A stretch of DNA of 64,000 nucleotides from an uncultured Hoeflea sp. (GTDB lineage Bacteria; Pseudomonadota; Alphaproteobacteria; Rhizobiales; Rhizobiaceae). A program made the translations under genes and the position numbers. The notes beneath the pieces were generated by a model. It ran no database searches and had not been told where the DNA came from. It saw nothing but the letters and a program-made list of their open reading frames with translations. Numbering within the stretch: position 1 is the first letter of the stretch; each line of letters starts with the position of its first letter. Below are positions 1-64,000 of this stretch, piece after piece. The stretch covers positions 248,001 through 312,000 of the forward strand of contig NZ_CANMVK010000001.1 of the NCBI RefSeq assembly GCF_947501405.1, written 5' to 3'.

Positions 1-64
1 AGACGGACAAGCGGCAGCTTTGGGCCCGACTTGACCAACGCTGCGCGCGGCGCGAACGGCAGCC

Positions 65-925
65 TCAGCGTGCCCGCGTTGCCAGATGCGCACCGCCCAC
101 GATCAGTCCTGCGCCAAGCGCAGACAGGATCACAATCGGTTCGCGCCAGAAAGCAAACCCAAAGAGCGCCGCGAAGACAATTGCCATGTAGCTCCATGTG
201 ATGACCTTGTCGCCCGGGGCAGATGAGAAGGCTTTCGCATAGTAAAATTGCCCAGCAATCGTAAAGCCCGCCACGGCAATGATCGGGGTCAGTTGTACAA
301 GAGTTGGCACTTGCCACGTCCATGGCAGCGGAAGCGCAGATAGCAGGCACGCAAAGAAAGAGAAGTAGAACATCTGTCGCGCAACAGGTTCTGTTGACGC
401 CAGGGACCAGATGACGAGGGCAGCGGCTGCCCCTCCGAGGGCTGCGAGCAATGCGGAGATTTCACCCAGAGAGACCCCGATGCGATCAGGACGGACGAGC
501 AGGATGACACCGACGAAACTGATCGCGACCCCCAGCCAGACATATCGGTCTGACAATCGGCGAAACACAAGAAAGGCGAGGATGGGCACGAAAATCGGGC
601 CCATCGACTGCAAAACGACCGCATTCGCGAACGGTATCTGTGCCAGCGCATAGAAGTAGGCCACAAGCGCGCCGTAGGTGAACACCGATCTGAGAAAATG
701 GAGTGGTAGTTTGTGGCTATGAACCCCGCCCTTAGGACGGGCAATCAACATGTATCCCGACATCATGATAAACATTGTCAGATTGGTCCAGAACACCACC
801 ACGAAGACATTCATGCCCTCCGTCGCGAAGCGGGCGGATGTCGCACCCGAGGCCAGCAGCAGTGCAGCGAAGATCATCAGCCGTGTGCCGCGCGCAACAT
901 CATTTCCGGTAAGAAGTGCGGCCAT
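65..925 (-). CDS. EamA/DMT-family membrane transporter
   Basis: A 286-residue, strongly hydrophobic protein with about ten predicted membrane segments arranged as two EamA-like halves, the usual size and layout of drug/metabolite transporters of the inner membrane. The segment around 'NAVVLQSMGPIFVPILAFLVF' type helices in the middle and the short charged loops (RPDRIG, SDRYVW) fit the family. Substrate cannot be read from sequence. It is divergently transcribed from the WYL-domain regulator beginning at 1040, with a dyad between them, so that regulator may control it. The start ATG is at 923-925; an in-frame Met at residue 17 is an alternative because the first 16 residues are polar and no strong ribosome site is seen. 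Confidence 0.8.
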   Translation of the reverse strand: MAALLTGNDVARGTRLMIFAALLLASGATSARFATEGMNVFVVVFWTNLTMFIMMSGYMLIARPKGGVHSHKLPLHFLRSVFTYGALVAYFYALAQIPFANAVVLQSMGPIFVPILAFLVFRRLSDRYVWLGVAISFVGVILLVRPDRIGVSLGEISALLAALGGAAAALVIWSLASTEPVARQMFYFSFFACLLSALPLPWTWQVPTLVQLTPIIAVAGFTIAGQFYYAKAFSSAPGDKVITWSYMAIVFAALFGFAFWREPIVILSALGAGLIVGGAHLATRAR

Positions 926-976
926 AGCTGGGGTTCACCATCTTTCTGACATCAATCCTTCGATCTAATAGTTGAG

Positions 977-1004
977 CGCTGCTGCCATCTGTGTGGCAGT
1001 AGCG
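977..1004. promoter_or_regulatory. 28-bp dyad in the EamA/WYL-regulator intergenic region
   Basis: CGCT-g-CTGCCA (977-987) is mirrored by TGGCAG-t-AGCG (994-1004) around a 6-base centre, ten of eleven arm positions pairing. It sits 36 bp before the regulator start and about 50 bp before the divergent transporter, where an operator for the WYL/HTH regulator would be expected. The binding role is inferred from position and symmetry only. Confidence 0.4.
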
Positions 1005-1039
1005 TTGTGATAGCCTTCAAAAAGTAGGAAGGGATCGCG

Positions 1040-1723
1040 ATGTCCAGATCGGCCAGACTTTTCGAGATCATTCAGTTGCTGCGAAACGCGAAGGGACCAA
1101 TTCTTGGGCGCGAGATCGCAACAGCACTCGAAATCTCCATCCGGACTGTCTATCGCGACATTGCCAGCCTGCAGGCGATGCAGACACCGATCGTCGGCGA
1201 ACCGGGGATCGGCTATGTCATGCGCAAGGGATACGACCTTCCACCAATCAACATTGATGTCGAGGAAGCCGAAGCGATTTCCGTTGGTCTCAGTCTGATC
1301 GCGCGGACCGGCGATCCAGGCCTTTGGCGCTCTGCGGGTCGCGCGGCGCGCAAGCTACATGGGGTGGCGCCGGGCACCCGTCGGCTTCTGACATCCGCGT
1401 GGGGGATCGAGGACAGTGCGACCGTCAACCTCGGCGAGGTTCGCCGCGCAATCAGGAGCGAGAAAAAACTGGCGATAGAATATCTTGACGTTGAAGGAAG
1501 CGAGACCAAGCGCACGATCTGGCCACTTGTTCTGATCTACTACGTTGATGCAGGACTGATTGTTGCCTGGTGCGAACTGCGTGAAGCATTACGCCATTTC
1601 AGACTGGATCGCATAACGCGATTAAGCATACAGGGCGGCGAATTCGCGGGCCTTGGAGAGCCCCTGATCGAAAAATGGGAAGAAACGCAAATGGCAGGAG
1701 TCCTCCCAGCAAGAAAGCTGTAG
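1040..1723 (+). CDS. YafY-type HTH/WYL-domain transcriptional regulator
   Basis: A 227-residue protein with an N-terminal HTH_11 winged helix (residues about 1-60, 'SRSARLFEIIQLLRNAKGP' start and 'SIRTVYRDIASLQ' recognition helix) followed by a WYL domain (about 135-205), the standard architecture of YafY-type regulators that sense small ligands through the WYL fold. The domain ends with a short WCx-like tail rather than the longer WCX extension. An AGGAAGGG ribosome site precedes ATG 1040. Divergent from the EamA transporter; a dyad at 977-1004 lies between the two. Family assignment is firm, ligand unknown. Confidence 0.88.
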   Translation: MSRSARLFEIIQLLRNAKGPILGREIATALEISIRTVYRDIASLQAMQTPIVGEPGIGYVMRKGYDLPPINIDVEEAEAISVGLSLIARTGDPGLWRSAGRAARKLHGVAPGTRRLLTSAWGIEDSATVNLGEVRRAIRSEKKLAIEYLDVEGSETKRTIWPLVLIYYVDAGLIVAWCELREALRHFRLDRITRLSIQGGEFAGLGEPLIEKWEETQMAGVLPARKL

Positions 1724-1762
1724 CTTATCTCAAAGCCGCCACCAGAGAGGATAAAGTGAACG

Positions 1763-2080
1763 GCAGCTTCGTCCGCTTGGCAATAACATGTGCAACCGGG
1801 CCAGTCTGTCGCTCTGCCGGATTATTACGTCGAGCCAATCTTCGATGGACGTCCAGCCCCGGCTGGCAACGGTTCCATGGTCGCCTTCGAGGCGCGCAAT
1901 CAAAAGCAGGTTCGTGACCTTCATTCCGCAGCATTGGCCGCAGGCGGAACCGACGAGGGCCAGCCCGGCTTCCGGGACTCCTACGGGCCTCATTTCTATG
2001 TCGGCTAGCTTCGCGACCCGCAAGGCAACAAGATCGCCCTGTTTTCCAGCAATCCGGACGAACCCGGGCGCGACGGATAA
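1763..2080 (+). pseudogene. VOC (glyoxalase-fold) remnant, repeat copy 1
   Basis: Translation from about 1790 gives the C-terminal half of a VOC/glyoxalase-like protein (FDGRPAPAGNG, HSAALAAGGTDEGQPGFRDSY, then after an in-frame TAG at 2006-2008, LRDPQGNKIALF). The N-terminal half is missing. The same block recurs at 3289-3603 and 4160-4447, and copies 1 and 2 share the identical TAG where copy 3 has a Tyr codon, so copies 1 and 2 derive from an already dead gene. The frame ends near the GGATAAGG at 2077-2084. No intact start or ribosome site is seen. Confidence 0.75.
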
Positions 2081-2174
2081 GGGCTAGGTTGGAGCCCCAG
2101 AAACCAATGCTGCTTCGTCCGCCAACGGCCGGATTTGGGCAGCGAACGATCATCGAAAATGCTACTTTGCCTGG

Positions 2175-2681
2175 ATGATTGCTCCGAATACGTACAGCTT
2201 CCGCAAGGCAACCTTACATGATCTTGCTTTGCTCGCGGCCTGGCGGTCGAGCCCGCATGTACGGGAATGGTGGGGCTCAGATGAGCCATATGATGCGGTT
2301 GCTTTGGCTGATCCCCGGGTAGCCCGTTGGATCGTTTCCAATGCTGGTCGGCCCTTTGCATTTATGCAGGATTACACCGTGCATGGATGGGAGGGACATC
2401 ATTTTGCTGATCTTCCCAAGGGGACACGGGGAATTGATCAGTTCATCGGAGACGGCGAAATGGTCGGTGCTGGACATGGCTCAGCGTTTATCAAAATGAG
2501 AATGGAAATGCTCTTCGGTGCTGGCGTACCTGTCATTGCGACCGATCCTCATCCCAACAACAAAAGAGCGATATCTGTTTACACTAAACTGGGCTTTAGG
2601 CCGCTTGGTCCTCCAAAGGAGACCAAATGGGGCTTGATCTTACCCATGGCTGCGAAGCGATGGCAGGATGCCACCTCGTGA
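2175..2681 (+). CDS. AAC(6')-like GNAT N-acetyltransferase
   Basis: A 168-residue GNAT-fold protein that transfers an acetyl group from acetyl-CoA. The order of motifs matches the aminoglycoside 6'-N-acetyltransferase type: 'TRGIDQFIGDGEMVGAGHG' (acetyl-CoA pyrophosphate loop, residues about 77-96) and 'ATDPHPNNKRAISVYTKLGF' (residues about 116-135). Length fits the family. Resistance function is not shown; many chromosomal homologues act on other amines. It sits between VOC remnant copies 1 and 2 with its own ATG at 2175 and is followed after 24 bp by the DinB gene in the same direction, so the two may be co-transcribed. Confidence 0.8.
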   Translation: MIAPNTYSFRKATLHDLALLAAWRSSPHVREWWGSDEPYDAVALADPRVARWIVSNAGRPFAFMQDYTVHGWEGHHFADLPKGTRGIDQFIGDGEMVGAGHGSAFIKMRMEMLFGAGVPVIATDPHPNNKRAISVYTKLGFRPLGPPKETKWGLILPMAAKRWQDATS

Positions 2682-2705
2682 TGCTCTTTTAGGAAACAAG
2701 ACGCA

Positions 2706-3215
2706 ATGATTGACACGACCTATGCCAGAACGATGGCGCGATATGACCGATGGCAGAACCGGTCGCTTATCGCAGCGGCGGAAAAGCTCACAGATGCAGA
2801 GCGGTGGCAGGATCGCGGAGCCTTCTTCAGGTCTGTCGCTGAAACGTTAAACCATATTCTTTGGGACCATCGCATCTGGCTTGCCCGCCAACGGGGCGAC
2901 GACGCCACTGTCAACGAGATCGGTGTACGTCACCCATACACAGATGCTCCGCGCACCTGGTCGGACTACAAGCGCCAACGGGCTGCATTGGACGATGAGA
3001 TCAAAACGTGGTGCGATAGTCTGACCGAAGACGACCTCTCGCGCAGGGTCAAGTGGCAGCGCGGCGAAACGCCCGTCGAAACTGACTTCGGTTTCAACCT
3101 CGTGCACATGTTCAATCACGCTACTCACCATAGGGGGCAGGTCCATGCAATGCTGACGGCTGCCGGACTTGATCCAGGGCCGACAGATCTACCTATGCTA
3201 CCGGACGAAGTCTGA
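2706..3215 (+). CDS. DinB-family (DUF664-like) four-helix protein
   Basis: A 169-residue DinB/YfiT-type four-helix bundle. The metal-binding histidines typical of the superfamily are present: LNHILWDH (residues about 48-55) and HMFNHATHHRGQVH (residues about 136-149). Such proteins include thiol-dependent S-transferases and damage-induced proteins of unknown activity; the substrate cannot be told here. ATG 2706 follows the GNAT gene by 24 bp with AGGAAACA upstream. The gene ends shortly before VOC remnant copy 2. Confidence 0.85.
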   Translation: MIDTTYARTMARYDRWQNRSLIAAAEKLTDAERWQDRGAFFRSVAETLNHILWDHRIWLARQRGDDATVNEIGVRHPYTDAPRTWSDYKRQRAALDDEIKTWCDSLTEDDLSRRVKWQRGETPVETDFGFNLVHMFNHATHHRGQVHAMLTAAGLDPGPTDLPMLPDEV

Positions 3216-3288
3216 AGTCCGCGTAAGCGCTTTGCGGCGTTGACATCCGTTGTGGAAGCGGACTCTGACGCAAACGCCGCCGCCCGCG

Positions 3289-3603
3289 GCTTCGTCCGCT
3301 TGGCTGTCGCATGTGCAACCGGGTCAGTCCGTTGCTCTGCCGGATTTTTACGTCAAACCAATCTTCGATGGACGTCCGGCCTCGGCTGGCAACGGTTCCA
3401 TGGTCGCCTTCGAGGCGCGCAATCAAAAGCAGGTTCGTGACCTTCATTCCGCAGCACTTGCCGCAGGCGGAACCGACGAGGGCCGGCCCGGCTTCCGGGA
3501 CTCCTACGGATCTCATTTCGATGTCGGCTAGCTTCGCGATTCTCAAGGCAACAAGATCGCGCTTTTCTCCAGAAATCCGGACGAACCCGGACGAGACGGA
3601 TGA
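3289..3603 (+). pseudogene. VOC (glyoxalase-fold) remnant, repeat copy 2
   Basis: A second copy of the block at 1763-2080, close to identical over about 300 bp, including the in-frame TAG (3529-3531) that breaks the VOC C-terminal strand before 'LRDSQGNKIALF'-like codons. It again lacks the N-terminal half. The right edge of the similarity is near GACGGATGAG at 3595-3604. It fills the gap between the DinB gene and the convergent GNAT gene. Confidence 0.75.
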
Positions 3604-3653
3604 GTGGTTGCCTGGAGTCGAAACTTCGCATCGAAGAGCCGCCCAGGATCAAC

Positions 3654-4091
3654 CTAAAGGGACTTTTTCATAAACCACCTTTTGTGCCCGACCGGCTGCT
3701 TGTCCTGGCCATTGCCAAGCACTCCAAAGTCGGAATAACCAAGCCTCAGATAGAACTCCCGAGCTTGCGGGTTGGACGTATCGAGCCAAGCGCCATGGCA
3801 GCCTCGTTTTCTGGAATACTCTTCGGCTTCGAGTATCAGTCTCTTACCAATGCCGGTCCCCCTCAACTGATTGCTAACCCACAGCAGCTTAACCAAAAAC
3901 CATCCATAGGATGTCGAACCTGAAACACCTCCCACGATCTTTCCGTCTGCATCTCTCGCCGTCAGTACAATGGTGGTGTTTGTCGACTGCGCATTCAGTT
4001 CGGTAAGCGCCTGGAGCAGGTTTTGTTCGATTTCATTTGATAGCTCGGAGTGCACCGAGTTCGGTTCAATCGAGATAGTCGACGTTGTCAT
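3654..4091 (-). CDS. GNAT-family N-acetyltransferase
   Basis: A 145-residue GNAT protein. Visible motifs are the acetyl-CoA loop LRGTGIGKRLI (about residues 76-86) and the downstream 'TSNPQAREFYLRLGY' helix-strand typical of the fold. The start at 4091 is chosen over the open frame from 4181 because AAAGAGAG lies just upstream and the extra 30 residues resemble no part of the family. It is the only gene of this accessory block on the minus strand and its upstream region abuts VOC remnant copy 3. Substrate unknown. Confidence 0.78.
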   Translation of the reverse strand: MTTSTISIEPNSVHSELSNEIEQNLLQALTELNAQSTNTTIVLTARDADGKIVGGVSGSTSYGWFLVKLLWVSNQLRGTGIGKRLILEAEEYSRKRGCHGAWLDTSNPQAREFYLRLGYSDFGVLGNGQDKQPVGHKRWFMKKSL

Positions 4092-4159
4092 CGCTCTCTT
4101 TCTGGATGCTTGGGAAATCGCGCCCAGAGTGCAGTTTGAAAACCGATCTAGCAAGGCCC

Positions 4160-4447
4160 GTTTCGTCCGCTTGGCTGTCACATGTGCAACCGGGTCAGTC
4201 TGTGGCTCTGCCGGGTTTTTACGTCAAACCAACCTTTGATGGACATCCGGCCCCGGCTGGTAACGGTTTGATGGTCGCATTTAAGGCGGGCAATCAAAAG
4301 CGGGTTCGTGACCCGCACGCCGCAGCACTTGCCGCAGGCGGTTTCAACGAGGGCCAGCCCGGCTTTAGGGACTCCTACGGTCCCCATTTCCATGTCGGCT
4401 ATCTTCGCGACCCGCAAGGCAACAAGATCGCAACGTTGATCTTATAA
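4160..4447 (+). pseudogene. VOC (glyoxalase-fold) remnant, repeat copy 3
   Basis: Third copy of the VOC fragment, more diverged than copies 1 and 2 from one another. Here the frame runs through the position of the shared TAG (a TAT codon, HVGYLRDPQGNKIATL) and stops at TAA 4445-4447. The N-terminal half of the domain is still absent and no matching start is visible, so it is probably non-functional as well, although a read-through frame from 4085 exists. Confidence 0.65.
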
Positions 4448-4490
4448 GTACAGCCTGATATTAGTGGTGGCTAATATTTTGGCTTACGGG

Positions 4491-5135
4491 ATGAGAACTG
4501 TGGATTTTGGCAAAGCGATCGGCGCTGACACCAGGGAAGTTGGCAAAGGACAGCGCGAGGGTCACCCCACGCATGTGGTTCGTGTGAAACGAACCTATTC
4601 AACCACTCAAGTGGACCTGTGGAGTGCCGTGACACAAGAGCAGCGACTAAAGCGCTGGTTCGGTGGAGTTTCAGGCGATTTACGGCTTGGAGGTCGCTTC
4701 TCAATCGAGGGCAATGCCGATGGCGAGATCAGGGTCTGTGAACCGCCTAGCACCTTATCACTCACATGGGAGTTCGCAGGGAACACGAGCTGGGTCACGG
4801 TCACGATGGAAAGCGTAGAAGAAGGTACACTGCTGACGCTTGAGCATGAGCTGCCCACCGACCGGGAAAGTGAAGCACATTGGGACCAATATGGTCCCGG
4901 CGCGACTGGTGTTGGCTGGGAATTGGCATTGCTTGGAATGGACGGGTACCTCCGTTCGGATGGCCGATCCGTTATTGAGGCCGGTCAGGCATGGGCTGAA
5001 GGAGAGGCTGGCAAGAACCGGCTACGCTCCTGGGCCAAAGCATGGGGCGAAGCCCATGTCAAAGACGGCGCGCCAAATCAAGTCGCAATGGAGACCGCTC
5101 AGCGAGCGGCAGATTTCTACACGGGGGAAGGTTGA
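4491..5135 (+). CDS. SRPBCC (AHSA1-type) domain protein
   Basis: A 214-residue START/Bet v 1-fold protein of the AHSA1 branch: the family start 'MRTVDFGKAIGADTREV', the 'DLWSAVTQEQRLKRWFGGVSGDLRLGG' segment and the 'LSLTWEF...SWVTVTM' strands are all present. These proteins bind hydrophobic ligands; no reaction is assigned. An upstream in-frame GTG (4464) would add nine residues, but homologues begin at the Met used here. Its stop overlaps the start of the ArsR-type regulator by one base (TGATG at 5133-5137), the common SRPBCC-ArsR pairing, so the two form an operon. Confidence 0.82.
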   Translation: MRTVDFGKAIGADTREVGKGQREGHPTHVVRVKRTYSTTQVDLWSAVTQEQRLKRWFGGVSGDLRLGGRFSIEGNADGEIRVCEPPSTLSLTWEFAGNTSWVTVTMESVEEGTLLTLEHELPTDRESEAHWDQYGPGATGVGWELALLGMDGYLRSDGRSVIEAGQAWAEGEAGKNRLRSWAKAWGEAHVKDGAPNQVAMETAQRAADFYTGEG

Positions 5136-5467
5136 TGCACGCCTTCGATGTTCTGTCTGATCCCGTTCGACGGCGAACATTGGAATTGATAGCAAAGCGT
5201 GAGCATGCCTCGGGCGAAATCGTCACTGTCATCGAAGCCGAATTTGGCATTTCGCAATCAGCTGTTTCTCAACATCTTCGCATCTTGCGGGATGCCGGAT
5301 TTGCAAACGTGCGTATAGAGGGTGCAAGGCGGTGCTATTCAATTGATCCATCGGGTTTTGAGGATGTGCAGGCATGGCTTGACCAGATTCGTCAGTATTG
5401 GAGCTCCAAGATGGAAGCCCTTGCAACCGAGATCGAGAGAGGCAAGCGTTCCGGAAAGACCTCGTAA
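5135..5467 (+). CDS. ArsR-family winged-helix repressor
   Basis: A 110-residue ArsR-type regulator: 'FDVLSDPVRRRTLELIA' first helix, 'FGISQSAVSQHLRILRDAGF' recognition helix, and a beta-wing 'NVRIEGARRCYSID'. It lacks the CxC metal site of ArsR/SmtB sensors, as is normal for the branch paired with SRPBCC proteins. The start at 5135 is set by the one-base overlap with the preceding stop and a GGGGGAAGG ribosome site; a longer frame from 5042 is an overlap artefact. It probably autoregulates the two-gene operon. Confidence 0.85.
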   Translation: MHAFDVLSDPVRRRTLELIAKREHASGEIVTVIEAEFGISQSAVSQHLRILRDAGFANVRIEGARRCYSIDPSGFEDVQAWLDQIRQYWSSKMEALATEIERGKRSGKTS

Positions 5468-6114
5468 CTACGTGCGGCTCACAAGCAGCCATTCAGGGCG
5501 TCATCGCAAACGGCAGGTTTGTCCGCATTGCCAACATTGGGTTCCAGTATAGCGAAAGCCCGCTTCCCGCCCGTTTGAGACGATTGATGAGTTCTGTCGC
5601 AATGGCGCTCCCGGCCCGAAGCAGACCTTGGTGCTCGCCGCAGCGCATGGCAGGTCTGAGCCCGCAGTTACGTGATACTGCAAATGGCACCAATGACCGC
5701 GTGGCGCTGAATGCAGACCTTTACAGTTGCGCGACGGGATGTGCTTGAAGAGGGAACAACGGGATCGATATTCTCGGAACAACGCCGGGTAGCTCCAAGC
5801 GCCGAAAGTGTTGAAGGGTAAGGTCCATTGGTTTCGGTGCTGGTAGGAATGCCGCCCAAGCGTCAGGCCGTTTTCCTCGCTGGCTTGGCACTTGCTTCCC
5901 CTATGCTCTGGTCTAGAGCATTTCCTACGTTTGTCGGGTCACAAATCACTGCCTTTCAAACAGCAAATAGCTGTTTTCAAACGCGTTTTGTGACGTATAT
6001 GTGATTCAACGTTTTCAGGAATTACTCTAGCCAAGGGTAGGACAATTGTACGAACCAGGGCTTGTTGGTCGATCGGGTGGTTCTGCTAACTTTGGCCGAA
6101 GCAACTTCTCGTAG
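5468..6114. other. Non-coding stretch with dispersed repeat fragment
   Basis: No convincing gene was found here. At about 5506-5552 there is a short block (AAACGGCAGGTTTGTCC...) that resembles 14372-14410 and, more weakly, the left edges of the VOC repeats, so it is probably part of a dispersed repeat. A MITE-like inverted repeat at 5913-6030 is listed separately. Confidence 0.5.
5913..6030. repeat. MITE-like imperfect inverted repeat
   Basis: Terminal arms CTAGAGCATTTCCT (5913-5926) and AGGAATTACTCTAG (6017-6030) pair at 12 of 14 positions, and an inner hairpin AACAGC/GCTGTT (5959-5964 / 5970-5975) lies near the centre. The 118-bp AT-rich unit has no reading frame. Size and symmetry suggest a miniature inverted-repeat element; mobility is inferred. 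Confidence 0.5.
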
Positions 6115-6939
6115 CTAGAAATCAGCCAGCGAACTGTCGTCGGCCTGTCTGAAATGCGACTGTTTTGCGAGATGTTCTGTCCAACGCGAAAACGCATCAG
6201 CAATCAGGATTTTGTCAGACCCAACCACGAAGGTGGTGACCCCGAGGTTTCGCCAATGCGCAATCAGGCGTTTCGCCTCGCCCTGATCGGACGAGAAAAC
6301 GGGCATCATCACCGGTAAACCAGCAGCTATGGAAGTGGCCACCATATGAGCCACCGCCTCGCCGATCTCAGGCGCGCGCCAGTTGCCCTGAAGGCCCATG
6401 GACACCGACAGATCAAAAGGTCCACACATCAATGCGGTCAGGCCCGGTACACTGACAATTGCCTCAATATTCTCAACACCCTTGGCGGTTTCGACAAGGG
6501 CGATGGCACCCACCCGGGCCTCTTCTTCGGCAACATACTCCGTCCAGTTGCGGATAAAATGTCCACCCGAGCGGCAGCACGGGCAGGCGCCGCGCAGACC
6601 ATGCGGCGCGAACTGCGTGGCCGCCACCGCTTGCTGCGCCGCCTCAGCGGTTTCGAGGTTGGGGATCACCACGTGGCGGATCCCTGCATCCAGCGCCTTC
6701 ATGATTTGAACGGGATCGTTATCGGCCAGCCGCATAGCGCTTGCAATGCCGTTGGCATCGGCAGCACGCGCAAGATTTTCGGCCGTTTCAATGCCGAAAG
6801 GCCCGTGCTGGCAGTCGATGATGGTAAAGCCAAAGCCGTTGAGCCCGATCAGGTCCACCAGTTCGGGGGCTGCAATCTGGGTCCAGGTGCCCAGGCTTGT
6901 CTGATCCGAGCTCAGCAAAGCCTTGAGGTCACGGCTCAT
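6115..6939 (-). CDS. HpcH/HpaI-family aldolase
   Basis: A 274-residue class II aldolase of the HpcH/HpaI (citrate lyase-like) superfamily, which splits 4-hydroxy-2-oxo acids into pyruvate and an aldehyde. Family signatures are visible: 'LGTWTQIAAPELVDL' start, IDCQHGPFG, the phosphate/substrate loop 'GLRGACPC', the metal-binding Glu in 'ALVETAKGVENIEAI' and Asp in 'GPFDLSVSMG'. Start 6939 is used because it overlaps the RidA stop (ATGA, 6936-6939), which indicates translational coupling. It is the last gene of the leftward catabolic operon from 13173. The exact substrate is not determined; GarL- and HpaI-type activities are both possible. Confidence 0.85.
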   Translation of the reverse strand: MSRDLKALLSSDQTSLGTWTQIAAPELVDLIGLNGFGFTIIDCQHGPFGIETAENLARAADANGIASAMRLADNDPVQIMKALDAGIRHVVIPNLETAEAAQQAVAATQFAPHGLRGACPCCRSGGHFIRNWTEYVAEEEARVGAIALVETAKGVENIEAIVSVPGLTALMCGPFDLSVSMGLQGNWRAPEIGEAVAHMVATSIAAGLPVMMPVFSSDQGEAKRLIAHWRNLGVTTFVVGSDKILIADAFSRWTEHLAKQSHFRQADDSSLADF

Positions 6940-7337
6940 GACGACAGTCCCAGAATGGCCTTGCATTTGATTTCGACGATGATGCCGGGCATGGAAAAGC
7001 TGGGCACGCCAAAGCCCGTCCAGGTGGGATAGAGGTTGGTGAAAAAACGGTCCTTCACGGCCATGAAAGTGCTTAGATTGCCCATGTCTGGCGCGAACCA
7101 GCTTTCCAGTTCCACGACATCATCCCAATCTGCCCCCGCGGCGGCGAGCACCTTGCCCATATTCTCAAAAGCTTGTGTGTACTGCGCCTCCACTCCTTCA
7201 ACGACGTTGAGATTGGCGTCGCGCCCCACCTGACCGGAACAGTAAAGTGTGTCGCCGACAAGAATGCCCGGGGCGTAGTGGTAGGTGTCGTAGATGTTCT
7301 CCATCCCTTCGGGAATGATGACTTTTCGGCTGGACAT
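6936..7337 (-). CDS. RidA (YjgF/YER057c/UK114) family protein
   Basis: A 133-residue RidA-family protein. RidA enzymes hydrolyse reactive enamine/imine intermediates to ketoacids; divergent members act in catabolic pathways. Visible: 'DTLYCSGQVGRDANLNVVEG', 'QAFENMGKVLAAAGADWDDVVELESWF', and a C-terminal 'VEIKCKAILGL'. The conserved Arg of canonical RidA (in the IEI.AIA segment) is not obvious, so this may be one of the specialised subgroups. The strong GGAGGTAACCCC site before ATG 7337 sits on the end of the E1 gene, 4 bp away, and its stop overlaps the aldolase start. Confidence 0.87.
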   Translation of the reverse strand: MSSRKVIIPEGMENIYDTYHYAPGILVGDTLYCSGQVGRDANLNVVEGVEAQYTQAFENMGKVLAAAGADWDDVVELESWFAPDMGNLSTFMAVKDRFFTNLYPTWTGFGVPSFSMPGIIVEIKCKAILGLSS

Positions 7338-7341
7338 GGGG

Positions 7342-9369
7342 TTACCTCCGGTAGCAAACGGTTTCGATGGCGGTGGCGATGTCGCGGGCGTCGGGCATAT
7401 AGTCCCGCTCCAGCCGGTCATTGTAGGGGACGGGCATTTCCGGCGCGCCGACGCGGACCACCGGCGCATCCAGCCAGTCAAAGGCCTGCTCCATGATGGA
7501 GGCTGCGATTTCCCCGCCAAATCCACCGAAGAGGGGGGCCTCGTGCACCACGACGGCACGGTTGGTCTTGCGCACCGAGGTCAGGATCGTCTCCATATCC
7601 AGCGGCTTGATCGTCCGCGGGTCGATGACTTCGACGCTGATGCCCTTTTTGGCCAATCGCTCGGCGGCCTGCTCGGCGCGCTCGACCATGGCAAGCGTCG
7701 CGATGACGGTGCAGTCGCTCCCCTCTCGCACGATACGGGCGCGTCCCGGAGCGATCTCGTAGGCCTCTTCCGGGACTGCTGTTTCGGCACCGAGGTAGAG
7801 CAGTTTGTGCTCCAGAAACACGACCGGATTGTCCGAGCGGATGGCGGCGGCCATCAGCCCCTTGGCATCATAGGCCGATGCGGGAGCATAGACTTCGAGC
7901 CCCGGCACGTTGGCAAACAGCATCTCGAGCGATTGCGTGTGCTGGGCTGCCAGACGTATGCCCGCCCCTTGCGGCCCGCGAAAGACAATGGGCACGCGCG
8001 CCTTGCCGCCCAGCATGAAGCGGGCCTTGGCCGCCTGATTGACGATGGCGTCCATCATCAGGGTGACAAAATCGAACAGCTGGATTTCGATAATCGGCCG
8101 AAAGCCCTGCAATGCTGCGCCTACACCGCAGTTTGCAAGTACGCCTTCCGCAATCGGCACGTCGCGGACGCGTTCCGGACCGAAGGTTTTTTGCAAGCCG
8201 GCAGTGGTTCCGAAAATGCCGCCGATGGCCCCGACATCCTCACCCATCAGGATGACACTGTCATCACGCGCCATTTCCAGGTGAAAGGCCTCGTTTATGG
8301 CCTGTTTGTAAGTGATTGCGCGGGTTCCGGGCAAAGGCTCGGCCAGCGTGATTGCAGCGGCCGGCACCTTGACCATTTGCTTTGCCGTATCGAGGTCTGG
8401 CTCTGCCAGTTCTGTCGCCCAGTCGATGGCGGTCTCAACGGCGGCATTGACCCCGGCCTGCAACTTTTCAAATTGCTCCGGGTCCAAATCGCCGGCGGCT
8501 AGCACGAGATCGCATTGTCGGGCGATGGGATCACGGGCGCGCCAGCCGGTTTCTTCGTCATCATTGCGGTAACCCGTCAGATTGGCCCGCATGGAATGAT
8601 CGTCCCAGCGATAGGTCATCGCCTCAATCAGCGTCGGTCCGTCGCCCGCGCGGGCACGCAGCACCGCCTTTTCGACGGCGTCAAACACGGCAACGGGTGC
8701 GTTGCCGTCGATCACCGAGTTGGGAATGCCATAGGCGTCGCCCCGCCTGGCGATACCCCGGCCTGCGACGACGCTTTCGGTCGCTGTGCTCAGCCCGTAC
8801 TGATTGTTTTCGCAAAAGAAGATCAGGGGCAGTTTCCATAAGGCAGAGAGGTTCATTGCCTCGTGAAATATTCCTTCGTTGGAGGCGCCGTCGCCGAAGA
8901 ACGCTATACCCACTGCCCCATCGCCGCGCAGCTTCGCTGCCAGCGCTGCCCCGGTGCCAAGGCCCATGCCCGCACCCACGATCCCATTGGCCCCCAGAAT
9001 GTTGAGGTCGAAATCGGCAATATGCATCGAACCGCCGATGCCGCCGCAATATCCTTCCGCCTTTCCCATAAGCTCGGCGAACATGCGTCCGATGTCCGCC
9101 CCCTTGGCGATGGTGTGGCCGTGGCCGCGATGGTGGGTGAGCAGGAAATCGCGCGGCTCCAGCGCATGGCACGCGCCGACAGCAATCGCCTCCTGTCCGA
9201 CCGAAGAGTGCGCAGTCCCTTTGATCACACCCTTGAGGAACAACTCCTTGGCGCGGACTTCGAACTGGCGGATGAGCATCATCTGTTCCAGCAGGACCAG
9301 ATGGTCCTTTCCACTCAGCCGGTTGGTTTGTGGGGCAGGCAATGTATCTAGGATGGAAGCATCAGCCAT
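7342..9369 (-). CDS. Fused E1 alpha-beta 2-oxoacid dehydrogenase (ThDP)
   Basis: A 675-residue fusion of the E1 alpha and E1 beta subunits of a thiamine-diphosphate 2-oxoacid (or acetoin) dehydrogenase. Residues about 20-330 form the alpha part, with the ThDP motif GDGASNEG...ENN (159-189) and the 'THHRGHGH' loop; residues about 345-675 form the beta part (ITYKQAINEAF, MGEDVG, 'ARVPIVFRGPQGAG', 'IDPRTIKPLD'). E1 would decarboxylate the 2-oxo substrate and pass the acyl group to an E2 lipoyl protein, but no E2 or E3 gene lies in the window. It is embedded in the TRAP/aldolase operon, so its substrate is probably produced there. Confidence 0.87.
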   Translation of the reverse strand: MADASILDTLPAPQTNRLSGKDHLVLLEQMMLIRQFEVRAKELFLKGVIKGTAHSSVGQEAIAVGACHALEPRDFLLTHHRGHGHTIAKGADIGRMFAELMGKAEGYCGGIGGSMHIADFDLNILGANGIVGAGMGLGTGAALAAKLRGDGAVGIAFFGDGASNEGIFHEAMNLSALWKLPLIFFCENNQYGLSTATESVVAGRGIARRGDAYGIPNSVIDGNAPVAVFDAVEKAVLRARAGDGPTLIEAMTYRWDDHSMRANLTGYRNDDEETGWRARDPIARQCDLVLAAGDLDPEQFEKLQAGVNAAVETAIDWATELAEPDLDTAKQMVKVPAAAITLAEPLPGTRAITYKQAINEAFHLEMARDDSVILMGEDVGAIGGIFGTTAGLQKTFGPERVRDVPIAEGVLANCGVGAALQGFRPIIEIQLFDFVTLMMDAIVNQAAKARFMLGGKARVPIVFRGPQGAGIRLAAQHTQSLEMLFANVPGLEVYAPASAYDAKGLMAAAIRSDNPVVFLEHKLLYLGAETAVPEEAYEIAPGRARIVREGSDCTVIATLAMVERAEQAAERLAKKGISVEVIDPRTIKPLDMETILTSVRKTNRAVVVHEAPLFGGFGGEIAASIMEQAFDWLDAPVVRVGAPEMPVPYNDRLERDYMPDARDIATAIETVCYRR

Positions 9370-9375
9370 AAAGGA

Positions 9376-10692
9376 TCATCCGTAAACCATTTGAGGAAGC
9401 CAAAGGGACAGGCCGGGCCAGAGCACGACAATGATCAGCGCCAAGATCTGGATCGCGATGAAAGGCCATTGCGCGGCAAAGATGTCTTGCAAGGTAACAT
9501 CCGGCGGTGCTGCCCCTTTTAGATAGAAACACGCAGGGCCGAAGGGCGGCGTGAGATACGCGATCTGCATCGACAGGTTGAAGACAATCCCAAACCAGAT
9601 GGGATCGTAACCAAGCTGCGTGAGCACCGGCAGGAAAACCGGCATGGTCAGGAACAGGATGCCGATCCAATCGATGAAGAATCCCAGAAGGATGAAAACA
9701 CCGATCATTACGACGAGGATCACCACAGGTTCATTGGAGACGCCGCCAAGGGTTGTGCGCGCGAAATCAATCCCGCCCATCAGGTTATAGACCCCGATCA
9801 AGGCATTGGTGCCAAACACAAGCCAGAACACCATCCCGCAGGTGCGCAGCGCCTGTATCAGCACATCGCGCAGCATTTCAAAGCTGAAACGCCCCCGAAC
9901 CCACGCAGCAATCGCGGCGCCAAAGGCCCCAAGGGCCGCACTTTCGGTGATGGAGGCAAAGCCCGCGTAGATCGAGACCAGCACACCCCCTGCCACGAAC
10001 ATGGGCAGCGCCACACCTCCGAGCAGCTTCAGCTTGTCAGCCAGCGGCATGTCACGCTCTTCGGCACTCAGCGGTGGGCCCATCGCCGGATTGAAGCCGC
10101 AGCGGATCAGGATATAGGCGATGTAAAAGCTCGCCAGCATCAGTCCCGGAACAAGGGTGGCAAGGAACAGGTGGGAAATACTGACCTCGGCCGTCAGCCC
10201 GTAGAAAATCAGAATGATCGATGGCGGGATCATCGTGCCCAGACTGCCACCGGCGGTGATTGTACCGATAGCGAGTTTCTTGTCGTAGCCCAGTTTCAGC
10301 ATCTGCGGCAGGGCGATGAGGCCCAGCAGGACGATCTCGCCGCCGATGATGCCTGTTGTCGCGCCCAACAAAACAGCCACAAAGGTTGTTACGACCCCGA
10401 TGCCACCGCGCAAACCACCTGCCCAGACGTGAAAGGCACGGTAGAGATCGCCCGCCACACCGGACTTCTCCATGATCGAGGCCATGATGACAAACATCGG
10501 CACCGCGATCAGAGCAAAACTGTCAAGGAATTCGACGGTCCGGCTGCCCACGATAAACAGCGCGTTCCAGCCAAACTGCGTGATCGCCAGCACCACCGCG
10601 ATAGAGCCTGACACAAATGCCAGCGGCACGCCGAGCATCAGCATGCATCCCATAGCCGCGACGATCAGCAAAGTCATGGTGCCGATATCCAT
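9376..10692 (-). CDS. dctM: TRAP transporter large membrane subunit DctM
   Basis: A 438-residue, twelve-helix protein of the DctM/SiaM family, the large permease subunit of tripartite (TRAP) transporters that import organic acids with sodium or proton gradients. Typical segments 'SGSIAVVLAITQFGW', 'ATTGIIGGEIVLLGLIALPQML', 'TITAGGSLGTMIPPSIILIFYG' and 'LTPPFGPACFYLKG' are present. The start at 10692 overlaps the DctQ stop by one base (TGATG), the usual coupling in TRAP operons; the longer open frame up to 10848 lies inside dctQ. The E1 gene follows after 6 bp. Confidence 0.9.
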   Translation of the reverse strand: MDIGTMTLLIVAAMGCMLMLGVPLAFVSGSIAVVLAITQFGWNALFIVGSRTVEFLDSFALIAVPMFVIMASIMEKSGVAGDLYRAFHVWAGGLRGGIGVVTTFVAVLLGATTGIIGGEIVLLGLIALPQMLKLGYDKKLAIGTITAGGSLGTMIPPSIILIFYGLTAEVSISHLFLATLVPGLMLASFYIAYILIRCGFNPAMGPPLSAEERDMPLADKLKLLGGVALPMFVAGGVLVSIYAGFASITESAALGAFGAAIAAWVRGRFSFEMLRDVLIQALRTCGMVFWLVFGTNALIGVYNLMGGIDFARTTLGGVSNEPVVILVVMIGVFILLGFFIDWIGILFLTMPVFLPVLTQLGYDPIWFGIVFNLSMQIAYLTPPFGPACFYLKGAAPPDVTLQDIFAAQWPFIAIQILALIIVVLWPGLSLWLPQMVYG

Positions 10693-11183
10693 CAGGCCTT
10701 CCGCCGCGGGATCATGCGTTGCAGGACCAGCAACAAAAATATCGCGCAGCCTACAAACAGAAGCGCCTTGAGATAGCTCGGCAAGGGGGAGTTGAGTGTG
10801 CTGCCGGATCGCTCCGGATCCCAGGCGCCCGAGAGGGAGAACCGCCACAACGCTTTTTCAGCCATCCGCCAGGCGGCATAGCAGAGCCCTGACAAATAGA
10901 CCGCTCCGGCCATCAGACTGAGGGCATTTGAAATGCGCGCAAGCCACGGGCGTTTGTCCACCAGAAAGGAGATCCGCATATGGGTGCCCTCGGCCATGCA
11001 GAATGCACCGCCAAAAACAAAGCCGACCGACGCCAGTATGATTGAAACCTCATGCGCCCAAGTGGTCGGTGCATTAAAGCCGTAGCGGGCCAGTACCTCG
11101 TAAACCATCACAAGGATGATCGCGGCAAAGCACCACGCTGCCATGCGCCCCAACCAAAGGGCAAATCGCTCCAGAAAGCTCAT
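10692..11183 (-). CDS. dctQ: TRAP transporter small membrane subunit DctQ
   Basis: A 163-residue, four-helix protein of the DctQ family. Features of the family are the 'EVLARYGFNAPTTWAHEVSIIL' segment (conserved R-Y-x-F and W-x-x-E), followed by 'GGAFCMAEGTHMRISFL'. It partners DctM in the inner membrane. ATG 11183 is preceded by the region of a small hairpin (11189-11204). The longer frame to 11231 has no family similarity. Operon order dctP-dctQ-dctM is the standard one. Confidence 0.88.
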   Translation of the reverse strand: MSFLERFALWLGRMAAWCFAAIILVMVYEVLARYGFNAPTTWAHEVSIILASVGFVFGGAFCMAEGTHMRISFLVDKRPWLARISNALSLMAGAVYLSGLCYAAWRMAEKALWRFSLSGAWDPERSGSTLNSPLPSYLKALLFVGCAIFLLLVLQRMIPRRKA

Positions 11184-11188
11184 TGAAT

Positions 11189-11204
11189 GGCTCCGACAGG
11201 AGCC
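11189..11204 (-). terminator. Small dctP-dctQ intergenic hairpin
   Basis: GGCTCC (11189-11194) and GGAGCC (11199-11204) pair across a four-base loop in the 55-bp gap after dctP. There is no T-run, so full termination is unlikely; such hairpins often stabilise the upstream binding-protein message or attenuate the permease genes. That role is inferred. The stem covers the usual ribosome-site position of dctQ. Confidence 0.4.
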
Positions 11205-11238
11205 GCGCCCCAGGGCACGACCCCCGCCCAAGGAAGGA

Positions 11239-12243
11239 TCAGTTCAGACCAATGCTGGCCATGAAGGCCTTGTGGCTGTCCACCACGGCCTGCGCATCAG
11301 CGGATTTGGCACCCCAGTCCGCCCAGACATCATTGGTCATCGCACGGAACTTGGAAGCGTCCTCATCACCGAATGCAATGAAGCTCACGCCCAGATCGGC
11401 TTTGGCCTGAGCTTCGGCGGCGGCATCTTCAGCGCTCAGCGTCGTCTGAAGTTCCGCTGACATCGCGTTGCAGGCAGCCTCGAATTTTTGCTGGTTTTCA
11501 GCCGAAATCGCGTTCCAGGCGTCCATGGACACGGACATTTCCGTCACCGCCATGGAATGACGGGCCAGCACGGAGTATTTTGCCTGATTGTGCATGCCCA
11601 AAGCCACGTTCAGCGCGACATTTGCCAGATCGGTGGCATCCAGCACACCGGTTTCCATCGCTGTCACGCTTTCGCCAACGCCCATTGTCACCAGCGATGC
11701 TCCGGCACGGCTGAGCAGGTCAGAAGCCATGCCACCGGGCGCACGCATTTTGATACCATCCAGATCGGCGACCGAATTGATGGCGACCTTGGACGGGATC
11801 TGTTCGGAGGGCCAGTAGATCGGACAAATCAGCATCAGGTCGTATTTGGCGTAAAGTGCGCGAGCCAGGTCAAGCCCGCCGCCTTCGGTGAACCAGCGAT
11901 CGCGCGTGGCACTGTCCGGATAGGCGGCAAGCGTATCGCCAAGCACGCCAAGGGCGGCATCCTTGCCTGCAAAATAGCTGGGGGCGGTGTACTGACCATG
12001 AAGCAAGCCGTTCTGGATCGCGTCAATCGTCTCGCCCGCGCCGACGACCGAACCGCCGGGCAGTACGGTTATCGCGACGTCACCACCGGTATCTTCCTTC
12101 AGCTGTGCGGCCATCGCTTCGAACGCTTTGGTGGTCGAGGCACTGGCGCCCAGAAATGTCTGCATTTTCAGTTCCGCTGCATTTGCAGCACAAGCAAAGG
12201 TCACGGCACTCGCCGCGCTGATCATCAGTGTTTTCAGTTTCAT
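11239..12243 (-). CDS. dctP: TRAP transporter solute-binding protein DctP
   Basis: A 334-residue periplasmic binding protein of the DctP/TAXI superfamily (DctP branch). Residues 1-22 form a signal peptide ending AANA; the mature part shows 'GDVAITVLPGGSVVGAGETIDAIQNGLL' and 'DLDGIKMRAPGGMASDLLSRAGASLVTMGVGE', where the Arg in KMRAPGG is the carboxylate-binding residue of the family. Ligand is therefore probably an organic acid. A GGGAGGAAC ribosome site lies 5 bp before the ATG at 12243. It follows the BKACE gene by 39 bp and leads the transporter genes. Confidence 0.9.
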   Translation of the reverse strand: MKLKTLMISAASAVTFACAANAAELKMQTFLGASASTTKAFEAMAAQLKEDTGGDVAITVLPGGSVVGAGETIDAIQNGLLHGQYTAPSYFAGKDAALGVLGDTLAAYPDSATRDRWFTEGGGLDLARALYAKYDLMLICPIYWPSEQIPSKVAINSVADLDGIKMRAPGGMASDLLSRAGASLVTMGVGESVTAMETGVLDATDLANVALNVALGMHNQAKYSVLARHSMAVTEMSVSMDAWNAISAENQQKFEAACNAMSAELQTTLSAEDAAAEAQAKADLGVSFIAFGDEDASKFRAMTNDVWADWGAKSADAQAVVDSHKAFMASIGLN

Positions 12244-12282
12244 TTTTGTTCCTCCCGTTAAGCATCAATGCGGCTCAGACCG

Positions 12283-13173
12283 CTATTTTTGTTTTCCCAT
12301 TTGAAGTATGTCGCGGGTTTCCGTGACGGTTGCCGGCTCGCGCCCCAAACTGCGGGCCTGTGCCACAATCCTGTCGATGACTTGCGCATTGGTCATATGC
12401 TGGGCGCCATCCATATAGGCGTAGTCGCCTAGTCCGATGGAGATATGGCCGCCTTGCCGGATGATCTTTTCGGTCAGTTGGAACAGATCGCCCTTGTAGT
12501 TCACAACCGTCCAGACAGTCTCAAAATCCTTGGGTAGAAAGGCGGTATGCGCATCCAGTCCGGCCTGCGTGCCAGGGTGTCCGGCGAAAATGATCTCATC
12601 CGTCATGCAAAAACAGATGTAAGCCGGGCCGCGCAGAACACCCATCTTGAGAAACTGTTCAATCTGCCGGGTAAAGCTGACGTTCCAACTGACCAGATAG
12701 GGTTTCAGCCCAAACTGGTCGATGCGCTCCGCAAAATACAGCAGTGTCGCGGTTGAATTTTTGTAGATCAGATCGGTGGTATCATAGCTGCCCGTCACGG
12801 GATTCCACCAGTCCACATTCACACTGCCACAGTCCATGGGTGCAAAATCGGGCGCAGTGTCTGGCGACAGCATCATCGCTTCAACAGCGGCGAAGCGCTC
12901 GCGCGCATCCGCATCATTTGCCACATACCCCAGCGTGGGGTGGATCAGAATATCTGACTGCGCGCGAATGCCTGCATTGGTCTCAAGATAAAACTCCGAG
13001 GTGTGATCCGGCGCGCCGTCTTCTTTTCGGCCATGGTAGTGAAAGACTGATGCGCCGGCATCAAAACACCGCTTTGCATCGGCGATGATTTCGCGGGGCA
13101 GGAAGGGCACATGGGGGTTGCCAAGGCGTGTCGCCAGTTCGTTCACACGCGCTTCGATGATGATTTTTCCCAC
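12283..13173 (-). CDS. Beta-keto acid cleavage enzyme (BKACE, DUF849)
   Basis: A 296-residue DUF849/BKACE protein with a zinc-dependent TIM barrel. BKACE enzymes react a beta-keto acid with acetyl-CoA to give acetoacetate and a new acyl-CoA (family member Kce cleaves 3-keto-5-aminohexanoate). The zinc-binding HYH (His45, His47) and the strands 'MDCGSVNVDWW' and 'GGHISIGLGDYAY' are visible. It is the first gene of the leftward operon, transcribed divergently from the PAS-LuxR gene at 13304. Subclass, hence substrate, cannot be read with certainty. Confidence 0.87.
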   Translation of the reverse strand: MGKIIIEARVNELATRLGNPHVPFLPREIIADAKRCFDAGASVFHYHGRKEDGAPDHTSEFYLETNAGIRAQSDILIHPTLGYVANDADARERFAAVEAMMLSPDTAPDFAPMDCGSVNVDWWNPVTGSYDTTDLIYKNSTATLLYFAERIDQFGLKPYLVSWNVSFTRQIEQFLKMGVLRGPAYICFCMTDEIIFAGHPGTQAGLDAHTAFLPKDFETVWTVVNYKGDLFQLTEKIIRQGGHISIGLGDYAYMDGAQHMTNAQVIDRIVAQARSLGREPATVTETRDILQMGKQK

Positions 13174-13225
13174 AGTTCCGTCCTCCCGGCGGCGCCCGTT
13201 TCCGGCTGCGTTTGCGTAAGCCTAT

Positions 13226-13299
13226 AGCGCAAAATCGGCGCTTTGAATATAGAAAGTTATATTTCTCTTTACATTTTTCTCTAGTTTCTATACCTATAG
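13226..13299. promoter_or_regulatory. Divergent promoter region with inverted repeats
   Basis: The 130 bp between the BKACE operon and the PAS-LuxR gene is AT-rich. TATAGAAA (13248-13255) is mirrored by TTTCTATA (13285-13292) with a 29-base spacer; a hairpin AGCGC/GCGCT lies at 13226-13242; CTATAG occurs at both 13222-13227 and 13294-13299. These are candidate operators for the LuxR-type regulator. Promoter elements were not assigned confidently. Confidence 0.42.
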
Positions 13300-13303
13300 A
13301 TAT

Positions 13304-14173
13304 ATGAATGATGAAGAATTCCCCCAAACCCGAGATGTGACCAGCCTGCTCGGTGGAGCCTTTCCCGGCCACACGATGCAGCGGATGCGCACACCAGAAG
13401 GCAAGTACCGCTACATCTATGTCAGTGCTGAGGTGCAGGCGGCTTTTGGCCTGGATGCCCAGGCTCTCATGGCCGAACCCGCAGTTGATCATGCCTGGAT
13501 CCATGCGGATGACCGTGGGCGTTTTGTGGCGGCCCTTGAACACTCAGCACAGCACCTGACAACGCTGGATGAAGAAGTCCGGGTGCTCTTGCAGTCCGGA
13601 GGCACCAAATGGGTCCGCTCATTGGGTCAGCCGCGCCGGATGCCGGACGGGACTGTGATCTGGGACGGTGTGGCGCTCGATGTCACGGACCGGCGCGAGG
13701 CGTTGATGGCACTGGAACGTGCGCTGAGCGATGCGCGTCGCAATGAGGTGTCCGAGAGCCGCTTTGCGGCCATCGCCACGCAGGATGTGTCACAGCCGCT
13801 GAACGCATTGGCGCAGGCGGTGAGCGCGCTTGAGCAACACTCCAGAACCACCTCGTCTGTCGTGCCACCGCATGTGGCAGAGGTTGTGCGCAGTTTTGAG
13901 GGTTTTACCCGTGCACTTTCCGCCGCCCGCTCGATGGTTGAAGCCAACCCCGCCCAGATCGAGCGGCAGCAGACCACCCAGTCTACAGTTCGCGGTTCCC
14001 TGACAGCGCGGCAACTGGAGATCATGCGGCTGGTTCACAACGGCGCTTCAAATCAGGAGATTGCCGAAGCGCTGTCGATCACGATCGGCACAGTCAAACT
14101 GCACATTTCAGCGATCTTGAAACGGACCAAGGCGCGCAATCGCACGGAAGCTTCACGCTTGTGTTTTGGGTGA
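13304..14173 (+). CDS. PAS-domain LuxR-type transcriptional regulator
   Basis: A 289-residue regulator: a PAS_3-like domain at about residues 20-130 (ending 'WDGVALDVTDRREAL'), a helical linker at about 150-200, and a LuxR HTH at about 228-286 (LTARQLEIMRLVHNGASNQEIAEAL...GTVKLHISAIL). The linker segment 'FAAIATQDVSQPLNAL' looks like the dimerisation/H-box helix of a histidine kinase (compare xxSHExRTPLN) but has no His, so it seems to be a degenerate HisKA-type helix reused for dimerisation. It stands alone, divergent from the catabolic operon, and is its likely regulator. No clear ribosome site precedes ATG 13304. Confidence 0.82.
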   Translation: MNDEEFPQTRDVTSLLGGAFPGHTMQRMRTPEGKYRYIYVSAEVQAAFGLDAQALMAEPAVDHAWIHADDRGRFVAALEHSAQHLTTLDEEVRVLLQSGGTKWVRSLGQPRRMPDGTVIWDGVALDVTDRREALMALERALSDARRNEVSESRFAAIATQDVSQPLNALAQAVSALEQHSRTTSSVVPPHVAEVVRSFEGFTRALSAARSMVEANPAQIERQQTTQSTVRGSLTARQLEIMRLVHNGASNQEIAEALSITIGTVKLHISAILKRTKARNRTEASRLCFG

Positions 14174-14583
14174 GCCACGCCCGCAGGGCAAAATGATGCC
14201 TGGCCGGCCTTACAACAGCACACCGTTTCATATTCATCACTGCGCGGGTTAATCGCCAAAGCCATCCCAGATCTTCGCCGGGTAGCGGTGGCGTTCGAGT
14301 TGTTGAGAAAAAAGAGCACAAGCCGGCCCGTGTCAGCAAAGCGCTTTAGACCAGCAATTCGTTCATGGAAAGCAAACGACAGGTTTGTCCAGATAGCCGA
14401 TGTTGGTTCACTATGCTGAAAATGGGTGCTCCCCGCCCAAACAAGACCCACGGTCAATCAAGGGTATGGGTTGGTTTGTCCGGCATTGCCGCCGCACATG
14501 CACCCGGCGCCAAAGCCCTGCTCCCCGCCCCAATCCAGCCTAAGCAGAGCGCCAAACCGGCCAACGCATAACGGCCGCCTGCT
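14174..14583. other. Gene-free boundary region
   Basis: No gene is supported. A block at about 14372-14410 (AAACGACAGGTTTGTCC...CCGATGTTGGTTCA) resembles 5506-5552, indicating a dispersed repeat. This region marks the change from the accessory catabolic block to the core carA-yqeY-dnaG-rpoD block. Confidence 0.5.
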
Positions 14584-15795
14584 TCAGCGTTCGGCGACGG
14601 CTTCGAGGCCCTGGCGTTCGCGGACCAGGTTCATGAAGCGGCGGAACAGGTAATGGCTGTCCTGCGGGCCCGGGGAGGCTTCGGGGTGGTGCTGGACCGA
14701 GAAGACCGGCTTGCCGGTGAGCCTCAGGCCGCAATTGGTGCCGTCAAACAGCGACACATGGGTCTCTTCCACGCCCTCGGGCAGGCTGTCGGCATCGACC
14801 GCGAAGCCGTGATTCATCGACACGATCTCGACCTTGCCGGTGGTGTGATCCTTGACCGGATGGTTGGCGCCGTGATGGCCCTGATGCATCTTGACGGTGC
14901 GTCCGCCGAGCGCCAGCGCCAGCATCTGGTGGCCCAGGCAAATGCCAAACACCGGCAGGCCGCTGGCGGTCAGCGCGCGGATCACCGGCACGGCATAGGC
15001 GCCGGTGGCGGCAGGGTCGCCGGGACCGTTGGAGAGGAACACGCCGTCGGGTTTCATGGCCAGGATGTCGTCGGCGCTCATGGTCGCGGGCACCACGGTG
15101 ACCTTGCAGCCGAGACCGGAAAACAGCCTCAGGATGTTGCGCTTGACGCCGTAATCGATGGCCACGATGTGGGCCGTCGCCTCACCGGTCTCGCGGTAGC
15201 CCTCGTCCCAGACCCAGGGTGTCTGGGTCCAGTTTGACGACTGGCCCGATGTCGCGTCCCTGGCCAGATCCAGGGTTTCGAGCCCGCTCCAGGCGGCGGC
15301 CTCGGCGCGAAGCGCGTCGAGATCGAAATTGCCGTCGGGATCATGGGCGATGACCGCGTTGGGCATGCCGTTTTCGCGAATCCAGGCGGTCAGCGCGCGG
15401 GTGTCGACGCCCGAAAGGCCAACGATGCCGCGGGCCTTGAGCCATTGGTCGAAATGGCGCGCGGCGCGATAGTTGGACGGCTCGGTGATGTCGGCCTTGA
15501 AGATCGCGCCAACTGCGCCGATGCGGCTTGCGGGCGTCAGGTCCTCGATGTCCTCGTCATTGGCGCCGATATTGCCGATATGGGGGAAGGTGAAGGTGAC
15601 GATCTGGCCCATATAGGAAGGGTCGGTCAAAATCTCCTGATAGCCGGTGAGCGCGGTGTTGAAGCAGATTTCAGCCTGCGCCCGGCCGGTGGCGCCCACG
15701 CCCTGGCCGGTGATCACCGTGCCGTCGGCAAAAACTGCGACAGCGGTCGGTTTGATCTCGGTCCAGGGGTCTGTCGTCGGGGTTTCTTGGGTCAT
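14584..15795 (-). CDS. carA: Carbamoyl-phosphate synthase small subunit
   Basis: A 403-residue glutamine amidotransferase subunit that supplies ammonia from glutamine to CarB for carbamoyl phosphate, feeding arginine and pyrimidine synthesis. The N-terminal CPSase_sm domain (residues about 10-150) and class I GATase domain (about 210-390) are complete: nucleophile Cys in GICLGHQ (about 286) and His/Glu in HHPEASPGP (about 369 and 372). ATG 15795 is preferred over GTG 15801 because GGAG lies at the right distance before it. carB is not adjacent. It is divergent from yqeY. Confidence 0.96.
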   Translation of the reverse strand: MTQETPTTDPWTEIKPTAVAVFADGTVITGQGVGATGRAQAEICFNTALTGYQEILTDPSYMGQIVTFTFPHIGNIGANDEDIEDLTPASRIGAVGAIFKADITEPSNYRAARHFDQWLKARGIVGLSGVDTRALTAWIRENGMPNAVIAHDPDGNFDLDALRAEAAAWSGLETLDLARDATSGQSSNWTQTPWVWDEGYRETGEATAHIVAIDYGVKRNILRLFSGLGCKVTVVPATMSADDILAMKPDGVFLSNGPGDPAATGAYAVPVIRALTASGLPVFGICLGHQMLALALGGRTVKMHQGHHGANHPVKDHTTGKVEIVSMNHGFAVDADSLPEGVEETHVSLFDGTNCGLRLTGKPVFSVQHHPEASPGPQDSHYLFRRFMNLVRERQGLEAVAER

Positions 15796-16120
15796 GTCCA
15801 CTCCATCGGCGGCGCTGAATGCGGGCGGGGCCGGGGGCCGCCGCGCCGGGGCTTGAAGCCCGGCATGGCAATCGCCATTTACACGTGTTGAAGGCCCGGC
15901 GCGACCCGGCGCGGAATGCAGTTCCCGCGCTATGCGCGCGCATCGGTCCAGTTATGCAGATGACGGTAAATAGACAAGGCGCAAGCTGCGGTCAATCAGC
16001 CCAGTGGCGCGGTCCCGGCAATTATTTGCTTGAACAGGATGCGGCGCAAAGGGTAATCCTGTTGCTCCGCGAATGCGGGCCACGAGGGTGGATGCGAGAA
16101 CTGCCGGAGAAGATATCATC

Positions 16121-16570
16121 ATGCGGGAACGTTTTGCCGAAACGCTCAAGGATGCCATTCGCGCCAAGGATATGCGCCGCGTGTCGACGCTGCGGCTGAT
16201 TCAGGCTGCGGTCAAGGATCGCGACATCGCCAATCGCGGCACCGGCAAGGATCCCGTCAGCGATGACGAGATTCTGCAGATCCTGACCAAGATGATCAAG
16301 CAGCGTGAGGAATCAGCCTCGATCTATGAGGAGAACGCACGTCTGGAGCTTGCCCAGCAGGAGCGGGACGAAATTGCCATCATCCGGCAGTTCCTTCCCA
16401 AGCAACTGCCGGAGGAAGAAGTGCGTGAATTGTGCGCCTCGGTCATCAACGAGACCGGCGCCCAAGGCCTGCGCGATATGGGCAAATGCATGAATGTGCT
16501 CAAGCAGCGCTATCCGGGCCAGATGGATTTCTCCAAGGCCTGCGGTATGGTCAAGGGTTTGTTGCAGTAA
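16121..16570 (+). CDS. GatB/YqeY domain protein
   Basis: A 149-residue YqeY-type protein, homologous to the C-terminal tail domain of GatB, thought to assist tRNA-related amidation but without a proven reaction. Family landmarks: 'FAETLKDAIRAKDMRRVSTLRLIQAAVKDRDI', 'IAIIRQFLPKQLPEEEV' and a C-terminal 'MGKCMNVLKQRYPGQMDFSKACGMVKGLL'. The start at 16121 follows GGAGAAGAT. The divergent carA and the downstream dnaG-rpoD order is the conserved rhizobial arrangement. Confidence 0.93.
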   Translation: MRERFAETLKDAIRAKDMRRVSTLRLIQAAVKDRDIANRGTGKDPVSDDEILQILTKMIKQREESASIYEENARLELAQQERDEIAIIRQFLPKQLPEEEVRELCASVINETGAQGLRDMGKCMNVLKQRYPGQMDFSKACGMVKGLLQ

Positions 16571-16859
16571 ACCAGCTCCGGCGGCTTCACGCCGCCGGTT
16601 CCCGCTGCGCCGGCGCATGCCTTTCCCGGCCTGTTCCGAACCGCAGCGTAGCCAAAAGCCTGGATGGCAGCACCGTCTTGCCTGAGAGGAAATTTTTTAA
16701 ACTGTGCGAGAGGGCCGCTTGCGCAGATGGATAAGCCGCAATCTGCTTGCGGTATTGCCGGACTGCCCCCAATAGGCGAAATTTCGCTTATTGTAAGTAA
16801 GGGGGCGGGTCGGATAACGGTCTGTTCCTCGTTCCCGTGTTTCAGCCAAAGGGTCGCGA

Positions 16860-17339
16860 ATGTCGCGCGAAGTCGCATCACAAATCCACTTCGATCAAGT
16901 AGACCGCCTGAATTTCGCCGAAACCGGCTCAGTCGCCTCAAATGGCGTCGGCGTTTCGGCTGACGAAATCGTTGATCTGCTCAGCTCGGTCTATCCGCTG
17001 GGGATCTGGCGGCTCGAGATTTCCACAGGGCTGATGTACTGGAACCGCGACGCGTTCGTGATCCACGGCTTGAAGTTTTCGGACGAGCCGGTGAACCTCA
17101 GCCAGGCGCTGGCGCGCTATCATCCCGAGGATGCGGTGCTGGTCGAGCAGCTTATCGAAGCGGTGACGGCGGGGCACAATCGCTTTCGGTATGTGATGCG
17201 GATCAGCGATGATGCGGGCGATTACCGGCTGGTCGCCCTTGCCGGACGCTACCGCGACAGCAATGGCGGCGAATTGATCGGCTATTGTCACGAGTTTCAG
17301 GAACTTGTCCGCTCCGTCGTGCTGACTGAGGCCGGGTGA
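16860..17339 (+). CDS. Single-PAS-domain sensor protein
   Basis: A 159-residue protein that is almost entirely one PAS_3-like fold (residues about 45-150: 'YPLGIWRLEISTGLMYWNRDAFVIHGL', then 'YHPEDAVLVEQLIEAV' and 'FRYVMRISDDAGDYRLVALAGRYRD'). No output domain is attached. Its stop overlaps the start of the LuxR-type gene by one base (TGATG, 17337-17341), so it probably senses a signal and acts on that regulator, an inferred split version of the PAS-LuxR fusion at 13304. The pair sits between yqeY and dnaG. Confidence 0.7.
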   Translation: MSREVASQIHFDQVDRLNFAETGSVASNGVGVSADEIVDLLSSVYPLGIWRLEISTGLMYWNRDAFVIHGLKFSDEPVNLSQALARYHPEDAVLVEQLIEAVTAGHNRFRYVMRISDDAGDYRLVALAGRYRDSNGGELIGYCHEFQELVRSVVLTEAG

Positions 17340-18079
17340 TGTCATCCTGGTCCGATTCCATCTTCTCAAGCCCGCCCTTCGAGCCAATCAGCAAGATCCG
17401 CACGGTTTTCGACGCCATGCAGGTGTTGCGCAAGACCTGCATAGCCTATGAGTTCCGCTACTTTTCGGTCATCGCCCTGCCGACCGCCATTTCGGGGGCC
17501 GACAAATCGATATCGCAGATCTCGATGATGTCGAGTTGGCCGCCGGAGCTGATCGCCGATTACGACCGTCTGGGGCTGGCCCGCAACAGCCCGGTGCTCG
17601 ACGGGCTGCGCAAGCAGATCACGCCGCTGGTGTTTGAAGTCAAAAACATCAACACCGAACGCCCCGGCGCCGAGCTCGACGACGCCAATGCGCTGTTTTC
17701 GCGGTTCGGGCTGACCATGGGTGTGTATTTTCCGGTTATCGACGTGCGCAGCCAGAGGCATGCGGTGTCGTTCATGGGTGACCGCAAGCCGTTGTCGGCG
17801 GAAGAATTGTCGACGTTGGCGATGTTTTCGACGCTGCTGATCGAGCAGGTCTCCAAGGTTACGGCCAATGACACCGCCGCCAAATCGGTGCTCAATGCCC
17901 GCGAAACAGAGGTGCTGCAATGGACCGCGGAAGGCAAGACCAGCGCCGAGATCGCCCGCATCACCGGCCTGTCAGAACACACGGTTAATCATTACGCGAC
18001 GATCGCAACCCAGAAACTGGGCTGCTCGAACCGCACGCAGGCCGTGGTCTACGCCATGCGGCTGGGCCTCTTCAGCTAA
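17339..18079 (+). CDS. LuxR-family regulator, solo type
   Basis: A 246-residue LuxR-type regulator with an N-terminal autoinducer-binding-like domain (about 15-165) and a C-terminal HTH ('LNARETEVLQWTAEGKTSAEIARITGLSEHTVNHYATIATQKLG', about 180-240). The AHL-contact positions are not kept: Trp67 is present but the following Tyr is Leu and the Asp of the D-P-V motif is replaced (ARNSPVL), unlike the luxR at 41357. It is therefore probably not an acyl-homoserine-lactone receptor. Coupled to the PAS gene upstream; no luxI is nearby. Confidence 0.82.
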   Translation: MSSWSDSIFSSPPFEPISKIRTVFDAMQVLRKTCIAYEFRYFSVIALPTAISGADKSISQISMMSSWPPELIADYDRLGLARNSPVLDGLRKQITPLVFEVKNINTERPGAELDDANALFSRFGLTMGVYFPVIDVRSQRHAVSFMGDRKPLSAEELSTLAMFSTLLIEQVSKVTANDTAAKSVLNARETEVLQWTAEGKTSAEIARITGLSEHTVNHYATIATQKLGCSNRTQAVVYAMRLGLFS

Positions 18080-18215
18080 GGCGATCCCGGCCCGCGCGGC
18101 GTGTGTGCGAATTGCGGTGAGGGCTTTGCGCGAAGGTCTTTGCCAGCACGGCCCGCCCGGCCTATAAGAACGGGCTGACCCTCACCCATTTTAGGCACCG
18201 GAGGCCTGTCCGATC

Positions 18216-20213
18216 TTGCGGTTTTCACCGTCCTTTCTCGACGATATCCGCGAGCGCGTGCCGATCTCGGACGTGATCGGCCGCCATGTCACCTGGGACC
18301 GGAAGAAGACCAATACCTCGCGCGGTGACTGGTGGGCCTGCTGCCCGTTTCACGGGGAGAAATCCCCCAGTTTCCACTGCGAGGATCGCAAGGGCCGCTA
18401 TCACTGCTTTGGCTGTGGCGTGTCGGGCGATCATTTCCGGTTTCTCACCGAACTTGAAAGCCTGAGCTTTCCCGAAGCGGTGGCGCGTATTGCCGACATG
18501 GCGGGCGTGGCGCTGCCGGCGCCCGATCCCGAGGCCGCGCGGCGCGAACAGCAACGCGCCAGCCTTGAGGATGTGATGGAAATGGCGGCCGCTTTCTTCG
18601 AGGCGGAGCTGCAGGGTGCGCAAGGCGCCAAGGCCCGGGCCTATTTGCGCGATCGCGGTCTTTCGGGGCGGACGATCTCGTCGTTCCGGCTTGGCTACAG
18701 TCCCGACAACCGCAGCGCGCTCAAGGAGCATCTGGCTGCGCGCGGTGTCGACAAGGAGCAGATCGAGGCCTGCGGGCTGGTGGTTCACGGCCCCGACATT
18801 GCGGTCTCCTATGACCGGTTCCGCGACCGCATCATGTTTCCGATCCTGTCCTCGCGTGAACGGGTGATCGCCTTTGGCGGCCGGGCACTGTCGCCCACAG
18901 CACCGGCCAAATATCTCAATTCCAACGAGACCGAGCTGTTTCACAAGGGCAATGTTTTATACAATTTCGCCCGCGCCCGGCGCGCCTGCGGCCAGGATGG
19001 CACGATGGTGGTGGTCGAGGGCTACATGGACGTGATCGCGCTGGCCCAGGCCGGCATCGAAAACACCGTAGCGCCGCTCGGCACGGCGTTGACGGAAAAC
19101 CAGCTCAAGCTGATCTGGCGGATCACGCCGCAGCCGGTTTTGTGCTTTGACGGCGATGAAGCCGGCCAGCGCGCCGCCAATCGCACCGCCGATCTGGCGC
19201 TGCCGCTGGTGGGGCCGGGGCGGTCATTGCGGTTCGCCTTGCTGCCCGAGGGCAAGGACCCCGACGATCTGGTGCGCCAGGAGGGGCGCGCGCCGTTCGA
19301 TCAGGTGATGGCCCAGGCCCGGGCGCTGGCCGATGTGGTCTGGACCCGGGAAGCGGGCGCCGGCGTGTTCGAAACGCCGGAAAGCCGCGCCGAACTCGAA
19401 GCCCGGCTGCGGCAGGTAACCTCGGTGATTTCCGATGAAAGCGTGCGCCGGCATTATCAGCAGGATATGCGTGAGCGCCTGCAGGCGTTTTTCGGCGGTT
19501 ACCGTGGCAGCGGCAGTGGCGGCCGGGGCAAGGCCGGGCAGGGCGGCTATGGCCGCAATAGCGGCGAACGCGGCGGTTACGAGCGGGGCGGGCGCAGCGG
19601 TGCGCAGCAAGGCGCGCAGCAGGCGCGCGGCGTGGCGGTGTCGGAGAAGCTGGCGCGCTCGGGCCTTGTGCGCGGGCATTCCGACATGCCGTCGCTGCGC
19701 GAGACAGTGCTGGTGATGACGGTCGCCAATCATCCGCAGATGCTGCATGACGAATTCGACGAACTCGCCGCCCTCGAATTTGACGATAAGGGCCTGATGC
19801 GGGTCTGGCAGGTGATGCTTGATGCGGCGTCCGTCGGAGGACGGTTTGATCGCGAGCGGCTGCAGGCAGCGCTCGAGGCGGATGGCCAGGCGGAGTTCAT
19901 CGTCCGGCTTGAGGGCCAGATCCGCAACGCCCGGATCTGGACGGCGACCGAGGAAGCCGCCGGCGAGGATGCGCGCGAGTGCTATTTGCAGGCGCTGGCA
20001 TTGCACAAGCGCACCCGGGCGCTCAAATGGCAGCGCACCGAACTCGAGCGCGACATTGCCGAGGCCACCGAGCAGGGTGACGAAGACGGAATTCCCGGAC
20101 TGATGTCGGCTTTGCGCGAGGTCCAGCTCGAAGTGGCGCGGCTTGAAAACCAGGAAGCCATCATCGATGGCTTCGGCGTGTTGTCGGGCCGGATCAAGGG
20201 CGGGCGCGGCTAA
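18216..20213 (+). CDS. dnaG: DNA primase
   Basis: A 665-residue primase that lays down RNA primers at the replication fork. Zinc-binding domain CCPFHGEKSPSFHC...HCFGCG (residues about 42-70), catalytic core, TOPRIM motif 'VVVEGYMDVIALAQAG' and 'CFDGDEAG' (about 267-315), and C-terminal helicase-binding region. Between core and C-terminal domain there is a Gly/Arg/Gln-rich linker (about 430-470). The start is a TTG (18216) 11 bp after GGAGG; homologues begin MRFSPxFLDxIRxR, matching it. It is followed by rpoD in the classic macromolecular-synthesis order, after a 415-bp gap. Confidence 0.97.
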   Translation: MRFSPSFLDDIRERVPISDVIGRHVTWDRKKTNTSRGDWWACCPFHGEKSPSFHCEDRKGRYHCFGCGVSGDHFRFLTELESLSFPEAVARIADMAGVALPAPDPEAARREQQRASLEDVMEMAAAFFEAELQGAQGAKARAYLRDRGLSGRTISSFRLGYSPDNRSALKEHLAARGVDKEQIEACGLVVHGPDIAVSYDRFRDRIMFPILSSRERVIAFGGRALSPTAPAKYLNSNETELFHKGNVLYNFARARRACGQDGTMVVVEGYMDVIALAQAGIENTVAPLGTALTENQLKLIWRITPQPVLCFDGDEAGQRAANRTADLALPLVGPGRSLRFALLPEGKDPDDLVRQEGRAPFDQVMAQARALADVVWTREAGAGVFETPESRAELEARLRQVTSVISDESVRRHYQQDMRERLQAFFGGYRGSGSGGRGKAGQGGYGRNSGERGGYERGGRSGAQQGAQQARGVAVSEKLARSGLVRGHSDMPSLRETVLVMTVANHPQMLHDEFDELAALEFDDKGLMRVWQVMLDAASVGGRFDRERLQAALEADGQAEFIVRLEGQIRNARIWTATEEAAGEDARECYLQALALHKRTRALKWQRTELERDIAEATEQGDEDGIPGLMSALREVQLEVARLENQEAIIDGFGVLSGRIKGGRG

Positions 20214-20628
20214 ACCGGCCATTTGCGGCAGGGATTTGGCATTTGCCCACTTGTGAAGTCAAAACCGCCCCCTACATAGGGTGGTCACAGGAAAACTGGC
20301 TTGCGGTGCGAATTCAGGCGTATTTTGCGGATGCCTGCGCTTTTTCGCCGATAAGCCTTGACGGATAGGTTTTTTGTGGGAATCACCTACCTGACGCAAA
20401 TTGCGCGTGATCGATCGGCCGGTGGGGCGGCTGGCGCACGTGTGATCGCCGGCCGAAACCAGCGGCGGGCCTTCAAGATCGGCATGGTTAATAGGGAATT
20501 AAGCATCCGCACGGCACAACAAACCGGATGATTCGCGAACGGCGTCCGCCGAACCGGCGGCAGCCGGCGTCAGATTGCAGGCGCAGGGCCGAGATCAACC
20601 GAACGAGATCCGGGGAAAGTAACTGTCC
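20214..20628. other. dnaG-rpoD intergenic region
   Basis: 415 bp without a gene. It should carry the rpoD promoter; a TTGACG at about 20357 followed by T-rich sequence is a possible -35 but the -10 is unclear. AGATCCGGGGAAAGTAACTGTCC directly before ATG 20629 contains a good ribosome site (GGGGAAAG). No terminator hairpin for dnaG was identified. Confidence 0.4.
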
Positions 20629-22671
<2,043 letters not shown>

Positions 22672-22696
22672 ACGGTTCGACAGCGCGAAATCAAAC

Positions 22697-22724
22697 AACC
22701 CGGACGGAAACGTCCGGGTTTTTC
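22697..22724 (+). terminator. rpoD rho-independent terminator
   Basis: AACCCGGACG (22697-22706), GAAA loop, CGTCCGGGTT (22711-22720), then T's. Ten-base-pair GC-rich stem 26 bp after the rpoD stop codon. Confidence 0.92.
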
Positions 22725-23226
22725 TTTGCCGTTTTCACCCACAAGCGCCTTTGGTCGCCGCTCTTCTCTTCCCCCTGTCCCGACCGGAGCTGATGGTTGG
22801 CGCGGATCGGTATCGCGTGACCCGTCAGGGTTTCCCCTGCCTCAACGCGAAGAGGCAAACCCGGGACTGCGGCGTGGCGTTTTGCGCAGCGGTTTTGGCC
22901 TGCTTGCGGTTTGCCGGCGCGGTCGTTTCAGCGGCAATCGGAGCGACAGCTTCAGGCCCCGGGTGACAGAAATTCACGTCTATGGCGAAGGCCTGGAATA
23001 GTTCTCAATCAGGCCGTGCAGGTCCTCAAAAACCGGGAAATCCAGCTTTTGCAACCGGTTACGGGAAATCTCGGTGGCGGCGACAATGAAGGAGGACAAT
23101 TTGTCCCGTGCAAGGCTCACGTCTTAAGAGGTTCTTCATAGTTGATTGCCAGATTTCGCATAACCGCATGATGCGACTCCGCGCCATGAAAGCGCTTACC
23201 CACCGCTATCAAAATCGTGAGTCAAA
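22725..23226. other. Gene-free gap before the chemoreceptor
   Basis: About 500 bp with only short frames in every direction. No recognisable RNA, repeat or regulatory site was seen beyond whatever promoter serves the chemoreceptor gene. Confidence 0.4.
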
Positions 23227-25434
23227 ATGTCTTCTGTGTTCGCAAAATTTTCCATTTCCCAGCGCATCGCGCTGGTCGCCGGGTTGCCGCTGATTTGTCT
23301 GGTGGTGCTGTCGAGCCTTGTGTTCAGTGCCAATCTGGCGACCTACAATAAGGCCAAGTTTCTTGAAGAGCTGGTTGAAACCGTCAATGAGCTGGGCGCC
23401 CTGACCCACAATCTGCAAGCCGAGCGCGGTCACAGCGCCAGATTCATCGGCTCGAACGCGACCACTGTCCCGGAGGGGCTTAGAAAGGCGCGCGCGGAGA
23501 CCGATGTCGAGGTGGCCCGGTTTGCCGAGGTGATCACCCATGTGGCCGATGCCGACGATCCCGAATTTCTGGAAAGACTTGCGCGGCTGACCGCGCATAT
23601 TGACGACAAAGCGGCGCATCGCGCGGCGGTCGATGTCGGGGGAGTTACGGCGGGCGAGAACATGCGTTTTTACGCGTCGATCATAGACGAGATTATCGAG
23701 ATCGGTTTCATGGCGACCGACCTGACCTCCGACGCCAAGACCGCCATGGAAATCGTGGCGTTGATGGATCTGGCCGAAGTCAAGGAATATGGCGCCCGCG
23801 AGCGCGGGCTGATCACCACGGCGCTTGCCGTGGGAGACTTGTCGGCCAAGAACTATCTCAAATTCAACAGCCACATCGCCAAGCAATCGGTGCTTACCGA
23901 AAACTTCATCTACAATGAACCCAAGGCCCATCGCGCTGAATACAAGCGACTGATCCAGGAAACCGGTATCGAGAATGTCAAGCTGCTGCGCAAAAAGCTG
24001 ACTGACGCCGACGGCGATATCCAGGCCGCCGGGATCGACCAGGCCGAATGGCTCGCAACCACCACGGGACGGCTTCAGGCGCTGCGGAAGATCGAACTCA
24101 AGGCCGCCGCCGACCTCGAGCACGATACCGGCGCGCTGGCGTCGGACAACCTGTCGCTGATGATCACCGCCGGCATGATCAATATGGCGCTGCTGATTGT
24201 GGCCATCGTGGTTTGCGTGATCGTCTCGCGTTCGATCACCCGGCCGCTGAGCGGGCTTTCGGAAGCCATGCTGGCGGTCTCCGAAGGCAAGCTGGACACC
24301 CGGATTCCCGGCAAGGAGCTGAGCGATGAGACCGGCGCCATGTCGCGCTCGCTGCAGGGCTTCCTCGATGGCGCGATCGAAAAACGGCGCCTCGAAGCCA
24401 AGATGGATGAGGAGCGCAATCTCTCCGATGCCGAGCGCGGCGAGCGTGAAGCCGCGAAAGCCCGGGAAGCCGAGGCCACCGCAACGGCCGTCGCAGCTCT
24501 CAGCAATGCGCTTAACCGGCTCGCGGCGGGCGATCTCACCGTTGCCATCAACGAGCCTTTCGCGGCCGGGCTTGATGATCTCAGGGTCAATTTCAACGCC
24601 GCGCTGGAGCGGCTCGGCGATACGCTCAGCCAGGTGCACGGCGCCATCGACACCATCAACGCAAGCTCCGGCGAAATGCGCTCGGCGGCCGACGATCTTT
24701 GCCGGCGCACCGAGCAGCAGGCCGCCTCGTTGCAGGAAACCTCGGCGGCGCTCGAGCAGATTACCTCGACCGTCAGCCACTCGACGGCCAGCGCCAAGGA
24801 CGCTTCGTCGATGGCCACACAGACCCGCAAGAGCACCGAGGAGTCCCTGAAGGTGGTCTCCAACGCGGTCGACGCCATGGGCCGCATCGAAACCGCCTCG
24901 GGCCGGATCTCCTCGATCATCGGGGTGATTGACGACATCGCCTTCCAGACCAATCTCCTGGCGCTCAATGCCGGGGTCGAGGCGGCGCGCGCCGGAGAGG
25001 CCGGCAAGGGCTTCGCCGTGGTTGCCCAGGAGGTGCGTGAACTGGCGCAACGCTCGGCCGGGGCCGCCAAGGAGATCAAGGAGCTGATCGGCGATTCCTC
25101 GCAGGAAGTGGCCGACGGCGTCAAACATGTCACCGCCACCGGCGATGCGCTCAACGAGATCGCCACCCATATTACCGACATCTCCAAGCACATCGAGGCC
25201 ATCGCCACGGCGGCTTCCGAGCAATCGGTGGGGCTGGGCGAGTGCAACCTGGCCATCAGCAGCCTCGATCAGTCCACCCAGCAGAATGCGGCAATGGTCG
25301 AGGAGACGACGGCGGTGACCCATCGCCTGGCCAGCGAAAGCTCCATCGTCAACGATCTGGTCGGCCGGTTCAAACTGTCGGGCACCGCGCAGGCGGCATC
25401 CGCCACCGAGACGTCGGCCCGACGCGCCGCCTGA
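23227..25434 (+). CDS. Methyl-accepting chemotaxis protein with NIT-type sensor domain
   Basis: A 735-residue chemoreceptor. Membrane helix 1 at about 14-34; a large all-helical periplasmic domain of the NIT (nitrate/nitrite-sensing) type, with the conserved '[19 protein letters not shown]' motif at about 60-78; helix 2 at about 315-338; HAMP ('[15 protein letters not shown]'); a second HAMP-like stretch (NRLAAGDLT); and the MCP signalling tip '[41 protein letters not shown]'. It reports ligand binding to CheA/CheW. The ligand is only suggested by the domain class. No che genes lie in the window. It lacks the terminal CheR-binding pentapeptide. Confidence 0.92.
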
Positions 25435-25490
25435 GCCGTCATGTCTGACAGTCATGCCTGACGCCTTGCACCGCTGCAGGCAAGGAACAC

Positions 25491-25521
25491 AACAAGGCCC
25501 GGCCATGTGCCGGGCCTTGTT
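25491..25521. terminator. Perfect 13-bp palindromic hairpin after the chemoreceptor gene
   Basis: AACAAGGCCCGGC (25491-25503), loop CATGT, GCCGGGCCTTGTT (25509-25521). It lies 57 bp after the chemoreceptor stop. There is no long T-run after it, so it may be a weak terminator or a processing/stability hairpin. Confidence 0.65.
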
Positions 25522-25644
25522 GCATCCGGCATCTTGCTGCCGGTGCGCCCGGGATTTGAGGCCCACTGCCGGGAAACGGCCGGGCTTGTGCCGCGCCTGT
25601 GTGTGCGCAGGCGTTTTTGCCCTTGTTTCCGCCTGATTGTTGCT

Positions 25645-26952
25645 ATGGATAGCGCCATGATGACGTGGCGCGCAATCAGCTCGAACGGGTTGGGCCGGGG
25701 ACTGGCGATTTCCCTGGCGCTGCATGCATTGGTGGCGGTGGCGCTGCTTGTGTCGCTGCCCGCGCCGGAGGCGGACCAGGAAACCCCGCCGCCGGCGATC
25801 GAGGTCGCCATCGTCGCGCCGCCGGAGCCTGAGCCGCCGGAGACCGAACCGCCCGCCGAAGCGCCGGATCCGCCCGAGGCAGAAGCCGAACCTGAACCGG
25901 ATGTTGCCGAAACCCCGCCGCAGGCTGAGCAAATCGAACCCGAAACGCCTGAACCGGACCCGGCGGAGCCCGAACCCGCACAGGCCCCGCCGTCGCCCGA
26001 TCCGGCCGCCGGCGAGACGCCGCCCGAGGTGGCGCGCGCTGTGCCGATCCCGGTGCTGCGGCCGGTGTTTCAATTCGGCGAGCGCGATGCAGGCCCCCGC
26101 GAGGCGCTCGATGGCGATGGTGCGGAGGACAGGCTGGCGGCGCTCACGCCCGATGAGACGGCTTTGGACCCGCCCGCGGCTGACGCGCCCGGGGAGGACG
26201 CAACCGACCCCGTCTCAGCCTCCGGGCCAGAGACCGAGTCGGACAATGCTCCCCCGGCGTCTCCACAGGATGCCCAGTCCGAGCCGGATACCCAGCCGGC
26301 GCCGGACACCGACCCAGCGCCCGAACCTGCTGCCGAAAGTGTGCCGGACCCGGCGCTGGCGCCAGGTGAACAGTCGGCGGGCGTCGCCCTGCCGGAGATC
26401 GCGCTGCCGGATGCGGCGCTGAGCCCGCCAACGTTGGGTGCTCCGACATCAGATGTTCCCGGCTCCCCGGCGCTCGCCGCAGCCCCGGACCCCGGAGAGG
26501 ATTTGTCCGGTGCGCCGCCGCCGGACGCGCCGTCCGCCGACACACAAGACGACGCCGAAACACAGGACGACGCCGTGACGCCCGCGGGTGAGCTGGCCGA
26601 GGCGCGGGAGCTGTTTTCGCCGGTGCTGACCGAGAACACGGCCGCCATGGTGGCGATGGGCAGCCTGCCGCGGGCGGTGCGCGCCAGCCAGCTTTGCACC
26701 ACCGAACTGCGCGAGCAGTTGCGCCGCGCCGCGCCGCCCTACCGGCCCGAACTGTTGCCCTCCTACGGGCTCGACAGCGGCAATGTGCTTTCCGTCGGCG
26801 ACGCCGCGTTCCGCGCCGAGGGCGTCTGGTACGATTTAAGCTTTCGCTGCACGGTCGATGATGACGCCTTCAAGGTCTCGGCCTTTGCATTCGCGGTGGG
26901 CGATGCGATCCCGCGCAATCAATGGCAGGCGCGCGGCTTCCCGAATTTTTGA
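25645..26952 (+). CDS. DUF930 protein with TonB-like proline/acidic-rich region
   Basis: A 435-residue protein. After a short cytoplasmic start comes one membrane helix ('GLAISLALHALVAVALLVSL'), then about 270 residues rich in Pro, Glu, Ala and Asp like the periplasm-spanning stretch of TonB, and a C-terminal DUF930 domain (about 320-435: 'LCTTELREQLRRAAPPYRPELLPSYGL' to 'FSFRCTVDDDAFKVSAFAFAVGDAIP'-like end). DUF930 is alphaproteobacterial and has no known function. Start 25645 is one of three close ATGs (25645, 25657, 25660). It is 65 bp before the TPR gene. Confidence 0.8.
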   Translation: MDSAMMTWRAISSNGLGRGLAISLALHALVAVALLVSLPAPEADQETPPPAIEVAIVAPPEPEPPETEPPAEAPDPPEAEAEPEPDVAETPPQAEQIEPETPEPDPAEPEPAQAPPSPDPAAGETPPEVARAVPIPVLRPVFQFGERDAGPREALDGDGAEDRLAALTPDETALDPPAADAPGEDATDPVSASGPETESDNAPPASPQDAQSEPDTQPAPDTDPAPEPAAESVPDPALAPGEQSAGVALPEIALPDAALSPPTLGAPTSDVPGSPALAAAPDPGEDLSGAPPPDAPSADTQDDAETQDDAVTPAGELAEARELFSPVLTENTAAMVAMGSLPRAVRASQLCTTELREQLRRAAPPYRPELLPSYGLDSGNVLSVGDAAFRAEGVWYDLSFRCTVDDDAFKVSAFAFAVGDAIPRNQWQARGFPNF

Positions 26953-27016
26953 GCCGGGTCCGCCGCCAGCCGTCACACCAGTCGCCGCCCCCGCCACAGC
27001 ACTTGCCCGAAACGCG

Positions 27017-28999
27017 ATGCAACTCTTGCGCACATTGCCGGGGCTCGTGCAGTATGCCCGGGCAACGGGGCGGGCGATGAATTCCGAAATCTGCGACAAA
27101 CTCTCGGTGTTTTGCATGGGGCTGTTCTCCGTGGCGACGGCCTCCAGCGCCGGGGCGGGGATGATCGCCCTTGGCGGTGCGGGCACGCTGCTGGCGATGC
27201 CGGCGCTGTGGCGCGGTTACCGGTCCTGGAGCGATTGCCCTGAAAAGACCGCGGTCAGCCAGGCGTCATCGGCGGCGCTGACGGCCTATCGCGAAAGCGC
27301 CAGGCGCAATCATGATCTTCCGGCCACGGCGGTTGCGCCAGCGGAAGCGGCGCTGGCGTCGGTTGTCGATCTGATCGTCATCGATCCCGCCGGTATCGCG
27401 GGCGCGCAATGGGACATGGCGGCGCTGCCCGGCCTGATTGTCGATGCCGCCGCCATGAAATCGGAGGAGTTCGCCGAACCGAGCCCCGATCCGCAGGCGG
27501 GCCACAACCGCACCCTGCTGGCATTTGTGGCCCGGCAGGTGCTCGCGGCGCTAAAGGTCCAGCCGGGTTTCGAAGCCTCGGTCATGCCCGCCTTCCGGCG
27601 CGATGTCGTAGGGCAACTGGCGGCGATTGAGCGGAACCAGCATGTGCACACCGCCCTGCTAAAAGAGCTGCTTCGGCGCATTCCGGAAACGGAAGAAGGT
27701 CTCCGGGCGGAAAAAACCGGTGTCCCCGAAGAGACGATCATCGCCCTTGCCCGGAAGTACTCGGAAGATGCCGAAGATATCGAAACCGCGATGGCCGAAA
27801 TTGAACGCGCCATCTCGGTGGCGATCGAGGTGCGTACTGACGCGGCCCGAGGCCACAATTTCGGTTCGGAGCTTGATGAGATTTTCGATCGTCTGGCGCG
27901 ATTGACCGATGAGGGGCGGCTCTCGGATGCGGCTGCGGAAGCCGACCGGGAGGTCGCCCAATGGGAAGAGATGCAAAGCGAAATGCAGGCACGGGGGATC
28001 GCCTTGCTCGGCGCAGGCATTCGCCAGAACATCCTGAATCGGGATGCAACCGGCGCCGCGCGAAAAATCGCCCACAAGCTCGAACTCGAAACCCCTGATG
28101 GGTCGAACCTGTTCGATGCGCTGCGCGCTGTTCAGGACGAATGGTATGTCCGCGGCCGCGACAAGGGGCTGAATTTCGATCTGGAGGTGTCGATCGCGCT
28201 GGCGCAGCTCAGCCGGGACCGGGCGGCAACCGCGGATCAACGCGGCGCCGCACTCAATGATCTTGGACTCGCGCTCAATGCTCTCGGCGAACGGGAGAGC
28301 GGCACGTTGCGGCTTGAGGCGGCTGTTGCGGCCTACCGGTCAGCGCTTGAGGAGTGCACCCGCGAACGGGTTCCGTTTCACTGGGCTGCGACGCATAACA
28401 ATCTCGGCAACGCGCTCTCAATTCTCGGGGAACGGGAAAGCGGCACGGCGTGGCTTGAGGCGGCTATTGCGGCTTACCGGTCGGCGCTTGAGGAGTGGAC
28501 TCGCGAACGGGTGCCGCTTGACTGGGCGATGACGCAGAACAATCTCGGCAATGCGCTTCAGACTCTCGGGCAACGGGAGAGCGGCACGGCGCGTCTTGAG
28601 GAGGCCGTTGCGGCCTACCGGTCAGCGCTTGAGGAGCGAACCCGCGCGCGGGTTCCGCTTGACTGGGCGATGACGCAGAACAATCTCGGCGCAGCGCTCC
28701 GGAGTCTCGGGCAACGGGAGAGCGGCACGGCGCGGCTTGAGGCGGCGGTTGCGGCCTACCGGTCAGCCCTTGAAGAGCGAACCCGTGAACGGGTGCCGTT
28801 ACTGTGGGCGCAGACAAGAGAAAACATGGCGCTCGCCTTCAAGGCGCTGTCTGAGCGAACCGGCGAGGCGGGCTGGCGCGCCGATGCCATCGAAGCGGTC
28901 AGTGTGGCGCTGGAGGTCTACTGCGAGGCTGGGGCCGAGTATAATATCGAAAAGGCGCAACGGCTGCTTGCGCAGTTGCAGGATGAGACAGGCAACTGA
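27017..28999 (+). CDS. Membrane-anchored TPR-repeat protein
   Basis: A 660-residue protein of unknown function. A hydrophobic segment lies near the N-terminus (about 30-55, 'GLFSVATASSAGAGMIALGGAGTLLAM'), followed by a helical region with 'GVPEETIIALARKYSEDAEDIETAMAEIERAI', a linker type often found fused to NTPase or TIR modules in signalling and conflict proteins (recollection, not checked). The C-terminal third is four to five TPR-like units of 47 residues (NNLGNAL..LGxRESGTxxLExAVAAYRSALEExTRxRVPLDW), 28234-28860. Start 27017 or 27077; the open frame from 26858 overlaps the DUF930 gene and is not used. Confidence 0.72.
   Translation: MQLLRTLPGLVQYARATGRAMNSEICDKLSVFCMGLFSVATASSAGAGMIALGGAGTLLAMPALWRGYRSWSDCPEKTAVSQASSAALTAYRESARRNHDLPATAVAPAEAALASVVDLIVIDPAGIAGAQWDMAALPGLIVDAAAMKSEEFAEPSPDPQAGHNRTLLAFVARQVLAALKVQPGFEASVMPAFRRDVVGQLAAIERNQHVHTALLKELLRRIPETEEGLRAEKTGVPEETIIALARKYSEDAEDIETAMAEIERAISVAIEVRTDAARGHNFGSELDEIFDRLARLTDEGRLSDAAAEADREVAQWEEMQSEMQARGIALLGAGIRQNILNRDATGAARKIAHKLELETPDGSNLFDALRAVQDEWYVRGRDKGLNFDLEVSIALAQLSRDRAATADQRGAALNDLGLALNALGERESGTLRLEAAVAAYRSALEECTRERVPFHWAATHNNLGNALSILGERESGTAWLEAAIAAYRSALEEWTRERVPLDWAMTQNNLGNALQTLGQRESGTARLEEAVAAYRSALEERTRARVPLDWAMTQNNLGAALRSLGQRESGTARLEAAVAAYRSALEERTRERVPLLWAQTRENMALAFKALSERTGEAGWRADAIEAVSVALEVYCEAGAEYNIEKAQRLLAQLQDETGN
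28246..28860 (+). repeat. Tandem 141-bp coding repeats (47-residue TPR units)
   Basis: Four units of 141 bp with high nucleotide identity (start points near 28246, 28387, 28528, 28669) encode the TPR units of the gene above; a fifth, diverged unit follows. Core nucleotide block GAGAGCGGCACGxxGCxGCTTGAGG recurs in each. Such near-identity points to recent expansion or gene conversion. Confidence 0.8.
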
Positions 29000-29255
29000 A
29001 GCGGGATGCGCTGGCGCGCGCGATCTCCGACCTTGCGGGGGAGACGGCGCGCCAAGCAACAGAGGCGGCGGTTCGCTGGGATGACCAGTTGACGGATATC
29101 CGGCCCGCTGACTTCTCGTCTCCGCCCCGGCCTCTGTCACCCGCCACCCGGGTGCTTCCGTCCGTGATCATCCCGGGCCTTTCAGGCCGTCATCCCCGGG
29201 CCATCCTAATCGCCATGCTCTGGCGTTCCAGGCCGTCATGCCCAGGCTTTCCCAG

Positions 29256-29401
29256 TTCGTCATCCTCGGGCTTGACCCGAGGATCCAGACCCAAGCCCTT
29301 TAATCTGCACCGGTCCTCTCACGACAGCTCATAAGACATACCCGGTCACACTGGAATTCTGTTTGGTTATGGATCCTCGGGTCAAGCCCGAGGATGACGA
29401 A
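29256..29401. repeat. 32-bp perfect inverted repeat flanking 82 bp
   Basis: 29256-29287 is the exact reverse complement of 29370-29401. Each arm itself contains the palindrome CCTCGGG-CTTGA-CCCGAGG. The spacer (29288-29369) has no gene. Palindromes of this CTCGGGCTTGACCCGAG type occur as dispersed intergenic repeats in alphaproteobacteria (recollection). Confidence 0.8.
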
Positions 29402-29426
29402 GCGGAGGCCGGGATAACCAACGGGG

Positions 29427-29488
29427 CCGGGTATGCGGAAGCGGGGACCGGTATGCCGAAGCGGGGACCGGGTATGCGGAAGCGGGGG
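29427..29488. repeat. Three tandem ~21-bp repeats
   Basis: The unit CCGGGTATGCGGAAGCGGGGA is repeated about three times with small changes (GCCGAAG in the middle copy). Non-coding. Confidence 0.75.
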
Positions 29489-30428
29489 CTGAGTTGATCG
29501 ACGAATGGAAACTGGGTCCGCCAACTTTTCGCCTCCGCCCCTGTCTCTTCCAAGGGTTGTTCTTCGTGGCTTTGCTCGCCTCCGCCCTGCCGCTGTCTTC
29601 TGTGCAAGAGCGGAAATCGAAGACCGACGGACAACCGCCCTGCCTCTCCCTCGAGGGAAGGCCGGAGAGCCAGGCGTCAGCGCTGGTGATCCGGGTGGGG
29701 GGCGGAGCCGGGCGCCAGGCGCTCGAACCTCCTGGGCGGGGACAAGCCGGAACCGTCTCATCAGCGATTCCAGGCACTTGCCGGGCGCGATCTGCGATTT
29801 CATCCCCGCCTTTCGGTTCGATGGGATACTTGGTGTGCTCCCGTCGCCCGGATGGCTCGCGAACGTTTCGGACCAGGCGGGAGGGAGGCCCCGGAGGCAG
29901 CGCCTGAACGTGCGGCGCAAGACCCGGGGAGGCGATGCGCCAACGCGGTTCCGCTGGCGGGCGATGGATCCTGAGTGAGCCCCCGCCCGGACCAGCCACC
30001 GGTGAGGCGCCTGTTCCATCAAGTCCCATTGGCGGGGCGGAGCCGGCGTTGAAACGGGCCTGTGGCGGCCGGTCTGTCTTTCGGACGGAGCGGCCGTGCC
30101 GGAACCGAGGTTGAGACGCCAGGCGCGCGGGCCCCGGTCGGGGGCACCGCGGCTCCGGGCCAATCCGGAGCGGACACGAGGGAAGGGAAACCCCCTTCCG
30201 TCCGGCCCGGCTTGCCATCGTCTGTCGGACGCCGCACCGCGTCCGGCGAATTCCGGGCCGTGCGCGGATTGCGCCACCCGATATCCATTCCCAGTGAGGC
30301 TCGACCCGCGTGCGGCCCTCCGGATGATCAGGACCACCGTCCCCCGCCCGCAACCGCCGGCGGGGAAATCGGTGCGGGCGGGATGTCCGCCTTGGGCGTG
30401 CGCCTGCAACTCAGGGTGCGAATCGGCG

Positions 30429-30953
30429 TCAACCGTGCCGGCGCCACCAGCCGCCAGGCCTGCCGCGCCGGTCGCGATGCTCGGCCATAAGCTCTGCAAG
30501 CTTGCGCTGCTGCCCGGCGTCGAGGCTTGCGTGAAATGCCGCAAGCGGCGCTTCGAGTCCGGCCATCAGCGCGCCGGCCTTCTGCGCCATCGCACGGAAG
30601 GCGGCAAGTTGCGCGGGCGGGGCGAGCGTGTGGATGCGCTCCCGGTCGAAATCCGGATCGTCAGACGCCCGGTCCCAAGCCGTTGCGGCGTCCCGGATGA
30701 GATCGTCGAGCCTGGCCGCCTGGCTGTCGTCCAGGTCAAGCTGGCGGGTCAAGTGCTCGGTGGCCAGGCCGATGAACCTGCCGCAATCGGCGGCGTTCCA
30801 GATGCCGGGCTGGCCAGCGAAAAAGCCGCGGCCGTAGGTTCGCTCCACGGCGGCGGCCTCGTCGACAATGCCGGGTTTGAGGCCCGAGGCCCATCCGGCG
30901 GCAAGGCCCGTCAGGCCGATTGCAAGAGTTGCGAAAAGCGTTCTGCGTTTCAT
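30429..30953 (-). CDS. Spy/CpxP-like periplasmic protein
   Basis: A 174-residue helical protein with an N-terminal signal segment ('MKRRTLFATLAIGLTGLAAGWASG') and the LTxxQ-like helix 'LTRQLDLDDSQAARLDDLIRDA' seen in the Spy/CpxP/CnrX family of periplasmic chaperones and metal-stress proteins; the C-terminus is basic (HRDRRGRPGGWWRRHG). Start 30953 follows GAAAGGACG; the open frame to 31025 includes operator DNA. It is divergent from the sterol-desaturase/marR operon, with two palindromic operators between, so MarR probably controls it. Confidence 0.7.
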   Translation of the reverse strand: MKRRTLFATLAIGLTGLAAGWASGLKPGIVDEAAAVERTYGRGFFAGQPGIWNAADCGRFIGLATEHLTRQLDLDDSQAARLDDLIRDAATAWDRASDDPDFDRERIHTLAPPAQLAAFRAMAQKAGALMAGLEAPLAAFHASLDAGQQRKLAELMAEHRDRRGRPGGWWRRHG

Positions 30954-30969
30954 GTCACGTCCTTTCAAA

Positions 30970-31015
30970 TTGACAATACAGTTGTCAATATCTATTTTGA
31001 CAACAAACTTGTCAA
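30970..31015. promoter_or_regulatory. Two palindromic operators, MarR type
   Basis: TTGACAA-TACAG-TTGTCAA (30970-30988) and TTGACAA-CAAAC-TTGTCAA (30997-31015) are perfect 7-5-7 palindromes, centres 27 bp apart. They lie in the 74-bp gap between the Spy-like gene and the desaturase-marR operon. Size and symmetry suit a MarR dimer, and the marR gene is two genes away, so autoregulation of both divergent transcripts is likely. The TTGACA arms also provide -35-like hexamers. Confidence 0.82.
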
Positions 31016-31027
31016 TAGGAGACACAC

Positions 31028-31885
31028 ATGACCGGTTTCGAAACGGCCCTTCGGGGCAACATGGAGATGCTCACCTATGGGATTTTCTTCGGTGCGCTGA
31101 TCCTGCTGGCGCTGCTTGAAACAATCATTGCGTTGCGCGCGGAAGGTGCGATGCGGCGGCGGCGCTGGCCCGCGAATTTTGCGCTGACGGCGATCAATAT
31201 CGTGGTGCTGGGCGCGCTTCCGCTCGGCGCGGTGGCGGCAGCGGATCTGGCCCGGTCCCTCGATATCGGGTTGTTGAACTGGCTTGATGCGCCCTTTGCG
31301 GCGGCGCTTGCGCTGACATTCCTGGCGCGCAGTTTCGGCGCGTGGGGGGTGCACTACGCCATGCACAATGTGCCGCTGCTGTGGCGGGTGCACCGGGTTC
31401 ACCACACCGATACCCATCTCGATGTGTCGACAACGGTGCGGTTTCATCCGCTGGAATTCCTGATTTCCGCGCCGGTCGCCATCGGAATTGTGATCGCGCT
31501 CGGCTTGCCGCCGGCCGCTGTCATGCTGTTTGAATTGGTCGATGCTGGCATTGCCGTGTTCAGCCATGCCAATATCCGCCTGCCCGCCGGGTTCGAGCGG
31601 TTACTCAACCGCATCATCATCACCCCGAACATGCACCGGATTCATCACTCGACTGTTGAGCGCGAGACCAATTCCAATTACGGCGCAACGCTGGTGATTT
31701 GGGATCGGGTGTTCGGCACCTACCAGCGCAAGGAGCGCGATGCGCTTGAGCGGCAAAGGCTGGGGCTTGATGAGGTCGATGCAAACAGGGCATCTTCGCT
31801 GTGGTTCTCGCTCGGCCTGCCGTTTCGCGAGATCAAGCGCAACACCGATGGAAACAGGGTTCCGGACAAAACGCCCGGAGAGTGA
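31028..31885 (+). CDS. Sterol desaturase/fatty-acid hydroxylase family protein
   Basis: A 285-residue integral membrane di-iron protein. The three histidine clusters of the family are present: HYAMH (HxxxH, about residue 109), HRVHH (about 121) and HRIHH (about 203), plus four or five membrane helices. The family hydroxylates or desaturates lipids, sterols or carotenoids using O2; bacterial substrates are varied. It is preceded by tandem operators and followed after 2 bp by marR, so one operon under MarR control is likely. Confidence 0.86.
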   Translation: MTGFETALRGNMEMLTYGIFFGALILLALLETIIALRAEGAMRRRRWPANFALTAINIVVLGALPLGAVAAADLARSLDIGLLNWLDAPFAAALALTFLARSFGAWGVHYAMHNVPLLWRVHRVHHTDTHLDVSTTVRFHPLEFLISAPVAIGIVIALGLPPAAVMLFELVDAGIAVFSHANIRLPAGFERLLNRIIITPNMHRIHHSTVERETNSNYGATLVIWDRVFGTYQRKERDALERQRLGLDEVDANRASSLWFSLGLPFREIKRNTDGNRVPDKTPGE

Positions 31886-31887
31886 AC

Positions 31888-32322
31888 ATGAACAGCGACG
31901 CGGCGGAAATTTACAGGTTGATTGTCGAGATTCGCCGCGCCTTCCACACGCTTGCCAATGCGGGGGACGCGTTGCATGCCGATCTCGGCGTGACCAGCGC
32001 CATGCGCGCGCAGATGGAGTATCTGAGCGATCATGGCCCGGCGACGGTGCCCGATATCGCGCGCGCCAAATCGGTCAGCCGCCAGCATATCCAGCAGCTG
32101 GTCAACGCTCTTGAGGCTTCGGGCCTGGTGCGTTTCTCCGACAATCCGCGGCACCGGCGTTCGCCGCTGGTGGCGCTCACGGATAAGGGGACGGCGGCGT
32201 TTGCCGAGATCCGGCAGCGTGAAGCTGCCGTGCTCGGCGATCTCGCTGTCCGGCTCGATGGAGCGGCCAGCGGCAAGGCGGCGGATACGATAGCGCGGTT
32301 GCGCGCGGCGCTTGCGGGTTGA
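31888..32322 (+). CDS. MarR-family regulator
   Basis: A 144-residue winged-helix regulator: 'MRAQMEYLSDHGPATVPDIARAKSVSRQHIQQLVNALEASGLV' contains the HTH and 'DNPRHRRSPLVALTDKG' is the wing. Start 31888 is two bases after the desaturase stop with GGAGAG upstream; the open frame from 31801 overlaps that gene. It most likely represses its own operon and the divergent Spy-like gene through 30970-31015. Ligand unknown. Confidence 0.88.
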   Translation: MNSDAAEIYRLIVEIRRAFHTLANAGDALHADLGVTSAMRAQMEYLSDHGPATVPDIARAKSVSRQHIQQLVNALEASGLVRFSDNPRHRRSPLVALTDKGTAAFAEIRQREAAVLGDLAVRLDGAASGKAADTIARLRAALAG

Positions 32323-32349
32323 ACGCGCGATTCCGGCGGCCGGATTAGG

Positions 32350-32718
32350 CTACTGGTCCTTGTAGGCGGCTGCGCGCAAGCCCTCAAGCGTGTCGCGAAG
32401 AGTGCGGAGAAATTTCTCGGATTTCCTGATTGTCGCTTCCACGTCGGCGATCTTGCTGAGCAGAAAACCTTCTCCATCGAAATCGGGATCGGGGGAGTCG
32501 ACAAGTTCGTGAAGGAAGGTCTTGAGCTCGGCAATGGTAAATCCGGCATCCTGGGCTTCCCGTATCAGCTCCAGTGTGGGGACCGCCTCATCGGGGTAGT
32601 CGCGGTAATTGTTGCCTGGATCCACGGAGACATCGGACCTGAGCAGTCCGTTGCGTTCGTAGAAGCGGATGGTGTCCCTGCTGACAGCGGCGCGGCGCGC
32701 CAGTTCTCCAATGCGCAT
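32350..32718 (-). CDS. MerR-family regulator
   Basis: A 122-residue MerR-type activator: N-terminal HTH 'MRIGELARRAAVSRDTIRFYERNGLL', a second wing 'NNYRDYPDEAVPTLELIREAQDAGFTIAELKTFL', and a C-terminal coiled coil ('SKIADVEATIRKSEKFLRTLRDTLEGL'). No metal-binding cysteines are seen, so it is not a CueR/ZntR-type sensor. Divergent from the zinc-ribbon gene, with a MerR-style palindrome between them. Its stop is convergent with marR. Confidence 0.86.
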   Translation of the reverse strand: MRIGELARRAAVSRDTIRFYERNGLLRSDVSVDPGNNYRDYPDEAVPTLELIREAQDAGFTIAELKTFLHELVDSPDPDFDGEGFLLSKIADVEATIRKSEKFLRTLRDTLEGLRAAAYKDQ

Positions 32719-32730
32719 ATTCTCATACCA

Positions 32731-32761
32731 TTGACAATGGTCCATTGTTTATCATTAACTA
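32731..32761 (+). promoter_or_regulatory. MerR-type promoter with palindrome in a 19-bp spacer
   Basis: TTGACA (32731-32736) and TAACTA (32756-32761) are separated by 19 bp, the long spacing typical of MerR-controlled promoters, and the perfect palindrome ACAATGG-T-CCATTGT (32734-32748) overlaps the -35 and spacer. It would drive the zinc-ribbon gene at 32803. Confidence 0.7.
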
Positions 32762-32802
32762 CGGAGGACGTCAATTTCTCGAAACATCGGAAGGCAGAGA
32801 GT

Positions 32803-33063
32803 ATGCTTGTCAAATGCCAGAGTTGCGGAATGCCGATGAACAAAGATCCGGAGGGTGGCGGCACCGAAGCCGACGGCCGCCGGTCGAAGACCTATTGCTC
32901 GCTATGTTACGAAGGCGGCGCGTTTCGTCATCCAGAGTTCACGGCTGCTCAAATGCAAGACCATTGTGTGGAACAGCTCAAGAAGAAGGGTGTTCCCGGG
33001 TTCATGGCGTGGATGTTCACCCGCGGCATCCCTAAGCTCGAGCGCTGGTCGCAGTCAGGTTGA
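32803..33063 (+). CDS. Small putative zinc-ribbon protein
   Basis: An 86-residue protein of the 'putative zinc ribbon' type (PF12674-like): CQSCGMPM at residues 5-12, 'GTEADGRRSKTYCSLCY' at about 20-36 and a hydrophobic C-terminal half (KKGVPGFMAWMFTRGIPKLERW). The four cysteines would hold zinc. Function unknown. It is divergent from the MerR gene and probably its target. Confidence 0.82.
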   Translation: MLVKCQSCGMPMNKDPEGGGTEADGRRSKTYCSLCYEGGAFRHPEFTAAQMQDHCVEQLKKKGVPGFMAWMFTRGIPKLERWSQSG

Positions 33064-33183
33064 GACAGCCGGGGTGGATGATGGTGATCACGCCACTCGA
33101 CAAAACCGGCAATCCGACCCTTGTCACGGCTTGCAAGGCTGTGGCACCTGTGAGCGGAATCATTCTTGTAGCCGGAGCCCGAT

Positions 33184-33597
33184 ATGACCCGTGACAACGC
33201 CACCGCGCTGATCCGCACCTATCTCGACGCCTTCAATGCCAAGAATTTCGACGGGATGCTCGCCTGCCTGGGCGAGGATGTGATCCATGATATCAATCAG
33301 GGCGGCCGCGAAATCGGCAAGGAGAAGTTCCGCTGGTTCAACGCCACGATGAGCCGGCATTATGACGAGGAGCTGGGCGATATCGTCATCATGGTCAATG
33401 AGACGGGCAGCCGGGCGGCGGCGGAATTCACGGTGCGCGGGACCTATCTGGCCACCGCGGAAGGACTGCCCGAGGCCAATGGCCAGCGCTACGCGCTTCC
33501 GGCGGGCATTTTCTTCGAAATCGAGGACGGGCTGATCATGCGGGTGTCGACCTCCTACAATCTCCAGGACTGGATCTCCCAGGTCCGGGCCGGCTGA
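33184..33597 (+). CDS. SnoaL-like/ketosteroid isomerase-fold protein
   Basis: A 137-residue protein of the NTF2-like superfamily: 'LIRTYLDAFNAKNFDGMLACLGEDVIHDINQG', 'ELGDIVIMVNETGSRAAAEFTVRGTYLATAEGLPEANGQRYALPAGIFFEIEDGLIMRVSTSYNL'-type layout. Members bind or isomerise small hydrophobic molecules; no catalytic assignment is possible. It precedes a GNAT gene by 10 bp in the same direction, so they are probably an operon. Confidence 0.8.
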   Translation: MTRDNATALIRTYLDAFNAKNFDGMLACLGEDVIHDINQGGREIGKEKFRWFNATMSRHYDEELGDIVIMVNETGSRAAAEFTVRGTYLATAEGLPEANGQRYALPAGIFFEIEDGLIMRVSTSYNLQDWISQVRAG

Positions 33598-33607
33598 GGC
33601 CAAACGC

Positions 33608-34240
33608 GTGACCGGCGCTGCGACAGGGCTGAGTTATGCTGTGCTCGGACCTCACGACATCGGTGCGGCACTTGAGGATCTGGCGCGGCTCAGGATCGCA
33701 GTGTTTCGCGACTGGCCCTATCTCTACGATGGCGATGCCACTTACGAAGCGCGATATCTTGGCCAATTCGCCGCCTCTCGCGGCGCGGTCATCGTCGCAG
33801 CCTACACCGCGGATGGCGAGATGGTGGGAGCCGCCACCGCCGCGCCCCTGCGTGATCACGCTGAAGAATTCGCAGCACCCTTTGCCCGCGCCGGGCTTGA
33901 TGTGGCGGAGCATTTCTATCTGGCCGAATCGGTGCTGTTGCCGGGCTATCGCGGGCAGGGCGCGGGCCGGACATTCTTCGAAATGCGCGAGGCCGCGGCC
34001 CGGGCGCAAGGGTTTGACCGGGCGGTTTTCGCCTCGGTGATGCGGCCGCCGGATCACCCGGCGCGTCCGGCAGGCTACGTGCCGCTTGACGGATTCTGGC
34101 GGCGTTTGGGCTACGTTCCGCTTGAAGGGCTGATCGCGGAGTTCAACTGGCGTGACATCGGCGAGGCCCGCGAAAGCGCCAAGCCGTTGCAGGTCTGGGG
34201 GCGGCAATTGTCGTCCGGCGCGCCGGGTCAAAATGTATGA
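33608..34240 (+). CDS. GNAT-family acetyltransferase
   Basis: A 210-residue GNAT protein: 'YLAESVLLPGYRGQGAGRTFFEMREAAARAQGF' is the acetyl-CoA binding core (about residues 107-139), with a following 'DGFWRRLGYVP' strand. It starts with GTG (33608), 10 bp after the SnoaL-like gene. Substrate unknown. Confidence 0.82.
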   Translation: MTGAATGLSYAVLGPHDIGAALEDLARLRIAVFRDWPYLYDGDATYEARYLGQFAASRGAVIVAAYTADGEMVGAATAAPLRDHAEEFAAPFARAGLDVAEHFYLAESVLLPGYRGQGAGRTFFEMREAAARAQGFDRAVFASVMRPPDHPARPAGYVPLDGFWRRLGYVPLEGLIAEFNWRDIGEARESAKPLQVWGRQLSSGAPGQNV

Positions 34241-34384
34241 ACAGAGTATGAATGGGCAGTTCCGCTTCGGTTCAGGCGGGGATGGCTAGGGTCAGCTCAA
34301 TCGATCGGGTGAACCGGTCGAGACCAGAGACCAACCCCGCTGATCCACCCCAAGGCGCCGCCGCGCCGCATCAGGAGAACCGCC

Positions 34385-34753
34385 ATGAAACCCTTCCTGC
34401 GCAATGCACTCGCCGTACTCGTCGTCGCCACCGCCGGTCTTGGGGCCTCGGCTCCGGCCGCAACCGCCGGAGACTTGAGCTTCGATTTCAGAATCGGTGG
34501 TCCGGGCGGTGGCGTGATCATTCGCGATCATGGCCGCCATGGCGGCTGGGACCGGTTCGAGCGCCATCGTGACCGCGGTTACTGCAAGCCGCGCCGGGCG
34601 CTCAGGAAAGCCCGCCGCATGGGCCTGCGCCACACTGATATCGTTCGTGCCAATCATCGCAAGGTGGTGGTCGAAGGCTATCGTCATCACCGCCCGGTGC
34701 GCGTGGTGTTCGCCAATCAGCACCGCTGCCCGGTGATCCGCGTTCGCCGCTAG
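34385..34753 (+). CDS. Small secreted His/Arg-rich protein
   Basis: A 122-residue protein with a clear signal peptide (first about 28 residues, ending ATAGD) and a mature part rich in His and Arg ('HGRHGGWDRFERHRDRGYCKPRRALRKARRMGLRHTDIV'), two cysteines. Small proteins of this kind are common in Rhizobiales and have no known role. AGGAGAACCGCC before the ATG is a good ribosome site. A terminator shared with the convergent SIMPL gene follows. Confidence 0.7.
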   Translation: MKPFLRNALAVLVVATAGLGASAPAATAGDLSFDFRIGGPGGGVIIRDHGRHGGWDRFERHRDRGYCKPRRALRKARRMGLRHTDIVRANHRKVVVEGYRHHRPVRVVFANQHRCPVIRVRR

Positions 34754-34782
34754 AGTCTGGCGATCACAATCAACGCCTGTCA

Positions 34783-34815
34783 AAAACCCCGGAGGATCGG
34801 ATCCCCCGGGGTTTT
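34783..34815. terminator. Bidirectional terminator between convergent genes
   Basis: AAAACCCCGG (34783-34792) pairs with CCGGGGTTTT (34806-34815); each side provides a T-run for one of the two convergent genes (34385-34753 and 34845-35600). Confidence 0.85.
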
Positions 34816-34844
34816 GCCGTTTCGCCAAATGTGCTTGCCGGTGC

Positions 34845-35600
34845 CTATTGGTCGATTTCCCATGTCACGTTGACAGTGATGCGGTATTCGCTTTCACCTG
34901 CGGCCACCGGCACCTCGTCGGCGACCTTGGCAGCCATGGCCATTTCGGCGCGCATCATCGGCATCGGGGCTCCGCCATGGCTGCTTTCGGAAATCTGGGT
35001 AATGCGGCCCAGCGAGACGCCGAGCGCTTCGGTCATCTGCTCGGCCTTGGCCTTGGCCTTGGCGATGGCGTCCACGCGGGCAGCATCGCGCAGGCTGTCC
35101 TGGTCGTCATTGGTGAACAAGATGTTGCCGCCCTGGTTGACGCCAAGACTTACCGAGGTGTCGAGAATGCTTCCAAGTTTGGCAAGATCGCGGATCCTCA
35201 GGGTCAGCGTGTTGTTGACAGTGTAGCCGACGATGCTGGGCGGCTCCCGGTGGTTGTCCTTGGCTTCCGGATAGACCCAGCGCGGCTGAATCGAGAAGCC
35301 GCCGGTCTGCAGATCGCGCTCGGCCACACCTTCGGCCTTCATGGCCTCGAGCACCTGGGCCATGGCGGCGTTGTTGGCGTTAAGGGCCTGGCGCGCGGTC
35401 TCGGCCTCGCGCAGAACGGTCAGCGAAATCACCGCCATGTCGGGCGCCGCCAACGCAACGCCCTCGCCGGATGTCGAGATCACGCCGGGCATCGGCGGCT
35501 TGGCGTCTTCCGCGCGGGCCGGGGCCTGGGTGCTCACCAAAAAGGCTGCGAACGCGCCGGCAACAAGGGCGGCGCGGCTTATGAAAGCGGATGTGTGCAT
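34845..35600 (-). CDS. SIMPL (DUF541) family periplasmic protein
   Basis: A 251-residue secreted protein: signal peptide to about residue 30 (APARA), then the SIMPL domain, with its typical opening 'VISTSGEGVALAAPDMAVISLTV' and 'YTVNNTLTLRIRDLAKLGSILDTSVSLGVNQ'. SIMPL/OmpA-associated proteins form large periplasmic assemblies with roles in stress; no enzyme activity is known. Length is normal. The gene is convergent with the small secreted-protein gene. Confidence 0.87.
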   Translation of the reverse strand: MHTSAFISRAALVAGAFAAFLVSTQAPARAEDAKPPMPGVISTSGEGVALAAPDMAVISLTVLREAETARQALNANNAAMAQVLEAMKAEGVAERDLQTGGFSIQPRWVYPEAKDNHREPPSIVGYTVNNTLTLRIRDLAKLGSILDTSVSLGVNQGGNILFTNDDQDSLRDAARVDAIAKAKAKAEQMTEALGVSLGRITQISESSHGGAPMPMMRAEMAMAAKVADEVPVAAGESEYRITVNVTWEIDQ

Positions 35601-35906
35601 GGGGTCTCCGATCTGCAGTCAGCATTAAATGTCCCGTCCCGCCTGATGTGCGGTGCGATTGTGGGCGCATTGCGGCGGCAGGAACTTGCCCTTGGCGCCT
35701 GCGGGTCATGGCAGTCTCGCATACGTGGCTGGCCCGGGCCTTGGTTGTGCAATCGGATGCCGCACCAAAACCAGGCTTGCCGGCGCAATGCCCACGGCTT
35801 GTGAAGGGGCGGAATTTGGTCTAAACGGCAACCATTCGCAGTGCTGGTACGGCACGCGGGCCGGGGAGACCCGAAGCCTGACACCGCACCGGCAAAACGA
35901 TGGCAA
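35601..35906. other. Gap between SIMPL gene and tRNA
   Basis: About 300 bp with no recognisable gene, repeat or RNA. It should contain the promoters for the SIMPL gene (minus) and the tRNA (plus). Confidence 0.4.
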
Positions 35907-35982
35907 AGGCCTGTAGCTCAATGGTTAGAGCCGGCGGCTCATAACCGCTTGGTTGGGGGTTCGAATCCCTCCAGGCCTACCA
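35907..35982 (+). tRNA. tRNA with anticodon CAT (Ile2 or elongator Met)
   Basis: A 76-nt cloverleaf with encoded CCA: acceptor AGGCCTG/CAGGCCT, D arm AGCTC...GAGC, anticodon stem GGCGG/CCGCT with loop CTCATAA (anticodon CAT at 35940-35942), T arm GGGGG/CCCTC with TTCGAAT. The A-U first pair and short D loop (AGCTCAATGGTTAGAGC) resemble tRNA-Ile2, which reads ATA after lysidine modification, more than initiator Met; elongator Met remains possible. The AT-rich insert begins right after it. Confidence 0.93.
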
Positions 35983-36006
35983 CTTTTCCCGGTCGCTTTG
36001 GTTGTT

Positions 36007-36112
36007 GTTTGTCACCCGGTTCTGCCAAAAGGCGGGAATATCCGGGATTAAGCGGGATGTAGTTTGTCACCCGGTTCTGCCAAAAGGCGGGAATATCCGA
36101 GAATAAGTGGGA
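36007..36112 (+). repeat. Tandem direct repeat downstream of the tRNA
   Basis: Two 51-bp copies, 36007-36057 and 36062-36112, begin GTTTGTCACCCGGTTCTGCC and differ at about four positions near the end. They start 25 bp after the tRNA CCA end and mark the left edge of the AT-rich insert. They may be remains of repeated integration events. Confidence 0.85.
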
Positions 36113-36869
36113 ATTGGCGAAAATGGCCTGAAACACAAAGGTCTAAGAGGTTCTGCACGGTAGGTAATGCCAAATCCATCTTGTCAGGAGATTTTGCACA
36201 ATGGGCAGCAAACAGGCTGTCAGACCGGATCGGACCTCGATCTTTAAATCCGCTTCAAATCGGCATCAAAACACCCCAGCAACTAAAAATTACTAGTAAT
36301 ATCAATGATGCGTGCATTTTGTAACGGCTATTAACTGGTCGGAATTTGCGCGCTGATCGGAACGAAAATCCAAACAGAACTCGGAAGTTGCTTCCAAGTT
36401 CTGTGATTTGAGGTCACCAAAATAGCCAATTCTCTTGAAAATCAATGCCTTGGTGCTTCCGAGTTCGATTCGTAGAGGGCAATCGACGGCCAGATGAACT
36501 CGGAAGTGGGAATCGAACACAAATCGAAAAATGATTGAGCTGTTGCAGCTACGGGACGAAAGTACCAAAGGGGAAATTGTTAGATAAGGGCGGGTACCGG
36601 ACCTTCATTGCAACTGCTCACAGGTTGTGTCAGTTTTCGAGAAACGGACAGGCATTCTCAGAACAGTTTCAAAGAAAACCGCAAAACGAAGCCTGAGAGA
36701 TTGGAAAAATTCTTGGCTCAGTCGCTTGGGCTAATCGCGGCTGAATAGTGCCGCAGCCTACCCGGCCGCGCCAGTATATGTGCAGCTAATTGATCCTTCT
36801 ACGCGATCCCTATTGGGTGTATCAACAATGGCAAATTCTACCATGTGTAAGCCCAAAAAGGCGATCTGT
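36113..36869. other. AT-rich left flank of the insert
   Basis: About 750 bp without a supportable gene. Base composition is visibly lower in GC than the tRNA side. No integrase gene or remnant was recognised. A promoter for the two-gene operon should lie near 36770-36860. Confidence 0.4.
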
Positions 36870-37658
36870 ATGAATATTTTCAAAGAGTATACGTTGGCAG
36901 AATATATTTCAGAACAGGGTACAAATTTTGGATCGTCCCTTCCACTTGTTCATTCTACCGAGGGTTCGAACCTGTTATCAATTCTTGGTAATGGAGTCAT
37001 AGAAACCATACCATGTGACACTTTCACTGACGAGAAACTGTCTTACTTTTTTCATGGCCGGCCATCTTACAGAAAATTTGTAAATGAACCTAAATTCTGG
37101 CAACTTCCAGTGGTGATGGTGTTTAAGAGCACCTGCCTGGTGAATAAAACAAGAATTTTTCCATTCGATTCTGGGGCCTTGTACTCCAATAGGCTGCCAA
37201 AATACATTTCTTCTTTTTCTCCGGATGGCTATCAGCTGTCTTCTAAATCAGACTGTCTGGACTTGCTAATAGATATATTTTTCGGAGATGATGCTTCGTA
37301 TTTCGCTGGCAGAGCCAAGCCTTACGACCAGGTTGTGGGGCGCAGGAAATTCGGCGTCCGCCATGCCCAAGTGGCAGCTTTGTGTTCACTCTACAACAGG
37401 GAGCAACTTGAGGCTGATGACCGCGCTCTTGCGATTGAGATCCAGACGGATCAAGACGTTCAGATCAAGGATAACTTGATCGGTGCAGTTTTGCCAAGGC
37501 CATACTATGATGATCCTGAGTTGAAGAAATATTTCAGGGAAAACCGTATTATAGTTAAACATTATGACATTTACCCCCTCTCAGTTGAAGCTTACATGTC
37601 GCTTATTTACAGTAATGTTAAAGAATTATACATGAAGTGGGGGCTCATAGGTGATTAA
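36870..37658 (+). CDS. Unrecognised AT-rich gene; possible ADP-ribosyltransferase-like fold
   Basis: A 262-residue protein that I cannot place in a named family. 'LPLVHSTEGSNLLSILGNGVI' (residues 24-44) followed by 'LSYFFHGRPSYR' (57-68) and 'ALAIEIQTD' (187-195) give an ordered His28 - Tyr59 - Glu190 pattern that recalls the H-Y-E core of DarT/diphtheria-type ADP-ribosyltransferases; this is suggestive, not established. No signal peptide or membrane helix. ATG 36870 has AAAAAGG eight bases upstream and is preferred to ATG 36780. Its last eight bases overlap the next gene. Codon use is AT-rich (ATA, TTA, AGA), unlike the neighbours, indicating transfer. Confidence 0.6.
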   Translation: MNIFKEYTLAEYISEQGTNFGSSLPLVHSTEGSNLLSILGNGVIETIPCDTFTDEKLSYFFHGRPSYRKFVNEPKFWQLPVVMVFKSTCLVNKTRIFPFDSGALYSNRLPKYISSFSPDGYQLSSKSDCLDLLIDIFFGDDASYFAGRAKPYDQVVGRRKFGVRHAQVAALCSLYNREQLEADDRALAIEIQTDQDVQIKDNLIGAVLPRPYYDDPELKKYFRENRIIVKHYDIYPLSVEAYMSLIYSNVKELYMKWGLIGD

Positions 37659-38982
37659 CAAATATGACATATTAGGCTGTATTGATTTTTGTGTGAATTC
37701 ATATGCGATATCCATGCTTGTACTTCAGCGACCGAATTCAAATTACACATACATACCGAAGACGGATCACAAATTTATAGTTATAGACTTTTATGAAGCT
37801 AGCCAAATTGAATACAAGGTGAGATATCTTTCCGAGAAGGTGACCGTGTCGCTTGGCGATAAAGTGCCTGTTCCGATTCTCGATCATGATTCTGTATATC
37901 TAGTCGATCCGGACTGGTCAGATGCAGAAATTGCGACTCAGCATCCGGGGCTTAGCACCGCGGCAAGAAAGGCATTTACTTCCTTGCGTTCGCGACTAGC
38001 CCTTAGGCCAGTGGATACGTTGCACGACGAGATTGGATACAACGTAGCTGATCTTTTGAAGCAGCCCGTGAGGTCACATTATTGGCTTTCAAGGTTGTCG
38101 GCCCTGGTGCGGTCCGCCTTTGATGGTGGCTCACCACCTGCCGAGTTGCTAGAAGCTTTCGAGTCCGCAAGGCTTCTTTGGATAGAGAGATTCGCGTCCA
38201 AGTCGTCCTTGAAAATGATTCTTAGTGCATTTCAGATTCCAAATTTGCATATGGATGAACGAGTGGCAGCTGATATCCTCGCTCGTCGTTTTGAAGATAT
38301 AGTAGTCTCAAAAGGCATCCACACGCCGCAAAATGAAATTATTCATATCATCTCGATGTTCAAGGAAGGACTAATCGCGCAAATAGAGGAGATTTCTATT
38401 GATCAATTTGATTATTGGAAACGCAAGGAGGCAATAGTTTCCTTGACAGAACTACAGGTTGAAAACCTATTTCGACGCTTCAAGTTTTTCGATGCTGATA
38501 TGAGGGGTATGGATAGCTCGCCTGGGAAATGGTCATCAGCAGAGTTGAGAAAGTATCTCGCCTATTTTCGAGCCATTGATGCGGACAACTATAACCTGAA
38601 TTCTTCCACATCTCAGTTTATATCTTTGTACGAGGCGCAAAAATTGGCAACTATCGATATTCTATCTTATTCAAACGATTGGTATTCAGCAATGATCGGA
38701 GACGGCTCAATAGAATTTATTGATAAATTGCTCCATTTTATTGATGGAAAAGATGAAGTTGAACACGGCAAAATTCTTATTCATTGGCCGAACGTAATAT
38801 CATCCGTTAAGAAGGAGTACGAAAAACTAACAATACTTGCTAGGATAGTTAATCCTGCCATAAGAAATCATGACGACGACGAAGTCGCCATCAACGGAAT
38901 TAACTACTCACTGCTGGAAGAATTGCTGCGTTCGGCGCATAATGTAGAAAAGCAATATCTAAGGCTGTCGAGGAGATCGTAG
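37651..38982 (+). CDS. Unrecognised AT-rich gene, partner of the upstream gene
   Basis: A 443-residue protein of unknown family, starting with GTG inside the end of the preceding gene (8-bp overlap GTGATTAA, 37651-37658), which implies translational coupling and a joint function. An N-terminal alpha/beta part (about 1-95) is followed by a long mostly helical part (about 120-440, rich in Leu, Glu, Lys and aromatic residues). No signal peptide, membrane helix, Walker or nuclease motif was found. Low GC and codon use match the upstream gene and differ from the chromosome. An antitoxin, immunity or co-effector role is conceivable but not shown. Confidence 0.6.
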   Translation: MINKYDILGCIDFCVNSYAISMLVLQRPNSNYTYIPKTDHKFIVIDFYEASQIEYKVRYLSEKVTVSLGDKVPVPILDHDSVYLVDPDWSDAEIATQHPGLSTAARKAFTSLRSRLALRPVDTLHDEIGYNVADLLKQPVRSHYWLSRLSALVRSAFDGGSPPAELLEAFESARLLWIERFASKSSLKMILSAFQIPNLHMDERVAADILARRFEDIVVSKGIHTPQNEIIHIISMFKEGLIAQIEEISIDQFDYWKRKEAIVSLTELQVENLFRRFKFFDADMRGMDSSPGKWSSAELRKYLAYFRAIDADNYNLNSSTSQFISLYEAQKLATIDILSYSNDWYSAMIGDGSIEFIDKLLHFIDGKDEVEHGKILIHWPNVISSVKKEYEKLTILARIVNPAIRNHDDDEVAINGINYSLLEELLRSAHNVEKQYLRLSRRS

Positions 38983-39004
38983 ATACAGCTTCGTGGGTCT
39001 AGAG

Positions 39005-39745
39005 CAGATTCGGCTTACTCCGGGTCATATCCGGCCGCCTCGAAATAGTGTCTGCACTCTGCGGGCGTAAACGCTGCGAGGGAGTGGGCCACGATGGTCC
39101 AGAGGTCGTCGACGGTTCTGGCCGCTGCTTTTCTCAGAAGGGCCTTGAGCTTTGAGAAGACCATCTCAATGGGGTTGAAGTCTGGCGAGTATGGCGGAAG
39201 GAACATAAGCTGTGCGCCAACCTTCTCGATCGCCTCGCGCACGCCGCTGATCTTGTGGGATGGCAGATTATCCATGACCACGATGTCGCCAGCGCAAAGC
39301 TCAGGCGCAAGGACCTGCTCTGTATAGGCCAGGAAGGCAGTGCCGTTCATCGGGCCATCGAGGAGCATCGGTGCGGCCATGCCATTCAATCGCAGGCCAG
39401 CGGTGAAAGTGGTTGTCTTCCAGTGGCCGTGGGGCACTGCCGCCCTGCATCGCTCGCCGCGCAGGCTGCGTCCGCGCAACCGCGCCATCTTCGTGGATGC
39501 CGCAGTCTCATCAATGAAGATCAACTTCTCGGGGTCGAGATCGAGTTGGCCGTCGAACCAGGCTATGCGGCGGCGCAGGACATCGGGACGCTGCTGTTCG
39601 GCGTGACCTGCTCCCCCAAGATGTCCCTGCTTTCTGGCAGAATCCGGTGGCAAACTACGTCGATCCCCATCAAGATGGGTGACATAATTCTCGTCAGCTC
39701 CGTCCAGGTGTGAAGCTTTTTTTCGGTCGTGTCCGGTAGGTGGAT
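39005..39745 (-). mobile_element. IS630-family transposase remnant
   Basis: The catalytic half of an IS630/Tc1-mariner-type DDE transposase: '[10 protein letters not shown]' (first Asp), '[13 protein letters not shown]' (second Asp) and '[19 protein letters not shown]' (Glu). The N-terminal HTH half is missing and the frame before '[13 protein letters not shown]' is out of register with a second frame ('LHTWTELT...'), so the gene is truncated and frameshifted. Terminal inverted repeats were not found with certainty; TCTAGAGCA at 38998-39006 may be one end. It lies just after the two-gene AT-rich operon. Confidence 0.82.
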
Positions 39746-39822
39746 TGCAGTGCAAGCCTGAAGATCACAGCCATGCCCAGCCTGCTGGCGGATGTGCGGC
39801 AGCCGGCGATCGTGCCCAACGC

Positions 39823-39858
39823 AACAGGCCCGTTTCGCGGGTGCGAAACGGGCCTGTT
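39823..39858. terminator. Perfect 16-bp hairpin, likely terminator for the luxI operon
   Basis: AACAGGCCCGTTTCGC (39823-39838), GGGT loop, GCGAAACGGGCCTGTT (39843-39858), perfect complement. It lies 24 bp past the stop of the small gene after luxI, on its minus-strand downstream side. T-run is poor, so strength is uncertain. Confidence 0.7.
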
Positions 39859-39882
39859 GTCTGATTGGTGGGACCCGCGGGG

Positions 39883-40131
39883 TTAGCTGGCCTTGCGGTC
39901 TTCTGACTCCATGATGGTTTTCGCCGAGACCTGGCGGATGGCGAGATGGGTCATGGTCAGGAGATATTCGATGAACTCGAAATCCTTGGGCAGGTCGGTG
40001 CGCTCGCTTGCCAACAGCAGGTAGGCCTGCAGGTCGGAGATCTTCTCCGCGGCGGCGTCGCAAACCACCAGTGTGTCATTGGTGGCGGCGCGCAGCTTGG
40101 TGTCGCCGGACTGGACGGGATTGTGGTTCAT
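39883..40131 (-). CDS. 82-residue protein coupled to luxI
   Basis: An 82-residue, acidic, probably helical cytoplasmic protein ('LVVCDAAAEKISDLQAYLLLASERTDLPKDFEFIEYLLTMTHLAIRQVSAKTI' type sequence) of unknown family. Its ATG (40131) begins one base after the luxI stop (TGA-G-ATG), so it is translated with luxI. No domain is recognised. Its constant position after luxI suggests a role in autoinducer production or modulation, which is inference. Confidence 0.65.
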   Translation of the reverse strand: MNHNPVQSGDTKLRAATNDTLVVCDAAAEKISDLQAYLLLASERTDLPKDFEFIEYLLTMTHLAIRQVSAKTIMESEDRKAS

Positions 40132-40132
40132 C

Positions 40133-40837
40133 TCATTGCCCCACTGCATGTTTGCGATGATTTTCGAAGTAATCACCCTCGATATATGGCAAGGGCTTGA
40201 GCGGCTGGTCGCGGTTAAGCGGGTTGTTGTCGCTCGCCTCGCAATCGATCAGCCGTCCTTCGAAACGATAGAGTTCGTGCTGTTTGAGCAGTGCCCTGGG
40301 CCGTGTCTCGGCGTGAATCGGCAACACCAGGTGGCCCTTGAAATCGACCGGTGCGCTCAACGGCGTGACCTCCCAATCGGTTTCGAGCAGCAGATTGACC
40401 AGCTTGGGATGGGTTTCCACCACCAGGGCTTCGATGCCGGCCATGAGGCAGAACTCAAGCACCCCGGTGAGCAGCAGATTGGCCGCCGGCGTGCCATCGG
40501 GGCCGCGCGCATCGCGGTCGGAGACGCAGCGGGTCCATTCGTAAATCTTCGGCCCGGTCTGGTAAGGCCGGTCGCCGATGAGCTCGGGATAGACATCGGA
40601 CAACAGATGCGGCCTGGTGGTGGGCAGCAGCCGCGAATAGGCCACGACCTTGCCCTCCAGGGCTAAAACCAGATGAACAGCCTCGGTGGTGTCAAACGCA
40701 TCGATCTCGCGTCCGTCCGGTTTGCGGATCTCCTCCCAACCGTAATTGTCGACAAAATGATGGTGCCGGAACCGCCAGACTTCTTCCATCAAAGCGGTAC
40801 GCCTTAGCACTCCACTTCCCCAGATTGCTTGAAACAT
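40133..40837 (-). CDS. LuxI-family acyl-homoserine lactone synthase
   Basis: A 234-residue autoinducer synthase that joins an acyl-ACP (or CoA) chain to S-adenosylmethionine and releases an AHL. All the invariant residues of the family are in place: Arg24, Phe28, Trp34, Asp46, Asp49, Arg69, Glu100 and Arg103 (FRHHHFVDNYGW, IDAFD, YSRLLPT, YEWTR). Chain length cannot be predicted with certainty. It is preceded on the same strand by luxR (41357-42112) and followed by a coupled small gene. A weak lux-box-like dyad lies upstream at 40860-40873. Confidence 0.93.
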   Translation of the reverse strand: MFQAIWGSGVLRRTALMEEVWRFRHHHFVDNYGWEEIRKPDGREIDAFDTTEAVHLVLALEGKVVAYSRLLPTTRPHLLSDVYPELIGDRPYQTGPKIYEWTRCVSDRDARGPDGTPAANLLLTGVLEFCLMAGIEALVVETHPKLVNLLLETDWEVTPLSAPVDFKGHLVLPIHAETRPRALLKQHELYRFEGRLIDCEASDNNPLNRDQPLKPLPYIEGDYFENHRKHAVGQ

Positions 40838-40859
40838 GGCAAATCTCCCTTAAATTTGA

Positions 40860-40873
40860 CTGGATAATTACAG
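40860..40873 (-). promoter_or_regulatory. Weak lux-box-like dyad before luxI
   Basis: CTG-N8-CAG (40860-40873), 23-36 bp before the luxI start, has the half-site bases of a lux/tra box but not the full 18-20-bp symmetry. Listed as a low-confidence candidate because of position. Confidence 0.25.
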
Positions 40874-41232
40874 GGGCTGATCTTCACTTCAATGAGCGGA
40901 TCGGCCTACTGTTTTCTGCTTTCAGAGGGGAAATTTAGCCTTAAAGGTGTGGTCTGCAATTTTGGCGCGTGGAGATGGGCGCGCTGATTCGGGGCTTTCG
41001 CGAATACCCGCGCCGCGGACCTTGAGGGCGGCGTGCCGGAACTGAACCGGGCGCAGCCGGGTGGCGATCGGACCGTTCGTGATCCGAAACCGCAATCGCG
41101 TGGCCGCTCGCCTGTGAATTTACAGGCCATCCCTTGCGGGGGCCATTCACTTTATATGACCGTTTCGGCGCGGGCAGGCAGCCGCAGACGCGTTCTTGCG
41201 TGGGGAAGCGGGCTTTGAGGCCTTGTAATTGC

Positions 41233-41337
41233 TACAGCGCCGCGCATCCAATCGGATGCGCAAGGGACGCTGTAACACCTTGAAAGAATGCATGTATGTT
41301 ATCACTCGATTGAATCCAATCGAGCGCGACATGCATT
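41233..41337. repeat. Two-stem palindromic element between luxR and luxI
   Basis: Stem 1: TACAGCG (41233-41239)/CGCTGTA (41268-41274) with inner CGCATCC/GGATGCG (41243-41260). Stem 2: AATGCATGT (41287-41295)/ACATGCATT (41329-41337) with inner CTCGATTG/CAATCGAG (41305-41324). I recognise the first stem type as a short palindromic element repeated in many rhizobial genomes (recollection). It may fold in RNA; its role here is unknown. The adjacent sequence TTAGCGGATGATGC is a 14-bp direct repeat (41336-41349, 41357-41370), the second copy being the end of luxR. Confidence 0.6.
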
Positions 41338-41356
41338 AGCGGATGATGCGTGATGC

Positions 41357-42112
41357 TTAGCGGATGATGCCGGCGCGGAAGGATTCGGCGATGAGCTGGG
41401 TGCGGTTGACGGCGTTGAGCTTGCGCTGGATCTTGCCGAGCTCGTTTTGCACGGTCTTGTGCGACAGGCCAAGGATTTCGCCGATTTCCCAGTTTGTCTT
41501 GCCTGCCGCGCACCACTGGATCAGATCGAGTTCGCGCTTGGTGATGCGCAGTTCCTTGCGGTACTGCATATTACGCTCCTCTTCGCGCAGCATGCGCAGC
41601 CGGTGATGCGCGAAAACGGCGATCAGTTCCAGCGTCGAGCGGGCCTCACGGGTCAGTTCGACCTTGTGGGCGCCGAAAGTGACAATCGCCTGCAGACCAT
41701 TGATCCCCTGGATGGGCACGCTGAACCCGTCGCGCATGTCGACTTCCGTGGCCTCGTTCATCACGGTGCGCGCCGCCGGGCTCAGCCGCACGTTCTTGAG
41801 TGCTTCCGACCAGACGAAGCCATCATTTGAGGTCTTGGTGCGAAAGATCACCGGATCGATGTGAACATAATCCTGCTCGGCGTAATGATTGAACCAGTCC
41901 ATCGGCCAGTCATTGAGCAGCACGTAAGGATCGATCTTTTCATTGGGCAGGGGAATGCCGGCAATGGCGAAACTGTCCATGCCGAAGCCGACCGAGACCT
42001 CGCGCAGATATGCCATGATCTCGTCGGCGTCCGACGACGCCATGGTTCGCGTGACGAAATCAATGATGGCATTGGTGTTGAACTGTCCGTTCGGTGGTAA
42101 TGCCTGTCCCAT
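41357..42112 (-). CDS. LuxR-family AHL receptor-type regulator
   Basis: A 251-residue LuxR-type activator. The AHL-pocket residues follow exactly the TraR spacing: Trp73, Tyr77, Asp86, Trp101 and Gly129 (WFNHYAEQDYVHIDPV, FVWSEAL, RDGFSVP), so it should bind an acyl-homoserine lactone. The LuxR HTH is at about 190-250 ('ITKRELDLIQWCAAGKTNWEIGEILGLSHKTVQNELGKIQRKLN'). It lies upstream of luxI on the same strand with a 519-bp gap holding a palindromic element, and is divergent from the iron-binding-protein gene. It is very likely the cognate receptor of the LuxI. Confidence 0.9.
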   Translation of the reverse strand: MGQALPPNGQFNTNAIIDFVTRTMASSDADEIMAYLREVSVGFGMDSFAIAGIPLPNEKIDPYVLLNDWPMDWFNHYAEQDYVHIDPVIFRTKTSNDGFVWSEALKNVRLSPAARTVMNEATEVDMRDGFSVPIQGINGLQAIVTFGAHKVELTREARSTLELIAVFAHHRLRMLREEERNMQYRKELRITKRELDLIQWCAAGKTNWEIGEILGLSHKTVQNELGKIQRKLNAVNRTQLIAESFRAGIIR

Positions 42113-42327
42113 ATCCTGTCCGCTCGGTGAATGTGATCACACAAGATATCAGGCCACCCCTCCTTGCGCCAACACTGTTTTGCAACTTCCTGCGCCGGAG
42201 ACGGCCGGCCCTCGCTGCGGCCCCGACCCGGCCCAGACTTGGCCGCGACCCGGACCAGGTCAGGCGGGGCAGCAATGGCGGCCGCGAAAACCTTCTTTAA
42301 ATTATCATGTTTTTTGCGTCGCACCGG

Positions 42328-42371
42328 TTGACAGAAAATCGGCCGATTTATAAACATGATTTTCATAGTCA
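42328..42371 (+). promoter_or_regulatory. Promoter with RirA-type IRO box before fbpA-like gene
   Basis: TTGACA at 42328-42333 and TATAAA at 42349-42354 form a promoter with a 15-bp spacer; downstream, TGA-N9-TCA (42357-42371) matches the IRO consensus TGA-N9-TCA described for the rhizobial iron regulator RirA. Position just after the -10 suits repression under iron sufficiency. Gene below encodes an iron-binding protein, which fits. Confidence 0.65.
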
Positions 42372-42402
42372 AGTTTATCAACCGGTCCCCATGGAGTATC
42401 CA

Positions 42403-43434
42403 ATGGCAAGCCTTTCCATACGCGCAATCGCACTTTTTGCCTCTGTTTCGGCCTTTGCGGTCGTGGCCTCTCCGGCCCTGGCTGAGGGCGAGGTCAATAT
42501 CTACTCCTCGCGCCACTACGACACCGACGAACGGCTCTACAGCGATTTCACCGATGCCACCGGCATCACTGTCAACCGGATCGAGGGCAAGGCTGACGAA
42601 CTGATCGAGCGGCTGAAGACCGAAGGCGCCAACAGCCCAGCCGATGTGTTCATCACCGTGGACGCTGGCCGCATCTGGCGGGCTGACCAGGCAGGCCTGC
42701 TGGCGCCGGTGCAATCGGAAGCTCTGACTTCGCGAGTTCCCGAGGCGCTGCGCCACCCCGATGGCCACTGGTTTGGTGTCTCCACCCGCGCTCGCGTGAT
42801 CTTTTACGACAAGGACAAGGTCAGCGAGCCGCCGCAGACCTATGCGGCGCTGGCCGATCCCAAATACAAGGGGCAGGTCTGCGCACGGTCCAGTTCCAAC
42901 ATTTACATGCTTTCGCTGATGGCCTCGCAGATCGCCCACAATGGCGAAGAGGCGGCCAAGGCCTGGGCACAGGGACTCAAGGACAATCTTGCCCGCGACC
43001 CGCAGGGTGGCGACACAGATCAACTTCGCGCCGTGGCGTCGGGTGAATGCGCCGTCGCGATCGGCAACACCTATTATTTCGTTCGCGGCATCAAGGGCAA
43101 TGTGGATGGGCTGAGCGATGCTGTCGACCGCATCGGCGTGGTGTTCCCGGATCAGGATGGCAATGGCACGCATGTCAATATTTCGGGAGCGGCGTTGACC
43201 GCCAATGCGCCCAACAAGGACAATGCCGTCAAGTTCATGGAATACTTGACCAGCGAGTCCGCGCAGTCGTACTTCGCCAACGGAAACAACGAGTATCCTG
43301 TTGTCGAAGGCATCGCGGCCGATTCAGCAGTTGAAGGGCTCGGCAGCTTCAAGGCCGATGATCTCAATCTGAGCAAGCTGGGTGAATTCCAGACCCGCGC
43401 CCAGGAGATCTACAACGAGATCGGCTATAAGTAA
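42403..43434 (+). CDS. Ferric-iron ABC transporter binding protein (FbpA/FutA-like)
   Basis: A 343-residue periplasmic protein with signal peptide to about residue 27 (ASPALAE). The mature chain begins 'GEVNIYSSRHYDTDERLYSDF', the typical start of FbpA/FutA/Idi ferric-binding proteins, and has the Tyr-rich iron-site region 'IAIGNTYYFVRGIKG' (two adjacent tyrosines), with 'PDQDGNGTHVNISGAALTANAPN' downstream. It binds Fe(III) and hands it to the FbpB permease. Start 42403 is favoured over ATG 42391 because GGAG lies seven bases before it. An IRO box precedes it and a terminator follows. Confidence 0.92.
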   Translation: MASLSIRAIALFASVSAFAVVASPALAEGEVNIYSSRHYDTDERLYSDFTDATGITVNRIEGKADELIERLKTEGANSPADVFITVDAGRIWRADQAGLLAPVQSEALTSRVPEALRHPDGHWFGVSTRARVIFYDKDKVSEPPQTYAALADPKYKGQVCARSSSNIYMLSLMASQIAHNGEEAAKAWAQGLKDNLARDPQGGDTDQLRAVASGECAVAIGNTYYFVRGIKGNVDGLSDAVDRIGVVFPDQDGNGTHVNISGAALTANAPNKDNAVKFMEYLTSESAQSYFANGNNEYPVVEGIAADSAVEGLGSFKADDLNLSKLGEFQTRAQEIYNEIGYK

Positions 43435-43525
43435 GTTGACTTACTATCATCGCTGATTGCCGCTGTTCGCAGCGGCAACGGAAGGTGCAATGGTAATGCA
43501 CAGGCCTACGCGGTCCTTCCGAATG

Positions 43526-43560
43526 AAAAGGCCCGGACATTTGGCGTCCGGGCCTTTTTT
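43526..43560 (+). terminator. Rho-independent terminator of the iron-binding-protein gene
   Basis: AAAAGGCCCGGAC (43526-43538), loop ATTTGGC, GTCCGGGCCTTTTTT (43546-43560). Strong stem and T-run, about 90 bp after the stop. Confidence 0.93.
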
Positions 43561-43650
43561 ATGGTTTTTGCCAGACCGGTGACGGACGAGGATTTGGGTT
43601 GTCCGGGGCGGTGCGGCAGAGATGGTCGCTAACGGCCGGCGGCGCCGGGA

Positions 43651-44691
43651 TTACCGGTCCGACAGGAAGCCGGTAAGGTGATCGATGATCATCTCGTGTT
43701 TGGCCGCGCGCGGTGCGCCGCCATTTTGACAGATGATTTCATCGCCGGGCTCCTCCCGCGCCAGGAGTTCATAGCCGCCGGGCTTGCACAGGCCGAGGAA
43801 ATCGAAATGCGACAGCGTCGGCGGCTCGATGTAGCGCGCGGTGCCCTCGGGCAGGGTATTAACAAGGGCGCGGGATTCAATGTCCAGGGTCAGGCCGGAA
43901 TTCATGATCGGCGCGCCAAAGACGAGCATCGGCCGTTCGATCATGGCGAGGCTCTTGTCCGAAAAGCTCTGTGTGCCGCCGAGATCGAAAACGGCGAAAG
44001 CCTTGATCCGGGGATCGGAGAGATCGGCTTCCATCCGGACGCGGTCAGCTTCGGTCCGGGCAATCTTCCAGCCCGAAAGGATGCCGCAGACCAGTTCATC
44101 CGGCGTCTGCTCGCACGATGCTTTCAACCGCGCGGCATCGTAGCGGGCCCCGGCCAGCGCCAGCGCGGTGAAGCCGCCGAGCGAATGGCCGGCCATGAAC
44201 ACCCGATCGGGGTTAACAAAGTGCGCGAGCTCGGGTGTGGTGGTGGCATAGTCGATCACCCTGGAAACATCCATCGGCCGCTCCCAGAGTTGCCGCGTGA
44301 TCTCGGGGTCGCGCGACCAGGTGGAGGTGCCGGGGTGGCTGATCGCGGCAACCACATAGCCTTGCCGGGCCAGCGCGCCGGCAAGCCAGGCCTGGTTGTA
44401 GGCATTGCCGTACATGCCGTGCGACAGGACCACCAGCGGGAAGCGGCCATCGGCCGGGTCTGCGTCCGTGACGACCTTGGTTTCACGCCAGACCTCGCTG
44501 TCGAAATCATTGACCAGCGGTGCTTCGGCGTCGGTCGGATACCACAGGAAGCCCGCCAGATCGCGCACGCCATCGGGGTCGGGGATTTCCAGTACGGCCA
44601 TTGCCGACTGATAGGGTTTAGGCCCGGAGGCCTGCGCGGCGGTGGAAAATGCGCTAAGAACCACCGCAAGAATGGTGAGTGTGCGTTTCAT
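43651..44691 (-). CDS. Secreted alpha/beta hydrolase (dienelactone-hydrolase-like)
   Basis: A 346-residue hydrolase with an N-terminal signal peptide (about 21 residues, AQASG). The nucleophile elbow GHSLGG is at about 166-171, the oxyanion strand 'FPLVVLSHGMYGN' precedes it, and 'LSHFDFLGLC' near residue 302 supplies a candidate catalytic His. Two Cys pairs suggest disulfides. Similar to PAF-acetylhydrolase/dienelactone-type lipases; substrate unknown. It is divergent from the AraC-type gene with GGACAG half-sites between them, so that regulator may control it. Confidence 0.82.
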   Translation of the reverse strand: MKRTLTILAVVLSAFSTAAQASGPKPYQSAMAVLEIPDPDGVRDLAGFLWYPTDAEAPLVNDFDSEVWRETKVVTDADPADGRFPLVVLSHGMYGNAYNQAWLAGALARQGYVVAAISHPGTSTWSRDPEITRQLWERPMDVSRVIDYATTTPELAHFVNPDRVFMAGHSLGGFTALALAGARYDAARLKASCEQTPDELVCGILSGWKIARTEADRVRMEADLSDPRIKAFAVFDLGGTQSFSDKSLAMIERPMLVFGAPIMNSGLTLDIESRALVNTLPEGTARYIEPPTLSHFDFLGLCKPGGYELLAREEPGDEIICQNGGAPRAAKHEMIIDHLTGFLSDR

Positions 44692-44772
44692 CGAAATTGT
44701 CCTTTGTGGTTTCGGATGAGCCGGAAACTGGGCGATGGAACCATTGAGATCAACGGGTTAGCGAGTGTATCG

Positions 44773-44819
44773 CTGTCCTTGATCCTGATTGAGGACAGGT
44801 CCGGACAGAAAGAGGACAG
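44773..44819. promoter_or_regulatory. Repeated GGACAG half-sites before the AraC-type gene
   Basis: CTGTCCT (44773-44779) is the inverted copy of AGGACAG (44792-44798); further direct copies lie at 44803-44808 and 44814-44819, the last ending at the start codon. Repeated half-sites of this type are common for AraC-type regulators. Function is inferred. Confidence 0.4.
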
Positions 44820-45878
44820 ATGGACACGCCTGCGCTGATGAATTTTCCGCTGCCGATGCTGACGGCGCTGTTGTGCGGCGTGCTGGCGGTGCTGGTCTGG
44901 CGGCTGGAACTGGGGCCGGTGCGGGCCAATGTGCTGTTTTCCGCCTTTTTCGGGCTGGGCGCGGTCGAGGCATTGTTTGTGGCCCTGAGATTCGGCTACG
45001 AGGTCGCGGCGCTGATCCCGCTGCAGCGCACGCTGCCGCTGTTTCTGGCGCCGCTGATCTATCTGGGTTTCATCTCGCTGACGCTCGATGCGCGGACCTT
45101 TGGACGGACCGCGCTCATGCATCTGGCGGCACCGGTGGTGGTGATGGTTCTGTTCTGGCTCTCGGGACAGAATCTCAGGCTGCTCGATTGGGTGATCAGC
45201 CTCAGCTACACCTGGTACAGCGTTGCGCTTTACCTGCTGTGGAGAAAGGGCCCCGATGCGCTGGTGTATGCGCGTGTCGGCATAACAGCCAGCCTGAGCA
45301 ACTGGATGGTTCGGGGTCTGGGATTCATTGTCTTCATCCTGCTGCTCGACACCGCGATCGCGATCGATTTCGAGATCAATGCCGGTGCTCATGTGGGACA
45401 GTTGATCTCCTATGGCACGGTTCCTCTGATCCTGCTGTTGCTTGGCGCGCTTGGCGCCCTGCCGATGATGCTCCGCCCGCCACGCGCGGTGGAGCAAAAG
45501 GCATCCGTGGCCGATGCTCAGGATGACGACATTGCTACGAGGCTCGAGGCGCTGATGGTGGAGCAGGAACTGTTCAAGGATCCGGGCCTGACCGTGCAGC
45601 GGCTCGCCAAACGCCTGCACCTGCCGGTGCGCAGCGTCTCGGCCGCGGTCAACCGCACGCGGGGGATGAACATGTCGCAATATGTCAACGCATTCCGGTT
45701 GGCATATGCGGCAAGGCTTTTGCTTGAGACGGACGAGAGCGTCGTCAGCATCGCGGCTCAGTCGGGCTTCATGACACGGTCGAATTTCTATCGCGAGTTC
45801 AGCCGGATCCATGGGCAGTCACCCACCGAGTACCGGCTTTCCGGCGGGCCGGTAGAAGACGTCGCGGATTCAGGCTGA
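44820..45878 (+). CDS. AraC-family regulator with N-terminal membrane domain
   Basis: A 352-residue protein: seven or so hydrophobic helices in residues about 8-215, then a C-terminal AraC-type DNA-binding domain (about 250-340) with 'TVQRLAKRLHLPVRSVSAAVNRTRGMNMSQYVNAFRLAYAARLLL' and 'SIAAQSGFMTRSNFYREFSRIHGQSPTEYR'. Such membrane-linked AraC proteins sense signals at the envelope. Divergent from the secreted hydrolase gene, which may be its target. The N-terminal family is not named. Confidence 0.82.
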   Translation: MDTPALMNFPLPMLTALLCGVLAVLVWRLELGPVRANVLFSAFFGLGAVEALFVALRFGYEVAALIPLQRTLPLFLAPLIYLGFISLTLDARTFGRTALMHLAAPVVVMVLFWLSGQNLRLLDWVISLSYTWYSVALYLLWRKGPDALVYARVGITASLSNWMVRGLGFIVFILLLDTAIAIDFEINAGAHVGQLISYGTVPLILLLLGALGALPMMLRPPRAVEQKASVADAQDDDIATRLEALMVEQELFKDPGLTVQRLAKRLHLPVRSVSAAVNRTRGMNMSQYVNAFRLAYAARLLLETDESVVSIAAQSGFMTRSNFYREFSRIHGQSPTEYRLSGGPVEDVADSG

Positions 45879-45923
45879 AGCGGCTGCCAGCCCGGCCGAC
45901 CGTCTGATTGATTTTCCGATTTC

Positions 45924-47594
45924 TTACGCGCTCGGAAGCAGCGCGTCGGCCTTGGGTCTGATCGTTTTGCGATTGCGCCCCGACCGGCCGATCGTGTGAC
46001 ACAGCAACACCACCGGCAGCAGCCCGAAGCCGACGATCATCAGTGAGGGCAGGGCGGCCTGGGTGAGCCGTTCGTCAGATGCGAGCCGGTAGGCCTGAAC
46101 GGCCAGCGTGTCGAAATTGAAGGGCCGCATGATCAGCGTTGCCGGGAGCTCCTTCATCACGTCGACAAACACGATCAGCAGCGCAGTCAGCAGGCTGGGG
46201 CGCAGCAACGGCAGGTGGATTTCAAACAGCATCCGGCCCGAGCCGCGACCGAGCGTGCGCGCCGCAGCGTCGATGTTGGGCCGGATCGCCGAGATGCCAG
46301 TGTCAAATGCGCCGAGCGCTGCGGCGATGAAGCGCACCATATAGGCCACCACCAAAAGGCCGATCGAGCCGGTGAAGAACAGCCCGGTGGAGATATCGAA
46401 ATTGCTTCGTGCCCAGGCGTCGACCATGTTGTCGAGTGCGGCAAACGGCACCAGCAGGCCCACCGCGATCACCCCGCCCGGTACCGCGTAGCCGATGCCT
46501 GCCGCAGTGGCGGAAAACCGTGCTGCCAGGCTCGGCGCGATGCGGGCGCAAAAGCCGATAACCACAGCAGCGGCGACCGTGACGAAGGCGGTGATGGCGG
46601 CCAGGGTGAGCGAGTTTTCGACAAAGCCGAGATAGCGCGGTGAAAACGGCGAATTGCCGGCGTCGATGGCCATGTTGGCAAGCACCAGCAGCGGAATCGC
46701 AAAACCGATCGCCACCGGCAGGGCGCAGGCGATGAAGGCCAGTGCGGCGCGCCAGCCGGTGAGGCGGTGGCGGTCCATGGTCTCGTGCCGGGAGCCCGCG
46801 GGAAAGCGTTTTGCGGCGCCGCGCTGGGCGCGCTCGATCAGCGCGAAAGTGAGGGCTACCACCAGCAGGCACAGCGCCAGTTGCGAGGCGGCCATGCGGT
46901 CGCCCATGGAAAACCAGGCGGCGTAGATGCCGGTGGCGAAGGTCTGGACCCCGAAATGGGCCACGGTTCCAAAATCGGCGATGGTTTCCATCAGCGCCAG
47001 CAACATGCCGCCTGCGATCGCCGGCCGGGCCATCGGCAGGCTGATGCGCCAGAAAGAAGACCAGGGCGTGTGGCCGAGCGTGCGGGCGGCGAAATAGGCG
47101 GTCGGCGATTGCTTTAAAAAGGCGGCGCGGGCAAGCAGATAGACGTAAGGGTAAAGCACGAAAATCAGCATGGCGGCGGCGCCACCCAGAGAGCGAATTT
47201 CTGGAAACCAGTAATCCTGCGCGCCCCAGCCGGTGATCTGCCGGAGCCAGCTTTGCACCGCGCCGGGATGGTCGAGTAGATCGGTGTAGGCATAGGCGAG
47301 CACATAGCCGGGAAAGGCCAGCGGCAGCGCCAGCACGATCTCGAAGCCGCGCCTGAAAGGAAAATCGCACACCGTGACCAGCCAGGCGGTGGCGGTTCCG
47401 ACGATGGCCGTGCCGAGGCCCACCAGCACCACCAGCTTGAGCGTGGTCAGCGCGTAGCCTGGCAGCACTGTGGCCATCAGGCTGTTCCAGGTGTCGAGCG
47501 TGCCCGAGGCCGCGGCGAAAGCCACCGCGACGATCGGCGCCAGACACAGGAGCGAGACGATCCAGGCGAGGATTTTGAGTATGCGTTCGCCCAC
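45924..47594 (-). CDS. Ferric-iron ABC transporter permease (FbpB-like)
   Basis: A 556-residue fused two-domain permease with about 12 helices. Each half has an EAA-type loop for the ATPase: 'AARTLGHTPWSSFWRISLPMARPAI' and 'AARTLGRGSGRMLFEIHLPLLRPSL', the hallmark of FbpB/SfuB ferric permeases. It would work with the FbpA-like binding protein at 42403; no FbpC ATPase gene is in the window. It is divergent from the Bfd-like ferredoxin gene, another iron-linked gene. ATG 47594; the gene is separated from its binding-protein gene by the hydrolase/AraC pair. Confidence 0.92.
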   Translation of the reverse strand: MGERILKILAWIVSLLCLAPIVAVAFAAASGTLDTWNSLMATVLPGYALTTLKLVVLVGLGTAIVGTATAWLVTVCDFPFRRGFEIVLALPLAFPGYVLAYAYTDLLDHPGAVQSWLRQITGWGAQDYWFPEIRSLGGAAAMLIFVLYPYVYLLARAAFLKQSPTAYFAARTLGHTPWSSFWRISLPMARPAIAGGMLLALMETIADFGTVAHFGVQTFATGIYAAWFSMGDRMAASQLALCLLVVALTFALIERAQRGAAKRFPAGSRHETMDRHRLTGWRAALAFIACALPVAIGFAIPLLVLANMAIDAGNSPFSPRYLGFVENSLTLAAITAFVTVAAAVVIGFCARIAPSLAARFSATAAGIGYAVPGGVIAVGLLVPFAALDNMVDAWARSNFDISTGLFFTGSIGLLVVAYMVRFIAAALGAFDTGISAIRPNIDAAARTLGRGSGRMLFEIHLPLLRPSLLTALLIVFVDVMKELPATLIMRPFNFDTLAVQAYRLASDERLTQAALPSLMIVGFGLLPVVLLCHTIGRSGRNRKTIRPKADALLPSA

Positions 47595-47792
47595 AGTCGG
47601 GGTTGTCCTTTGTCCGCGCGCCGCTTCGACTCGGGCCTTGTTTGAGGATTTCGCGTGTCGAAGCCACGGCGATCCGCAGTGGCGGTTTGACAGCGCGAAA
47701 CGCCTAGTTCATTGATTGTGGAGTAATTCATACAGGTTTTAGCGTCAACCGGCGCAGGCCGCTGCCGCGCCGAGGCGAGTATCCCGGAACTG

Positions 47793-48032
47793 ATGATGAT
47801 CGTGTGCCAATGCAACATCCTGTCGAAAGGCGAGATCGAGGCGGTGGTGGAGCGCCTGCTCAAGGACGATCCCTGGCGGCTGATCGTGCCCTCGACGGTC
47901 TATCACGCCATGGGGCAGCGCGGGCGCTGCTGCGGCTGCTTTCCTGATGTGGTGGAGATCATTGCCGAGGTGACAGCGCGGCTGCGGCCCGCCGAAGACG
48001 AGCAAACGCCGGCTGCATCGCGGAGAGCGTGA
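47793..48032 (+). CDS. Bfd-like [2Fe-2S] ferredoxin
   Basis: A 79-residue protein with the four-cysteine pattern of bacterioferritin-associated ferredoxins: CQC at residues 5-7 and CCGC at about 46-49 ('GQRGRCCGCFPDVVEIIAEV'). Bfd accepts a [2Fe-2S] cluster and helps release iron from bacterioferritin. Starts ATG 47793 (ATG ATG). It is divergent from the ferric permease, consistent with iron control, though I did not find an IRO box in the gap. Confidence 0.87.
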   Translation: MMIVCQCNILSKGEIEAVVERLLKDDPWRLIVPSTVYHAMGQRGRCCGCFPDVVEIIAEVTARLRPAEDEQTPAASRRA

Positions 48033-48169
48033 GCGGGGCACGACGCCGGGTCCGGCCGGGCGCGGATGTCACATTGACGGCCGCGCGAGCATTGCCTAAA
48101 TCGATATCAGCTTCATCCCCGGCGGCGCGCGAGCCTTTCCGCACCCGCCACATTGTGACAGGCGACGCC

Positions 48170-48508
48170 ATGGACCTTCGAGAAATCAGTCAGACCTATT
48201 CCGTTGCGGGACAGATTTCCGCCGACGATCTCAACGCCATCAAGGCCGCCGGATTCAAGTCGGTCGTCTGCCACAGGCCCGATGGCGAAGTTCCCGATCA
48301 GCCGACTTTCGACAGCATCAAGCAGGCCGCGGAGGCGATGGGGCTGGAGGCGCGCCATATCCCGATCGGGCAGATGGGCGTGACTGCGGAAGCGGTGCGC
48401 GAAATGGTCGATGCGATCGAGGAAATGCCCGCGCCGATGCTGGGCTATTGCCGTTCGGGCGCGCGCTCGACGGCGGTGTATCAGCACACCGCGCATTTGC
48501 GCAACTGA
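48170..48508 (+). CDS. DUF442/TIGR01244-family phosphatase-like protein
   Basis: A 112-residue protein of the beta-lactamase-hydrolase-like phosphatase (Blh/DUF442) family: 'YSVAGQISADDLNAIKAAGFKSVVCHRPDGE' and the Cys-x5-Arg active loop CRSGARS (about 100-106). It is the dual-specificity-phosphatase-like half without the metallo-hydrolase half found in Blh. Start 48170 gives the family length; the frame from 48029 overlaps the Bfd gene. Roles in sulfide stress have been reported for family members; here not shown. Confidence 0.82.
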   Translation: MDLREISQTYSVAGQISADDLNAIKAAGFKSVVCHRPDGEVPDQPTFDSIKQAAEAMGLEARHIPIGQMGVTAEAVREMVDAIEEMPAPMLGYCRSGARSTAVYQHTAHLRN

Positions 48509-48725
48509 GCGCCGCAACCGCTGCGGCTTTCCAGCGGGTTCCCAATTGCCGGATACGCTTCCCGTTGCTGACGCTTTCGGGTTTTCGGACGCTTGAGCCG
48601 TTGCGCGGCAGGGCTTCAAGCCACGGCGTTTGAGTTGGCCGGCGACTGCGCCCGGGCGCGGGTTTGTAATATTTGCTATGATGTCTTTCGGCGGGGCTGG
48701 GGAAATCCGGTAACGGGAGGATATT

Positions 48726-49238
48726 ATGAGATTGCTCATTGTGTTGCTCTGCGGGCTTTTCGCCTCGATCGCTTTTGCACAGGAACAGACGACATCGGAT
48801 GGCAGGCCGCCGATCATCTGTCCGCATGGAGCGCTGGCCAACGGGCTTTTGTGCAGCGGGTCCTATTGTGATGACATCACCATGCGCTGCAGTCCCAATG
48901 TCCGGGATGTCCGCAGGATCTTCTGGACACCCTTTGTGCACCGGGCACCTGGCAGCGGCGTGGCGATCTGCAGCACGGAATTCGGCGGCACCAGCGGATT
49001 TGTGAGCGGCGTGGCCTGCGAAGGCGACTGGTGCGACAATGTCGCGCTGCAATGCACCGAACTCGATCTGTTCGAGCCGGATTTTTCCAGTTGCTTCTCT
49101 TCGAGCTGGTTTTCGGAAGAGCAGGATTGGCAGGCTCCGCCGACACCCTTTCACTTTATCGTTTCAATGCGCTGCAAGGACACCCATTGCGATTTAAAGC
49201 GCATGCGCAGTTGCCGGCTCAAACGCCGGGAAGGGTGA
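48726..49238 (+). CDS. Secreted Cys-rich hypothetical protein
   Basis: A 170-residue secreted protein: signal peptide to about residue 18 (AFAQE), then two repeated units with the pattern C...SG...CEGxxCDNxxLxC ('LLCSGSYCDDITMRC' and 'GVACEGDWCDNVALQC') and a third partial unit ('FIVSMRCKDTHCDL'). The pairs of cysteines suggest disulfide-stabilised repeats. GGGAGGATATT precedes the ATG. Family unknown. Confidence 0.68.
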   Translation: MRLLIVLLCGLFASIAFAQEQTTSDGRPPIICPHGALANGLLCSGSYCDDITMRCSPNVRDVRRIFWTPFVHRAPGSGVAICSTEFGGTSGFVSGVACEGDWCDNVALQCTELDLFEPDFSSCFSSSWFSEEQDWQAPPTPFHFIVSMRCKDTHCDLKRMRSCRLKRREG

Positions 49239-49277
49239 TCGCGACCCCCGGTCGAAACTCTTTAGCCCGCACACCGG

Positions 49278-49682
49278 CTATCCCGTCGTGGCTGCGATAC
49301 GGCGCGCGCGATGGCGGCGCTGCCATTTGAGAAACCCGAGATAGGCCAGTTGGGCAAGCTGGCGCAGACCCGGTGTGCCAAACACAAAGGCCAGCCGGTT
49401 CAGTCCCGGCAGCTGGCGCCAGATTGCGGCGAAGGCGTCGACACCGATCCGGTAGCCGTCACCGTTACCATGCTGACCGTCGTTGCCTGCAGGCCGGGCG
49501 TGAAACCGGCCCAGAAGATCGTCGCGGCTCTTGCCCGGCGGGAGTTGATCGTCGGACAGTGCGCCGATGTCGATCCAGTCGATCAGATGCTTTTTGTCGA
49601 TACGCCGGTAGAGCACCACCTCCTGACGGCAAACCGGGCACTGGCCGTCATACCAGACGGAAAGGGGCGTGGAGCAGATCAT
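49278..49682 (-). CDS. DCC-family (DUF393) thiol-disulfide protein
   Basis: A 134-residue protein of the DUF393/DCC type: 'VWYDGQCPVCRQEVVLYRR' carries the DxxCxxC-like motif (CPVC at about 15-18), followed by helical segments and 'LAFVFGTPGLRQLAQLAYLGFLKWQRRHRARR' tail. Likely redox protein; partner unknown. Start 49682 is chosen because the open frame to 49874 adds 64 non-conserved residues. A 20-residue polar insertion (residues about 66-84) is seen in the middle. Confidence 0.78.
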   Translation of the reverse strand: MICSTPLSVWYDGQCPVCRQEVVLYRRIDKKHLIDWIDIGALSDDQLPPGKSRDDLLGRFHARPAGNDGQHGNGDGYRIGVDAFAAIWRQLPGLNRLAFVFGTPGLRQLAQLAYLGFLKWQRRHRARRIAATTG

Positions 49683-49883
49683 TGCCAGGATCTGGTGCGC
49701 GAGCGCGCCGGGACAAGGCGGCAAGTTGCCCCGCCGGTGCCCTAACCGCCGAGCTGGGCGCAATCCCGGCTTTTCCAATGCCATCTCAAAGGGGATGAAT
49801 TTCTGCAGTTGAATCTTTGCTGAAAACCGCACCGGAGTTGGCCGGGTCTCTGGATCGGGATCCGTCAACCGCAACCCCTATGT

Positions 49884-50429
49884 TCAATCGGTGATCGGAC
49901 CGTTTCCAACTCGTGGGTGTGGCCTGGCTCCATCGGCAACGCCGATACACATAACGATCTCGTCCCGGCGGGGCGCATCAGCAATCATCACGGTCATGGT
50001 GTCGAAGTGATCAAATGACCAGGCCTCGTCCTTGTGGCCAAGCGGCAGGTCGATTGATGCGCCTGCGGCGGCGACCTTGGCATTGGAGGGGATAAGCGAT
50101 TTGCCGCCGCCGACGGCTGCGCGCATCGGCTTGCCCAGCTTGGGATGGATCATTGCGCCGCCGTGCTCCAACTCGCCGTCAACGCCAATTATGGCAGCCT
50201 TGCCGTAACTAACCGGCGAGCCGGAGAGCATTGCGACTGCTTCAGCGGTGAGCTCCTCGCCTAGCTGCCCGCCATAATCGAACAGAACCGACAAATCCTC
50301 GATTGATTGCCCGGCGAAGGGGTTCTTGATGACGGCCATCGCGACAACCCGGGTGATCGGGCTGCAAGCCCTGCCCAACTCGTTGGCATGGATCATCTCT
50401 TTGATGAAGACTGTCTTGCGGACATCCAT
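49884..50429 (-). CDS. AA_synth (DUF1185) family protein
   Basis: A 181-residue protein of the 'amino acid synthesis' family (PF06684): 'VVAMAVIKNPFAGQSIEDLSVLFDYGGQLGEELTAEAV', 'SYGKAAIIGVDGELEHGGAMIHPKLGKPMRAAVGGGKSLIPSN' and 'DAPRRDEIVMCIGVADGARPHPRVG' match it along its length. The family occurs next to transporters and amidohydrolases in catabolic clusters but its reaction is not known to me. It is divergent from the MFS gene (50465). Confidence 0.82.
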   Translation of the reverse strand: MDVRKTVFIKEMIHANELGRACSPITRVVAMAVIKNPFAGQSIEDLSVLFDYGGQLGEELTAEAVAMLSGSPVSYGKAAIIGVDGELEHGGAMIHPKLGKPMRAAVGGGKSLIPSNAKVAAAGASIDLPLGHKDEAWSFDHFDTMTVMIADAPRRDEIVMCIGVADGARPHPRVGNGPITD

Positions 50430-50464
50430 ATCGAAAGCTCCATCCAGCGCTCGAAAGTCAGCGC

Positions 50465-51808
50465 ATGGATCAAGCTACCACTCGAACCGGATTGCGCAAG
50501 AGCCGTCGAAGCGTTGCCGGGGACACGTTCCGACCCCCCCTTCGGTCCATGGGACCCAGTGTGGCGGACGGATGTACTTCATGGAATTTTCCATCTACGC
50601 TCATTTGCAGGAGTGTCCATGCTCCTTATAAGGAGCGTCGAATTTCAAACCGTTGGTTGATCCTGGCTGTGCTTTTCTTCGCGAGAACGGCGATGGCGTT
50701 TCAATTCCAATCGGTGGGGGCGCTCTCGCCGCTGATCATTGAGGGCTACGGCGTCAGCCTTGCTGATATCGGCCTGCTTATCGGCCTCTACATGGCGCCG
50801 GGGGTGATTGTCGCCATTCCTGGTGGTGCGGTGGCGGCGCTTTTTGGCGACAAGCGGGTGGTTGCTGTCAGCATGATACTGATGCTGCTTGGCGGCCTGT
50901 TGATCAGCTATGCGCCGGGCTGGTGGTCGCTGATCGCCGGCCGCTTGATCGCAGGCATTGGCGGTGTTGCGCTGAATGTGGTGATGACCAAGATGGTGGT
51001 GGACTGGTTCGCCGGCCGCGAAATCTCTACGGCCATGGCGATCTTCATCAACTCTTGGCCGGTCGGCATCGCGCTGGCGCTTCTGGCGTTGCCAAGTGTC
51101 GCGGTTATGGGCGGGCTGGTGCTGGCCTGGATCACCGTGCTGTCGATGATCGCCGTATCCCTGGCGCTGTTTGTCGCCTTTTACAGAACACCGGATAATG
51201 CGGTTGCGGCAGTCGCCCGGATCACGGTCGGGAAACTGCCCGGATACCCGCTGTTTCTGGCGGGTGCGCTCTGGGCGATTTACAACACGTCGCTGGCCAT
51301 GGTGTTCAGCTTTGGCCCGGCGTTGCTGAGTGAGCGTGGATTGCCGCTGGCCTCGGCCAGTTCGATGACCAGCCTGTTCATGGTGATTTTCGCGCTGGCG
51401 GTGCCGCTCGGCGGGATCATCGCCGACAGGACCGGCCGCCGCGACACCGTTATCATGGTCAGTCTCTTGAGCTACGCGCTGTTGATTCCGCTGGTGCTTT
51501 TTGTTCCGGTAACCACCGTTCCGGCGATTTTTCTGGTCGTCGGGTTTTTCTATGGCCTCGGCGCCGGCCCGATTGTCGGATTGCCGTCAAATGTCCTGCC
51601 TCCCGCCGTTCGTGCGTTTGGGATGGGCGTGTACTATTCAATCTATTACCTCTGGATGATGGCGGCGCTGCCACTGGCGGGTGCTGCGGCTGACGCACTG
51701 GGCAATACCGGCGTGGTGTTCGTTCTCGGTGCAGTGATCGTTGTGGCAAGCATGGTGGTGCTGGCGCTGTTCCGGCGCGCCCAGGTTCAGGTCATATCGG
51801 TGGGCTAA
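50465..51808 (+). CDS. MFS transporter (CynX/NimT-like)
   Basis: A twelve-helix major facilitator whose recognisable part begins at about 50648 ('NRWLILAVLFFARTAMAFQFQSVGALSPLIIEGYGVSLADIGLLIGLY'); helices 1-12 run to the end. It resembles the CynX/NimT-type carriers of anions and cyanate. The frame is open from ATG 50465 but the first about 60 residues look unlike any transporter N-terminus. AAGGAG at 50630-50635 stands six bases before an in-frame ATT (50642), so the true start could be a rare ATT there. Substrate unknown. Confidence 0.82.
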   Translation: MDQATTRTGLRKSRRSVAGDTFRPPLRSMGPSVADGCTSWNFPSTLICRSVHAPYKERRISNRWLILAVLFFARTAMAFQFQSVGALSPLIIEGYGVSLADIGLLIGLYMAPGVIVAIPGGAVAALFGDKRVVAVSMILMLLGGLLISYAPGWWSLIAGRLIAGIGGVALNVVMTKMVVDWFAGREISTAMAIFINSWPVGIALALLALPSVAVMGGLVLAWITVLSMIAVSLALFVAFYRTPDNAVAAVARITVGKLPGYPLFLAGALWAIYNTSLAMVFSFGPALLSERGLPLASASSMTSLFMVIFALAVPLGGIIADRTGRRDTVIMVSLLSYALLIPLVLFVPVTTVPAIFLVVGFFYGLGAGPIVGLPSNVLPPAVRAFGMGVYYSIYYLWMMAALPLAGAAADALGNTGVVFVLGAVIVVASMVVLALFRRAQVQVISVG

Positions 51809-51887
51809 GGGTCGTCGCGACTCCAGGCAATGACGTCAGTCCCGGCAACGAACGATGCCTGGGCCTGGATGCACAACACCGTCACGT

Positions 51888-53585
51888 CTAATTGTTCACT
51901 CCGGTACCACGGATCTGCGACATGGTGCGGGTCGGGGTGATGGCCTCCGGGTCGAGCTTGATCTCGATGATCGCCGGGATGTCTGCTGCGACCGCCCGTT
52001 CAAAGGCGGGTTCGAATTCGGCGGTGGTCAGCACCGTTTCGCCATGGCCGCCATAGGCGCGCGCCAGGCTTGCGAAATCCGGGTTGGTGAGCGCCGTGGC
52101 GCTGACCCGGCCGGGATAGTCTCGTTCCTGATGCATGCGGATGGTGCCGTACATCGAGTTGTTGACCACGATGACCACGATCGGCAGGCCATGCTGGATG
52201 GCGGTGGCGAATTCCTGGCCGTGCATCATGAAGCAGCCATCGCCGGCGAAGGCGACCACGGTACGGTCGGGAAACGCCTGCTTGGCCGCCACGGCTGCCG
52301 GCACGCCGTAACCCATGGAGCCCGAGGCGGGTGCTGCCTGGGTGGCGAATTGCCTGAAGCGGACATAGCGGTGCACCCAGGTGGCGTAATTGCCCGCGCC
52401 ATTGGTGAGGATCGCATCGGCGGGCAAGCGCTGGCGCAGCCAGTCGATGACCGGTCCCATATGGACATCACCCGGGCCGGTTTGCGGCGGGGTCGACCAG
52501 TCGAGATAGGATTGGTGCATGCGCGCGATGCGGTCCGCGCGGGTGGGCGATGGGTCGGTGTCGATCGACGACAACGCCCGGGCGAAGGATGCGGGATCGG
52601 CGTTGATGGCGAGTGACGGGCGATAGACCCGGCCCAGTTCCGCGGGATCGGGATGGATGTGAACCAGCGGCTGGCGCGGGAACGGCACATCGAGCAGGGT
52701 GTAGCCCGACGACGGCATTTCGGACAAACGCCCGCCCAGCAGCACCACCAGATCCGAGTTCTTGATCTCGTCGGCCAGCGCCGGGTTGATGCCGATCCCG
52801 ACATCGCCGGCGTAGCAGGGATGGAGATGATCGAACAGCATCTGACGGCGGAAGGAGCAGCCCACCGGGATCTGCGCGCGTTCGGCGAAGCGCTCGACCT
52901 GGCCCACCGCATCGCTGTTCCAGCGGGTGCCGCCGAGGATCATCACCGGGCGTTCGGCGCGGGCCAGGCGTTCGGCCAATTCCTCAAGCTGCGGTTGGCC
53001 GGGGTGGATTGCCGCCACCGGGTTCGGATCGATGGCGCCTGGCGCATTGGCCACGGTTTCGCGCAGCACGTCTTCGGGTAGCGCCAGCACCACCGGGCCG
53101 GGCCGGCCGGATTGGGCGACCGAGAAGGCGCGGTTGACGAATTCGGGAATGCGCGCCGGATCGTCGATTTCGCCGACCCATTTGGCGAATTCGGTGAAGG
53201 CGCGGCGGTACTCGACCTCCTGAAAGGCCTCGCGCTCACGGGCGTCGCGCTGCACCTGACCGATGAACAGCACCATGGGAATGGAATCCTGGCGGGCGAT
53301 GTGCAGACCGGCGGCGGCATTTGTGGCGCCGGGACCGCGGGTAACGAAACAGACGCCGGGCTGTCCGGTCAGACGGCCCCAGGCATCGGCCATCATCGCG
53401 GCGCCGCCCTCCTGTCGGCAAACCGTCACTCCGATGCCCGAATCGACCAGTGCATCGAGCACGGCGAGATAGCTTTCGCCGGGTACGCAATAGAGCCGCT
53501 CGACGCCATTGGCCTGAAGCGCATCAACGATCAGCTGTCCGCCGGTTCTTGCGCCGGTGGTTCCAGGGTTCGCGCCGGTGGTCAT
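51888..53585 (-). CDS. ThDP-dependent acetolactate-synthase-like enzyme
   Basis: A 565-residue thiamine-diphosphate enzyme with three domains (ThDP Pyr, central, ThDP PP) like IlvB/benzoylformate-type decarboxylases. The cofactor-activating Glu is Glu59 (VTVCRQEGGAAMMADAWG), and the metal/ThDP motif is 'GDGCFMMHGQEFATAIQHGLPIVVIVVNN' (about 444-472). It lies alone, with no IlvN-type regulatory subunit next to it, so it is more likely a specialised decarboxylase/lyase than the housekeeping acetohydroxyacid synthase. Substrate is not clear. Confidence 0.85.
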   Translation of the reverse strand: MTTGANPGTTGARTGGQLIVDALQANGVERLYCVPGESYLAVLDALVDSGIGVTVCRQEGGAAMMADAWGRLTGQPGVCFVTRGPGATNAAAGLHIARQDSIPMVLFIGQVQRDAREREAFQEVEYRRAFTEFAKWVGEIDDPARIPEFVNRAFSVAQSGRPGPVVLALPEDVLRETVANAPGAIDPNPVAAIHPGQPQLEELAERLARAERPVMILGGTRWNSDAVGQVERFAERAQIPVGCSFRRQMLFDHLHPCYAGDVGIGINPALADEIKNSDLVVLLGGRLSEMPSSGYTLLDVPFPRQPLVHIHPDPAELGRVYRPSLAINADPASFARALSSIDTDPSPTRADRIARMHQSYLDWSTPPQTGPGDVHMGPVIDWLRQRLPADAILTNGAGNYATWVHRYVRFRQFATQAAPASGSMGYGVPAAVAAKQAFPDRTVVAFAGDGCFMMHGQEFATAIQHGLPIVVIVVNNSMYGTIRMHQERDYPGRVSATALTNPDFASLARAYGGHGETVLTTAEFEPAFERAVAADIPAIIEIKLDPEAITPTRTMSQIRGTGVNN

Positions 53586-53699
53586 GGCAAGGTCCTTATG
53601 ATGGCGGGAGACGATGGTGAGATTCCCGAACCGTTAGCACAAGATGATACCGATGTCCGGGCGCATCCAGCAGGCGCGCCCGGTTACATTATGGCAGCG

Positions 53700-54497
53700 T
53701 CAGAGCTGCGCCCGGTTCTTGAGCGCGCGCTCGGCCAAGAGCCGCTTCTGGTAGCGCGACTGCACAATCTCGACTGCGACCAGCGTGGTCAGCACGAAGT
53801 AGAACGTGGTCTTGGCCATCGGCTCGACCGGGTAGCCGAAGAAGGTCAGGTGCGCAATGTGCCCGCCCTCCGACATCAGCATGAAGCCGACCAGCAACAG
53901 CACGAACAGGCCAAGCACCTCATACATCCGGTTCTTGTTCAAGAACGCGGCGACGCTGTCGGCCATCACCACCATCAGGAAGCCGGAGACGACGATTGCC
54001 GCGGTCATGACAATGAAATTGTCGGTCAGCGCCACGGCGGACAGCACGGTATCGAAGGAGAACACCAGGTTCATCGCCACGATCCAGACCAGCGCCACGG
54101 CCACCGAGCGGCGGACCTGGCGGCCCGCGTCATGCTCGAGATCGTCGGTGCCGATCATGTGGAAGATTTCCTTGACCGCGGTGTAGATCAGGAACACGCC
54201 GCCGGCGAGCACGATCAGCGCATGGCCGCTGACAGCGCCGGAAAAGAAGGGCAACGCGAGTTCGAAGAACGGTTCCTGGAACTGGGCGATCAGTTGCAGC
54301 ACGCCGAACAGCAGCACGATGCGAAGCACGATGGCGATGATGATGCCCCAGCGGCGCACGAACGCGGCGCGGGCGGGATCGACCTTCTTGGCTTCGATGG
54401 AAATGTAGAGAAGATTGTCAAAACCCAGCACCGTTTCCAGTGCGGTCAGCACCAGAAATGTCGTCAGGTTGTCGAAGGTGAATAGTTCAGCAAACAT
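53700..54497 (-). CDS. TerC-family integral membrane protein
   Basis: A 265-residue TerC/Alx-type protein with about seven helices and the acidic membrane motifs 'ALETVLGFDNLLYISI' and 'NLVFSFDTVLSAVALT' that are conserved in this family of metal (Mn) exporters. The gene stands alone. I looked for a yybP-ykoY (Mn) riboswitch before it and saw none. Function in metal export at secretion is by family only. Confidence 0.87.
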   Translation of the reverse strand: MFAELFTFDNLTTFLVLTALETVLGFDNLLYISIEAKKVDPARAAFVRRWGIIIAIVLRIVLLFGVLQLIAQFQEPFFELALPFFSGAVSGHALIVLAGGVFLIYTAVKEIFHMIGTDDLEHDAGRQVRRSVAVALVWIVAMNLVFSFDTVLSAVALTDNFIVMTAAIVVSGFLMVVMADSVAAFLNKNRMYEVLGLFVLLLVGFMLMSEGGHIAHLTFFGYPVEPMAKTTFYFVLTTLVAVEIVQSRYQKRLLAERALKNRAQL

Positions 54498-54632
54498 GGT
54501 GGCCCCTCCGGTTCGCGGAATGTCTGTTAGCAGGTTAGTCCGGAGCGTGTCACGCCCGCAGTTTCCCTGCGCCGAACGCGGGGCCCGGTGATCGGGTTCC
54601 GCTTGAAGCGTTCGCTGTGGTCTGGCTTCGCT

Positions 54633-55577
54633 TCAAGCCGGGTCCGGCAGCTGTGCATCCAGCCAGGCTGCGAAATCGGCCATCGCGTCGTCGCGGTTGA
54701 TCTCGTTGAGGGTTTCATGCCGGGTCTCGGGCAGCACCTTAGCGGTGACGTTGGTCATTCCGGCCCGGCGCATCCGGTCCGCCAGCCAGTCGACCGCCTT
54801 GCCGTTGTCGCTGGCCGGATCGTGAGCTCCGCCGATCAGATGTAGGGGCAGCGATTTGGGAAGCCGGGCGAGATTGCTGGCATCGCCACCGGCGAAAATC
54901 ATCCGGAACACGGCCTGCCACATGCCCACCGTGGCATCCCAACCGCTCAGAGGATCGGCGACATAAAGATCGACCTCGACATGATCGCGCGACAGCCAGT
55001 CGAAATCGGTGCGGCGATCGGGCATCGCCTTGGCCCAGGTCTGGAAGGTGAGCTTGGGCAGGATGGCGCTGGGGGTGTCGGAGCCCTTGAAAAACGCCTC
55101 GGCTGCGAGCAGCGCCTGTCCGACCCGGCCAAGCGCGCCGGCATTGAAGTTTGCATTCCAGACCGCCAGCGCGGCGCTGAACTCGGGGTGCGCCTGCGCG
55201 AAATTCAGCGCCACCAGCCCGCCCATGGAGTGGCCAAAGGTGACAACCGGAAGCCCGGCATGGCGTTCGGCTATCAGAGCGTGGATTGCGGAGACATCGG
55301 CGATCACCTGGTCTTCGCCGTTCGATTTGGCAAAAGCGCCGGGAATGGCATCGGGCGCGCGGGTGGCGCCATGGCCGCGGTGATCATGGGCATAGACGTG
55401 ATAGCCGCGGGCGCTGAGAAAATGCGCGAAGCGTTGATAGCGGGCCGCGTGTTCGGCCAGGCCGTGATTGACCTGCACCACGCCGCGGGCCTGGCCCTGG
55501 GCTGCCATGTGCCGGACTGCAAGCTCGGCGCCGGTGGCGCTGGAAAGCGTGAAGGGGGAGAATTGCTGGTCGTCCAT
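54633..55577 (-). CDS. Alpha/beta hydrolase, lysophospholipase-like
   Basis: A 314-residue serine hydrolase of the monoacylglycerol lipase/PldB type (hydrolase_4): 'GVVQVNHGLAEHAARYQRFAHFLSARGYHVYAHDHRGHG', nucleophile GHSMGG (about 113-118) and C-terminal 'LPETRHETLNE' with the catalytic His. The usual Asp lies in 'GGAHDPASDN'. ATG 55577 is taken as the start; ATG 55607 and the frame to 55682 are alternatives. Likely acts on lipid esters. Confidence 0.84.
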   Translation of the reverse strand: MDDQQFSPFTLSSATGAELAVRHMAAQGQARGVVQVNHGLAEHAARYQRFAHFLSARGYHVYAHDHRGHGATRAPDAIPGAFAKSNGEDQVIADVSAIHALIAERHAGLPVVTFGHSMGGLVALNFAQAHPEFSAALAVWNANFNAGALGRVGQALLAAEAFFKGSDTPSAILPKLTFQTWAKAMPDRRTDFDWLSRDHVEVDLYVADPLSGWDATVGMWQAVFRMIFAGGDASNLARLPKSLPLHLIGGAHDPASDNGKAVDWLADRMRRAGMTNVTAKVLPETRHETLNEINRDDAMADFAAWLDAQLPDPA

Positions 55578-55767
55578 AACCGTCACTTGACCCTCGGCAC
55601 CTGCCATCGTCAAGCGCGAATGCCGAGGATTGTGCGTTGCTTTGACTGGCTTGAGACCGGAGCTTTTCCTTTTGCGCGGCATTGGTTAGTTTCATCTGGT
55701 GGGCATTTGCGGGACGGGACATCCGGCCGATGACCGAAGGGCGCAGATTGATTAGGGGGAGGGGAGC

Positions 55768-57459
55768 TTGGCCGGCAATGACGATCTGGATGCCAGTGAT
55801 CTCGACGCGGAGCTAGGCGACGACGACGGCGCGGCGATGCCGCGGTTTTCGCACTCGTCCAATGAGGGCCGCGGCTTCGGGCGCGCGGGGTGGGGGATGC
55901 TGGTGTTCGTGCTCGGCGTCGCCTGCGGCGTTCCAGCGGCGATTTTCATGCCGGGCTTTCTAACCGATCACGGCTCGGTGGTGCTGGGCATTATTCTCGG
56001 CGCGCTGTTGTTCGTGCTGGTGGTGCTGTCGCTGGTGTTCGTGTTCCGGCAACCTCTGTGGCGCTGGATGTTTCGCCGCACCGAGGTCGAGGTCACCCGA
56101 TTTGCCGGCCCGCTGGCCGATGTGGCGCGCTTTGCGGCAGGCCAGCGGGTGGACGAGGCCACGCAGGCCGCGCGGGATTTTGCCGAGATCGCGCTGTCGC
56201 GTTATGCCTGGATCACCACGCGGCGCTGGCTGGTGGCTTCGATCACCGGTCTGATCGCCGCGATGGCGGCGCTGGCCGGATCGGCGCTTTTGTTCGAGCA
56301 GAACAAGTTGCTGCGCGCGCAATCGAAGCTGTTTGTCGAGCAGAATGAGCGGATCGACTTCCAGAACGCGCTGATCGATACCCAGATCCAGCTGGCCGAA
56401 GCCGAACGCAGCGCCCAGATCGGGCCGGAGGTGGTGGAGATCGGTGCGCTGATCGGTGCCGAACGGCAGACCTTTCTCGACGGCGGCGGCGACATCGAGA
56501 GTTTCGGACTGGCCGATTTGACCAGTTCCACGCGCGGCCGCATCGTGGCGGCGAGCCTGGTGGCCCGGCCCTATCGCTACCTGGCGCCGTCCAACGCCAA
56601 TCCGCGCGATTCCGACGGGCTGATCCGCTCGGCGCTGGCGCGCCGTCCCGATGCGCTGGCCGACCCCTCGGTGCTCGACAGCGATGTGCTGGCGCGGGCC
56701 GAGAAGCTGGTTGATCGTCCGGTCAGCCCCGAGCGCGGCGATCTCCTGACCATGCTGATCGCCAATTCGATCCAGCAGACCGAGATGCTGAGCTTTCTGG
56801 GCGCGGATTTCTCCTTCGCCGAGTTCCGCCGTGAGGTGGCGCCGGGCTTGTCGATGCGCCATGCGCGGCTGGCTTACGCGGATTTTTCCTGGACCCGGAT
56901 GGTTGAATGCCGGTTTGGCGCCGCCCAGCTCGACCATGCAAGATTTGAAAACGCGGTGGTGCGGCAATCGGAATTCTCGGCGCTGGCGGCGGCCGAGGTG
57001 GAGGAGCCGTTCACGGCGGGCGATCTCGGCCTGCTGCCTACCCAGATGGCTGGTGTGAGCTTTCGCGGCAGCGTGATTGCCGAAACCGGTTTTCGCGGCA
57101 TCAATGCCATTGCGCCTGTGTTCGACGATGCAGTTGTGGCGATGTCTGACTTTTCCGGCGCGGGTATTGGCGGCGCCAGTTTCAGGGGCGCGATGATCAT
57201 CGGCACCCGTTTTGACGGCGCAAGCCTGCAGTCGCTCGATCTCGAGGGCGCGATCGTGTTCGACCAGACATTTACGCAAAAGCTCAAACAGGCCGCGGCG
57301 CCAGGCACCTTCGTGGCCGAGCGATGGCAGCTTGCACCGATCCCGGCTGGCGAGGTGGCCGAACACCCGCGCTACTTCGAAATGACCAACCACGTGCCCG
57401 AAAGCGCCTATTCGCAAGTACAGGCCTGGCGCATCAGCCGGGTGGTAGAGCCGGAGTAG
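55768..57459 (+). CDS. Membrane protein with pentapeptide-repeat-like C-terminus
   Basis: A 563-residue protein: acidic N-terminus, two helices at about 43-95, third at about 155-178, then an extended helical region and a C-terminal half with degenerate pentapeptide-like repeats (ADFSWTR, ARFENAVV, SFRGSVI, ASFRGAMI, TRFDGASLQSLDLEGAI), which fold as a right-handed beta helix. Start is a TTG at 55768 behind GGGGGAGGGGAG. Family unnamed; many alphaproteobacteria have one. It is followed by ettA after 111 bp. Confidence 0.65.
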   Translation: MAGNDDLDASDLDAELGDDDGAAMPRFSHSSNEGRGFGRAGWGMLVFVLGVACGVPAAIFMPGFLTDHGSVVLGIILGALLFVLVVLSLVFVFRQPLWRWMFRRTEVEVTRFAGPLADVARFAAGQRVDEATQAARDFAEIALSRYAWITTRRWLVASITGLIAAMAALAGSALLFEQNKLLRAQSKLFVEQNERIDFQNALIDTQIQLAEAERSAQIGPEVVEIGALIGAERQTFLDGGGDIESFGLADLTSSTRGRIVAASLVARPYRYLAPSNANPRDSDGLIRSALARRPDALADPSVLDSDVLARAEKLVDRPVSPERGDLLTMLIANSIQQTEMLSFLGADFSFAEFRREVAPGLSMRHARLAYADFSWTRMVECRFGAAQLDHARFENAVVRQSEFSALAAAEVEEPFTAGDLGLLPTQMAGVSFRGSVIAETGFRGINAIAPVFDDAVVAMSDFSGAGIGGASFRGAMIIGTRFDGASLQSLDLEGAIVFDQTFTQKLKQAAAPGTFVAERWQLAPIPAGEVAEHPRYFEMTNHVPESAYSQVQAWRISRVVEPE

Positions 57460-57570
57460 GACGAGAGTGCCTCCGGAGCATGGCGGTGGGGGATGCGCGG
57501 CCGCATTGCCCTTGGCTTCCGATTCGCATAGATAGCGCTCAAATCTTCCAATTCATGTCTGGAGCGCATC

Positions 57571-59220
57571 GTGGCACGGCAATTCATCTATCACATGGCG
57601 GGGCTGAACAAGGCCTACGGCGCCAAGAAGGTTCTCGAGAACATTCACCTGTCGTTTTATCCGGATGCCAAGATCGGTATTCTCGGCCCCAATGGCGCGG
57701 GCAAATCGACGGTGCTTCGAATCATGGCCGGGCTCGACACCGAGTTTACCGGCGAGGCCTGGATTGCCGAGGGCGCGACGCGTGGTTACCTGCCGCAGGA
57801 GCCGCAGCTCGATGCGTCGAAGACCGTGCTTGAGAACGTGATGGAAGGCGTGGCCGAGAAACAGGCGATCCTGGACCGCTACAACGAGTTGATGATGAAC
57901 TATTCCGACGAGACCGCCGATGAGGGCGCGGCGCTCCAGGATGTCATTGACGCGCAGAATCTGTGGGACCTCGACAGCCAGGTTGAAATGGCCATGGAAG
58001 CGCTGCGCTGTCCGCCCGGTGAAGCATCGGTCGAGGCGCTTTCGGGTGGTGAGAAACGCCGCGTGGCGCTGTGTGCGCTGCTGCTGCGTCAGCCCGACCT
58101 GATCCTGCTTGACGAGCCGACCAACCATCTTGATGCCGAAAGCATCGCCTGGCTTGAAAAGCATCTGAGGGAATATCCCGGTTCGGTGATCATGATTACC
58201 CATGACCGCTACTTCCTCGACAATGTGACGGGCTGGATCCTCGAGCTCGACCGCGGCCGCGGCATTCCCTATGAGGGCAATTACACCGCCTATCTCGAGG
58301 CCAAGGCCAAGCGCATGAAACAGGAGGGCCGCGAGGAGGCGGCGCGGCAGAAATCGCTCTCCCGCGAGCAGGAGTGGATCGCTTCATCCCCCAAGGCCCG
58401 GCAAGCCAAGTCGAAGGCCCGTATCCGGGCCTATGACGAGCTGGTCAAGGCTGCCAATGACCGTCGTCCGGGCGAAGCGCAGATCGTCATTCCCACCGGT
58501 GAGCGGCTGGGACAGGTGGTGATCGATGTCGAGGGCATCTCCAAGGCCTATGGCGAGCGGCTGCTGATTGATGATCTGACCTTCAAGCTGCCGCCCGGCG
58601 GTATTGTCGGGGTGATCGGCCCCAACGGCGCGGGCAAGACCACGCTGTTCCGGATGATCACCGGGCAGGAGCAACCCGATTCCGGTTCGGTAACCATCGG
58701 TGAAACCGTGCAGCTCGCCTATGTGGACCAAAGCCGCGACTCGCTGGATGGCGGCAAGACTGTCTGGGAAGAGATTTCCGGCGGCAACGACATCATCAAG
58801 CTTGGCCGGCACGAGATGAACTCCCGCGCCTATTGCTCGACCTTCAATTTCAAGGGCGGCGACCAGCAGCAGAAAGTGGGCACGCTGTCAGGCGGTCAGC
58901 GCAACCGGGTGCATCTGGCCAAGCTTTTGAAATCCGGCGGCAATGTGCTGCTGCTTGACGAACCGACCAACGATCTCGACACCGAGACGCTGGGCGCGCT
59001 GGAGGAGGCGCTGGAAAATTTCGCCGGCTGCGCCGTGATCATCTCCCATGACCGCATGTTTCTCGACCGGCTCGCCACCCACATTCTCGCCTTCGAGGGC
59101 GACAGCCACGTGGAATGGTTCGAAGGCAATTTCGAGGACTATGAAAAAGACAAGATCCGCCGCCTGGGCGCCGACAGCGTCAACCCGAAGCGGGTGACGT
59201 ATAAGCGGCTGACGCGATAG
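57571..59220 (+). CDS. ettA: ABC-F energy-dependent translational throttle protein EttA
   Basis: A 549-residue ABC-F protein with two ATPase domains and no membrane part: Walker A 'GPNGAGKST' (about 39) and 'GPNGAGKTT' (about 350), signatures '[12 protein letters not shown]' and '[12 protein letters not shown]', and the arm/linker region. EttA gates the ribosome E-site and slows translation when ADP is high. It starts with GTG (57571). No rare features were seen. Confidence 0.94.
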
Positions 59221-59497
59221 GGGTGGAACTCTCTCCGTCGTCATGTTGGGCTTGATCCGACATGCAGTGGGGAGCGTGCGAGAGCCGGGAGACCCTTGCC
59301 CTTTCCCGCGTCGACACGCGGTGGCTGGGTTCCGGCTCGGTAGTTAGAATAACGGAGGCAAAGAGGTTGGCAGCGTTCATCGGTGCTGGCGGTCTTACGC
59401 GCGATTGGCTGAAAATCTGAGCCGATGGGCATTTCCGCTTGACCTCAAGTATCCTTGAGATCGCATGCTGCCTGGAGCAACGGAGAAACCCCACCCA

Positions 59498-59580
59498 TGA
59501 CCACAATCCTCATCACCGGCACCAATCGCGGCATCGGGCTGGAACTGGCCAATCAGGCGCTGGCCAGAATCTGGAGTGTT
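59498..59580 (+). pseudogene. Truncated 5' copy of the SDR gene
   Basis: 59498-59573 repeats the first 75 bp of the SDR gene at 60880 ('MTTILITGTNRGIGLELANQAL') with a few silent differences, plus similar sequence before it (GACCTCAAGT... at 59442 and 60809). After it, the copy loses similarity and stops. The two copies flank the membrane-protein gene 59682-60752 as direct repeats. Confidence 0.8.
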
Positions 59581-59681
59581 ATGATTTGGGTGGGACGGGT
59601 AAGCCCGGGTTTACCATAGGCTTTCAGTGAGATTTAATCCCAGGGTTGTATATGGTGTGCCACGTTTCACGCGAGGTGACC

Positions 59682-60752
59682 ATGACAATACATACCAAAC
59701 CGTTTTCGATTTTTGCCGTCGGGCTGGTGTTCGGTTTTTACCTTCTGGCGGCATCCGTGCGCGGATTGGATGGGGCTGTTGCAACAAATCTGTCCGATGA
59801 CGCGCTGGTTCTGAGTTCGCTCAAGGGAACAGCCATATTTGCGCTGGTGTTTTTCATTGGCCACTTTGCCTTGCAGCGAACAGGGTTTTCGCAGACTACG
59901 GCGTATGTTGGTCTTGGTGCTGCCAGCGCCATTCTGGTGGATGTTTTGCACACGCCGACCCTGCTGTGGCAGCAGATGATTGCCGATGGCAATCTGTCGA
60001 CGCGCCTTCTTGTTCCGGCGCTTCTTGGCGTCGTGCTCGGCGCTGTTTACAGGTGGACGGCACGGACCCATGAGATTGACGAAGACCTCGACGGGCTGTC
60101 TGATGAATATCGGCGGCAGCTGGGTGACAGTGAATATACTGAGGATGGTGATGCCGGCCTGATTGTGCATGGGGATGCGGCCTATTTTGACGGACCTCTT
60201 CGGGTTCGGACCTCGCTGAGCTCCTTTTTGCTCGCGGCAGCTGCTGGCTGTGGTGCGAATCTCGTTATTGCCACGATCTTCAAATTGTCGACCTATTCGA
60301 ATTTCAAGATTGGGGACAAGGAAACCTACCTCAACCACGACCTACTCTTACAGATGTTTTCCGGGGTTCTCTCTGGATTGTTATATTCGTTTCTGGCTTT
60401 TCTTCCGGTGATCTTTCTTGTGGCGCTGGCTCATATGGTGCTGCGTTTTATGCGGCAGACCGGCTACGCGGCCTATGGCATCGCGGGACTTTTGTCCTCT
60501 CCGGTGACAATCATCCTGACGGGAGGCATGGCTGCATCGGTTGGCATGCTCGCCATCATTCCGGCCATGATCGCTGCCTTGGCCTATCGTCGGTTTGCCG
60601 GGCTCGAACCTGCCCCCGTGGCTGAAGATATCATAGCGCGCAACGAGCGGGATCTGGTGGGCAAGAACCATGTGCGTCGAAAGGTCGGGCGCGTTGTCAT
60701 GCCTTCCAACGCGGCAATCAAGTCTGCGCGCTCCTCGCGTGGAATCTCCTGA
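59682..60752 (+). CDS. Hypothetical multi-pass membrane protein
   Basis: A 356-residue protein with about six to seven hydrophobic helices, an acidic cytoplasmic loop ('RTHEIDEDLDGLSDEYRRQLGDSEYTEDGDAG', about 130-160) and a basic C-terminal tail. I recognise no family. Start 59682 has GAGGTG seven bases upstream, better than ATG 59646. It lies between the truncated and the intact SDR copies and has fewer GC-rich codons than the flanking genes, so it may have come in with the duplication. Confidence 0.68.
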   Translation: MTIHTKPFSIFAVGLVFGFYLLAASVRGLDGAVATNLSDDALVLSSLKGTAIFALVFFIGHFALQRTGFSQTTAYVGLGAASAILVDVLHTPTLLWQQMIADGNLSTRLLVPALLGVVLGAVYRWTARTHEIDEDLDGLSDEYRRQLGDSEYTEDGDAGLIVHGDAAYFDGPLRVRTSLSSFLLAAAAGCGANLVIATIFKLSTYSNFKIGDKETYLNHDLLLQMFSGVLSGLLYSFLAFLPVIFLVALAHMVLRFMRQTGYAAYGIAGLLSSPVTIILTGGMAASVGMLAIIPAMIAALAYRRFAGLEPAPVAEDIIARNERDLVGKNHVRRKVGRVVMPSNAAIKSARSSRGIS

Positions 60753-60879
60753 GTCTGGGAACCAGGGAGCGGTGTCGGCGAAAGTGAGCCGGTCCCGCAC
60801 AAAGGATTTGACCTCAAGTGGACTTGATATTCTAGGATCTTTTCAACGACCGTGAAACCGTTGAACAAGGACACCGCCC

Positions 60880-61560
60880 ATGACCACCATTCTCATCACC
60901 GGAACCAATCGCGGCATCGGGCTGGAACTGGCCAATCAGGCGCTGGGCAAGGGCTGGACGGTCTATGGGTCGGCGCGGGGCGAGGTCACGGATCCGGATG
61001 CGCATATCTGCCATCATCCGAAATTTCATGATCTGGTGTTTGATGTCACCGACCATGAGGCGGTGCGCGCGGCGGCGGCTAGTATCGATGCGCCGATCGA
61101 CATCCTGATCAACAATGCCGGGACCATCGGGCCGGATCGGCAGTCGACGCTGGACATGGATTTTGACGGATTTGCGCAGACGTTTGCGGTCAATACGCTG
61201 GCGCCGCTGGCGGTCGCCCAAGCCTTTCTGCCGCATCTTCGCAAAAGCGCCGCCCCGCGCATCCTGACGATCTCATCGTCGATGGGCAGCCTGTCCTATG
61301 CCAAATCCGATCGGATCGCCTACCGGGCGTCGAAATCGGCGGTCAACAAGGTGATGCAGGGGCTCGCCACCGATCTCGAACCGATGGGCGTGGCCGTAGC
61401 GATGGTCCATCCGGGCTGGGTGCGCACCGATATGGGCGGTGCGGAGGCCGATATCGATGTGAGCACAAGCGCCAGCGGAATCCTCCAGATCGCCGAAGGA
61501 TTGACGCTCAAACGCACCGGGCGGTTCTTCAACTGGGACGGATCGTCCGCCGTTTGGTGA
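60880..61560 (+). CDS. Short-chain dehydrogenase/reductase (C-factor-like)
   Basis: A 226-residue classical SDR: cofactor motif TGTNRGIG (residues 7-14), NNAG (about 78-81), catalytic Ser in 'TISSSMGSLSY' and Tyr/Lys in YRASKSA. It resembles carbonyl-reductase/CsgA-type members. The substrate is unknown. The 5' end is duplicated at 59498. Confidence 0.9.
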   Translation: MTTILITGTNRGIGLELANQALGKGWTVYGSARGEVTDPDAHICHHPKFHDLVFDVTDHEAVRAAAASIDAPIDILINNAGTIGPDRQSTLDMDFDGFAQTFAVNTLAPLAVAQAFLPHLRKSAAPRILTISSSMGSLSYAKSDRIAYRASKSAVNKVMQGLATDLEPMGVAVAMVHPGWVRTDMGGAEADIDVSTSASGILQIAEGLTLKRTGRFFNWDGSSAVW

Positions 61561-61657
61561 AGCGATGGCAATGATGGCTGAGACAGATTGCTTTCGCGCT
61601 AGATCCCCAGCGGGCCCGGGGTGTTGCGGTTCGGCAAAAACAGGCTGTCCCCGAACT

Positions 61658-62083
61658 TCACTCCACCCGGCAGCAGAACGGGAAGAACGGGCCTGGCAGG
61701 CCCGGGGCCGCGGTGGGCGTGAAGGTGAAATCGCTGACCCGGTCGCTTTCATCGGTGCAGCCATCAGGCGTGTAGGCGATTTCGCCGGTCACCGGGTGGC
61801 TGGTTTCCAGTTGCCAGGGGTTTTCCGTGGCAAAGCTGATGCTGCCGGGCGTGGTCTGGATGCCATCGCCGGAAAAGGCGTCGATGAAATTCGACGTGAC
61901 GTCTCCATTGCAGGTGATTTCCAGCGCCCAGTTTGGCTCAAAGCCCGAGCAGATCATTTTCTGCCCCGGTTCGATGAGGCTGTTGCAGGACAGATCGGCA
62001 GCAAGTGTTGCCGGAGCGGACACAAGGGCAGCCAGGAGGATAAGCGCGGGTGCGGGGGCGTGGCGCAGCTGATTTGATAACAT
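61658..62083 (-). CDS. Small secreted protein (COG3650-like)
   Basis: A 141-residue secreted protein with a signal peptide (about 28 residues) and six cysteines ('FEPNWALEITCNGD' and a terminal 'PFFPFCCRVE'). The ending with a CC pair and the EPNW element resemble the COG3650 membrane-associated proteins. Function unknown. Confidence 0.68.
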   Translation of the reverse strand: MLSNQLRHAPAPALILLAALVSAPATLAADLSCNSLIEPGQKMICSGFEPNWALEITCNGDVTSNFIDAFSGDGIQTTPGSISFATENPWQLETSHPVTGEIAYTPDGCTDESDRVSDFTFTPTAAPGLPGPFFPFCCRVE

Positions 62084-62328
62084 CTGGTCGATCTCCTTGA
62101 ACCAGTGTGGTCAACACCCCCGCGAATTATAGACTAGCACAGATTGACGGCCGGTTGAACCGGGCGGTGGAAAGGCAACCACGACTGCACCGATGCGAAC
62201 ACATCATGGGCGCCCCGGTCGTGAACCGTAGTCAACAGTCTCGATCCTTAGGTGGTCGCTCTGTTCATGTTTTTTGATTGGTTCATCAACGTTTGGTCAG
62301 CTAGGTCTCAATCCGGACCCTTCCCAGG

Positions 62329-62967
62329 ATGGAGAAAAATGTGAGCCCGCAAACTGCCGCAATAGATGTCCCGAACATGCCCGAGATCGTCAGGGCGCGA
62401 AAGATCAAAGGCGCGGCCGAGGCCGTTCTGGCGGCGCGGGGCAGCGATTTCGTGAGCCAGCCGGTGGAGGCCCTCACTCTGGGATTTGACGGCATCGAAG
62501 GCGATTACCACGCTGGTCCGACGCGCAAATCCGGCGGGCGCGAGCCCTGGTATCCGCGCGGCACTGAAATCCGCAACGAACGGCAATTGTCGATCGTGGC
62601 GGCGGACGAGTTGGCGTTGGCTGCCAGGGACATGGGGATCGACCGGATCGAACCGGGATGGATCGGCGCCAATCTGGTGATCTCCGGAATTCCGCTGTTG
62701 TCGATGCTGCCGCCGCGCACGCAGCTGTTTTTTGAAGGCGGGGTAACACTGAGGATCGATGGCGACAACAATCCCTGCCGTTTCGCCGGAGCCGAGATCG
62801 CCAAAAACTTTCCCGACGAGGACGCGACCGAACTGGCGCTTGGTTTCGTCAAGGCCGCCAAACGCCGGCGCGGCGTGGTCGCGTGGGTGGAAAAACCGGG
62901 TACAATTGCTACTGGCGAGGCTTTGACCGCGCGGATCTGGGAGCAATGGATTTATCCCGGGAACTGA
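62329..62967 (+). CDS. MOSC-domain protein
   Basis: A 212-residue protein with a MOSC domain, the sulfur-carrier fold of molybdenum cofactor sulfurases and MOSC proteins. The start region is variable; 'GFDGIEGDYHAG' and the conserved Cys in 'NNPCRFAGAEIAKNF' (about 149) are seen. Alternative start GTG 62341. Family role is transfer of sulfur or handling of Moco, not shown here. Confidence 0.84.
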   Translation: MEKNVSPQTAAIDVPNMPEIVRARKIKGAAEAVLAARGSDFVSQPVEALTLGFDGIEGDYHAGPTRKSGGREPWYPRGTEIRNERQLSIVAADELALAARDMGIDRIEPGWIGANLVISGIPLLSMLPPRTQLFFEGGVTLRIDGDNNPCRFAGAEIAKNFPDEDATELALGFVKAAKRRRGVVAWVEKPGTIATGEALTARIWEQWIYPGN

Positions 62968-63159
62968 GGCTGCCCGCCCGCGTGCGGTGTTTGGACGGTA
63001 TTTGCTAAGGCGGTGTTTGCCCTGCCACAAACCGCAATGGCTGTTTCTCCTGCCCAACTGGAGGCATAGCCCTGTGACCATGTGGTGTTTCAGTGCGTGA
63101 ACCGCTATCATTGCGACACCAAGTTTAGCCTTAGCGACATTGGGCTTGCCTCGACGCCG

Positions 63160-63192
63160 AAAATGACATAAACATATCTTTATATCATTTTC
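63160..63192. promoter_or_regulatory. 33-bp dyad before the ArsR-methyltransferase gene
   Basis: GAAAATGA (63160-63167) mirrors TCATTTTC (63185-63192); the inner bases extend the symmetry to 12 of 16 arm positions, AT-rich core. It ends 10 bp before ATG 63203 and is probably the operator and promoter of the gene, consistent with autoregulation. Confidence 0.6.
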
Positions 63193-63202
63193 GAGGTTTC
63201 GC

Positions 63203-64000
63203 ATGTTGTCGCAATCACCATTGTCGCTTGATCAGTGCGTCGAGGTTCTCAAGGCCGCGGGCGAACCGACGCGGTTGCGGCTGATCGCGCTGTTGAACCA
63301 GGGCGATCTGACGGTGAGCGAGATGACCGAAGTGCTGGGCCAGTCGCAGCCGCGGATCTCGCGCCATCTCAAGCTGCTTGGCGAAGCGGGTCTGGTGGAG
63401 CGCTATCAGGAAGGTGCCTGGGCCTATTTCCGGCTGGCACGGGACGGGCTGCGCGCCCGGCTGACCGACGAGGCGCTGGCGGCGGCCTCGCCGTCCGATC
63501 CGCATCTGGCGCGGGACGCCGAGCGGCTCAAGACAGTCAAGCAGGCGCGCGCCAGCCGCGCCGAAGCCTATTTCGCCGCCAATGCGGCGAGCTGGAACGA
63601 TCTGCGGCGGCTGCATGTGTCCGACGAGCGCGTCGAGGCGGAAATCCTCAAGCTGATCGGACGCACACCGTTTGACGGGCTTCTCGATCTGGGCACCGGC
63701 ACCGGCCGGATGCTGGAACTGCTGGCCGACCGCTACCGGCGCGCCATCGGCATCGATTCAAGCCGCGACATGCTGGCGATTGCCCGCGCCCAGCTTGATG
63801 AGGCCGGCATCACCCATGCCTCCGTGCGGCAGGGCGATATCTTCAATCTGCCGCTCGACCGCGAGAGTTTCGATGTGGTGACCATTCACCAGGTGCTGCA
63901 TTTTCTGCATGATCCGCTGCCGGCGATCACCGAAGCCGCCCGCATGCTCAGGCCTGGTGGCCGTGTGATCATCGTCGATTTTGCCCCGCACCATCATGAG
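63203..64000 (+). CDS. ArsR-type regulator fused to SAM methyltransferase (partial)
   Basis: The 3' end is cut by the window; 266 residues are visible. Residues about 8-90 form an ArsR winged helix ('VLKAAGEPTRLRLIALLNQGDLTVSEMTEVLGQSQPRISRHLKLLGEAGLV') and about 150 onward a class I methyltransferase (DLGTGTGRMLELL, VVTIHQVLHFLHDPLPAI). Such fusions are typical alphaproteobacterial regulators of methionine/SAM metabolism, often next to metF; the next gene lies outside. The dyad just upstream suggests autoregulation. Confidence 0.87.
   Translation, partial: MLSQSPLSLDQCVEVLKAAGEPTRLRLIALLNQGDLTVSEMTEVLGQSQPRISRHLKLLGEAGLVERYQEGAWAYFRLARDGLRARLTDEALAAASPSDPHLARDAERLKTVKQARASRAEAYFAANAASWNDLRRLHVSDERVEAEILKLIGRTPFDGLLDLGTGTGRMLELLADRYRRAIGIDSSRDMLAIARAQLDEAGITHASVRQGDIFNLPLDRESFDVVTIHQVLHFLHDPLPAITEAARMLRPGGRVIIVDFAPHHHE

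Follow-up and report, generated by a model that had tools for sequence, protein, structure and literature searches.

What function is served by a gene that begins a single base after the stop codon of a quorum-signal synthase gene? The window, by which we mean the whole stretch of 64,000 nucleotides that was analysed, carries luxR, luxI and then an ORF for an 82-residue protein on its minus strand. The luxI stop codon TGA occupies 40135-40133, one G lies at 40132 and the ATG of the small gene at 40131-40129, giving a junction of GGGGCAA TGA G ATG (Table 1). A sequence-only reading of this DNA had described an 82-residue protein of no known family one base past the luxI stop; the ORF is confirmed, the interval 39883-40837 fits, and nothing in Pfam or NCBIfam rises above cut-off for the protein. 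By analogy with CinS of Rhizobium leguminosarum, we propose that it is a quorum-induced candidate antirepressor of PraR, CinS-like in its logic, a reading to which we assign a probability of roughly 0.65.

Table 1. Features of the luxR-luxI-small gene locus in the window.
Feature	Position	Strand	Basis
luxR-type regulator, 251 aa, 5' of luxI	41357-42112	minus	Pfam Autoind_bind E=1.4e-28, GerE E=1e-16
Degenerate lux-box-like element AGTAGGCCGATCCGCTCATT	40891-40910	minus	alignment column of relatives' ATAGGC..GCCTAT-type palindromes
luxI-type acyl-homoserine-lactone synthase, 234 aa	40837-40133	minus	Pfam Autoind_synth E=1.9e-16
GGGG, weak Shine-Dalgarno-like stretch within luxI end (putative)	40139-40142	minus	inference
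Stop/start junction TGA-G-ATG, luxI/small gene	40129-40135	minus	sequence
82-aa small protein gene (candidate CinS-like LuxI-coupled regulator)	40131-39883	minus	ORF
Perfect 17-bp hairpin, likely transcript end	39822-39859	minus	fold z=-5.3

Spacing of one base between genes is by itself not rare in bacterial operons. Longer in-frame starts are also present for the small gene (97 residues from a GTG, and 88 residues from an ATG that precedes the end of luxI by 17 bases), and the 82-residue start was therefore taken from homologues. Direct searches with the 82-residue protein failed to supply these: among 61 own and related genomes it found only itself, with 17 other congeneric genomes giving no match, while none of 91 candidates from GTDB contigs was confirmed and a plasmid search confirmed nothing, both of the latter collections possibly excluding the genome of origin. 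Our survey was therefore anchored on LuxI. A LuxI match was present in 82 of 151 genomes of the taxonomic family, and loci were taken for the best 30; the genome of origin has a single LuxI match. Among plasmids 483 records matched, 12 of which supplied luxI loci; scanning GTDB with an alignment of LuxI proteins confirmed 351 loci, and the best 80 were added.

Part of the surveyed luxI genes are followed by a small ORF whose product can be aligned to the window protein, and 28 of these luxI-linked proteins, with the window protein excluded, were combined into a family profile. This profile scored the window protein at 23.8 bits (E=1.8e-6 at Z=1000), a score reached by none of 1000 shuffles (best shuffle 7.9 bits); the next best of the 313 window ORFs obtained 3.1 bits. 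With its nearest relative, L049, removed from the profile, the window protein still scored 18.9, again with 0 of 1000 shuffles as good. Two separate subfamily profiles each placed it above 500 of 500 shuffles, but with weak E-values of 0.03 and 0.12. The family is loose: a profile of the R. sullae type misses L049 (200 of 500 shuffles as good) and barely finds L032 (9 of 500). Comparison of 19 members with Pfam gave four families that match one member each, the best being a TPR family at E=3.3e-4; we take the TPR and other single-member matches as helix noise. The window protein belongs to a family that carries no existing annotation, with a suggestive likeness to CinS.

A total of 121 luxI-locus rows (the window, 29 genome, 12 plasmid and 79 GTDB loci, at least six of the loci being duplicated) were scanned with the family profile; L052, whose luxI runs off the contig, was left out. 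The profile found a member in 28 rows (27 distinct loci, window included), always just 3' of luxI and on the same strand. Most of these rows had fed the profile, L043 and L067 being ones that had not, and nothing further reached E<=0.01 among the 8778 frames of the 121 rows. The 151 genomes of the taxonomic family yielded seven matches at E<=0.01: four strong ones beside luxI, three of which had supplied query rows, and three weak ones away from luxI (E 0.003-0.01), which we take as noise. By genus, the profile matches 4 of 33 genomes in that of G086, each beside luxI (a partial luxI in G086 itself), and 1 of 6 in that of G031. The luxI of the G086 locus, L192, matches only from residue 130 on (its C-terminal part), and the small gene is still present there.

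Every strong family match examined adjoins luxI. The sequence-only reading had tied the small gene to luxI and named loss of this linkage in other genomes as a refuting result; in the neighbourhoods of the homologues the linkage is kept, so this result did not occur. The tie stands from the side of the small gene, but many luxI genes do without it, 93 of the 121 rows having no family member. Together, the results support a functional tie of the small gene to the luxI system.

In 13 relatives, among them Rhizobium rhizophilum, Peteryoungia ipomoeae, R. rosettiformans and Agrobacterium albertimagni, a homologous ORF can start exactly one base past the luxI stop, with GGAG within the luxI end where the window has GGGG; most of the 13 also have longer in-frame starts. 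With starts chosen by hand, 25 of the 27 family loci have the start of the small gene between -14 and +15 bases, 14 of these loci, the window among them, at exactly +1; in the other two it falls at +341 and +344. Exact coupling to luxI is therefore common in the family and not required, and the equimolar need with LuxI that had been read from the one-base spacing finds no support. Nine of the 13 relatives gave dN/dS values of 0.05-0.30 (mean 0.16, 36 pairs), and the small gene is thus under purifying selection in these relatives. Given the homologous ORF in 13 relatives and its low dN/dS, the 82-residue ORF is no mere product of chance. A quick LuxI tree places the window LuxI in a clade of 39 rows (SH-aLRT 98), 25 of which carry the small gene, and luxR lies upstream in all 27 survey members of the family. 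The direct search found the small gene in none of the 17 other congeneric genomes sampled, and the luxR-luxI-small operon (39883-42112) may therefore be a recent arrival in this species.

Three features of the DNA bear on co-transcription: the one-base spacing, the lux-box-like element and the end hairpin. An alignment of 18 luxI upstream regions was read by eye, without a significance test; 12 relatives carry a TAGG..CCTA-type palindrome about 70 bases 5' of luxI, and a further five have a variant form. The window element falls in the same alignment column as a degenerate copy and is the only one in the window at three or fewer mismatches. Because it shares its column with the palindromes of the relatives, co-induction of luxI and the small gene by LuxR is likely. 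The hairpin starts 23 bases past the small gene, and none of 200 shuffles was equally stable; it has no U tract, and a scan for U-tract terminators gave none there. The ORF directly past this hairpin (39015-39755) encodes a DDE_3 transposase domain. Elsewhere, a tRNA-Met (35907-35982) is followed by adjacent ORFs at 36780-37658 and 37651-38982 without a Pfam match, and this part of the window (35907-38982) is possibly an island.

The AlphaFold2 model of the 82-residue protein is a two-helix hairpin (helices 8-44 and 49-81, mean pLDDT 84), and neither Pfam, NCBIfam nor this model reveals a recognised DNA-binding or catalytic domain in a protein that sits directly 3' of luxI. Foldseek with the model gave no match at E<=0.001. 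The top VIA-align Z of 10.1, to designed and generic hairpins, lies below the level of about 13 given for helical bundles, and TraM was absent among the best 50 matches listed. A PDB profile search returned a designed chlorophyll dimer protein as its best match (E=1.2e-4), which we take as generic helix similarity. A small ORF after luxI in Methylobacterium, of the kind that we call MmaP-like, is also predicted to form a two-helix hairpin; the two predicted folds are alike, yet such hairpins are common.

The analogy draws on two proteins, both co-expressed with LuxI and both binders of PraR, that excerpts of the cited papers describe. CinS of R. leguminosarum has 67 residues, and its mutation leaves cinI transcription and the CinI product unchanged while lowering RaiI, a second synthase besides CinI, and the product of RaiI (PMC3356288). 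A related arrangement, in which cinS comes behind cinR-cinI, is present in strain 3841 (PMC4992315). The antirepressor activity of CinS is given as independent of AHL, and the same excerpt reports for S. meliloti a praR ortholog and no cinS ortholog (PMC5977203). MmaP of Methylobacterium fujisawaense has 59 residues, is co-transcribed with mmaI (luxI) and binds PraR; an mmaP deletion strain still makes its AHL (PMC10790750).

For sequence comparison, we took as CinS, by size, place and species, a 67-residue ORF that overlaps luxI by 4 bases in Rhizobium sp. WYCCWR10014 and in R. leguminosarum BIHB 1148, where luxR and luxI are annotated in front of it; of 120 genomes of that genus, 51 carry copies 81-100% identical. 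An 87-residue protein 36-37 bases 3' of a CinI-type luxI in four Rhizobium genomes (L141, L142, L144, L149) was considered as CinS and dropped, CinS being 67 residues; it is found by neither the window-family nor the MmaP-like profile. The name "MmaP-like" is ours; it stands for Methylobacterium small ORFs situated behind luxI and does not denote the sequence of MmaP itself.

The family profile found CinS at E=0.013 with the window row and 0.057 without it (0 of 1000 shuffles each), and the two subfamily profiles found it poorly (18 and 432 of 1000 shuffles as good). The reverse direction was weak: a CinS profile gave the window protein 5.7 bits (E=0.82, 1 of 400 shuffles), a profile of CinS plus MmaP-like proteins did not see it (87 of 400 shuffles as good), and the MmaP-like profile gave no match to it (score -0.4, 143 of 500 shuffles as good). 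In profile-profile comparison none of 200 column shuffles reached the score of the family against CinS alone, with only 10 columns aligned, or against CinS plus MmaP-like proteins, with 38 columns. Between the two reference groups, the MmaP-like profile found CinS at E=2.4e-5, and the CinS profile, run against five MmaP-like proteins, reached a best E of 0.001 and left L036 unmatched (39 of 400 shuffles as good). Judged by these scores in both directions, CinS and the MmaP-like proteins are probably related, and CinS and the window-protein family possibly so, the latter likeness being suggestive and one-sided.

The window protein and CinS are alike in being encoded right after luxI, from a start that is coupled to it or overlaps it, in the order luxR-luxI-small, in the presence of a PraR-family gene in the genome and in a similar stretch of the FLxYLLxM type. 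They differ in length (82 residues here, 67 in CinS) and in junction (a gap of 1 base here, an overlap of 4 bases for cinS), and their LuxI proteins are very distant, CinI standing on a branch of about 5, with unsure placement, in the quick tree. MmaP resembles the window protein as a small PraR binder co-transcribed with luxI, and through the hairpin predicted for the MmaP-like ORF; however, the MmaP-like proteins have no direct sequence match to the window protein, and in the MmaP system PraR promotes swarming, contrary to what holds for the Cin system. To our knowledge, SinI-SinR of Bacillus subtilis has no coupling to a quorum synthase. It is nonetheless similar in that a small antirepressor disables an XRE-type repressor, an analogy taken from an excerpt of PMC4149787, but mimicry of the PraR C-terminal helices is unsupported for the window family: profile-profile comparison aligned 14 columns at a probability below 1%, 16 of 500 shuffles were as good, and we rejected the idea. 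For the MmaP-like proteins the likeness to the PraR C-terminus looked striking by eye, and the same comparison gave E=0.0023 and a probability of 12% (3 of 500 shuffles). BCAM1871 of Burkholderia cenocepacia is likewise co-transcribed with a luxI homologue, but it has 254 residues, alters AHL activity and, in the excerpt describing it, has no CinS homology (PMC3356288).

Which repressor would such a protein act on? Its own genome contains one PraR-family match at E<=1e-10, flanked by ORFs read as apolipoprotein N-acyltransferase on one side and metK on the other; metK is followed by a methyltransferase-like ORF. This neighbourhood (metK, methyltransferase-like ORF) matches the praR description in the excerpt of PMC10790750, and the gene is taken as the praR ortholog. 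PraR-family matches occur in 95 of 101 genomes of the order, and because they are near-universal their presence discriminates little. More telling, a praR paralog completes the order luxR-luxI-small-praR on the same strand in R. sullae, Sinorhizobium sp. B11, Rhizobium sp. T1470 (its paralog 41% identical to the PraR of the window genome), R. tumorigenes and G168. Eight plasmid records match the R. sullae protein, and five of these loci were examined (H41, which is L040, H42, H44, H46 and H48); Rhizobium sp. CB3090, the fourth examined plasmid beyond R. sullae, has no praR paralog in the examined stretch.

Among the 121 luxI-locus rows, 14 (13 distinct loci) have a PraR-like gene (at least 44 bits against the PraR of the window genome) no more than 1.2 kb 3' of luxI, where about 0.05 would be expected from 142 matches in 101 genomes, with genome size judged at about 4.2 Mb and the two counts made by different programs. 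Three of these 13 loci have the gene on the opposite strand, several are close relatives, and five belong to an Aurantimonadaceae-centred group. Within the small-protein family, 3 of the 27 loci have a PraR-like gene in the examined stretch (L015 and L040 on the same strand, L121 on the other), and the remaining 24, window included, have none there.

In the mechanism that we propose, luxI and the small gene would share an operon that LuxR, encoded upstream, switches on once signal accumulates. The small protein, a predicted two-helix hairpin without a DNA-binding domain, would then act as an output arm of quorum sensing: it would bind an XRE repressor of the PraR type, in this case the only PraR-family protein found, which is encoded at another place in the genome, and would relieve the repression exerted by it, in the way of CinS in R. 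leguminosarum; MmaP is likewise a PraR binder. Through translational coupling the level of the antirepressor would rise with that of LuxI, and a LuxI-protein complex is not implied. Co-induction, PraR binding and de-repression are the parts of this explanation that we infer.

The least unlikely of the alternatives keeps the CinS-like logic and changes the target, the small protein binding a regulator other than PraR, whether of the XRE type or not. The weak sequence link to CinS leaves room for this, as does an effect of CinS on another regulator besides PraR that is inferred in an excerpt of PMC4149787. The XRE partner genes beside luxI are, moreover, diverged paralogs. Since the genome has a single PraR-family match, however, PraR is the simplest target. 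TraM is an antiactivator of TraR, and a small all-helical protein in a LuxR-LuxI operon, with luxR upstream in the 27 survey members, might damp the circuit by acting on the adjacent LuxR in the same manner; we regard this as improbable, given that no TraM match appeared in Pfam among 19 family members at E<=0.1 and that a praR paralog stands next to the small gene in sibling operons. Most doubtful is an action on LuxI or its signal, as the modulator or stabiliser, acyl-chain supplier or exporter adapter that the sequence-only reading had envisaged: tight coupling in the window and 13 relatives and the place of every strong family match examined beside luxI would suit it, but the spacing of up to +344, the match to no enzyme family, the bare hairpin model, the recurrence of PraR-like genes beside such operons and the small gene kept in G086 beside a luxI found only from residue 130 speak against it, as do the cinS and mmaP mutants, which in the excerpts of PMC3356288 and PMC10790750 still make the signal of their own LuxI.

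Small proteins other than the window family also occupy the position behind luxI. The Aurantimonadaceae-centred group (L072, L073, L074, L006, L008) has a PraR-like HTH gene about 300 bases after luxI, and in L006, L008 and L074 an unrelated protein of 103-104 residues, seen in full for Jiella, lies between the two; that of L074 has no Pfam match. Its position is suggestive of another antirepressor lineage. Small ORFs of 77-143 residues directly follow luxI in L100 and L107 (Microvirga), L038 and L039 (Bosea), and L106 and L110 (Nitrobacter), and both Microvirga loci have a PraR-like gene nearby on the opposite strand. Tentatively, and at somewhat less than even odds, the slot behind luxI may be a general antirepressor slot in many Alphaproteobacteria, filled by diverged or unrelated small proteins that each have a PraR-family XRE partner, sometimes next door. 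Such a slot would include the window family, CinS, MmaP and the 103-residue Aurantimonadaceae protein, among others.

As described LuxI-coupled carriers of the quorum signal to an AHL-independent regulator we found two, CinS and MmaP, in mostly non-subscription literature. If the slot is indeed general, quorum sensing would routinely have an AHL-independent protein output besides LuxR, with partners switching through evolution. If the unannotated family does in rhizobia what CinS and MmaP do, at times beside PraR-like genes, luxI knockouts in many species would be polar on a second output, as an excerpt of PMC3356288 recounts for cinI knockouts and cinS, and phenotypes credited to AHL may stem from the small protein. 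The family would also offer a set of protein pairs for learning how a helical hairpin disables an XRE repressor.
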